Below, piece after piece: positions 1 through 34,925 of a DNA stretch of 34,925 bases. The stretch covers positions 1 through 34,925 of the forward strand of contig JACQAC010000108.1 of assembly GCA_016195245.1 (NCBI GenBank), read 5' to 3'. Below the pieces are notes generated by a model. The model did no database searches. It saw only the letters and a program-made list of their open reading frames with translations, and was not told the DNA's origin. Every line of letters starts with the position of its first letter. Within the stretch, counting starts at the first letter, position 1. A program made the position numbers and the translations under genes. This DNA is from Pseudomonadota bacterium (GTDB lineage: Bacteria; Pseudomonadota; Alphaproteobacteria; Caulobacterales; Aquidulcibacteraceae).

Positions 1-606
1 ATGGCGCACCGCATTCGTGAAGCGATGAAGAGCGACACTGGCGGCATGTTCGGATCGGGCGGCGGTGAGGTCGAGGTCGACGAAACTTTCATCGGACGTA
101 AGGCCGGCGAGCCGATCTACCACGGCCACGAACACAAGATGGCGGTGATGACGCTGATTGATCGTGACAGCGGCGCGGCCCGTTCCATGGTCATTCCGGG
201 TCGCCTGCGTCTCGATACGCTAAAGCCTATGTTGGACGCCAACATCGCCAAGGAAGCGCGCATTCGTACAGACGAAGCGCGCCACTACATGAAACTCGGC
301 AACACGTTTGCCGAGCATAAGAGCGTCAACCACAGCGCGGGCGAATACGTTTCGCGTGAGGATCGCAGCGTCCACACGAACCGCGTGGAAGGCTATTACA
401 GTGTGTTCAAGCGTGGCATGCGTGGTGTTTATCAGCACTGCGCGGAGCATCATTTGCATCGCTACATGCACGAATTTGATTTTCGCTACAGCAATCGCTC
501 TGCGCTCGGTATTGAAGACAACGAGCGCGCGGAAAAAGCAGTCAAGGGGACGGTCGGGCGGCGCCTGACCTATCATCCTCCTCGTGCAAAAGCCGCCACT
601 GCCTGA
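1..606 (+). CDS. IS1595 family (ISXO2-like) transposase, 5'-truncated by window edge
   Basis: This is the DDE-type catalytic part of an IS1595-family transposase, which moves its own insertion sequence. Visible family hallmarks are VEVDETFIGR near residue 25 (first catalytic Asp), a second acidic region around DEARHY, the VNHSAGEYV block, the HTNRVEGYYSVFKRG block, and HRYMHEFDFRYSNR near the end. Family members are about 300 residues with an N-terminal zinc-ribbon and helical region. Here only 201 residues are in the window, and the first codon reads as the internal MAHRIREAM segment, so base 1 is probably not the true start. The C-terminus looks complete. No terminal inverted repeat was identified downstream, so the right end of the element is not defined. 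Identity as an IS1595-type transposase is secure; whether it is intact upstream cannot be seen. Confidence 0.9.
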   Translation: MAHRIREAMKSDTGGMFGSGGGEVEVDETFIGRKAGEPIYHGHEHKMAVMTLIDRDSGAARSMVIPGRLRLDTLKPMLDANIAKEARIRTDEARHYMKLGNTFAEHKSVNHSAGEYVSREDRSVHTNRVEGYYSVFKRGMRGVYQHCAEHHLHRYMHEFDFRYSNRSALGIEDNERAEKAVKGTVGRRLTYHPPRAKAATA

Positions 607-665
607 GCACAAACTCAAACGTCAGCGCTCACGATGGCGCACCAAGAAAAAGTGGAAGCGTCGGT

Positions 666-869
666 CTAAGCCTTGACCGGCGCTTTCTTCTTTTTCTTCG
701 CCTTCGCGTTCTTCGGCGTCTGTGGAGAGTACGGCGTGTTCAACATGCGCCGCGTCACCTCATCGCGACGGCGCGCGATCTCAGGCTCGCTAAAGTCGGC
801 TTCTATGTGCCGGGGTGGTCCCTCAGAGGTCGGGGTGGTGTTTGGGGTTTTGCGTGACCGACTCGTCAT
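666..869 (-). CDS. Small basic-tailed hypothetical protein (67 aa)
   Basis: A short protein with a central segment SEPEIARRRDEVTRRML and a C-terminal tail that is almost entirely Lys, Ala and Pro (KAKKKKKAPVKA), suggesting nucleic-acid or acidic-partner binding. It starts with ATG 47 bases inside the 3' end of the upstream minus-strand gene, in another frame, so translation is probably coupled. A GAAGG stretch lies upstream of the ATG at loose spacing. I recall similar small proteins with a PPRHIE...PEIARRR pattern as conserved hypotheticals in alphaproteobacteria, but no function is known to me. The overlap, the shared strand and the biased composition favour a real gene; its small size leaves some doubt. 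Confidence 0.6.
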   Translation of the reverse strand: MTSRSRKTPNTTPTSEGPPRHIEADFSEPEIARRRDEVTRRMLNTPYSPQTPKNAKAKKKKKAPVKA

Positions 870-1566
870 TAGTTGCGGCCTTCGTCTTCTGGAGGAAGCC
901 GCTCAAAGCCTGAAGCGCGTTGACTAGTTCGGTCAACGTTTGCTGGTCCCGAATATCAGCATTGATGCGAACGCCCCCCGGCACGAATTGGACGCTAAAG
1001 GGTTCTCCAGCGACGGCGGCGGGGGCTGACATGGGTTGCTCTACTCGCTTTTGGCCCGAATCCGGCGGGGAAGTCTCACCCTTTGAGGGTGCTTCGCCAG
1101 AATACTGCGCCGAAACCTCAGCCACAAGGTCCTTAGTCTCATAATAGGAGGCCGTAACTTCCGGGACAGCCGACTGCGAAAAGCCGTTCCGAAGAAGGAA
1201 CCCCTTTAGATTGACCTCGCTTGGCTTGCCTCCGCCGAAATTCTCATCCAGCCGATTGAATAGGGCAGGTCCGCGACTGGCCTCCTGGATGGCGGCCGCC
1301 TTTTCCTCCGGAGTGCCGTGTAAGATATCCATCGCAACGCCTGAGACACGATATTGGCTATCGCCGATCTCCTCCAAAAGCTCATATTTTCCAAGGGCCG
1401 AGAGTACCTTTAGCGAGGTTCCGTTTAGGCCGGAATATCCAAGGTGGGCGGCAAGCGCCTCGCGCGAAGCGGGCATCTGGTGCTCTTTTTCAAACAGGAT
1501 TGCCACCTTATCGATAGCCTCCCTGAGGCCCATAACTGGAAAGTTCGGACTACGAACGCGCGCCAT
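823..1566 (-). CDS. Conserved hypothetical protein, winged-helix-like N-terminal domain (DUF5343-like)
   Basis: The protein is 247 residues. It opens with ARVRSPNFPVMGLREAID and contains a helix-turn-helix-like stretch (ASREALAAHLGYSGLNGTSLKVLSALGKYELL written as two pieces: residues about 34-49 and 50-65), then a helical region to about residue 150. A low-complexity Ser/Pro/Gly linker (about 155-180) leads to a C-terminal segment with FSVQFVPGGVRINADI followed by a helix rich in Leu and Gln. The N-terminal part resembles the DUF5343-type winged-helix proteins that recur as hypotheticals in alphaproteobacteria; this is recognition from memory, not a search. The start is supported by GGAG about 8 bases upstream and by a well-spaced promoter at 1596-1624. 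It overlaps the following 67-residue gene. It lies in an accessory stretch between a transposase and an orphan toxin gene. Confidence 0.75.
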   Translation of the reverse strand: MARVRSPNFPVMGLREAIDKVAILFEKEHQMPASREALAAHLGYSGLNGTSLKVLSALGKYELLEEIGDSQYRVSGVAMDILHGTPEEKAAAIQEASRGPALFNRLDENFGGGKPSEVNLKGFLLRNGFSQSAVPEVTASYYETKDLVAEVSAQYSGEAPSKGETSPPDSGQKRVEQPMSAPAAVAGEPFSVQFVPGGVRINADIRDQQTLTELVNALQALSGFLQKTKAATNDESVTQNPKHHPDL

Positions 1567-1595
1567 CAGGCAATCTCCAATTTGTCGCTAGACGA

Positions 1596-1624
1596 TGTAT
1601 AGCTCCAACAAGAGCTAAAGACAA
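1596..1624 (-). promoter_or_regulatory. Sigma70-like promoter of the 823-1566 gene
   Basis: On the minus strand, TTGTCT (bases 1619-1624) and TATACA (bases 1596-1601) are separated by exactly 17 bases and sit about 30 bases before the ATG at 1566. This is a good match to a housekeeping promoter and is unusual in such a GC-rich region. Confidence 0.6.
1600..1617. promoter_or_regulatory. Inverted repeat TAGCTC-N6-GAGCTA, candidate operator
   Basis: A perfect 6-bp inverted repeat lies in the spacer between the -35 and -10 boxes at 1596-1624. Two more GAGCTA copies lie upstream at 1652-1657 and 1669-1674. The position would suit a repressor, perhaps the winged-helix protein encoded downstream. 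That regulatory role is inference. Confidence 0.4.
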
Positions 1625-1781
1625 GAGCCGATGGCGCTAGCGCACGCTATCGAGCTATCGGTTGACGTGAGCTATAAACGGCGCCAAAGTTCGCGTCGAT
1701 GGAGATTTAGCGATGTTGCACGTTCGAGCGCCGCACTGGGCGCAACGCCAAGGCAAAGACATTGGGCTTGTTGATCTGGAG

Positions 1782-1891
1782 CCGCCTTAGCGGGGGCCGA
1801 TGGATTCCTGATCGGCTTGGGGGACCATCCCGTGCCGGTCAGCAGGCGCCGAGGGCGTCAACCGGGTGCCGGAGGCGAAAGTCTCCGGCAC
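1782..1891 (+). ncRNA. Candidate structured RNA / structured leader upstream of the PemK-like gene
   Basis: Within about 110 bases, consecutive hairpins can form. H1 is CCGC-CTTA-GCGG (1782-1793). H2 is GGGCCGAT with ATCGGCTT (1794-1818, two G-U pairs). H4 is CCGGT (1835-1839) with ACCGG (1861-1865), enclosing GGCGCC-GAG-GGCGTC (1845-1859). H5 is GTGCCGGAG (1866-1874) with CTCCGGCAC (1883-1891). H4 and H5 abut without a gap, as coaxially stacked helices would. The stretch ends about 48 bases before the toxin-like ATG at 1939. No long reading frame with a recognisable product covers it. It could be a 5' leader, an independent small RNA, or a remnant of a mobile-element RNA. The rest of 1625-1781 shows only GAGCTA repeats and nothing else recognisable. 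Confidence 0.45.
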
Positions 1892-1938
1892 TCACCAATA
1901 CGCAGATTCTACTACGATTTTTCCGAGTTGTAACGGGT

Positions 1939-2358
1939 ATGGCCCTAAAATTTCACCCAAATCCTGGGACGATCCTGGTTTGCAAATATGAGCCGGGGTT
2001 CGTTGAGCCGGAGATGGTGAAAACCCGCCCGGTGATCGTCATAACGCCGCGCCTACGCAACCGCGACGGCCTCTGCACTGTTGTCCCGCTGAGTCTTACA
2101 GAGCCATCGCCAGTACAAAACTACCACTGCCTGGTGCAGCTTGGAGTCACGCTTCCTCATCCTTGGAATGGAAATGAGGGCTGGGCCAAAGCTGACATGC
2201 TAGCGACTGTGGGATTCCACAGATTAGACCTAATCCGACTAGGTAAAGACCATGAAGGTAAGCGCAAGTACCTGCAAAGAACTATTGCGGCAGACCAGTT
2301 AAGGCTCATTCAGACCTGTGTTCTACATGCTTTGAACCTGGGTCACTTGACGATTTAA
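1939..2358 (+). CDS. PemK/MazF-like toxin family protein, no antitoxin gene seen
   Basis: A 139-residue protein resembling the PemK/MazF fold, whose members are often mRNA endonucleases of toxin-antitoxin pairs. Supporting signs are an N-terminal HPNPGTILVCKYEPGF strand pair, the family-like KTRPVIVITPRLRNRDGLCTVVPLS core (the two halves at residues about 27-34 and 40-52) and helical C-terminal residues. The reading frame is open upstream to 1762, but the first 59 codons are Arg/Gly-rich, overlap the hairpin-rich segment and resemble no protein, so I place the start at the ATG at 1939. The ribosome site there is weak. No antitoxin-like frame is adjacent, so it may be an orphan or use an unusual partner. 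Catalytic activity cannot be judged. Flanking DNA is accessory in character. Confidence 0.7.
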   Translation: MALKFHPNPGTILVCKYEPGFVEPEMVKTRPVIVITPRLRNRDGLCTVVPLSLTEPSPVQNYHCLVQLGVTLPHPWNGNEGWAKADMLATVGFHRLDLIRLGKDHEGKRKYLQRTIAADQLRLIQTCVLHALNLGHLTI

Positions 2359-2460
2359 CGAGACTAGCCTAGATTCGCTCCTGTACCCGCTCTGTGAACT
2401 AAAGTCCGAAAGGACAGTGCGCATCGGGCTTTGAGACTGCTCTGCTCGTCAGGGCAGCGG

Positions 2461-2490
2461 GCCTTTCGAGCGAAGCCAAGCGCGAAAGGC
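2461..2490. repeat. Hairpin, 8-bp stem GCCTTTCG / CGAAAGGC
   Basis: A perfect 8-bp inverted repeat with a 14-base loop. It is one of several hairpins between 2404 and 2723; others nearby are GTCC-GAAA-GGAC at 2404-2415 and a 6-bp stem at 2442-2457. On the minus strand it would lie downstream of the candidate small membrane-peptide gene. Confidence 0.4.
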
Positions 2491-2502
2491 TGTCGAACCT
2501 TC

Positions 2503-2530
2503 AGGGCGCAGTCCGCAAGGGCTGCGCCCT
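2503..2530 (-). terminator. GC-rich hairpin after the 34-aa candidate gene
   Basis: AGGGCGCAG (2503-2511) pairs perfectly with CTGCGCCCT (2522-2530). On the minus strand the stem begins 8 bases after the stop codon of the candidate small gene at 2539-2643. There is no clear T tract, so terminator function is uncertain. Confidence 0.35.
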
Positions 2531-2538
2531 TGGCATAT

Positions 2539-2643
2539 CTAGTCATCCCGCCGTCCCTTCCGGATCGACCACAAGACCAAAAGCTGGACGATGGCTCCCA
2601 CCATTCCGGCGGCGGCGGCGATAGCGTTGAAGAGATCGGTCAC
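2539..2643 (-). CDS. Candidate small membrane peptide (34 aa)
   Basis: A GTG-initiated frame encodes 34 residues: a short polar start (MTDLFNAI), a hydrophobic stretch rich in Ala, Val and Leu (residues about 8-27, including GAIVQLLVLWSI), and a basic then acidic tail (RKGRRDD). The layout fits a single membrane helix with the positive tail inside. GGAG lies about 8 bases before the GTG, and the GTG overlaps the stop of an 8-codon upstream frame. Three hairpins precede it on the minus strand (2660-2672, 2677-2695, 2711-2723) and two follow it. It is too short for length statistics, so coding is plausible, not shown. The remainder of 2359-2910 shows only these hairpins and nothing else recognisable. 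Confidence 0.35.
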   Translation of the reverse strand: MTDLFNAIAAAAGMVGAIVQLLVLWSIRKGRRDD

Positions 2644-2910
2644 CCTAGAAGCTCCATTTCCCGCATCGCGGGCGCAGCTCTCACCAAAAGAGAGCGCTTG
2701 GAGGCTTCTTCCGCGTAACGCGGGTTGGGCCGTTTGGTTCGGCGAGGGCTAGCGGGAAATGGTTTCCAGTTTCTTAACAAGCGTTCCATGGCGCAGTGGT
2801 AGCCACGCCTTGAGCAATTGAAAAAACGACCGGCCCTTTTACAGCATCTAGCGGCTTGCTATGTCAACGGGATAATTGCCTAACCAGAAGGTGCAAGAGA
2901 CAACTAGACG

Positions 2911-3684
2911 CTACAGGATTGAATTTTCGGCCGCGCGTTGTGCGGACTGAGGACTTTTGGCGAGCGCGATTTGCAGACGTTGCGCCGTTGCTTGGCTCAA
3001 TCGGCCCAGAGCGTCGCTTGGCGTTGCAGCGAGAACCTCGCGGATAAGCCTATCGGCACGAGCGCCATAGGTGGCGGGGGCGAGCGCCAGCAGGGCTACT
3101 GCGAAGTGAAGGGCAATCAAGGTGTCGCCCGGTGCTAGCTGCCGTGCTCGTTCAAACTCTGACAGCCCGACGTCCCTACGCGCGTTGTATATTAGCGCTC
3201 CAACGCGACCACCGCGCCGAACAACCTCTAAGTTCCAGGCGCCGAGCATGGCGTGTGCGTGTGCGTTCGTGGGCTCAATGGCCAAGGCCTGGTCGATGAG
3301 CCGTCTGCCGCGTGCCGCGTAGCCACCTGCAAAAGCTTGCGGAAGCGAGGTTAGCCGCCCCTGCATACCGTACACTAGGGCGAGCTGGAGGCGTGCATCG
3401 ACCGATCGCGAGTCGAGCAAGAGCGCTTCGCGAGCGCTTGCCTCGGCGCGCGCCAGCAAGGCGCGGATCTCGGTGTCGGACTGCGCTGTCGCGCAAGCGG
3501 TAACGAGTGCGCGCGATGCGAAGGCGCGACTTGATGCGGAGGGCTGGGTGTCGGCCAAGTCCGCGGCGGCGACGAACTCGCCCGCTGCATAAAGGCGAAG
3601 CGCGGCGCTCGGCGGCTCAGCTGCCGCGACGTGCGCCGTGGCAAGGCTGGCGAGAAGTGCGAGGAACAAGAAAGTCCGGCGCAT
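2911..3684 (-). CDS. Periplasmic TPR-like repeat protein
   Basis: A 257-residue protein with a clear signal peptide (MRRTFLFLALLASLATAHVAAA, residues 1-22), so it is exported to the periplasm. The mature part is almost entirely helical and Ala/Leu/Arg-rich. It has TPR-like units such as AREALLLDSRSVDARLQLAL (about 88-107), IDQALAIEPTNAHAHAMLGA and SEFERARQLAPGDTLIALHF, in which the A-L-x-x-x-P-x-x-x-x-A spacing recurs. Such proteins act as scaffolds; no catalytic motif is present. The ATG at 3684 directly precedes the signal peptide. It is divergently arranged from the decarboxylase gene, with about 114 bases between starts. A specific function cannot be assigned. Confidence 0.8.
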   Translation of the reverse strand: MRRTFLFLALLASLATAHVAAAEPPSAALRLYAAGEFVAAADLADTQPSASSRAFASRALVTACATAQSDTEIRALLARAEASAREALLLDSRSVDARLQLALVYGMQGRLTSLPQAFAGGYAARGRRLIDQALAIEPTNAHAHAMLGAWNLEVVRRGGRVGALIYNARRDVGLSEFERARQLAPGDTLIALHFAVALLALAPATYGARADRLIREVLAATPSDALGRLSQATAQRLQIALAKSPQSAQRAAENSIL

Positions 3685-3798
3685 TGCGGTAACCCTGAAC
3701 CCATCCCATAGAAGCGTAAAGCGCCAAGCGCCGCACTTCGGTTCACTCTTGCGTTGATTTCATCGGCGCGCCGGGCGGGTGTTGGGGGTGAGGGAGCT

Positions 3799-5208
3799 AT
3801 GGAACGAGACGCGTTCGAAACATTGCTGCAGCGCATCGCAACGGTGGCGGCCGACTACCGCTCAGCGGATGCGGAACGGCTGCATCGTCCTGAGATATCC
3901 TATCGCCAGGCGTTGGCGCGGTTCGATGCGGAAACGCCGGAACGGGGTGTTCGAGAAGAAGAGGCACTTCGTGAACTGATGGAGAAGGCGCCAGGCGGAC
4001 TTGCCGCAATTACGGGGCCGCGCTTTTTCGGTTGGGTGATTGGGGCGAGTGAGCCGGCCGGTGTCGCCGCTGATTGGCTAACCAGCGCCTGGGCGCAGAA
4101 TACAGGCAATGCGCAGGCCACCCCATCGGCGTCGGCCGTCGAAGAAGTAGCCAGCCGTTGGCTGCTTGATCTGTTGGGCTTGCCAAGTGGCTGCTCGGTT
4201 GGATTCGTCACTGGCGCGACGATGGCCAACTTCACGTGTCTCGCCGCGGCGCGGAACGAAGTGCTGCGGCGTGTTGGTTGGAATGTTGAGAGTGACGGCC
4301 TTTTTGGGGCGCCGCCGGTTCATGTTGTGCTCGGCGAGGAGGCGCACTCCACTGTGTTTTCGGCGTTGCGCTATCTGGGATTTGGCGCCGATCGTGTGGT
4401 GCGCGTGCCGATCAGTCCGGAAGGCGTGATGCGCGCCGACGCGTTCGCGAACGCCGTGCGAAACCTCGCCGGGCCAATGATCGTTATCGCGCAGGCCGGG
4501 CATATCAATTCCGGGGGGTTCGATCCAATCAAGGAGATCATGCCTCTCGCGCGCAAGAAGGGTGCTTGGGTGCATATCGATGGCGCCTTCGGTCTATGGG
4601 CGCGGGCGGCGCCGGATGTGGCGCATCTTGCGGATGGCTTTGAACTCGCGGATTCTTGGGGGACGGATGGACACAAATGGCTACAGACGCCGCACGATTG
4701 CGGCTACGCGATTGTGCGCGACGCGGACGCGCATCGGCGTGCAATGGCGATTGCAGCCAGCTACCTGCCGGCAGGATCGGAACGTCATCCCGCCGACTAT
4801 GTGCCGGAGCTTTCGCGACGGGCGCGAGGATTTCCGACCTGGGCGATGATCAAGACGCTTGGCCGCGACGGCATTGCGGCGATGGTCACCCGGCACTGCG
4901 CGCAGGCGAAGCGCTTCGCGGAGCGGCTTGCTGAAGATCCCAGCATCGAAATCCTGAATGCTGTGGTGCTCAATCAGGTTGCGGTACGCCTGGGCCGAGA
5001 TATGGACGGCGCGCGATCCGATGCGCTGACGCTCAAGGCCATCGAGCGTATCCAGAGAGAAGGCGAATGTTTCGTTGGTGGCGCACTTTGGCGTGACCGT
5101 CAGATCATTCGTATCTCGGTGATCAACGCACAGACCACTGATGCTGATATTGATCGCAGCGCGGATGCGATCCTGAGGGCGTGGCGCGCGGAAAGAGAAG
5201 CGGGCTGA
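3799..5208 (+). CDS. PLP-dependent group II (aromatic-L-amino-acid type) decarboxylase
   Basis: This 469-residue enzyme belongs to the pyridoxal-phosphate group II decarboxylases (fold type I; relatives act on tyrosine, tryptophan, glutamate or diaminobutyrate). The cofactor lysine is Lys293 in TDGHKWLQ, and the aspartate that pairs with the PLP ring nitrogen is Asp261 in VHIDGAFGLWA. FTGATMANF-type and NTGNAQATPSASAVEE segments in the first third match the active-site and substrate region. The start at 3799 is chosen because GAGGGAG lies directly upstream; 15 further in-frame codons extend to 3754 but add no conserved sequence. Cytoplasmic, no signal peptide. It stands alone, with a strong hairpin covering its stop codon. 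Substrate cannot be told from sequence alone. Confidence 0.88.
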   Translation: MERDAFETLLQRIATVAADYRSADAERLHRPEISYRQALARFDAETPERGVREEEALRELMEKAPGGLAAITGPRFFGWVIGASEPAGVAADWLTSAWAQNTGNAQATPSASAVEEVASRWLLDLLGLPSGCSVGFVTGATMANFTCLAAARNEVLRRVGWNVESDGLFGAPPVHVVLGEEAHSTVFSALRYLGFGADRVVRVPISPEGVMRADAFANAVRNLAGPMIVIAQAGHINSGGFDPIKEIMPLARKKGAWVHIDGAFGLWARAAPDVAHLADGFELADSWGTDGHKWLQTPHDCGYAIVRDADAHRRAMAIAASYLPAGSERHPADYVPELSRRARGFPTWAMIKTLGRDGIAAMVTRHCAQAKRFAERLAEDPSIEILNAVVLNQVAVRLGRDMDGARSDALTLKAIERIQREGECFVGGALWRDRQIIRISVINAQTTDADIDRSADAILRAWRAEREAG

Positions 5209-5224
5209 TCGGGAGATCAGCCCG
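5201..5224. terminator. Bidirectional hairpin between convergent genes
   Basis: CGGGCTGATC (5201-5210) and GATCAGCCCG (5215-5224) form a perfect 10-bp stem with a GGGA loop. It spans the stop codon of the decarboxylase and sits 12 bases from the end of the convergent peptidase gene. No long T tract, but the position fits a shared terminator. Confidence 0.55.
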
Positions 5225-5235
5225 TCTAGCGTGAT

Positions 5236-7332
5236 CTACTGGCTGCCCGGCGCGACACCCGGGCCGATATTTTGCTGAATGAAGCCGAGCGATTCGGTGA
5301 AAACGGTGCGCCAAGCGTCGCCTTGGTCCGGAATGTAGTAGTGCGAAATGCCGGGCAAGGTCACAAGTCGAACCGGGTGGCCGGCTTGTTGCATTGCGCG
5401 CTCCATGATGTGGCTCTGTTCGATCGGAACGGTTTCGTCCTCGTCGCCGTGCAAGAGAAGCAGGGGCATGCCGACTCTAGCAGCGTTCTGCGCCGCCGAA
5501 TGGGCGACAAGCATGTCGTGGTCGCGATCTAGGTCACCCATAGCTTCGGTCCAGTAGCGATAGGACATGCTTTGGCTGCCGCCACCACTGCCGCCGCTCG
5601 CGTCGCGGTCTCGATCTCCGTCTCGAGTCCAGCGCAGCATTGCAGACATGTCCGAAATTCCGGCACCGGCGACGGAGCACTTGTAGATGTCGGCATTCTG
5701 GAACGAAGCGGTGAGGGCGACATAGCCGCCGTAGGACCAGCCCCAAATGCATACGCGATGCGGATCGGTTATGCCCTGCTGCACGAGTGCGTGGAGGCCA
5801 TCGGAAACGTCTTCTTGCATGCGCTGGCCCCACTGGTGGTAGCCAGACTCCACGAAGTGACGCCCAAACCCTCCGCCGCCGCGAAAGTTGGGCTGAAACA
5901 CAGCATAGCCCTGTGTCGCAAACGGCATGACGAAGGCCTCTCCCCACGTATCCCGTGATTCCGGGCCACCGTGAGGCATGACGATCGTGGGCAAGTTACG
6001 CGCATTTGCGACGCCTGGAGGTATCCAGAGATAGCCCCATTGATGCTGACCATCGCTGGTAGTGTACTCAACGACACGCTCGGTTGGCAGCAACGCCGGG
6101 TCCACTTGCGCGCGCGCTCCAAAGATGACTCGAAGTTGGTGAGCGTTGAGGTCAAGCAAGTAATAGCTGCCGAGATCTTGTGGTCCGTTTGTGCGGATCA
6201 GCCATCGATTGCCGTCATCAGAACGGTCAACAAACCTGACGTTCACGTTGTCGCCGAGTGCGTGTGTTATTCGTGTCCATTGTCGACCAAAAGACTCATC
6301 TTTCGGATTGCAGGTCCAGCGTTGAGCCCACCAGCACGCGGCGAGGATGGTGTTGGCGTGAGCATCGCGAACCACGTCGTCAACATCGAAGTTCGGGTTG
6401 GATTCCACCGTCTGTGTGTATTGGCCGCTCGCTGTATCGTAGACAAACAGGCCGCTGGTATCGTCGCCGTCACGCCGGGCGAGAACGAACACTTGGCCGG
6501 GCTGACCCGCAGGGCCGATGCCGTCGAACGTTGGTCCGGAATTGGCGCCTTCAGCCCCCCGGAAGCGAACGACTTCTTGCCAATTGCGTTGGCTGCGGCT
6601 TCGTCTTAGCCAAGCTATGCCGCGGCCGGAATCGACCAAATCACGACGAAGGACAGGCGTGCCTTCGTTGTCGACGATCCAGCCGATTGTCCAGTAGGTG
6701 CCATGATCGAGCGCCGTGTGCTCGCCGGTAGCGATGTTGACCTTCCACAGTTCCGCACCGCCGTAGTTCGGCACGCCCAGCAAAACATTATTTGGATCGT
6801 TTTCCAGGATGTCGATGATTGCTGCGCTGAACTCACGCGGAAATCCTTGTTGAGCGGACGGGTCGTAGAGCGAATGCAGATTCTGGCCGTCTACGCCGAT
6901 GGCGTATACGCGGGAATCATATTCCCATGCGTCGTCGGCCACTTGTATCGTCCGTCCCACGCCCACGGTGTTGCGATCACGAACGACGTGAACTTTTTGG
7001 GTGAGGCCGAAAATGATCCGATCGTCGGATTTGAAACGGGCGAACGTGAGTTGAAGGTGTTGGTCCTCTCTCGCGACACTCAATTGTGAGATGTGCTGAG
7101 TTTGTAGATCGATAACGATCAGAACATCTCCAACCGCTTCGCGGTGAATAGCAGTGACGTAGCGACCGCTCGGCGAGATATCGGCGGAACGAAATGAGTC
7201 ATATCCATAGAACAGGTCCATGGGCGCGCGCGCGGGGGCTGCCTGCGCCGCAGCGGATTGGGCTGTTGCGCCGTGGGCAAACATGGATAGCGCGAGCGCG
7301 CCAGTGATGGCGGCCAAACGGAAATGCTTCAC
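5236..7332 (-). CDS. Secreted S9 family (prolyl oligopeptidase / acylaminoacyl-peptidase type) serine peptidase
   Basis: A 698-residue exported peptidase. A signal peptide (MKHFRLAAITGALALSMFAHGATA) is followed by a beta-propeller region of about 400 residues with repeated strands, which gates substrate access in this family. The C-terminal alpha/beta-hydrolase domain has the nucleophile elbow GWSYGG, the Asp-bearing LLLHGDEDETVP and the His-bearing LPGISHYY, giving a full Ser-Asp-His triad. The oxyanion region PHGGPESRD is also present. The gene starts with GTG, supported by GGGGAGG five bases upstream. It follows lysK on the same strand after a hairpin, so it is probably transcribed on its own. 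The likely role is peptide degradation in the periplasm; true substrate unknown. Confidence 0.92.
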   Translation of the reverse strand: MKHFRLAAITGALALSMFAHGATAQSAAAQAAPARAPMDLFYGYDSFRSADISPSGRYVTAIHREAVGDVLIVIDLQTQHISQLSVAREDQHLQLTFARFKSDDRIIFGLTQKVHVVRDRNTVGVGRTIQVADDAWEYDSRVYAIGVDGQNLHSLYDPSAQQGFPREFSAAIIDILENDPNNVLLGVPNYGGAELWKVNIATGEHTALDHGTYWTIGWIVDNEGTPVLRRDLVDSGRGIAWLRRSRSQRNWQEVVRFRGAEGANSGPTFDGIGPAGQPGQVFVLARRDGDDTSGLFVYDTASGQYTQTVESNPNFDVDDVVRDAHANTILAACWWAQRWTCNPKDESFGRQWTRITHALGDNVNVRFVDRSDDGNRWLIRTNGPQDLGSYYLLDLNAHQLRVIFGARAQVDPALLPTERVVEYTTSDGQHQWGYLWIPPGVANARNLPTIVMPHGGPESRDTWGEAFVMPFATQGYAVFQPNFRGGGGFGRHFVESGYHQWGQRMQEDVSDGLHALVQQGITDPHRVCIWGWSYGGYVALTASFQNADIYKCSVAGAGISDMSAMLRWTRDGDRDRDASGGSGGGSQSMSYRYWTEAMGDLDRDHDMLVAHSAAQNAARVGMPLLLLHGDEDETVPIEQSHIMERAMQQAGHPVRLVTLPGISHYYIPDQGDAWRTVFTESLGFIQQNIGPGVAPGSQ

Positions 7333-7389
7333 GAAAACCTCCCCAGGCCGCGCCTAACGGCCCACGTCCCAGCGACAGCAAAACAACTC

Positions 7390-7414
7390 TTGGTGGCGGG
7401 AATCAAGCCACCAA
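7390..7414 (-). terminator. Hairpin downstream of lysK
   Basis: TTGGTGGC (7390-7397) pairs perfectly with GCCACCAA (7407-7414). On the minus strand it begins 8 bases after the lysK stop and is followed by a T-rich stretch (GAGTTGTTTTGC), so it is a plausible intrinsic terminator ahead of the peptidase gene. Confidence 0.6.
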
Positions 7415-7421
7415 CCGCACT

Positions 7422-9053
7422 TTAGATTGAGGGAAGCAACTGCCCCGCCAGGGCGCGGCGCACAAGGGCGCTGGTTTCGCGCACGCCAAAGATGGCGGCG
7501 AAGGACCCGAACCGCGGTCCTGCCTCCTGGCCGAAGCACACCTCGTAGAGCGCCTTGAACCAATCGCGCAGCGGCTCGAAGCCGTGTTCTTTGCCAACGG
7601 CATAAACTTCGGCCTGTATAGTCTCGGCGTCCGTTAGGTCGGACGGCAGCGCATCGAAGCGGCGGACAAGGTCCTCGAACGCGGCGCGCTCTTTGTCGGT
7701 GGCGGCGCGGAAGCGTTTCGTTGGTTTCACGAAGTCATCGTAGTAGGCGATGGCGTAACCGCAGAGGCGGTCGAGCATCGGATGCGTCGCCGGCGAAGCG
7801 CCTGGCGCATATTTGGCGATGAACTTCCAGAGCTGATCCTTGGTCTCCGCATTTGCGGCGGCAACCAGATTAAGCAGCAGCGCGAACGTGATCGATGACG
7901 GCGCGACGGTCGCATTCGCCTGATAGCTTGCGGCCATTTCCGGCGCAGGCGGCGCGCCGTTGTGCATGTGCCAAACCGGACTTTCCATCCGCTCGGCGGC
8001 GTTCTGCTTCGGATAGGCGTCGATATGGGCGAGATACTCGTCAACGGCCTTTGGGATCACGTCGAAGTAAAGTTTCTTCGCGGTCTTTGGCTTTCCGTAG
8101 ATGTAGTAGGCGAGGCTTTCCGGCGGCGCATACTTCAGCCATTCGTCGATGGTGAGGCCATTGCCCTTGGACTTGGAAATTTTCTGACCATGCTCGTCGA
8201 GAAAGAGTTCGTAATTGAACCCCTCGGGGGGCGAGCCGCCGAGCGCGCGGCAGATCTTTGAGGATTGCTGCACGCTGTCGATGAGGTCCTTGCCGGACAT
8301 TTCGTAGTCAACGCCAAGCGCTGTCCAACGCAGCGCCCAATCGGGCTTCCACTGGATCTTGACGTTGCCACCGGTGACCGGGACTTCGATCTTCTCGCCG
8401 TCGTCGTCCTCAAACACGATCGTGCCTTTGGAGACGTTGCGTGCGAGCGTCGGCACTTGCAGTACTCTGCCACTCTTCGGGCTGATGGGCAGGAACGGCG
8501 AGTAGGTCGCGCGACGATCCTCGCCGAGGGTCGGCAGCATGATCGCCATGACGGCGTCGAAGCGCTCAAGCATCGTCAGCAACGCGGCATCGAAGCGCCC
8601 CGACTTGTACTGCTCCGTGGAGGACATGAATTCATATTCGAACCCGAAGCTGTCGAGGAATTCGCGGAGTTTGGCGTTGTTGTGGTGCGCGAAGCTTTGG
8701 TGGCAACCGAATGGGTCAGGAATCTGCGTCAGCGGCTTGTGCAGGTTGGCTTCTAACACCGCCTTGTTCGGTATGTTGTCGGGGACCTTGCGCAGGCCGT
8801 CCATGTCATCGCTGAACGCGATTAGGCGCGTCGGGATTTTGTCGTCGGTCAGCACACGGAACGCGTGGCGTACCATCGTGGTGCGCGCCACTTCCTGGAA
8901 GGTGCCGATGTGCGGCAGACCGCTGGGCCCGTAGCCTGTCTCGAAGATGACGGGACCGTCCTTCGGCGTCTTCTTAAGCCGCTCCACCACCAGGCGCGCT
9001 TGTTCGAATGGCCAGGCCTTTGCGGCGGCGGCGAGGGTGGCGGCTTCAGACAT
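7422..9053 (-). CDS. lysK: Lysine--tRNA ligase, class I
   Basis: Class I lysyl-tRNA synthetase charges tRNA-Lys with lysine. This class replaces the usual class II enzyme in many alphaproteobacteria and archaea. At 543 residues it has the normal length. The class I signature motifs are both intact: PHIG in the HIGH position (residues 47-50, followed by TF) and KISKS (residues 291-295) in the KMSKS position. The intervening [14 protein letters not shown] segment and the C-terminal helical anticodon-binding part (from about 400) are typical. The ATG at 9053 is about 90 bases from the divergent sixA start. A hairpin follows the gene. No second lysyl-tRNA synthetase is in the window. Confidence 0.95.
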
Positions 9054-9142
9054 CGGCGAATCTCACAGGCTGGAGATAGCGTTCGCACGCGCATCACGCA
9101 AAAATCTTTGCTGTTTGGGCGGCGCGCGGCATGCTGACGTGC

Positions 9143-9640
9143 ATGCGAACCCTCATTCTTTTTCGGCACGCCAAGGCGGTCCGGGCCCACGAGGCGCCTG
9201 ACGACCAGTCGCGTGCGCTGACCGGGCGGGGCCGGCGTGAGGCGGCCGAGGCTGGGGCCGCGATGGCGCAAGCGGGGCTGAAGCCCACCTTGGCGCTGAT
9301 CTCAACATCCAAGCGCACGCGTGAAACGGCTGAAAGCGGGCTCTGCGACTTCGGGCTGGAGAGCCGGTTTGAGGAGGCCCTGTATCATGCCGCGCCCGAG
9401 GGCGTGTGGGATGCTTTCGAATCGACTGATGCCGAGAGCGTGGTGATCGTTGGCCACAATCCCGGGCTCGGCGAGTTGGTGTCTGTGCTGATCCATCAGG
9501 CGCATGACGGTTCAAAGGCGGCGCGCGATTTTGGCGGACACTTTCCGACCGCTGCATTCGCGGCGTTCGAAATTCGCGGTGATCTCATGCGGGCGGCAGG
9601 ACCACGGTTGGTCACTGCTTGGAAGCCGGAGCGTGACTGA
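9143..9640 (+). CDS. sixA: SixA-like phosphohistidine phosphatase (histidine phosphatase superfamily)
   Basis: A 165-residue cytoplasmic protein of the branch-1 histidine phosphatase superfamily. It opens with MRTLILFRHAKAV, in which the RHAK motif carries the catalytic His (residue 9). The second catalytic His lies in VVIVGHNPGLGEL, and Arg residues in STSKRTRET complete the phosphate pocket. SixA of E. coli removes phosphate from histidine phosphotransfer proteins; whether this one does so is inferred from size and motifs. An ATG at 9131 would add four residues (MLTC), but the 9143 start places the RHA motif at the usual distance. The stop codon overlaps the next ATG by one base (TGATG), so the two are co-translated. 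Confidence 0.85.
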   Translation: MRTLILFRHAKAVRAHEAPDDQSRALTGRGRREAAEAGAAMAQAGLKPTLALISTSKRTRETAESGLCDFGLESRFEEALYHAAPEGVWDAFESTDAESVVIVGHNPGLGELVSVLIHQAHDGSKAARDFGGHFPTAAFAAFEIRGDLMRAAGPRLVTAWKPERD

Positions 9641-10695
9641 TGAGCGCGCAAGGGGAGAGCCTCGAGTTCAAACGCGGGTTCGGCGGTCGTACCGTGTTGT
9701 CGCCTCAGGCAGTGGAAGTCACGCGCGGTGGGCAGACGCAGCGTTATGCGAAGAACGTGATCAGAGGATTTCGTACGGGGCGAGCGCGTTACGTGACGGT
9801 GTTCACGCTCGAAATCTTGAACGAGGCTAAACCGATCAAATTCAACGTCCCGCATCGCCAGGAAGGCGCTGTGAGGGCGATGTTAGAGGGCGCGCCGGAT
9901 CTCGATGCGTTGGATCTGCGCGCGGCCGAGGAGGCGATCCGCAAGGACGACGCCTTCGGCAGTTCGCCCGATGAGCGATGGCAGACGTTGCAGAGCGAGA
10001 AGCGCACGACGCTCATTCTAAATTGCGTGATGGCGGCCATTGCAGCTTGGGGGTTGATCTTTCCGCGTCCCTACGAGGTGTCGGTGATCGCTTGCGCGGG
10101 TGGGGCAGTCGCGGCGGTCGCGTTGTCGTTCGTAAAGCGCGGCCGCTGGTATTTGATCCCGCGCAGGAACGATCCTCACCCGAGCCTCATGATTGGGCTC
10201 TTGTCTCTGGTTGCGGCGGTCGCGTTGAGAGCGCTGATTGATTTGTCGCTGCTCGATTGGGCTGTCTTTTTAGCCGCGAGCTGCGCGATCGGCATTGCGC
10301 TGACGGTTTGTGTGCTCGCCATGTTTGGGGAATTGAAGCTCAGCCGTTGGCCCGCGGTGTTGCTGGGTGTTGCCTTCGCATGCGGTGTGGTTGCTCAAGC
10401 CGACGCAAGGCTCGATACATCCGTGCCTCAAATCTTTGAGCCGAAGATTGTCTCGATGTACGTGTCGCATGGGCGTTCAACATCCTACCATGTTACGCTC
10501 TCTGCATGGGGCCCGGAAACGGGGGACAACGCGCACGATGTGCCGGAAGAGTTGTTCAATCAGCTCAGCATCCAAAGCTCAGCGTGCGTCTCAATCTATC
10601 CTGGCGCGCTGCGCATGCGCTGGTACGTGATTACACCGGCGTGTAGCAGCGGCGTCAGCAATGCGAATCCCGAGGCCTCGACCGCGTCGAAATAG
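9640..10695 (+). CDS. Hypothetical multi-pass membrane protein
   Basis: I do not recognise this 351-residue protein. The first 120 residues are soluble with short beta strands (for example RTVLSPQAVEVTRGGQTQRY and YVTVFTLEILNEAKPIKFNV), a PH-like or inner-membrane-facing domain in appearance. Membrane helices follow at about 128-146 (LILNCVMAAIAAWGLIF), 150-170, 185-203, 206-227 and 236-252. The last 100 residues are predicted outside the membrane and contain two Cys (in SSACVSIY and TPACSSG) that could form a disulfide in the periplasm. The ATG overlaps the sixA stop, so it is probably expressed with sixA. No catalytic motif was found. Confidence 0.75.
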   Translation: MSAQGESLEFKRGFGGRTVLSPQAVEVTRGGQTQRYAKNVIRGFRTGRARYVTVFTLEILNEAKPIKFNVPHRQEGAVRAMLEGAPDLDALDLRAAEEAIRKDDAFGSSPDERWQTLQSEKRTTLILNCVMAAIAAWGLIFPRPYEVSVIACAGGAVAAVALSFVKRGRWYLIPRRNDPHPSLMIGLLSLVAAVALRALIDLSLLDWAVFLAASCAIGIALTVCVLAMFGELKLSRWPAVLLGVAFACGVVAQADARLDTSVPQIFEPKIVSMYVSHGRSTSYHVTLSAWGPETGDNAHDVPEELFNQLSIQSSACVSIYPGALRMRWYVITPACSSGVSNANPEASTASK

Positions 10696-10710
10696 AATTC
10701 TGGGCAATTG

Positions 10711-11334
10711 TTACTGGCTCGCCCAGACGATGCGCGCGATCCAGTCGATGTCGGCAGACGCAAGCTCACGCGGCGCATGGGCAGCGTTGAGCGAGATGAG
10801 TTCGACCATTTGATCGTTACGTCGGCCTAAGACTTTCGCCATCACTTCGCCGGCGCGCGTGCACACGACAACGCGGTCGCCGCGCCGCACCGCAGCGCCA
10901 GGCTGCACAATCACCATGTCGCCGGCGCGATAGGTCGGCTCCATGGAATCGCCGGCGATCTCGAGCGCGTAGACGCGATCTTCGCCCAAGCCAGGAAAGC
11001 GCACTGTCTCTTCGGCGCCCACGGGAAACCCGCTTTCGTCAAAGAAGCCGTCGGCGCCCGCGCGGGCCATGCCCACGATCGGGATCGCACGTCCAGCGCT
11101 GCCTGTCTGACCTGCGATCAGTGCGGCGAATTCATCCCAGCTCGCGTCCGCGGCGGCGAGCGCACGTGAGACGCTTTCTGTTGAGGGCCAGCGCGGCTTG
11201 CCGTCCGCGGCTTGGCGCTTGGACTTATTGAAGGTGGTGGCGTCGAGGCCGGCGGCGCGCGCAAGACCCGACGCTGTCAGACCACGCTTTGCCGCGAGTG
11301 CATCAATGGCGCGCCAGACATCAACATGCTGCAT
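10711..11334 (-). CDS. S24-type (LexA/CI-like) transcriptional repressor with HTH domain
   Basis: The protein joins an N-terminal helix-turn-helix (residues about 5-40, GLTASGLARAAGLDATTFNK) to a C-terminal S24 peptidase-like fold. The Ser-Lys dyad used for self-cleavage in LexA and CI is present as Ser130 in GDSMEP and Lys167 in EVMAKVL, 37 residues apart, as usual. An Ala-Gly pair lies in ARAGADG near residue 92, a possible cleavage site. I chose the ATG at 11334 because family members begin close to this MQHxDVWRAID segment; the frame extends to a TTG at 11367 with no better ribosome site. It is divergent from pyrD. Its target is unknown, but GCATGC palindromes cluster at its own start and in the intergenic region. 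Confidence 0.85.
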   Translation of the reverse strand: MQHVDVWRAIDALAAKRGLTASGLARAAGLDATTFNKSKRQAADGKPRWPSTESVSRALAAADASWDEFAALIAGQTGSAGRAIPIVGMARAGADGFFDESGFPVGAEETVRFPGLGEDRVYALEIAGDSMEPTYRAGDMVIVQPGAAVRRGDRVVVCTRAGEVMAKVLGRRNDQMVELISLNAAHAPRELASADIDWIARIVWASQ

Positions 11335-11477
11335 GCTCCATTTTACCGCTTTCACCGAGACTTTCAACCTAAAATACGGAAATAAATCCTAATAAGCATG
11401 AAAGCCTATTTCCTGCATGCTTTGGTTGAAAACGCTTTGGGAGAAACAATCCGCCTCTGCTCGCTCAGAAAGCATGC
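11331..11477. promoter_or_regulatory. Cluster of GCATGC palindromes between the S24 repressor gene and pyrD
   Basis: GCATGC occurs at 11331-11336, 11415-11420 and 11472-11477, each followed by T. An AAGCATG half-site at 11394-11400 faces CATGCTT at 11416-11422. The cluster is in the right place to be the repressor's own operators. Binding is inference. Confidence 0.3.
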
Positions 11478-11508
11478 TACGGGCGGTTCGAAGATAACGC
11501 CGAGACGC

Positions 11509-12570
11509 ATGTTTATGCATGACATCGCCGCCCAGGCGCTTCGTTTGTTTGATCCGGAAACGGCCCACCGCGCCGCGCTCTCCGGGCTGAAGCTTGGGCT
11601 TGGGCCGCGCACGCGATCTGATCGTTGGACGCGGCTAAAGACCAAGGTCGCGGGTCTTGACCTGCCAAATCCAATCGGACTGGCCGCCGGTTTCGACAAG
11701 AACTGCGAGGCGCCGGACGCGATGCTCGCTGCGGGATTCGGGTTTGTGGAATGCGGCACCGTCACGCCGCGTCCGCAGGAGGGCAATCCGCGGCCCCGCA
11801 TCTTCCGGCTAGCTCCGGACCGTGCGGTGATCAATCGTCTCGGCTTTAACAACGAGGGGCTCGATGCCTTCGTCGACCGTCTTGACGGCCGCGCGCATCG
11901 TGGAGGGGTCGTTGGGGTCAACGTCGGCGCCAACAAGGATAGTGACGATCGCATCGGCGACTTCGTGCTCTGCATGGGGCGGGTGTGGCGTCATGCATCG
12001 TATGTCACCGCAAACATTTCTTCGCCGAACACGCCGGGTCTGCGCCGTCTCCAAGAGCGCGGTGCGCTGGAAGAATTGCTCGGCCGCTTGCGCGAGGCGC
12101 GCTCCGCGCTTGTGGCGGCGCATGGCGGGCGTCCGCTCTTCCTCAAAGTGGCGCCCGACCTGGATGAGAGTGCAATCGGCACGATCGCCGAACTGGTCGT
12201 GAGGTATGAGCTCGACGCGTTGATTGTCTCCAACACGACGATCGAAAGGCCTGAACATTTGACCGCCGACGACCGCGAGGAAAGCGGCGGCTTGTCAGGC
12301 CAACCGCTCTTCCAGATTTCTACGCGGGTGTTGCGCTTGTTCGCGCAAGCGCTTGAAGGCAAATTGCCATTGATTGGCGCCGGCGGCGTCGATAGCGGCG
12401 CAACAGCGTTGGCCAAGATCAAAGCCGGCGCAAGCGCCGTGCAGCTTTATTCAGCGCTGGTTTACGAAGGACCCGGCTTGGTGGCGCGCATCGCGCAAGA
12501 ACTTGACGCGCTGCTTGGCGCTGAAGGCTTCAGCGGCGTTGGCGAGGCGGTAGGCGCTGAAACGGTTTAG
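11509..12570 (+). CDS. pyrD: Dihydroorotate dehydrogenase (quinone), class 2
   Basis: PyrD oxidises dihydroorotate to orotate in pyrimidine synthesis, passing electrons via FMN to quinone at the inner membrane. Conserved segments are in order: NPIGLAAGFDKNCEA, GFVECGTVTPRPQEGNPRPR, NRLGFNNEGLD, GVNVGANKDS, NISSPNTPGLR (with the class 2 catalytic Ser), LKVAPDLDE, IVSNTTI, GGLSGQPLF and the FMN-phosphate site IGAGGVDSG. The helical N-terminus (MHDIAAQALRLFDPETAHR) is the membrane-associated part of class 2 enzymes. The frame is open from 11398, but those codons fall in a likely promoter region and lack family similarity, so I start at the ATG at 11509; another ATG at 11515 is equally possible. 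The stop overlaps the convergent mlaC stop by four bases. Confidence 0.93.
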   Translation: MFMHDIAAQALRLFDPETAHRAALSGLKLGLGPRTRSDRWTRLKTKVAGLDLPNPIGLAAGFDKNCEAPDAMLAAGFGFVECGTVTPRPQEGNPRPRIFRLAPDRAVINRLGFNNEGLDAFVDRLDGRAHRGGVVGVNVGANKDSDDRIGDFVLCMGRVWRHASYVTANISSPNTPGLRRLQERGALEELLGRLREARSALVAAHGGRPLFLKVAPDLDESAIGTIAELVVRYELDALIVSNTTIERPEHLTADDREESGGLSGQPLFQISTRVLRLFAQALEGKLPLIGAGGVDSGATALAKIKAGASAVQLYSALVYEGPGLVARIAQELDALLGAEGFSGVGEAVGAETV

Positions 12571-13259
12571 CGGCCGTTGGCTGCCGATGCGTGTTGGCGC
12601 AATGACGCGGTCATTTGCTGCAGGCGCGTGATTAGACCACGCAGATCGCCGTGGTTCTGATCGAGTTGCGACAGGAAATCGAGCTGTTGCGCCTGCGCCA
12701 GCCAGATCTGGTTGCCGCCGTCGAAGATCAACGACACGTCGAAGACTTTCCAGGCGTCGCCCGAGCGCAGCAGACGCCATTGCACAGGAAGCGCCCGCTG
12801 CCCGCGGGGCGTGATTTCGCTATTCACGACAATGTCGCGTCCTGGAATGCGCTCCGTTGAGCCGGTGACGCGGATGGCGCTGCCGCTATAAGCCGTGAGC
12901 TGGTCCTCGTAGACCGCGACCGCGTAATCCTTGAACGTGTTGACCCATAGCGTCCGCAACGCTGGATCGGCGCGCAGCTGAGCACTGTAGCGGCCAACCA
13001 CAAACATGGCGATGCGATCCATGTCGGAGAATTGTCGCATCAGCTCATCGAACAAGCGCCGGCGCTCCGCGCCTGAGACGCCGCGGTTGCCCAATGTCTG
13101 TAGCGCCTGCGACGCGTTTTGCTGAACATAGGTCTCGGCTGCGGTGTCCCGCGCCGCGAAGGCGTTGGGCGCAGTGGCGAGCATGCCACCGCCCAAGAGA
13201 GCGGTGAGAAATCGGGCGCGGGTGAGGGGGAGAGTCACGGGAGTTGGTCCTGCCATCAT
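12567..13259 (-). CDS. mlaC: MlaC/Ttg2D-type periplasmic phospholipid-binding protein
   Basis: MlaC proteins shuttle phospholipids across the periplasm between the outer-membrane MlaA complex and the inner-membrane Mla ABC transporter. This 230-residue protein has an N-terminal export signal (ARFLTALLGGGMLATAPNAFA, ending near residue 35). A MlaC domain follows, with the recognisable LFDELMRQFSDMDRIAMFVVGRY, WVNTFKDYAVAVYEDQL, and WRLLRSGDAWKVFDVSLIFDGGN segments (read as separate blocks of under 20 residues around 68, 104 and 160). It lies 24 bases downstream of mlaA on the same strand, consistent with co-transcription. No mlaD, mlaE or mlaF gene is in the window, so these must be elsewhere if the pathway is complete. 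Confidence 0.88.
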   Translation of the reverse strand: MMAGPTPVTLPLTRARFLTALLGGGMLATAPNAFAARDTAAETYVQQNASQALQTLGNRGVSGAERRRLFDELMRQFSDMDRIAMFVVGRYSAQLRADPALRTLWVNTFKDYAVAVYEDQLTAYSGSAIRVTGSTERIPGRDIVVNSEITPRGQRALPVQWRLLRSGDAWKVFDVSLIFDGGNQIWLAQAQQLDFLSQLDQNHGDLRGLITRLQQMTASLRQHASAANGR

Positions 13260-13283
13260 CGTCGGCTGTGAGATAGGAAGTGT

Positions 13284-14177
13284 TCAGCCAACGCCAAGAT
13301 TTACGGGTGAAGAAGAAGACTGGATGTTGTTCAAAGACGGGTGATCGTTGGGCGCGGCGGAGTTCTCGGTCGACGGCGTCGCCGAAGTCACACTGTTGGG
13401 TGCGCTTGCAGGCGGCGTCGCGGTGTCCGGCTCGACATCTGGAATGTCTTGCAAGGGCGTCACATCTTGCGTTGCGCCGTTGCTAACCGCGCTTTCCCGC
13501 AACAGCGAATAACCGCTCCTGACTGACACGTAAGGATCAAGCGACGTGCGGCGCATCTGATCGTTTGCATCGAGCAGACCTTCGCGTGTCGATACTGCGT
13601 TGAGCGCGCCGCGTCCCACGACGACCGCGGTGCGGCCGTCGTAATCGGCCCAGTTGATCGGATCGACTGCCAGGTCGACGAGGCTGCCGACGCCATCGCG
13701 GACGCTGGTCGGACCGATAATAGGCAAGAACAAATACGGCCCTGGATGTGCGCCCCAGCGGCCCAGGGTTTGGCCAAAATCTTCGTCGCGCCGCGCCAGC
13801 CCCATGTTTGTCGCGGGGTCGAGTACGCCGAGCAAGCCGACCGTGCTGTTGATACCGAAGCGCGCGACGGTCGTGCCGGCCTGGTGCGCGTCGCCTTGCA
13901 GCACGTTGTTCACTAACACCACTGGCGAGCGAAGGTTGTTGAGGAAGTTCACGACGCCATGGCGAACCGGGCGCGGCGTGATCGCGCGATAGCCACGCGC
14001 GATCGGTGCAAAGATCGCGCGATCAAGCGTGTCGTTCAGCGCGAACATCTTGCGGTTGAAACCTTCCCAGGGGTCATGGACTTGGGTTTCTTGCGCCCGC
14101 GCTGTGGCCGGCGCGATCACGCATGCCGCCACAAAGCCAAGAGCCGCTAAACCGCTACGCATTCTCGAAGGTCCCAT
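13284..14177 (-). CDS. mlaA: MlaA/VacJ family outer-membrane lipid asymmetry protein
   Basis: MlaA sits in the outer membrane and removes misplaced phospholipids. The family core is clear: DPWEGFNRKMFALND near residue 35, VRHGVVNFLNNLRSPVVLVNN, the STVGLLGVLDPAT segment and FLPIIGPTSVRDGVG. The signal region (RSGLAALGFVAACVIAPATARA) contains VAAC, which fits a lipobox and would give a lipoprotein, but a signal-peptidase I site after ATARA is also possible. The last 50 residues are a Ser/Thr/Pro/Asn-rich tail not part of the family core. Start is uncertain between GTG 14189, ATG 14177 and ATG 14162. It precedes mlaC by 24 bases on the same strand. Confidence 0.88.
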   Translation of the reverse strand: MGPSRMRSGLAALGFVAACVIAPATARAQETQVHDPWEGFNRKMFALNDTLDRAIFAPIARGYRAITPRPVRHGVVNFLNNLRSPVVLVNNVLQGDAHQAGTTVARFGINSTVGLLGVLDPATNMGLARRDEDFGQTLGRWGAHPGPYLFLPIIGPTSVRDGVGSLVDLAVDPINWADYDGRTAVVVGRGALNAVSTREGLLDANDQMRRTSLDPYVSVRSGYSLLRESAVSNGATQDVTPLQDIPDVEPDTATPPASAPNSVTSATPSTENSAAPNDHPSLNNIQSSSSPVNLGVG

Positions 14178-14200
14178 AATCTCGCGCACATAATGACGCG

Positions 14201-14226
14201 GGGTGGTTAATCAACGTTAGCCACCC
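14201..14226. promoter_or_regulatory. Hairpin/palindrome upstream of mlaA
   Basis: GGGTGGTTAA (14201-14210) pairs with TTAGCCACCC (14217-14226) apart from one T-G, with a 6-base centre. It lies about 24 bases before the mlaA start and could be an operator or a 5' leader hairpin. The TTAA-N6-TTAG core is close to, but not, the CtrA consensus, which has a 7-base spacer. Confidence 0.35.
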
Positions 14227-14396
14227 GCATCGATCCGCAGTTTGTGGGGTGCTTAGGGGACCTGCATTTGATGCTATTGCGATGAATTAGCGGAAATAAA
14301 ACGAGTTATGCGGTGCCGCAGCCACACATTCGGAACTTCGGCTTTGGCCCGATGCTGCTTCAAATCGGGGCTTTCCTAGCCACCATCTTTCTGTCA

Positions 14397-14414
14397 TATA
14401 AAGATATGTTTATA
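14397..14414. promoter_or_regulatory. 18-bp palindrome TATAAAGATATGTTTATA, candidate SahR-type operator
   Basis: Arms TATAAA and TTTATA surround GATATG; only one base pair breaks perfect symmetry. It covers the regulator's start codon (ATG at 14406) and is strikingly AT-rich for this DNA. From memory, ArsR-family SahR regulators of the methionine cycle recognise AT-rich palindromes of this general kind, so autoregulation and control of the met operon is the likely role. Confidence 0.6.
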
Positions 14415-15383
14415 CCTCCAAATCAGCTCGCGCCGACGCGGCAAGATGCGGGGCGCGTGGTGACGGCGTTGCGCGCCGCTGGGGAACAAACTCGGCTGCG
14501 CGCGCTGGCGTTACTCACCGAGGGGGAGTTGGCGGTTGGTGAGTTGGCCCAGGCGCTGGGGCAAAGCCAGCCGCGCGTGAGCCGGCACTTGAAGCTGCTC
14601 ACGGAGGCGGGATTGGTCGAGCGCGCGCCGGAGGGTGCGTGGGTGTTTTATCGCCTGCCGCGCTCGCGCACGACGGAACGCCATCTCGCCGACGCCGCGC
14701 TCGCCATGCTCGATCCCAATGATCCGGTGCTTGCACGCGATACGGAGCGCCTGAACGCAATTCGCTCGGCGCGTGACGAAGCGGCTGCGGAATACTTTGA
14801 GCGCAACGCGGCTGACTGGAACCGTGTCCGAGCCCTGCATCTGCCTGAGGCTGATATCGAAAGCGCGATCCTTGGCGCGGCGGGCGCCGGCCCGTTCGAC
14901 CTCATGGTGGACGTTGGCGTTGGCCAGGGGCGGATGATCCAGCTTTTCGCTGATCGCGTGCGGCGGGCTGAGGGCTTCGACACCAGTCGCCAGATGTTAG
15001 CGATCGCGCGTGCATCGCTTGACGATCTGAAAGCGAAGGCCGCGCTTCGATTTGGCGATGCCTATGCGCCTCCAGTCGACGCTGGATCGGCTGATCTGGT
15101 TACGATCCATCAGGTCCTGCATTTTCTTTCCGACCCTAAGCGGGCGGTGGCGGAAGCGGCGCGGTTGCTGAAGCGTGACGGACGCTTGCTGATTGTCGAT
15201 TTTGCGCCGCACCACCTGGAATTTTTGCGCGAAGAGCACGCGCATCGCAGGCTTGGTTTTTCCGACGAGGAAATTCGCGAGTGGTGCGCTGACGCGCGCG
15301 TTGGTGATGTTGCGGTTGAGACGCTGGCGCCGAAGGAGCACGAGGCGCTTACTGTGAAGATCTGGTCTGGAAATCGGCTATGA
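14406..15383 (+). CDS. ArsR-family regulator fused to a SAM/SAH-binding methyltransferase domain (SahR-like)
   Basis: The 325-residue protein has an ArsR winged-helix domain (about residues 14-90, with recognition helix QSQPRVSRHLKLLTEAGLV) and a class I methyltransferase domain with motif I at VDVGVGQG (168-175). The Cys-rich metal site of metal-sensing ArsR proteins is absent (GELAVGELAQAL in its place), so a metal ligand is unlikely. By analogy with SahR regulators of the SAM cycle, the C-terminal domain probably senses S-adenosylhomocysteine or SAM; it may not be an active methyltransferase. I start at the ATG at 14406. An in-frame GTG at 14313 would add residues unlike the family. The stop overlaps the metF ATG (ATGA), so it leads the met operon. 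Confidence 0.82.
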   Translation: MFIPPNQLAPTRQDAGRVVTALRAAGEQTRLRALALLTEGELAVGELAQALGQSQPRVSRHLKLLTEAGLVERAPEGAWVFYRLPRSRTTERHLADAALAMLDPNDPVLARDTERLNAIRSARDEAAAEYFERNAADWNRVRALHLPEADIESAILGAAGAGPFDLMVDVGVGQGRMIQLFADRVRRAEGFDTSRQMLAIARASLDDLKAKAALRFGDAYAPPVDAGSADLVTIHQVLHFLSDPKRAVAEAARLLKRDGRLLIVDFAPHHLEFLREEHAHRRLGFSDEEIREWCADARVGDVAVETLAPKEHEALTVKIWSGNRL

Positions 15384-16282
15384 CGCACGCCAATCTTATT
15401 GCCGAAGCGGCTGAACGGCTCGGACAGCCGCGGGTGTCATTCGAATTCTTCCCGCCAAAAACCGAGGCGTTGGAAACCCAACTTTGGGAAAGCATCCGCA
15501 AACTCGAGCCGCTCCATCCAAGCTTTGTCTCCGTGACGTATGGCGCCGGCGGGTCGACGCGCAGCCGCACGCACAAGACTGTGGCGCGGATCGTGAAGGA
15601 AACCGCGCTGCAGCCGGCGGCGCACCTGACGTGCGTGGCCGCTGACCGCGACGAGATCGAACAGGTGCTTGACGCCTATTGGGGAGCCGGCGTGCGGCAC
15701 TTGATGGCGTTGCGCGGCGATGCGCCTGGCGGCGCGGGCGCGGTGTTCGAGCCGCATCCCCAGGGCTTCAAGAATGCCGCCGAACTTGTTGCTGCGGCAA
15801 AGCGCCAGCACGATTTCGAAATCTCCGTCGCCGTACATCCGGAGAAGCATCCGGACTCCCCGTCGTGGGATGCGGAGATCGACAACTTCAAACGCAAGCT
15901 CGACGTCGGCGCGACGCGCGGCGTGTCGCAATTTTTCTTCGAGGCCGATACGTTTTTGAATTTCCGCGATCGTCTGGCGCGCGCGGGCGTCAATGTGCCG
16001 ATCGTGCCGGGGATCATGCCGGTGACCAACTTCAAGGGGCTTATGAAGATGGCGCAGGGATGCCAAGCGACGGTGCCACATTGGCTCGCGACTCTGTTTG
16101 ACGGTCTCGACAACGATCCTGAAACGCGGCGCCTGGTTGCAGCGGCGACCACCGCCGAGCTCTGCGCGCGGCTTTCGGCCGAAGGCGTTGAGGATTTTCA
16201 CTTTTACACGCTCAATCGCGCCGACTTGACGTTGGCGATCTGCCGCATCGTTGGCGTGCGCGTGGCGAAGGAGGCGGCATGA
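15380..16282 (+). CDS. metF: 5,10-methylenetetrahydrofolate reductase
   Basis: MetF reduces methylene-tetrahydrofolate to methyl-tetrahydrofolate with FAD, supplying the methyl group for methionine synthase. This 300-residue protein has the family's TIM-barrel hallmarks: VSFEFFPPKT near residue 19 (with the active-site Glu), SVTYGAGGSTR, HLTCV, LMALRGDAP, ISVAVHPEKHP, SQFFFEADTF and PGIMPVTNF. Length is normal. Its ATG overlaps the regulator's stop by four bases and its stop overlaps the next gene's ATG in the same way, so it belongs to a tightly packed operon with both halves of methionine synthase. The palindrome at 14397-14414 probably controls the whole unit. Confidence 0.96.
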   Translation: MTHANLIAEAAERLGQPRVSFEFFPPKTEALETQLWESIRKLEPLHPSFVSVTYGAGGSTRSRTHKTVARIVKETALQPAAHLTCVAADRDEIEQVLDAYWGAGVRHLMALRGDAPGGAGAVFEPHPQGFKNAAELVAAAKRQHDFEISVAVHPEKHPDSPSWDAEIDNFKRKLDVGATRGVSQFFFEADTFLNFRDRLARAGVNVPIVPGIMPVTNFKGLMKMAQGCQATVPHWLATLFDGLDNDPETRRLVAAATTAELCARLSAEGVEDFHFYTLNRADLTLAICRIVGVRVAKEAA

Positions 16283-17340
16283 CCCGCGAGGAACGCATCG
16301 CCGCGATTACGCGCGACATGCAGAAGCGCATTCTGATCCTGGACGGATCGATGGGCGCATACCTGCAAGGCTTTGGGTTGACGTCGAACGATTTTCACGG
16401 CGAACGCTTCGTCGAGCACCCGATGTCGCTTAAGGGCGATAGCGACGTTTTGGTGCTGACGCGACCAGACATCGTGACGAAAGTGCATGAAGGTTATCTC
16501 GCCGCAGGCGCGGAAATCATTTCTACGAACACTTTCACTGCAACGCCTGTCAGCCAAGCCGAGTACGCGCTGGAAGAAGTGGTCTACGAGATCAATGTCG
16601 ACGGCGCCCGCTTGGCGCGTGAGGCGTGCGACAAGTTCGAAGCGCGAGACGGCAAGCCGCGCTTAGTGGCGGGTTCGGTGGGGCCGACCACGAAATTGTT
16701 GTCGATGTCGCCCGATGTCGGCGATCCGGGGCGGCGCGATATTGACTTCGATGCGATGGCTAAAGGTTACAATGAGCAAATTCGCGGACTGATCGAAGGC
16801 GGCGCCGATGTGTTGTTGATCGAGACGATCACCGACACGTTGAATGCCAAAGCGGCGTTGTGGGGGGCGTGGGAAGCATTCGACAAGTTCGGCGTGGAGT
16901 TGCCGCTTTGGATTAGTGGAACGATCACTGATCGTTCCGGACGTACGCTGTCGGGGCAAACGGTGGAGGCGTTCTACAATTCGGTGCGCCACGCGAAACC
17001 TTGGGCGGTAGGGCTGAATTGTGCGCTAGGGCCCACGGATATGCGCGCGTTTCTCGCGGATTTGTCGCGTGTCGCGGAATGCCCAGTGAGCGCTTATCCG
17101 AACGCCGGACTGCCAAACGCGATGGGCGGCTACGATGAGACCGCGTGCTCGATGGAAACGCATTACGCGGAGTGGGCGAAGGCGGGGCTGGTGAATATCG
17201 TCGGCGGCTGCTGTGGCACGACGCCTGAGCACATGGAGCACATGAAGCACGCGGTGGAGGGCGTGAAGCCGCGGGCGATCCCCGAACGAGATACGCATCT
17301 GCGCCTCGCAGGCTTGGAACCGTTCAATGCGGCGGCTTGA
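16279..17340 (+). CDS. metH: Methionine synthase, homocysteine-binding part (split MetH, N-terminal module)
   Basis: This 353-residue protein matches the N-terminal homocysteine S-methyltransferase domain of MetH. It begins with ILILDGSMGAYLQG, and has NTFTATPVSQAEY, LIETITDTLNAKAAL and the zinc-binding cysteines in GLNCALGP and GGCCGTTPEH, which hold the zinc that activates homocysteine. It ends just after this domain, so the pterin, cobalamin and reactivation domains are supplied by the next gene. Split MetH is, as far as I recall, normal in Caulobacterales and not a frameshift: the two parts are separated by 144 bases and lie in their own frames with their own starts. It overlaps metF by ATGA. 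Confidence 0.93.
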   Translation: MTREERIAAITRDMQKRILILDGSMGAYLQGFGLTSNDFHGERFVEHPMSLKGDSDVLVLTRPDIVTKVHEGYLAAGAEIISTNTFTATPVSQAEYALEEVVYEINVDGARLAREACDKFEARDGKPRLVAGSVGPTTKLLSMSPDVGDPGRRDIDFDAMAKGYNEQIRGLIEGGADVLLIETITDTLNAKAALWGAWEAFDKFGVELPLWISGTITDRSGRTLSGQTVEAFYNSVRHAKPWAVGLNCALGPTDMRAFLADLSRVAECPVSAYPNAGLPNAMGGYDETACSMETHYAEWAKAGLVNIVGGCCGTTPEHMEHMKHAVEGVKPRAIPERDTHLRLAGLEPFNAAA

Positions 17341-17353
17341 TCCCAAAACACAA

Positions 17354-17462
17354 AGTCATTCCGGACGCGCGGAGCGCGATCCGGAACCCAGGCACCGCAG
17401 AACACAGGCAGTTGCCCTGGGTTCCGGCTCTTCGGCGCTTCGCGCCTCCGGCCGGAATGACT
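17354..17462. repeat. Palindromic interspersed repeat (MITE/REP-like) inside the met operon
   Basis: AGTCATTCCGG (17354-17364) is mirrored by CCGGAATGACT (17452-17462), and CCGGAACCCAGG (17381-17392) by CCTGGGTTCCGG (17416-17427). Smaller hairpins such as GGCGC-TTC-GCGCC lie inside. Such GTCATTCCGG-bounded palindromes recur in alphaproteobacterial genomes, so this is probably a non-coding repeat copy. It fills most of the gap between the two metH genes and would fold in their shared mRNA. Confidence 0.7.
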
Positions 17463-17484
17463 CTGGTGACGTCGGCGTGCGCGT

Positions 17485-20040
17485 GTGACCAACACCGCAA
17501 ATCCCTTCGCCAACTTCGTCATTGTCGGTGAGCGCACCAACGTCACCGGCTCGGCGAAGTTTCGCAAGCTAATCGAGGCGGACGACTATGCCGGAGCGCT
17601 CGCGGTGGCGCGCCAGCAGGTCGAGAGCGGCGCCAATGTGCTCGACGTCAACATGGATGCGGCGCTGATCGACGGTCCCGCCGCCATGCGGCGGTTCTTG
17701 AACCTGATCGCCTCCGAGCCGGATATCGCAAAAATTCCGCTGATGATCGACAGCTCCAAGTGGGAAGTGATCGAAGCCGGCCTCAAGTGCGCCCAGGGCA
17801 AGTCGATCGTCAATTCGATCAGCTTGAAGGAAGGCGAAGAGAAGTTTCTCGCGGAAGCGCGCAGGGTTCGCCGCTACGGCGCCGCAACGGTGGTGATGGC
17901 GTTCGACGAGAAGGGCCAGGCCGATACAGCGCAGCGGAAATATGAAGTCTGCGATCGCGCCTATCATCTGCTAACGGAAAAAATTGGTTTTCCACCCGAA
18001 GATATCATCTTCGATCCAAACATTTTCGCTGTCGCCACCGGTATCGAGGAGCACGCGGATTATGCGCTTGCATTCTTTGAGGCGACGCGTCGGATTCGCG
18101 AAAGTTTGCCGCACGTACATGTCTCCGGCGGCGTCTCCAACGTCTCGTTCTCGTTCCGCGGCAACGAGCCGGTGCGGGAAGCGATGCACGCGGTATTTCT
18201 GTATCACGCCATCCGCGCCGGTATGGACATGGGCATCGTCAATGCCGGTTCGTTGACGCTGTACGATGACGTTGAGCCGGAATTGCGCGAGCGCGTCGAA
18301 GATGTGCTGCTCAATCGCCGCGCCGACGCGACTGAGCGATTGTTGGAAATCGCCGAGCGCGTCAAAGGCGGCGGCAAGAAGAAGGACGAGGCGCGCGATC
18401 TCTCCTGGCGGCAAAAGCACGTCAATGATCGCCTCAGCCACGCGCTCGTCCACGGCATCAACGAATTCATCGTCAAGGATACCGAGGAGGCGCGTTTGCG
18501 CGCCGAGCGGCCTCTGCATGTGATCGAAGGGCCGTTGATGGATGGCATGTCCGTCGTCGGCGACTTGTTCGGCGCTGCCGGCAAGTCCAACGGCAAGATC
18601 GTGATGGCGACGGTGAAGGGCGATGTCCACGACATCGGCAAGAATATTGTTGGCGTGGTGCTGCAGTGTAACGGCTACGAGATCGACGATCTTGGCGTCA
18701 TGGCGCCGTGCGACAAGATTCTGGATCGCGCCGTCGAGATCGGCGCCGACGCGATTGGTTTGTCCGGCTTGATCACGCCGTCGCTCGATGAAATGGTGTT
18801 CGTGGCGGGCGAGATGCAACGGCGCGGCATGAAGCTGCCGTTGCTGATCGGCGGCGCCACAACGTCGCGCACGCACACTGCGGTGAAGATCGCGCCCCTC
18901 TATTCGGGTCCAACCATCTATGTGAACGACGCTTCGCGCGCGGTGCCTGTGGTGCAGAAGCTGCTGGGCAAGGAGCGCGATGCGCTGGTGAATGAAACCA
19001 AGGCGGATCAGCTTTCAGCGCGGGAACAATATCTGGCGGGTCAAGACAAGCGTCCGCGTCTGCCTATCGCCAAGGCGCGGGAGCGCGCGCTCAAGTTGGC
19101 CTTCAAGCCGGTGAAACCGAGCTTTCTGGGTTTGCGCTCATTCGACGATTATCCGCTCGATTTGCTGGTTCCGTACATTGATTGGACGCCATTCTTTGCG
19201 TCGTGGGATCTCGTCGGTCGTTACCCAAGCATTCTCGAAGACGACATTGTCGGGGAAGCGGCGCGAAACCTTTATCATGATGCCCAGGCCATGCTCGTGC
19301 AATTGGTTGCCGAGAAGTGGGTGAAGGCTTCGGGCGTGGTAGGCTTTTGGCCTGCGAATGCGCAAGGCGATGATATTGTGCTCTGGAGGGACGAAACGTG
19401 CACCACGGAGCGCGCGCGGCTGCACACCTTGCGCCAGCAGATGGATAAGGGCGACGGCAAATCCAATCTCGCGCTTGCAGATTTTGTCGGACCAAAGGGC
19501 GTCGCTGACTACGTTGGCGGCTTCGCTGTGACCGCCGGCCTCGGTGAAGAGGACATCGCTATTCGCTTCAAGCGCGCCAACGATGACTATTCCGCCATCA
19601 TGGCGCAGGCCTTGTGTGATCGCTTGGCGGAAGCCTTTGCCGAGGCAATGCATGCGAAGGTCCGTCGCGAGCTTTGGGGCTACACGCCGAGCGAGCAATT
19701 GAGCTACGCGGAGCTGATCGAAGAGAAGTACAGCGGCATTCGTCCGGCGCCGGGATATCCTGCACAACCTGACCACACCGAGAAGACGACATTGTTCGAT
19801 TTGCTTGAGGCGCGCGAACGCACGGGTATGGAATTGACAGAGAGCTTGGCGATGACGCCGCCGTCTTCTGTCTCAGGGCTCTATTTCGCGCATCCCGAGG
19901 CGGAATATTTCGGCGTCGGCCGCATCGATCGCGATCAAGTTGAGGATTATGCGCGGCGCAAGCAATGGGACACGGCGACGGCGGAACGCTGGTTGTCCCC
20001 AATCCTATCGTACGATCCGGCCCTGGCGAAGGCTGGTTAG
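17485..20040 (+). CDS. metH: Methionine synthase, pterin-, cobalamin- and SAM-binding modules (split MetH)
   Basis: This 851-residue protein holds the remaining three modules of cobalamin-dependent methionine synthase. The pterin-binding domain starts with [16 protein letters not shown] and includes [11 protein letters not shown]. The cobalamin-binding region has [17 protein letters not shown], where the His of DVHDIG is the lower cobalt ligand, and [12 protein letters not shown]. The C-terminal reactivation domain shows [15 protein letters not shown], which binds SAM for reductive remethylation. The start is GTG at 17485, directly ahead of the conserved N-terminus, with only a weak ribosome site (upstream is the palindromic repeat). 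Together with the previous gene it makes methionine from homocysteine and methyl-tetrahydrofolate. A hairpin follows the stop. Confidence 0.95.
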
Positions 20041-20041
20041 G

Positions 20042-20079
20042 GAGCTGACCTTCAACCGTAAACGGCCTTTCGTCAGCTT
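20042..20079 (+). terminator. Hairpin after the methionine operon
   Basis: GAGCTGAC (20042-20049) pairs with GTCAGCTT (20072-20079), enclosing a smaller CCGT-AA-ACGG stem. It begins just after the stop at 20040. There is no T tract, so it may end transcription weakly or protect the message. Confidence 0.35.
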
Positions 20080-20160
20080 CGCGCGATATCCCGTCGTAAT
20101 TTCCTGGTGAGCTTTTTCGCGCCGCTGCTAGAAGGGCCTCCGATCCAGTGGGGTTCCTGC

Positions 20161-23013
20161 ATGAAACGCGTCCTGACCTTCTTCGCCGCCGCATTCGCGC
20201 TGGCCGCCTGCGCGTCCTTCTCGACGCCGCAAACTACGCCCGCGCCGGCAGCCCCGGAAATGCACACGCTGCAGGTCGCGCCGCTGACATACCACATGCG
20301 GACGCTGCCAAACGGCTTGCGTGTTTATGCGATGCCGGATCCAAACACGGCGAACGTTGCGGTGCAGCTCTGGTACGACGTCGGCTCGAAATACGATCCG
20401 CCTGGCCGCTCGGGCTTTGCGCACTTGTTCGAACACATCATGTTCAAGGCGACCCACAACATGCCGGCCGAGAACATCGATCGGCTGACGGAAGATGTGG
20501 GCGGGTTCAACAACGCATCGACGTATGACGACTTCACAAACTATTACGAAGTGGTGCCGGCCAACCATTTGCAGCGCGTGCTGTGGATGGAGGCCGAACG
20601 CATGGGTTCGCTGGTGATCGACGCACCGACGTTCGATTCAGAGCGCCACGTCGTGCAGGAAGAGCTCCGCCAGCGCGTGCTCGCGTCACCCTATGGCCGG
20701 CTTTTCTATCTCGACCTCGCGATGGCCAACTTCCAGACGCACCCGTACGGTCGCCCAGGCATCGGCTCGATCGAAGATCTTGACGCCGCGAATGTCGACG
20801 ATGTGCGCCGCTTCCATGCCACCTACTATCGCCCTGACAATGCGGTTCTGGTTGTAGCTGGCAATTTCGACGAAGCGCAGTTCAATCAGTGGGTCGATCA
20901 ATATTTCACGCCAATCGCGCGACCTGACCGCCCGATTCCGCGGATCACTGCGGTCGAACCGCCGCATCCGGCGCGCGACATCACCACCTATGCGCCGAAT
21001 GTGCCGCTGCCAGCGGTCGTTGTCTCTTATCCGCAGCCGCCAGCGACGAGCCCCGACTTGCCGGCGTTGATCGTGCTCGATGCGATCATGGGCAATGGCG
21101 ATTCATCGCGTTTGCATCACGCGCTGGTGTACGAGCAGCAAGTCGCCACGCAAGTGCTCACCAATTTGGAGTCCACGCAGGACGCCGGCGCCTACTCGAT
21201 GGGCGCGATCAACTCCGAAGGTAAGACCGTCGACCAGGTGCTGGCGAGTCTGGAAGCCGAGATTGCGCGCGTGCGCGACAGTGGCGTGACGGCGGCTGAG
21301 CTGGATAAGGCCAAGAACGAGATCGTTACGCAAACCATCCAAGGCCGAGAAACCGCGTTCGGTCGTTCGAATGAGCTCGCCGATGCGATCATCCGCTACG
21401 GCGATGCTGCTTACGCCGATCGCCTGCTAGCTGCGATCCAAGCGACGACGACGGCTGATGTGCAGCGCGTCGCGCGCTCGGTGTTCGATGACAGCCATCG
21501 CGTCATCATCCGCTATATGCCCGACACACAACGCCCAGCCGGCGCGCCAACCCAAGACCTCGCAGTCTCGACGGCAATCGCGGCGCAGCCGCTAACGATC
21601 GCCAGCGCCGATGTGCCAGTTTACACGCTGGCGCCCGTCGGACAGCGGCAACTGCCGCCGCCTCCCACGGCGCCGGTTAGCGCGCGCATTCCGGCCACCG
21701 CGACACGCACGCTGGATAATGGCCTGCGTGTGATCGTGGCGTCGAATCGTGCGTTGCCGTTGATCAGCGCGGATTTCCGCATCGCCTACGGCGATGCCGC
21801 CGATCCGCATGGACGCGCCGGTGTCTCGCAAATGACGGCGGACCTCTTGAACAAGGGCACCTCGACCCGCAGTGCGAGCCAGATCGCCGAGCAGATTGAA
21901 TCGCTCGGCGCCAGCCTCAACACGTCGAGCGGCGCGGATTCGTCGGATGTGTTTCTGCAAACCCGCTCGGATCGCGTCGACGATGCGTTCACGTTGTTTG
22001 CGGATGTGCTACGCAATCCGACTTTCGCAGATGAAGAACTCGAACGCGAACGTCAGCAGACGCTGGATGGCTTGCAAGTCGCGCTGAGCGATCCGGGCAA
22101 TCTCGTAGGGCTCGCCATGCCGCGCGCCATTTACGGCGATGCGCCTTACGGCGCGGTGACCTCGCCTGTCAGCGCGCACGCGATCACGCGTGCGGACGTG
22201 ACGGCGTTCCACACGACGTATTATCGCCCTGACACCGGCGTTCTGGTGATCTCCGGCGATGTGACGCCCGAGCAGGGCTTTGCCTTGGCGCAGCGTTATT
22301 TCGGCGATTGGCGGCGTCCCTCGACGCCCGTCCCGGCCGAGCCTGATGCGACCGCTTACGCGCCTTCCGCGCGCACGGTGGTGATCGACTTGCCGCATAC
22401 GGGGCAGGCTGCCGTGGCGATGGGACTGCGTGGCATCACCCGCCGCGATCCGAACTACTATCCGACCATAGTAGCCAATGCTGTGTTGGGCGGCGGCTAC
22501 TCGGCGCGGTTGAATGAAGAAATTCGTATCCGCCGCGGCTTGTCATATGGCGCAAATTCGTCGTTGTCGGCGCGCTTGGCGCCAGGGCCAATCATCACCT
22601 CGGCTCAGACGCGCAACAATGCGGCGGTGCAAGTGTATCAGCTGATGGCGGCGGAGATTGCGCGCCTCGGCCATTCGCCGATCGGTGAGGATGAGATCAA
22701 CGCCCGCAAGGCCGCGCTGATCGGTTCGTTTGGACGCACTGTGGAGACGACATCTGGTCTTGCCGGCCAGATTTCGACGCTGGCGCTCTATGGGCTGCCT
22801 CCGGAGGAGCTGCAGAACTACGTGGCCAACGTTAGCGGGGTGACCCCGCAACAGGCGCAAGCGGCCGCGGCGCAATACTACGATCCTGCACGCGCTGACG
22901 TGGTTGTCGCCGGGGATGCGCAGATATTCTTCAACGGGCTCCGACACGTTCGCCGCAACGCCGAGCGCATCCCAGTGGGACAACTAAATCTCGACCGGGA
23001 GGCGCTCCACTAG
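20161..23013 (+). CDS. Tandem-domain M16 family zinc metallopeptidase, lipoprotein
   Basis: A 950-residue fused M16 (insulinase/pitrilysin-like) protease. The signal peptide ends in a lipobox, FALAAC, so Cys17 is probably lipidated. The N-terminal unit has the inverted zinc motif HLFEH (His88, Glu91, His92), with the third ligand Glu likely in VVQEELRQR. A second M16 unit begins near residue 520 (ATRTLDNGLRVIV); in it the zinc motif is replaced by GVSQMTADLL, so it is the structural, non-catalytic half. A single chain thus supplies both halves that other bacteria encode as two genes. I use the ATG at 20161, since an upstream GTG at 20107 would place 18 residues before the signal peptide. Confidence 0.92.
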   Translation: MKRVLTFFAAAFALAACASFSTPQTTPAPAAPEMHTLQVAPLTYHMRTLPNGLRVYAMPDPNTANVAVQLWYDVGSKYDPPGRSGFAHLFEHIMFKATHNMPAENIDRLTEDVGGFNNASTYDDFTNYYEVVPANHLQRVLWMEAERMGSLVIDAPTFDSERHVVQEELRQRVLASPYGRLFYLDLAMANFQTHPYGRPGIGSIEDLDAANVDDVRRFHATYYRPDNAVLVVAGNFDEAQFNQWVDQYFTPIARPDRPIPRITAVEPPHPARDITTYAPNVPLPAVVVSYPQPPATSPDLPALIVLDAIMGNGDSSRLHHALVYEQQVATQVLTNLESTQDAGAYSMGAINSEGKTVDQVLASLEAEIARVRDSGVTAAELDKAKNEIVTQTIQGRETAFGRSNELADAIIRYGDAAYADRLLAAIQATTTADVQRVARSVFDDSHRVIIRYMPDTQRPAGAPTQDLAVSTAIAAQPLTIASADVPVYTLAPVGQRQLPPPPTAPVSARIPATATRTLDNGLRVIVASNRALPLISADFRIAYGDAADPHGRAGVSQMTADLLNKGTSTRSASQIAEQIESLGASLNTSSGADSSDVFLQTRSDRVDDAFTLFADVLRNPTFADEELERERQQTLDGLQVALSDPGNLVGLAMPRAIYGDAPYGAVTSPVSAHAITRADVTAFHTTYYRPDTGVLVISGDVTPEQGFALAQRYFGDWRRPSTPVPAEPDATAYAPSARTVVIDLPHTGQAAVAMGLRGITRRDPNYYPTIVANAVLGGGYSARLNEEIRIRRGLSYGANSSLSARLAPGPIITSAQTRNNAAVQVYQLMAAEIARLGHSPIGEDEINARKAALIGSFGRTVETTSGLAGQISTLALYGLPPEELQNYVANVSGVTPQQAQAAAAQYYDPARADVVVAGDAQIFFNGLRHVRRNAERIPVGQLNLDREALH

Positions 23014-23089
23014 GGCGTCTACCGAGCAGCCCAGGCCATCACGTCGGTGCGTGACGGTCCGGGCCGACTCGGTTAATGCTGGAGGGCTC

Positions 23090-23446
23090 ATGCGTGTGCT
23101 CTTCGCCGCCCTAGCTCTCAGCATCTTGTCCTTTGCCGCGGGCATTGCGGGGGATTTGTCGATCGCCGCGCCTCCGCCGCCATCGGTGATCCTGCATTTG
23201 CCGCCGCCAATTCCGGCGAATGCCTTGCGCGCCCACCCGTTGCCTCCGCTCACGACGGCAATGGTTCATGCTGAGCCGGCAGTCGCGTATCTCCACCAGA
23301 CATTCCGCAACGCGCATCATCATCCCCGGCAGGCCGAGCAGATTGCGGCGCGGGTGAAGCCGGAAGCAATTCAATTGCTTGGCGCGGCAAAGGTCGACCG
23401 CGACCGCGCGCCCAAGAATGATGGCCTCGAGACCGCCCAGATTTAA
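23090..23446 (+). CDS. Small Pro-rich exported protein, unknown function
   Basis: A 118-residue protein with a signal peptide or membrane anchor (MRVLFAALALSILSFAAGIA) followed by a Pro-rich stretch (APPPPSVILHLPPPIPANAL) and a charged, His-containing C-terminal half. The ATG at 23090 is backed by GGAGGG five bases upstream, one of the best ribosome sites in the window. The frame extends to 23051, but those 13 codons precede this site. I recognise no family. It lies between the M16 protease and another exported protein on the same strand. Long frames on the opposite strand here are shadows. Confidence 0.6.
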   Translation: MRVLFAALALSILSFAAGIAGDLSIAAPPPPSVILHLPPPIPANALRAHPLPPLTTAMVHAEPAVAYLHQTFRNAHHHPRQAEQIAARVKPEAIQLLGAAKVDRDRAPKNDGLETAQI

Positions 23447-23531
23447 CTGCGACTTTGGCGCAACACTGGCGCCGGGTGTATGCAACAGCGCCAAAAAACC
23501 GCCCAGGTCGCGGTGCTTTTCGTTTTCCGAG

Positions 23532-24314
23532 ATGAGTCAATCCCTCCCAGCGCGTGGGGCCGCGGCGTTTGCCGCGGCTTTGGCTATGGCGAGTGCGCCG
23601 GGAGTGGCGCTGGCTTGGCAGCGTGGGGAAAGCCCGCCCGCGCCACCTGCGCAGAACGCCGCGCCGATGCAGGGTCTGTACACTGAATCTCCGGGGGCAA
23701 CCCGTTACTCGACGCCTGACGGCCAAGTTCGCTTCGTATTCGATCGCAGCGGTGGCCGCGCCGCGCTGGTTCGTTTTGAAGGCGATCCGGAAGTGCATGT
23801 GCTGCGCCCGGTCATGGCGGCCGGTGGCGGCGAAATTTACACGACTGAAGACGGCAACATTCAGCTCCGCGTCACGCCACACGGCGGCATTATCGTTTAC
23901 ACACGCACCATGCGCACCGGCGCGCCTGTCTCGGAAGACGGCAGCGCTGCGCCGCTGACGCCGGCTGCGGTCGCATTCGAGCAGATGATGGCGCGCATGC
24001 GCTACCTGCAGGAGCAGGCGCGTCGACAGGCCGGGCAAACCGTGACGTTTACGCTCCAGACTCGTCAGGAGGTGCCGCCGCAAGTCGCCGGCGTCATTCT
24101 GGATGCGGCAGAACGTGTGCGCGAAGGTCTGGCCGCCGCGCAAACGACGAACGTGCATCGCGTGCTGATCGTCATCGGCCCGACAGCGCGTGTCGCCCTG
24201 CAGGGCGATCTCCTCATCGTGCAGGTCGCGCCGCAACTGGGCTATGCTGGGCGGCCGTCCTCGACGGCGATCCGCAATGTCGCGACGGGCGCCGTGCAAG
24301 GGCCAGAACAATAG
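23532..24314 (+). CDS. Exported protein of unknown function (DUF4908-like)
   Basis: A 260-residue exported protein. Its signal peptide is MSQSLPARGAAAFAAALAMA and continues to ALA near residue 28. Then comes a Pro-rich segment and a beta-rich domain with YSTPDGQVRFVFDRSGGRAA, VLRPVMAAGGGEIYTTEDG and LRVTPHGGIIVYTR. A helical part (AFEQMMARMRYLQEQARRQA) and a second alpha/beta part follow. It resembles DUF4908 proteins known from Caulobacterales, a match from memory that needs a search. The frame is open to 23379, but the upstream part has no signal-like features, so the ATG at 23532 is preferred. A good terminator hairpin follows the stop. Confidence 0.72.
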   Translation: MSQSLPARGAAAFAAALAMASAPGVALAWQRGESPPAPPAQNAAPMQGLYTESPGATRYSTPDGQVRFVFDRSGGRAALVRFEGDPEVHVLRPVMAAGGGEIYTTEDGNIQLRVTPHGGIIVYTRTMRTGAPVSEDGSAAPLTPAAVAFEQMMARMRYLQEQARRQAGQTVTFTLQTRQEVPPQVAGVILDAAERVREGLAAAQTTNVHRVLIVIGPTARVALQGDLLIVQVAPQLGYAGRPSSTAIRNVATGAVQGPEQ

Positions 24315-24315
24315 A

Positions 24316-24335
24316 GCCGCCAAGAGGCGGCTTTT
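24316..24335 (+). terminator. Intrinsic terminator
   Basis: GCCGCC-AAGA-GGCGGC followed by TTTT starts immediately after the stop at 24314. It probably serves the exported-protein gene and, read the other way, the convergent gloB. Confidence 0.75.
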
Positions 24336-24337
24336 CA

Positions 24338-25102
24338 TTAGCCTTTGAAGTTGTCCTTGCGGCTGCGGATTTCCGCGAACGCTTCCCAATCTTGCGCGTT
24401 CGGCATGGCGATCGCTCCCTTCAGAAGCGGCGCGCGCAGGAAGGGATTGGTCGCCTTCTCTTGCCCCAGGCTCATCGGCACCGTCGCTTTGTTCGCCGAG
24501 CGCAAGCGCTCAATTTCCGCGGCGCGTTCCCTGAGCGCCGCATTGTTCTGATCAATGCTCACCGCGAAGCGCGCATTCGACTGCGTATATTCGTGCGCGC
24601 AATAAAGCGTGACGTCGTCAGGCAGCGATGCGATCTTTTGCAGGCTCGTCCACATTTGCTGCGGCGTGCCTTCGAACAGGCGCCCACATCCCAGCGAAAA
24701 CAGCGCATCACCGACAAAAGCGACTTTGGCGTCATCGAATACATAGGCGATGTGGCCGAGTGTGTGGCCGCCGACGTTCAGAACGCGCGCTTCAAGATTT
24801 CCCAGTTTCACGACATCGCCTTCATCGACCACATGGTCCGGTGAAGCGCCAATGCGCCTGACCTCGTCAGGACCCGTCACTTTGGCGCCGGTTTTTTCCT
24901 TGATGGCCGCGTTGCCGCCGGCGTGATCGGGGTGCCAATGCGTGTTCCAGACGTCTGTGATGCGCCAGCCTTTGGCGCCTGCCTGGCGCAAGATTTCGTC
25001 GGCGTCGGGCGTGTCGATCGTGGCGGTTGCGCCGCTCTCGGTATCATGGATCAGAAAGCCGTAATTGTCGGTCAGGCAGGGGAATTGATAGATTTGAAGC
25101 AT
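24338..25102 (-). CDS. gloB: Hydroxyacylglutathione hydrolase (glyoxalase II)
   Basis: Glyoxalase II hydrolyses S-lactoylglutathione to lactate and glutathione, completing methylglyoxal detoxification. The 254-residue protein is a metallo-beta-lactamase fold with the metal motif THWHPDHAGGN (His55, His57, Asp59, His60), the further ligands in GGHTLGHIAYV and GDALFSLGCGRLFEG, and YCAHEYT. The C-terminal glutathione-binding segment is present, with RSRKDNF near the end. Start at 25102 has a TAGGA-like site. The divergent methyltransferase gene starts 24 bases away, a pairing seen in other alphaproteobacteria as far as I recall. Confidence 0.95.
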   Translation of the reverse strand: MLQIYQFPCLTDNYGFLIHDTESGATATIDTPDADEILRQAGAKGWRITDVWNTHWHPDHAGGNAAIKEKTGAKVTGPDEVRRIGASPDHVVDEGDVVKLGNLEARVLNVGGHTLGHIAYVFDDAKVAFVGDALFSLGCGRLFEGTPQQMWTSLQKIASLPDDVTLYCAHEYTQSNARFAVSIDQNNAALRERAAEIERLRSANKATVPMSLGQEKATNPFLRAPLLKGAIAMPNAQDWEAFAEIRSRKDNFKG

Positions 25103-25126
25103 TTCCTAGCTTAGCGCTCTTGAACC

Positions 25127-25870
25127 ATGCGCGTCGATGTTCTTGCTCTGCAGCGCTTCTACGCATCGCCTTTGGGGGCGGTGGCCTTGCGCGCGGGCGC
25201 GCGGAGGCTGAGTGCAATTTGGCCCAAGGCGGATGGGTTGGACGTGCTGGGTCTCGGTTATCCCGTGCCCTACCTCGAGACCTACCGCACCGGTGCGCGG
25301 CGCGTGGTGACGATGATGCCGGCGGAACAAGGCGCCGAGCGCTGGCCCGCCGAAGGAGCGGCGCTGACGACGCTGGGCGAAGAAACGCGCTTGCCGTTCA
25401 TGGATGCGGTGTTCAATCGCGTATTGCTGGTTCATGGTCTGGAAGAGTCCGACGCGGCGCACTTGATGTTGCGCGAAGTCTGGCGCGTGATGGCGCCGGA
25501 GGGGCGTCTCGTGGTGATTGCAGCTAATCGTTGGAGTTGGTGGGCGCAGGCCGATGCAACACCCTTTGGACGGGGGCGCCCGTACTCGCGCGCGCAATTG
25601 GCGGACTTGCTGGTTGATGCAATGTTCCAGCCTGTCGCTTCCGCGCGCGCGCTTTACGCGCTGCCGATAGCTTGGACTCCGTTTATCCGCACGGCGGAAG
25701 CATTCGAGCGTGTAGGCGAGGTGATGTGGCCGGCGCAGGGCGGTCTTGTTCTCATGGAAGCCGTGAAGCGGCTGTACGCGACGACCGCACGTTCGGAAGG
25801 GCGGGTTCTGTTGGCGAAGGCCCCAAAAAAGGTGGAACAACCGGCGCCGCCGGAACCCTCCGGCCACTGA
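25127..25870 (+). CDS. Class I SAM-dependent methyltransferase
   Basis: The 247-residue protein has a Rossmann-like methyltransferase fold: a divergent motif I (DVLGLGYPVPYLE, residues about 36-48), an acidic-loop region, RLPFMDAVFNRVLLVHGLEE (motif IV-like, about 87-106), and VWRVMAPEGRLVVIAANRW (post-motif). The usual GxGxG is reduced to GLGYP, so SAM binding may be altered, though related proteins beside gloB show similar change as far as I recall. It lacks a signal peptide. Substrate is unknown. The gene is divergent from gloB with a 24-base gap, so their promoters must overlap the coding starts or lie within the genes. Confidence 0.8.
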   Translation: MRVDVLALQRFYASPLGAVALRAGARRLSAIWPKADGLDVLGLGYPVPYLETYRTGARRVVTMMPAEQGAERWPAEGAALTTLGEETRLPFMDAVFNRVLLVHGLEESDAAHLMLREVWRVMAPEGRLVVIAANRWSWWAQADATPFGRGRPYSRAQLADLLVDAMFQPVASARALYALPIAWTPFIRTAEAFERVGEVMWPAQGGLVLMEAVKRLYATTARSEGRVLLAKAPKKVEQPAPPEPSGH

Positions 25871-25962
25871 TCGGATAGCGCCGCCCGTTCGTCGCAGCTA
25901 CGATGTCAACACCGGCTGTTGGGCTAGGTTCCCGGCTCGGACAAATTGAGGAAATATTGCTC

Positions 25963-27840
25963 ATGGATACGACGCGGCGCGCGGTGCTCACTGCAACGGC
26001 AGCGGGCTTGGCCATTCTGGCTTCAGGCTGCAACCAAACCGGAGGCGCGGCGGGTGGCGATGCGCAGCTCAACGCCCTGCTGGACCGCATCTCAACGCAA
26101 TTCCTGCATGAAGCGCCGGAGTCTGCGACGAGTCTCGCCGTGACCGAACAGAAAGCCGGCGGTCGCTTCAAGGATCGATTGTCGGACGCTTCGAAGGAGG
26201 GATCGCATCGCCGCTTGCAGCTGTCGCAACAGGCGGTTGCCGATCTTCAGCACCTCGGCCGCGACTCGCTCTCGAACGCAGGCAAGGTCAGCTACGACGT
26301 TGTGATCACTGCGCTGCAGCAGGGCAATGCCGCATCCGCCTTTGACTACGGCGGCGGCGCCACGGCGCCCTATGTTCTGAGTCAGCTCACCGGCTCCTAT
26401 GCAAACCTTCCCGACTTTCTCGCGAGCCAGCATACGGTGGCCAGTCGCGATGACGCCGACGCCTATCTGGCGCGGCTTTCGGGCTACGCTCACGTGCTCG
26501 ATCAGGAAATCGCGGTTCTTAACGCTGACGCGGCGGCTGGCGTCATTCCACCCAATTTTTCGATCGAGCGCCCACCCGAGCAGGGTGAGCACGGCAACAA
26601 GGGGGCGATTCCGCAATTGCGCGGGTTCATCGCCGGCCCAGCGGCGCAGAACGTATTGGTGGCGTCGTTTGTACAAAAGCTCGGTAGCGTCGACTCCATT
26701 TCCGCCGCTGACAAGAACACGTTGGCGCAGCATGCGCAGACCATCGTGCATGATGAGATATATCCTGCCTATCAGCGTCAGATCGATGCGCTCAACGCGC
26801 TCAAGCCGCGCGCCACTCACGACGCCGGCATCTGGAAGCTGCCGCATGGCGAGGAAATGTATGCGGCAGCACTCGCGGAACAGACGACGACGTCCATGTC
26901 TCCCGATGAAATCCATCGGATGGGCCTTGAGCTTTGCCAGTCGTTGACCGCCGAGATGGACACGATCTTCAAGGCGCAAGGCATGAGCCGCGGCACGGTG
27001 TCGGAGCGGATCCAGCAGCTGTTTAGTCGTCCCGACCAGATGTTTCCGAACACCGATGCGGGTCGCGATCAGATTCTCGCGTACTGCAATCAACTCGTCG
27101 CCCAGGTCATGGCGGTGATGCCGCAATATTTTGGTGCGCAGGCGCATGCGGCGCTGCAAATCAAGCGCGTGCCTGCTTACACGCAAGACGGTGCGCCGGG
27201 CGGCTACTATCAGAACGCCGCACTCGATGGATCGCGGCCGGGCGCCTATTACATCAATTTGCGCGACACGTCGGAATTGCCGAAATTCACGCTGCCAACG
27301 CTCACGCACCATGAAGGCGTCCCCGGCCACCATTGGCAAATTTCCATCGCGCAAGAACAGCGCGCTTTGCCGTTCATTCGCAGCGCGCTGTTGGGGTTCA
27401 ATGCTTACGCCGAGGGTTGGGCGCTCTACGCCGAGCAGCTCTCCGACGAAATCGGACTCTATGCCAATGACCCTTGGGGCAGGATTGGCTACCTCAAGGA
27501 CGCCGCGATGCGCGCTTCGCGTCTTGTCGTGGACTCTGGCATCCACGCAAAGCGCTGGACGCGTGAACAAGCCATCACGCAGATGCAAGGCGTCACCGGA
27601 GACAAGCGGTCGGCGGTGGTGACAGAAATCGAACGCTACTGCGTATGGCCGGGCCAAGCCTGTGGCTACATGGTTGGCCGACAAGCCATCAATCGCATGC
27701 GTGACTCGGCGCGTTCCACGCTCGGCCAGCGCTTTGACATCAAGGGCTTCCACGACGCCGTTCTGGTGAACGGTTCGACGCCGCTCTCGGTCACGGAAAG
27801 CTTGGTGAATGAATGGGTGGCGTCACGCCAGCACGGCTAG
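25963..27840 (+). CDS. DUF885 family lipoprotein, putative metallopeptidase-like
   Basis: A 625-residue exported protein of the DUF885 family. The signal peptide contains TRRAVL, Tat-like in look, and ends at LASGC, a lipobox, so it is probably a lipoprotein. The family's conserved His/Glu motif is clear at residues 449-457 (HHEGVPGHH), resembling a gluzincin-type zinc site. Further conserved blocks are FNAYAEGWALYAEQL, with a likely third Glu ligand, and RYCVWPGQACGYMVG near the end. Peptidase activity is plausible from the motif but not established for the family to my knowledge. ATG at 25963 is supported by TTGAGGAAA upstream. A 26-bp palindrome follows the gene. Confidence 0.88.
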   Translation: MDTTRRAVLTATAAGLAILASGCNQTGGAAGGDAQLNALLDRISTQFLHEAPESATSLAVTEQKAGGRFKDRLSDASKEGSHRRLQLSQQAVADLQHLGRDSLSNAGKVSYDVVITALQQGNAASAFDYGGGATAPYVLSQLTGSYANLPDFLASQHTVASRDDADAYLARLSGYAHVLDQEIAVLNADAAAGVIPPNFSIERPPEQGEHGNKGAIPQLRGFIAGPAAQNVLVASFVQKLGSVDSISAADKNTLAQHAQTIVHDEIYPAYQRQIDALNALKPRATHDAGIWKLPHGEEMYAAALAEQTTTSMSPDEIHRMGLELCQSLTAEMDTIFKAQGMSRGTVSERIQQLFSRPDQMFPNTDAGRDQILAYCNQLVAQVMAVMPQYFGAQAHAALQIKRVPAYTQDGAPGGYYQNAALDGSRPGAYYINLRDTSELPKFTLPTLTHHEGVPGHHWQISIAQEQRALPFIRSALLGFNAYAEGWALYAEQLSDEIGLYANDPWGRIGYLKDAAMRASRLVVDSGIHAKRWTREQAITQMQGVTGDKRSAVVTEIERYCVWPGQACGYMVGRQAINRMRDSARSTLGQRFDIKGFHDAVLVNGSTPLSVTESLVNEWVASRQHG

Positions 27841-27847
27841 GCGTCAG

Positions 27848-27873
27848 GAGCGTGCGGCCTAGGCCGCACGCTC
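27848..27873. terminator. 26-bp perfect palindrome between convergent genes
   Basis: GAGCGTGCGGCCT followed directly by its reverse complement. It covers the stop codon of the minus-strand DUF2235 gene and sits 8 bases after the DUF885 stop, so it probably acts as a shared terminator. No T tract. Confidence 0.5.
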
Positions 27874-28965
27874 GCCACGGACAGCGTTTTCGATTTCGCC
27901 CGCGAATTTGTGAAGGATGGCCGGCCGATACTTCGCGTTGGCCGTCCAGCGCAAGCGCGCAGTCTCGTGGATGTCGTCGAAGCAGTGCAAACCTTTGCGC
28001 CAACGCGAGCCCATGAGCGCTGTTACCGAAAAGCCGGGGATGGCTTCGAGCTGGCTTTCGATCGGATCGATGTCGGCGAGACATCCCGAGATTACGCCGC
28101 CTGGCTCGCGCAACAGGGTCAGCCCCGCGTGCTCGGCGCCTTCGAGCACCCATAGCAGCGCGCAATTCGACAAGCCCTGCGCGTTGCCGCCGCCGCCGAC
28201 GCCGCCGTGATCGCCGGGAAACCATTGCTGCATCGCGCGCGTTGGGGCGCCCGGGGCGTTCAACTTGTGCAGGTTGGTCCAGAGCGTCGGCGCGAAGGCG
28301 GCGCGCTTTTCGTCAATCGCTACCGCATGACGCGCGAACTCGACGGCGCGTGACAGCGTGGTGTCGTGGAATTGGTACTGCTTGTTGAGGCCCATGGCGA
28401 ACGGCAGCACGCGCGGAATGCCGAGCGATCCTACGGTGTCCCAAACGCCCAGATAGCGGATGCGCAGTTCCGCGGTCGGCGCGCCAAATTGCACTGGGCT
28501 CTTGTCGATGCGCGGCCAGGCGATGGCATGTGCATAGCGAAAGTGCGCGGCCTCCGTGCTATCGGATTCGATTCGGCGGTTGCGATAGAGCTGCAACGCC
28601 GCGCCAGCCTGATTGACTTGCTCGCGCCGCAAGATGCCGCATTTGCGCAGGAGTCCGGCGAGGCTGCGCACGGTGTAGGCGCCGCGCGAGAAGCCAAACA
28701 GATAGATGTGGTCGCCGGGCTCGTAGTTGAAGTTGAGGAAGAGGTAGGCGTCGAGCAGATGCTGATCGAGATCGGCGCCGGTCATGCCGTCCCACATGCT
28801 CAAACCACCCAACGATGCGCCAACGCCGGCTGAGTAATAGACAATCTGTGGCTGGCCTTGGGTATCGCGCGGCGCAATCGAGCGCGCCGTCAGCGCGACA
28901 TTGGTGAGCGCGCCGCGATAGATGCGCTCCCAAGTGCCGTCGCAACAAATGATCAGCCGCTTCAT
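27859..28965 (-). CDS. DUF2235 family putative hydrolase (T6SS phospholipase-like domain)
   Basis: A 368-residue protein of the DUF2235 alpha/beta-hydrolase family, whose members include phospholipase effectors of type VI secretion but also many housekeeping copies. It opens with MKRLIICCDGTWER, continues with YYSAGVGA, and has the nucleophile elbow GFSRGAYTVRSLAG (GxSxG). YLGVWDTVGSLG and WFPGDHGGVGGG, likely carrying Asp and His, follow. No T6SS genes are nearby. The ATG at 28965 overlaps the metW stop by four bases (ATGA), so it is translated with metX and metW. The frame is open to 29325, but that extension overlaps metW antisense to sense and is Arg-rich nonsense. Substrate unknown. Confidence 0.88.
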   Translation of the reverse strand: MKRLIICCDGTWERIYRGALTNVALTARSIAPRDTQGQPQIVYYSAGVGASLGGLSMWDGMTGADLDQHLLDAYLFLNFNYEPGDHIYLFGFSRGAYTVRSLAGLLRKCGILRREQVNQAGAALQLYRNRRIESDSTEAAHFRYAHAIAWPRIDKSPVQFGAPTAELRIRYLGVWDTVGSLGIPRVLPFAMGLNKQYQFHDTTLSRAVEFARHAVAIDEKRAAFAPTLWTNLHKLNAPGAPTRAMQQWFPGDHGGVGGGGNAQGLSNCALLWVLEGAEHAGLTLLREPGGVISGCLADIDPIESQLEAIPGFSVTALMGSRWRKGLHCFDDIHETARLRWTANAKYRPAILHKFAGEIENAVRGERAA

Positions 28966-29606
28966 GGCGCGAGCAGAAACACAGCCTCTTCCGCAAACCA
29001 GTTTGGGCGCCAGAGTTTTTGTGCAAACGGCGCGCCGGGGCGGCCGCCGCTCAGCGGCACGGCGCTTTCGATGGTGAAGCGCATGTCGCGCGCCAGCTCC
29101 GCGAAGTCGCGGATCGAGCAGGGGCGCAGGATATCGCTGTCGGCCCAGCCGGGTGTTTGCATTTGGGGCGCGGGGATGCGGCCGTGCTGCAAGAACGCCA
29201 TGCGACCGCGCCAGTGCGCGAAATTGGCGATCGAGACGATAACGTGGTCGCCTATGCGGCCAGCTTGGCGCAGCACTTCGCGCGGATGTTCGAGAGCCTG
29301 AAACGTGCGCGAGAGCACAACGCAACCGAACGATCCAGACGGAAACGCCGCGAGATCGCGCTCCGCTTCGCCTTGCACCACAGCCAAACCGCGGCCCACG
29401 CAGGTGCGCACGCGCGTTTTGTCCCGTTCAATGCCGCGCGCGCGCGCTTCGCATTGCCGCGCCAGTAGGCGCATCAAGGCGCCGTCGCCGCAACCGACGT
29501 CCAACACTGTCGATCCCCGTTCGATGAAGCGGGCAATCACTTCGTGATCCGAGCGAGGACGCGCCGGTTCGTCCGGCGCAACATGCACAAGTTCGAGATG
29601 GGCCAT
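28962..29606 (-). CDS. metW: Methionine biosynthesis protein MetW
   Basis: MetW is a small methyltransferase-fold protein that partners with MetX in homoserine acylation in many proteobacteria; it is reported to assist MetX activity in some species. This copy has 214 residues, with motif I at VLDVGCGDGALMRLLA (about 34-49), IERDKTRVRTCVGRGLAVVQ, and the family segments FGCVVLSRTFQALEHPREVL and ANFAHWRGRM (about 125-134). It also has RPNWFAEEAVFLL at the end. Its start overlaps the metX stop by one base (TGATG) and its stop overlaps the DUF2235 start. A normal metW alongside an atypical metX is notable. Confidence 0.93.
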   Translation of the reverse strand: MAHLELVHVAPDEPARPRSDHEVIARFIERGSTVLDVGCGDGALMRLLARQCEARARGIERDKTRVRTCVGRGLAVVQGEAERDLAAFPSGSFGCVVLSRTFQALEHPREVLRQAGRIGDHVIVSIANFAHWRGRMAFLQHGRIPAPQMQTPGWADSDILRPCSIRDFAELARDMRFTIESAVPLSGGRPGAPFAQKLWRPNWFAEEAVFLLAP

Positions 29607-30757
29607 CAGGCTACTCCCACTTGCAGAGAGAGGCCGCGCGCAGCAGCGGCGGCGTCGATGAAGCCAGTGAGCGCCGCTTCAAACTGCGCGTCCTCTTCGA
29701 GATGTGCGTCATGGCCCTTGTCGCTTTCAATCTCAATGAAGGCGGCGTCGGCGCCAGCCGCCAGCAGAGCGCGTGCAAGGCGCCGGCCTTCTTCGGGCGG
29801 ATAACGCCAGTCAGTTGAGAACGAGAACAGGCAGTGGCGCGTTGCGGCATGGCTGAAGGCGTTGGAGAGATTGCCGCCGAAATCCGCGCCAAGATCGAAG
29901 GCGTCGGCAGCGCGCGTGAGGTAGAGGTAGGAGTTCGCGTCGAACCGATCGACGAAGGCGCTATTTGGGCGAGCCTCGTCAAGTTGTGCGGCAAGAGCAA
30001 ATCGCTCCGTGGCGGCGGCAGCGCTGAAGGCGTCGCGCAAGGCGAGCTCCGCGAGGTTTCCAATCTGCGAGGCGGCGCGTGCTACGCTTAGCCCCTTCAG
30101 GGGCCGCGTACCGAGCGTGTGATAACTGCCGCCACGCCAATCCGGATCCGCCATGATCGCTTGCCGGCTTAGTTCCGAGAGCGCCATCGCGACTGCGGTT
30201 TGCCGCGCGCCCGAGGCGACGGTCGCGCACGCGAAAACGCGCTTCGGATAAGCGCTCGCCCATTGCAGTGCTTGCATGCCGCCAAAGCCCGGCCCCACCA
30301 CCAAGAACAAACTCTCGATGTCGAGCGCCTCGATCAGCATCGCTTGCGCGCGCACCATGTCGGCGAGGTTAATGGAGGCGAAGCGCAGACCATACGGCGA
30401 ACCGTCAGACGCCAAGGATGCTGGACCGGTTGTACCCATTGAGCCGCCAAGCACGTTGGCGCACACGACATAGAGGCGGTTGGTGTCGATTGGCCGGCCC
30501 GGGCCAACGATGCGTGGCCACCAGGCGGGACGGCCGGTGATGGGGTTTGGCCCCGCCACGAACTGATCGCCTGTCAGCCCGTGGCAGACAAGCACGGCGT
30601 TCGAACGCTCGGCGTTGAGTGCGCCATAGCTCTCAAACGCAATCGTGAGCGGCGAAAGTATCTCGCCACTGGAGAGACGTAACGGCGCACTCGCGTCGAA
30701 CGTGAGGGTCCGCACGCCGCCTGCCGCCTGAATTTTTGCCGCTGCCCCGTGAATCAT
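29606..30757 (-). CDS. metX: MetX-like homoserine O-acyltransferase homologue lacking the catalytic serine
   Basis: The protein is 383 residues and clearly homologous to homoserine O-acetyltransferase: LVCHGLTGDQFVAG, WWPRIVGPGRPIDT, VVCANVLGGSMGTTGPAS, INLADMVRAQAMLIEAL, ADPDWRGGSY and FVDRFDANSYLYLTRA are all in order. The nucleophile elbow, usually VVGGSMGGMQ, reads VVGPGFGGMQ: Gly157 (codon at 30287-30289) replaces the Ser. The other triad members appear kept, Asp316 (FSTDWRYPP) and His349 (DKGHDAH). The usual FQVESYLxxQG segment before FVDRF is also degraded (FALAAQLDEARP). The ATG at 30757 starts the family N-terminus; upstream in-frame codons to 31021 overlap the divergent gene. Real MetX activity is doubtful. 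Alternatives are a regulatory paralogue or a changed mechanism. Confidence 0.85.
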   Translation of the reverse strand: MIHGAAAKIQAAGGVRTLTFDASAPLRLSSGEILSPLTIAFESYGALNAERSNAVLVCHGLTGDQFVAGPNPITGRPAWWPRIVGPGRPIDTNRLYVVCANVLGGSMGTTGPASLASDGSPYGLRFASINLADMVRAQAMLIEALDIESLFLVVGPGFGGMQALQWASAYPKRVFACATVASGARQTAVAMALSELSRQAIMADPDWRGGSYHTLGTRPLKGLSVARAASQIGNLAELALRDAFSAAAATERFALAAQLDEARPNSAFVDRFDANSYLYLTRAADAFDLGADFGGNLSNAFSHAATRHCLFSFSTDWRYPPEEGRRLARALLAAGADAAFIEIESDKGHDAHLEEDAQFEAALTGFIDAAAAARGLSLQVGVA

Positions 30758-30866
30758 GGCGACAATGGTAGCGTGCGTCGCGGCTGACGCATCCCCCGTG
30801 CAGCGCAGGGGTGTGAACGACTCGAGCCCGTTGGCGCGACGGCGAAAAGTCCGTAATGTTGTATCC

Positions 30867-31682
30867 ATGAATGACGGGAGCCAACCGGAACGCGACGCGA
30901 TCGAGGCTATTCGCCGCGAGATTGACGGTCTTGATGACGCGATGCTGTCGTTGGTGGCGGAACGGCTGAAGCTCGCCGACAAGCTAGCGCAGATGAAGAC
31001 CGCGCAAAGTGGGCTGCCCATTCGCTCCGGTCGCGAAATTATCCTACTGCGTCGCCTGATTGCCGCCGCGCCAGCGCCGCTGGAGCGCGAGGTTGTGGTC
31101 GAGCTCTGGCGCGCGCTGATCGCCGCGGCGCTGTGGCGTCAGCGCGTGATTGATGTGGTTATCGGCGGCGGGCGTAACGACCCAGCGCGGTTGTTCGATA
31201 TTGCGCGGCGACACTTCGGGGCCCGCGCGCGGATCAAGGACTTGGGTGAGCCACAGGCCGCGCTTCAGCGCGTGGCCGAGAGCCCGGACACAGTCGTTGC
31301 GGTGACGACATGGCCTGCGGCGCCGGGTGTTGGCGCTTGGTGGCCGGCGCTCTCCGAACAGCGCTTTCAAAAACTGCACATCATCGCCGGGCTGCCAGTC
31401 ATGGGTGTTGCGAGCGACCAACCAGAGGCGGCTGTGTTTGCCGCGGCCGACACCGAGGAAGCAGGTGGCGATGTTTCCATTCTGATGGCGTTCGATCCGC
31501 ATCACCGTTTGCAGCGCGCATTGAACGACGTGGGTCTCGCCGGCAAGGAGTTTGCACGCGCTGAGCCGCGCGTGTTGGTGCGAATCGAGGGCTTCGTCGC
31601 ACTGAACGATCCCCGCGCTGCCGCGATGACACGCTCTGGCCTTGATAGCGTTCGTGTGCTCGGTTCTTACGCGCGCGTCTGA
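30867..31682 (+). CDS. Chorismate mutase (AroQ type) with long C-terminal extension
   Basis: Chorismate mutase turns chorismate into prephenate for Phe and Tyr synthesis. The AroQ helical domain spans residues about 5-95: IEAIRREIDGLDDAMLSLVAER, where the Arg and Asp residues line the active site, KLADKLAQMK and REIILLRRLI follow. The remaining 175 residues form an alpha/beta region (VIDVVIGGGRNDPARLFDIA, HIIAGLPVMGV, VSILMAFDPHHRLQRALNDV) that looks like prephenate-dehydratase-type or ACT-like architecture without motifs I could match. A regulatory or second catalytic role is possible. ATG at 30867 is chosen; in-frame codons to 30756 precede it. The stop overlaps tyrA's ATG (TGATG). It is divergent from metX. 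Confidence 0.82.
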   Translation: MNDGSQPERDAIEAIRREIDGLDDAMLSLVAERLKLADKLAQMKTAQSGLPIRSGREIILLRRLIAAAPAPLEREVVVELWRALIAAALWRQRVIDVVIGGGRNDPARLFDIARRHFGARARIKDLGEPQAALQRVAESPDTVVAVTTWPAAPGVGAWWPALSEQRFQKLHIIAGLPVMGVASDQPEAAVFAAADTEEAGGDVSILMAFDPHHRLQRALNDVGLAGKEFARAEPRVLVRIEGFVALNDPRAAAMTRSGLDSVRVLGSYARV

Positions 31683-32605
31683 TGGCTGCTGTTTTCGACC
31701 GCATCGCAATTTTGGGCGCCGGCTTGGTTGGCGGCTCGATCGCGCGCGCGGCGCTTGAGAGCGGCGCGGCGGCTGCGGTGATGCTCTACGATACGGACGC
31801 AAGCGTGCGACGGCGCGCGCGAGAGCTGAACTTGGGTGAGGTTTCCGACGCTGTCGCGGACGCGGTGCGTGACGCGGATCTCGTTGTGCTTGCAGTACCT
31901 GTCGGCGCCATGGCCGCGGCGCTGCGGACTGCTGCGCCCGCGCTGAAGCGAGGCGCGATCGTTTCCGATGTGGGCTCCGTGAAGCAGGCGGTGGTCGAAG
32001 CGCTTGAGCCGCTGTTGCCGGCGCATGCATACCTCATTCCTGGACACCCCATCGCGGGCACGGAGCGCTCAGGCCCGGACGCCGGCTTCGCGACACTTTT
32101 TCATAATCGTTGGCATATCCTGACGCCCATTGCGGATGCACGGCCTGAATATGCTGCGGCGGTGACCAGGCTCGAAGAGTTCTGGCGCGCGCTGGGAGCC
32201 AATGTTGAGCGCATGGATGCCGCGCATCACGATGTCGTGCTTGCCGTCACCAGTCACCTGCCGCACTTGATCGCCTTTAACATCGTGGCGATGGCGGAGG
32301 ACTTGGAGAGCGTCACCGAGAGTGAAGTGGTGAAGTATTCTGCCTCGGGGTTTCGCGACTTCACGCGGATCGCTGCATCCGATCCCACGATGTGGCGCGA
32401 TGTGTTCTTGAACAATAAGGATGCGGTGCTCGAAGTGCTCGGGCGCTTCTCCGAAGACCTTGCCGCGCTTCAGCGCGCCATTCGTTGGAGTGAGGGCGAC
32501 GCTCTTTACGCGCTGTTTGAGCGGGCCCGGCGCATGCGGCGGGAGGTCATTGAAGCGGGCCAAGATACCGCCGCACCGAACTTTGGCCGCGATACGTCTC
32601 AGTAA
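31682..32605 (+). CDS. tyrA: Prephenate/arogenate (cyclohexadienyl) dehydrogenase
   Basis: TyrA oxidatively decarboxylates prephenate or arogenate for tyrosine synthesis. The 307-residue protein starts with the NAD-binding motif IAILGAGLVGGSIARA. It has VLAVPVGAM, the SDVGSVKQAVVEAL segment, the key GHPIAGTERSGPDA block with active-site residues, and AVTSHLPHLIAFNIV and SASGFRDFTRIAASDP. No ACT domain is present. It overlaps the chorismate mutase stop by one base, so the two consecutive steps are coupled. It ends convergently with the DUF2125 gene, overlapping by seven bases. Cofactor preference is not decided here. Confidence 0.94.
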   Translation: MAAVFDRIAILGAGLVGGSIARAALESGAAAAVMLYDTDASVRRRARELNLGEVSDAVADAVRDADLVVLAVPVGAMAAALRTAAPALKRGAIVSDVGSVKQAVVEALEPLLPAHAYLIPGHPIAGTERSGPDAGFATLFHNRWHILTPIADARPEYAAAVTRLEEFWRALGANVERMDAAHHDVVLAVTSHLPHLIAFNIVAMAEDLESVTESEVVKYSASGFRDFTRIAASDPTMWRDVFLNNKDAVLEVLGRFSEDLAALQRAIRWSEGDALYALFERARRMRREVIEAGQDTAAPNFGRDTSQ

Positions 32606-33606
32606 ACCGACGGGAGCGGCCGCACCGGGATGTTCTCGATCGTTAGAATGCCGTCGTGCGCTCCGACGTCGAGTGTGATTTGATGACCGCTGACGAGATA
32701 ACCGGCAGCTAACAATTGCAACGCCGAACGCGCATCGCTGCTGACCGTTGGGCCGTTGGCGATGGCGTTCAGCACCGGCGCCGGTTGCGCGACCGGGATC
32801 ACGAGGCGCCCTTCGAGTCGGCGCATTGGATCAAGCTCGCCCTCGCCGGTGGCGCTGGTCCGCAGCGGCCCCCACTGCAAATCCAAGGCTTCGAAGCGGA
32901 GTTTGCCGCCGACTTCGCGCCACGGCCCGAGCGGATCGCCTTGCGAGCCCTGAAGCAGCGCGCCGCCATGCTCGACGACGATCGCGCCGCGCAGCAGTGG
33001 AGCGCTCAGGCCGAATGTTTCCAGACTCCGAACGGGACGTGGCAGGGTGAGGTTGTCGGCTTTTACTGCGAGTTGATAGTCGCCAGCCCTGCGCGGATCA
33101 GGACGCGCGTTGGCGACAAATCTTGCAATGGCAAGTGTTCCTGGCTGTGCGGGATCATCGAGCACAAGGCCGTCGGCTTCTACGCCAGCGACGGCAAGCG
33201 CGCCCTCCTGCATGCGCACGCTGGCCACCAGCGATTGCGCAGTCACATTGGTGACCGCGCCGTCCGCGCGCGAGACCGCGATCGGCGCCTGTGCTTTCAG
33301 GATGATGTGCTGGGGATTCAACAGATCCACATTCAGGTCCGCGCGAGCGGTTTGCAGGCGCCATCCCGCACGCGCCGGCGTGTAGGAGATGTTTGGAATT
33401 TCCAGGCGCAGCAGAACCGGAAAACCATGCCGTACAATGATGCCGTGCGAGACATGAGCGCCGCTGGCATTTTGGTCGAACTGCCACGCTGTGAGCTGCC
33501 GCTCCACCTGCGAAGCGACGTAGTTCCAATAGCCAATCCATCCCAGCGCGAGCGCCACGAACAGCGCCCACGGGACGATCAGCCAAGCAACGCGTCCAAA
33601 TTTCAT
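32599..33606 (-). CDS. DUF2125 domain-containing membrane-anchored protein
   Basis: A 335-residue protein with one N-terminal membrane helix (VAWLIVPWALFVALALGW, about residues 6-23) and a large periplasmic beta-rich region typical of DUF2125. It includes GIIVRHGFPVLLRLEIPN, WRLQTARADLNVDLLNPQ, and ALDLQWGPLRTSATGEGEL (as a late block). DUF2125 proteins are conserved in alphaproteobacteria and are thought to belong to the envelope, with no known reaction. Its ATG overlaps the plsC stop (ATGA), so it is last in the operon of YdcF-like, plsC and DUF2125. Tail-to-tail overlap with tyrA is seven bases. Confidence 0.85.
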   Translation of the reverse strand: MKFGRVAWLIVPWALFVALALGWIGYWNYVASQVERQLTAWQFDQNASGAHVSHGIIVRHGFPVLLRLEIPNISYTPARAGWRLQTARADLNVDLLNPQHIILKAQAPIAVSRADGAVTNVTAQSLVASVRMQEGALAVAGVEADGLVLDDPAQPGTLAIARFVANARPDPRRAGDYQLAVKADNLTLPRPVRSLETFGLSAPLLRGAIVVEHGGALLQGSQGDPLGPWREVGGKLRFEALDLQWGPLRTSATGEGELDPMRRLEGRLVIPVAQPAPVLNAIANGPTVSSDARSALQLLAAGYLVSGHQITLDVGAHDGILTIENIPVRPLPSVY

Positions 33607-34331
33607 GTGCCCACCGTCCGTCGCCGATCCGGCGGGAGCAAGGCTTGGCTCTCGGTTTCAATTCTACTTTCGAGTTCCCGCATGAAATCTTCGCGCGAGA
33701 GACCCGGGGGGATCGCCGGCAAAATCTTGAACGTCACGGTTCCCGGCGAACGCATGATGCCTTTGGGTTTCCAGATGAGGCCGGTGTTGAGCGCAATCGG
33801 CGTCACTGGGATGTTGAGATCGCGATACATGGCGGCGATGCCGGGTTTGTAGTCGGGGGGGGCATTGACTTGCTGACGTGTGCCTTCGGGGAAGATCAGC
33901 ACCTGCCGGCCTTTGCTCACCGCCTCGCGCGCGCCGCGCACCATGCTCTTCAACGCTGTCGCGTAGCCGCCGCGGTCGACGGCGAGTTGATTGCGGCCGA
34001 GATAGAGCCCGAGGATTGGCGTCTTCGCGAGTTCGCGTTTGTAGATGAACACCGGTTCCTTCAAGAACAGCGACGGCGCCACCGTGTCGAGCATCGCTTC
34101 GTGCTTGCATGCAACTAGCGCGCCCCCTTGCGGAAGGTTTTCAAGCCCTTCGAATTTCACGTGCGCCCCGATGATCCAGCGCAGACCCCACAGTATGGCG
34201 CGCGTCCATGACCGCAGCGCCACCCACACGTTGCGCTCGTCAGCGGCGACCCACGGCAGCATGGCAAGACCGATGATCGCCATCGAGCCATATAGCCAAA
34301 TGACGAAGATGATGGAGCGGATGAGCTTCAT
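33603..34331 (-). CDS. plsC: 1-acyl-sn-glycerol-3-phosphate acyltransferase
   Basis: PlsC adds the second acyl chain to lysophosphatidic acid to form phosphatidic acid at the inner membrane. The 242-residue protein has an N-terminal membrane helix (IIFVIWLYGSMAIIGLAML, about 7-25), the catalytic HX4D motif in CKHEAMLD (His77, Asp82), the NQLAVDRGG block, and the FPEGTRQ substrate motif, then PVTPIALNTGLIW. The ATG at 34331 overlaps the previous gene's stop by four bases. A GTG six codons upstream is possible but less likely. The enzyme fits an envelope-lipid operon with DUF2125 and a DUF218 protein. Confidence 0.93.
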   Translation of the reverse strand: MKLIRSIIFVIWLYGSMAIIGLAMLPWVAADERNVWVALRSWTRAILWGLRWIIGAHVKFEGLENLPQGGALVACKHEAMLDTVAPSLFLKEPVFIYKRELAKTPILGLYLGRNQLAVDRGGYATALKSMVRGAREAVSKGRQVLIFPEGTRQQVNAPPDYKPGIAAMYRDLNIPVTPIALNTGLIWKPKGIMRSPGTVTFKILPAIPPGLSREDFMRELESRIETESQALLPPDRRRTVGT

Positions 34332-34834
34332 TGCTTCTCGCTGCGCCACAGTCGCCTATTGGTCCAGCGCGTCTGCACCGGGTAGCGATAGATGTGCGCC
34401 TCCGGCATGGCGAGCGAGAGTTCAGCGTCGGCGCGCGGCATATGATAGTCGTCGGTCACCAAGATGATGCGGCGATAATGATGTTCGCGCGCCCAGGCGG
34501 CTGTTTCCGAGGCGTTGCCCAATGTGTCTTCAGCTGAGCGGCCGAGATCGACGCAGCATTGCGCGGTCGCGCGGTCGACATGCAGCGCGCTGAACAGTTC
34601 CTGATCTGTCACCAAGCGATTGACGCCCGAGATCAGCAGGCGCTCGCCTTTGTGCCGTCTCAGCAATCGAACGCCGGTCTCAAGCCGTTCCATCGAGCCG
34701 CCAGTGAGCGCGACGATGGCGTCGGCGCGCGGCGGATCTTGCGCAGGCTGGCTAACAGCGTTGGCGAAATTCCAGAAACCCCACACGAAGGCGATCACAC
34801 CGGCCGCGAGCGCCAACACAAAGAGGCGCTGCAT
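34328..34834 (-). CDS. YdcF family (DUF218) membrane-anchored protein
   Basis: A 168-residue protein with an N-terminal membrane anchor (LFVLALAAGVIAFVWGFWNF) and a DUF218 domain. The domain has ADAIVALTGGSMERLETGVRLL, LLISGVN, DLGRSAEDTLGNASETAAWA and IILVTDDYHMPRADAELS, all recognisable family blocks (each read as a short segment). SanA and YdcF relatives affect envelope permeability; no reaction is firmly established. The start codon overlaps the stop of an upstream minus-strand gene (TAATG) and its stop overlaps plsC, so it sits in the middle of an operon. Length is typical of the short forms. Confidence 0.9.
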   Translation of the reverse strand: MQRLFVLALAAGVIAFVWGFWNFANAVSQPAQDPPRADAIVALTGGSMERLETGVRLLRRHKGERLLISGVNRLVTDQELFSALHVDRATAQCCVDLGRSAEDTLGNASETAAWAREHHYRRIILVTDDYHMPRADAELSLAMPEAHIYRYPVQTRWTNRRLWRSEKQ

Positions 34835-34925
34835 TAGCCGAGCCTCGCAGCTTGCCCGTGAAAATATCCAGCCGCGGCGCGTGCGCCAGCGCCTGCCGCG
34901 AGGGCCGCGATAAACGGCGCGGCGA
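34834..34925 (-). CDS. C-terminal end of an upstream gene (cut by window edge)
   Basis: The minus strand is open from the window edge to a TAA at 34834-34836, whose last base is shared with the next ATG. About 29 residues are visible: an Ala-rich hydrophobic run (APFIAALAAGAGARAAAG) ending YFHGQAARLG. They are compatible with a membrane protein. In Caulobacterales ftsX often precedes this operon, as far as I recall, but these residues do not prove it. Confidence 0.45.
   Translation of the reverse strand, partial: AAPFIAALAAGAGARAAAGYFHGQAARLG

Follow-up and report, generated by a model that had tools for sequence, protein, structure and literature searches.

A 20-bp stretch in the window (the whole 34,925-nucleotide stretch of DNA analysed here) contains an AT-rich palindrome that is likely to be the autoregulatory operator of a SahR-type repressor. 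The operator would lie across both the promoter and the start codon of the repressor's own gene, termed sahR, whose message is probably leaderless. In this arrangement, one conserved 20-bp stretch would serve as a part of the promoter, as the operator, as the start codon and as coding sequence. SahR control of methionine genes is already known, as are leaderless autorepressor operons (AcuR, NreA), and the palindrome as it was first noted is mostly explained by the former. What sets this case apart is that the dyad has the initiator codon at its centre and that ahcY appears to have passed to a different sensor.

SAH releases SahR from its operator. In the mechanism that we propose, a SahR dimer bound at positions 14396-14415 would lie across the -10 element, the start of transcription and the opening codons of sahR, and would keep RNA polymerase from starting the sahR-metF-metH message. 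SAH bound in the methyltransferase-like domain would release the protein and raise expression of sahR, metF and metH. The leaderless message would begin at the A of the ATG, hence the start codon and the operator would coincide. Dimer binding, release by SAH, the exact transcription start and leaderless translation are the steps that we infer. Sequence comparison itself shows the site and its conservation, the start codon, the ahcY and metK sites of several sister genera, and the SAH riboswitch that ahcY has in this genus.

According to PMC8877191, deletion of sahR raised sahR expression in Ensifer aridi. An earlier note on this DNA held that binding would block both transcription and translation initiation, giving tight feedback on the operon. 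The position of the site supports autoregulation of sahR-metF-metH, and therefore the transcriptional part of this claim. A separate translation block is unsupported, because a repressor on DNA acts on transcription; blocking of translation by SahR on the mRNA, for which there is no evidence, is not needed. As for tight feedback, autoregulation is again what the site position indicates, but a sign is needed as well, and the published basis (PMC8877191, citing Novichkov) says only that SahR binding depends on SAH.

Table 1. Predicted regulatory elements and genes of the sahR-metF-metH region, in window coordinates.
Feature	Position	Strand	Basis
Predicted SahR operator, 20-bp register (core palindrome 14397-14414)	14396..14415	.	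Conservation; motif at ahcY/metK in g6, g9, g11, g14
ATG start codon of sahR inside the operator	14406..14408	+	In frame in 35/35 clade loci; codon periodicity
Predicted transcription start (+1)	A of ATG 14406, give or take 1-2 nt	+	Promoter geometry
Putative -35 element CTTTCC (clade pattern [TC]TnnC)	14371..14376	+	35 nt before ATG; fixed distance from site
Putative extended -10 TGTCATATA, overlapping the left operator half	14392..14400	+	Clade profile
sahR: ArsR HTH (residues 28-72) and class I methyltransferase-fold domain (about 168-263)	14406..15383	+	
metF, overlapping the sahR stop (ATGA)	15380..16282	+	
First of two separate metH genes, encoding the N-terminal homocysteine methyltransferase part; overlaps the metF stop (ATGA)	16279..17340	+	
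metH, remaining domains, a separate gene 144 bp further on	17485..20040	+	Start codon per ORF finder

The gene that heads this operon most likely encodes a SahR-type regulator that joins an ArsR domain to a methyltransferase domain. A C-terminal SAM-methyltransferase-like effector domain is a defining feature of SahR. The proposal of an ArsR regulator with a methyltransferase fold, made from the letters of the window, is borne out by domain searches: the product matches an ArsR-type helix-turn-helix (PF01022, E 6e-15), scores 80.9 bits against NF033788 (cut-off 55) and carries a methyltransferase domain (PF08241, E 1.4e-19). Across 18 diverse sequences, the SAM-pocket motif D169xG171xG173xG175 does not vary, nor does D192. 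An AlphaFold model of the protein has a mean pLDDT of 90.3; residues 1-8 are modelled with low confidence and are thus probably disordered. The best matches of the model in the PDB are to Rv2258c of Mycobacterium tuberculosis (5f8c/5f8e), a helix-turn-helix-methyltransferase protein that aligns over the whole chain and of which one form was solved with SAH. However, the domains of the two proteins are arranged differently (TM-score about 0.42, rmsd 20, 17-19% identity). A search by sequence for a solved full-length relative gave none at E 1e-5, and the matches span either the helix-turn-helix or the methyltransferase part.

Relatives were sampled from 81 genomes of the genus, family and order, the window's own genome included. 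SahR protein is present in 76 of these genomes, with 77 matches; the match in G028, which starts at residue 109 at a contig edge, was left out, leaving 76 loci in the site and metF counts. We use the term clade for the 35 loci from genera g1, g2, g9, g10, g11 and g14. The metF gene lies directly 3' of sahR in 34 of the 35 clade loci (the 35th has <600 bp left) and in 37 of the 41 loci outside the clade.

Published SahR is an SAH-responsive regulator of the ArsR family with a 20-bp palindrome (PMC4239095, Leyn et al. 2014). It was found in all four Caulobacterales covered in PMC4239095 and has been reported from 62 proteobacterial genomes (PMC5343134). The regulator in the window shares with it the ArsR family, a 20-bp palindrome at its own gene and co-located metF and metH, where the operator was compared with the published motif by size and symmetry. 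The identification as SahR, which the earlier note had also drawn, is therefore supported by both motif and gene context. A riboswitch in the sahR leader was considered and rejected, as the window has no Rfam match above the gathering score. Elsewhere in the window, a metX-like and a MetW-like gene, named from their translations, lie on the minus strand at 28962-31021; this stretch has no SahR site and no Rfam riboswitch.

The palindrome, TATAAAGATATGTTTATA (window letters 14397-14414), consists of A or T at 16 of its 18 bases. Eight of its nine pairs match, the sole exception being G14403/G14408, and a second analysis returned the identical two 9-nt arms. The ATG makes up the first letters of the right half. 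The window letters thus confirm an AT-rich 18-bp palindrome with one mismatched pair that includes the ATG, and this arrangement is conserved in 35/35 clade loci. The natural register of the site is 20 bp, ATATAAAGATATGTTTATAT, of which the last letter, at 14415, is C in the window and T in the other 34 clade loci.

Palindromy is weak evidence when taken alone. In 100 Markov sequences, 18-mers with at most one mismatched pair number 10.2 on average, and the window contains 5. One such palindrome turns up in 5.2% of the 2000 Markov copies made of the 300-bp neighbourhood. Given that the window has fewer of these 18-mers than the model predicts, palindromy was dropped as stand-alone evidence. 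The site nonetheless rises above chance, because it is unique in its own genome and is kept over the same ATG in every clade locus. A scan of the 2.96-Mb genome (81% complete) with the 20-mer consensus, allowing at most 3 mismatches, found 14396-14415 as the single place, and a reversed control pattern gave 0 matches. No second SahR site was detected in this 81% complete genome at 2/16 or 3/20 mismatches. A perfect palindrome, GTGCGGCCTAGGCCGCAC (27852-27869), lies just past the stop of the open reading frame at 25903-27840; it is terminator-like, without a T run.

The consensus of the site is CATATAAAGATATGTTTATATCTCCAA in the 35 clade loci and a perfect dyad, ATATAAAGATATCTTTATAT, in 39 loci outside the clade (L073 and L082, which have no recognisable site at 10 and 8 mismatches, were left out of this profile). 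The loci in these comparisons are related and are thus non-independent sequences. The site centre outside the clade is mostly ATC, and the key operator position is C at 22 of the 39 loci, G at 14 and T at 3. The palindrome's one mismatch is the G that creates the ATG, at a right-half position where C is more common. This mismatch need not weaken the site, judging from the occurrence of half-sites of both kinds in other species. Nor does the operator G appear to be held by the start codon alone, since it is shared by 14/39 non-clade loci and by some ahcY sites, where no start codon results; the idea that the initiator is its sole constraint is weakened to that extent.

Relatives whose start codon lies beyond the dyad or on its border offer a ready comparison set. 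In L240, L243, L272, L283, L285, L274 and L261 (Methylobacterium and other records), an in-frame ATG lies at the operator edge as TTTATG, which we regard as a separate overlap of start codon and operator. A SahR relative (54% identical) from a MAG titled Candidatus Muproteobacteria SZUA-472 (L249) has an in-frame ATG at the operator centre; this case may represent transfer or mis-binning.

The AT-rich block could instead be a promoter only, made up of a -10 element and the start region with no repressor site. It does overlap a -10-like element, and by geometry it sits at the transcription start. However, the dyad recurs upstream of other genes: in 16 family genomes its end is 62-133 nt from the ahcY match, and in 7 genomes of g6, g9, g11 and g14 its start is 62-106 nt from the metK match. 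The dyad is also conserved even though the register of the promoter against it differs between lineages, and its size and symmetry agree with the SahR palindrome described in PMC4239095. A promoter without an operator is thus highly improbable.

A second question is whether the ATG within the operator is the start codon. An in-frame central ATG is found in 35/35 clade loci. The distances from the site to an anchor in the helix-turn-helix are 72, 75, 78, 81, 84, 87, 93 and 96 in the clade, all of them multiples of three, and outside the clade they give all three remainders. On the SahR protein tree (a quick tree with midpoint root), the central in-frame ATG corresponds to one change, on a branch with support of 96. 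Codon-phase entropies in 20 genus genomes without indels are flat upstream of the ATG (1.76/1.81/1.77), and codons 6-19 give 0.30/0.56/1.21.

These data bear on the possibility that an ordinary SahR operator lies in the promoter and that translation starts elsewhere, either at -15 or at GTG 14457/14460, which would make the ATG incidental. Consistent with that possibility, an in-frame ATG, GTG or TTG occurs at -15 in 19 of the 35 clade loci, most clade loci (the window included) have downstream in-frame starts, and TATAAA taken as the -10 would place +1 at about 14409, past the ATG. However, the spacing between site and anchor is a multiple of three in all 35 loci, and codon periodicity is seen past the ATG and not ahead of it. 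Moreover, five clade loci have an in-frame stop at most 15 nt upstream of the ATG, and in two loci (L019 and L023) the stretch from the upstream stop to the helix-turn-helix offers no alternative in-frame start. The window has further in-frame starts at -54 and -93 (ATG 14352 and GTG 14313), which codon-phase conservation rules out. Initiation away from the operator is therefore quite unlikely, and the sequence comparisons support ATG 14406 as the true start of sahR.

With this start, the right part of the operator falls in coding sequence. Codons 2-5 (consensus TTT ATA TCT CCA) show no third-position variation in 20 genomes, and ATA accounts for only 11 of the 319 Ile codons in 16 window genes. 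The invariant third positions together with the rare ATA point to a constraint at the DNA level within these codons.

Upstream of the clade site, only two blocks are conserved: GGGcTTnnC, which spans -30 to -22 counted from where the site begins, and TGTCATATA. The second is the putative extended -10, with T in 25, G in 27, T in 26 and C in 31 of 35 clade loci, followed by ATATA at 33-35/35. The region from -90 to -31 is unconserved in 20 genomes. We surveyed promoters and Shine-Dalgarno sequences at 150 loci with a site at no more than 5 mismatches (140 distinct), taking as the start the first in-frame ATG from the site on, an assignment that can be wrong. Eight loci have no in-frame ATG, and two with the ATG at offset 17 belong to no group. 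The central-ATG group of 38 comprises the 35 clade loci plus L077, L226 and L249; these last three are not counted as examples, and two of them have a later ATG.

In 33 of the 38 central-ATG loci, [TC]TnnC precedes the ATG by 34-37 nt (mean 4.71 and maximum 12 in shuffled sequences), and a control window at 50-53 nt before the ATG has it in 3 of 38; this loose clade -35 pattern was picked after the profile was seen. Loci with the ATG 22-28 nt past the site start have TTG[AC] at 34-37 nt before the ATG in 31 of 34 cases (shuffled mean 0.75; control 1), and 7 of the 12 loci with the ATG at offset 15 have it too (shuffled mean 0.25; control 0). In three of these 12 loci (L224, L228 and L255), another ATG is present at 24, where it follows the TTG by 36 nt. 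The spacing from TTG to ATG is likewise about 36 nt in L262 and L271, which are relatives of the C. crescentus sahR orthologue. Thus, the distance from promoter to ATG is kept while the position of the operator shifts between lineages: with the operator as reference, the clade has its promoter and start codon 13-17 nt further upstream than related families do. A Shine-Dalgarno core of at least 4 is present at 1 of 84 loci in the three early-ATG groups, versus 9 of the 46 loci whose ATG comes later.

In Caulobacter, the distance from the beginning of the RpoD motif to the transcription start site is 34-37 nt for 93% of motifs (PMC4287350), and 375 mRNAs are leaderless (PMC4117421). This spacing, together with the kept distance from the -35-like element to the ATG, leads to a predicted transcription start at the A of the ATG. 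With a -35-like element 34-37 nt ahead of the ATG and no Shine-Dalgarno site, the sahR mRNA is probably leaderless, and the ATG presumably lies inside the operator because the leaderless mRNA starts there. Two results count against this promoter assignment: the strict TTG[AC] at 35 nt is found in just 5 of 38 central-ATG loci, and a scan for promoters of the E. coli consensus sigma-70 type gave 0 sites at 14190-14500. A transcription start only 1-2 nt downstream would leave the ATG outside the message.

The mRNA might alternatively have a leader, with a promoter well upstream, the operator acting as a roadblock at the start codon, and initiation independent of a Shine-Dalgarno sequence. Such a model would fit the lack of a consensus sigma-70 match near the site and the frequency of genes without a Shine-Dalgarno site in Caulobacter, given as 75.4% of coding genes in PMC4117421. 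However, GGGcTTnnC at its fixed distance is the only conserved block further upstream, the sequence from -90 to -31 shows no conservation in 20 genomes, and the -35-to-ATG distance is kept while the operator register changes. We therefore consider a leader unlikely.

The predicted leaderless arrangement resembles that of AcuR in Rhodobacter sphaeroides (PMC3017554). There too, the repressor gene heads the operon that it controls, the operator overlaps the promoter and the inducer is a pathway product. The acuR-acuI-dddL message was found to start at the AUG by 5' RACE; the promoter geometry of sahR is compatible with a 5' end at the AUG, and here the start is predicted. Unlike SahR, AcuR belongs to the TetR family, and its operator overlaps the promoter upstream of the ATG and not the ATG itself. 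Translation of leaderless acuR reached only about 7.5% of that of the gene behind it (PMC3017554), and by analogy leaderless initiation may also keep SahR scarce. NreA, encoded in nreAXY of Mesorhizobium (PMC12724321), is likewise an autorepressor with a leaderless transcript and a compact promoter-operator, but it is a CsoR/RcnR-family protein whose operator lies in the -35/-10 spacer. The tetR gene of Tn1721 and lambda cI are also named as leaderless mRNAs (PMC9938897).

The core SahR targets listed in PMC4239095 are sahR, ahcY, metH, metF and metK, where core members are those regulated in >70% of SahR genomes. With this definition, missing sites at ahcY or metK in one genome do not exclude membership. 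The earlier note suggested looking for the same site near these two genes. The motif is indeed present upstream of ahcY and metK in genera g6, g9, g11 and g14, but neither gene has a SahR site in the window's own genome (81% complete). Both genes also lack one in 14 of the 15 other genus genomes searched, and the site was found only at sahR in the own genome and 14 of these 15. G002 has a second SahR site, at ahcY, and no riboswitch, and G023 has one further match with 3 mismatches, far from ahcY and metK. In the two genomes of genus g10, which belongs to the clade, no site was found at ahcY or metK.

In the own genome, an SAH riboswitch (RF01057; L185, G000:C164:4887-4963) lies 36 nt before the ahcY match and scores 56.8 bits against a cut-off of 37. 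This RNA shares with SahR both its ligand, SAH, and its target, ahcY, but the sensor is RNA. A survey of ahcY sensors in family f1 covered the 47 genomes with an ahcY match, which G013 and G032 lack. The riboswitch is present in 29 of the 47, a SahR site in 16, neither in 2 (G033 and G045) and both in 0. The riboswitch is found at ahcY in 28 of 29 genus genomes and in G038, and the SahR site in 15 of 18 family genomes outside the genus and in G002. The ahcY matches of G014 and G037 are partial, and the riboswitch in G014 is 256 nt from its partial match. When 385 alphaproteobacterial genomes across the class were scanned with strict filters and with 11 candidates scored per genome among the matches listed, only the own genome passed the riboswitch cut-off; one other had a weak match of 31.6 bits.

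These distributions make it reasonably probable that, in this genus, the SahR regulon has shrunk to its own operon and that an SAH riboswitch took ahcY over from the SahR operator. Under the same reading, which we hold with similar, measured confidence, operator, promoter and initiator codon became fused in a leaderless message and the regulatory logic was kept, with SAH turning ahcY on. The arrangement would thus differ from SahR as described in PMC4239095, since the operator is on the start codon and only at sahR-metF-metH, and ahcY is under an SAH riboswitch. Table 1 of PMC4239095 lists both SahR and SAH riboswitches in Pseudomonadaceae, so their presence within one group is not new; its alphaproteobacterial groups include no SAH riboswitch. 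A swap from SahR to a riboswitch at ahcY is not named in the literature that we found, our coverage of which is partial.

What such a swap would offer is a clean case, at one gene and inside one bacterial family, in which an SAH riboswitch replaces an SAH sensor that binds DNA. Because the sensors differ among near relatives, regulator replacement is testable there. Within the genus, a SahR site at ahcY combined with the lack of a riboswitch was found in G002 (L123) alone, and this site was either kept from the ancestor or regained; if the reading above is true, the exchange is open to study between close relatives. In G038 (genus g10; L201/L121), the AhcY protein associated with a riboswitch falls inside the window's genus in a quick AhcY tree, and this grouping suggests transfer of ahcY and riboswitch together. 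The tree was built from stop-to-stop frames with odd N-terminal extensions, its outgroup does not form one side of a branch, and it was used only to place G038 and G002 among the window's genus.

The genus also contains two types of metK, whose matches measure about 1150 bp and about 1197 bp. Both types occur in G011 (G011:C3:285475-286617 and G011:C2:74102-75298), and metK of the own genome (G000:C263:4427-5584) is of the shorter type.
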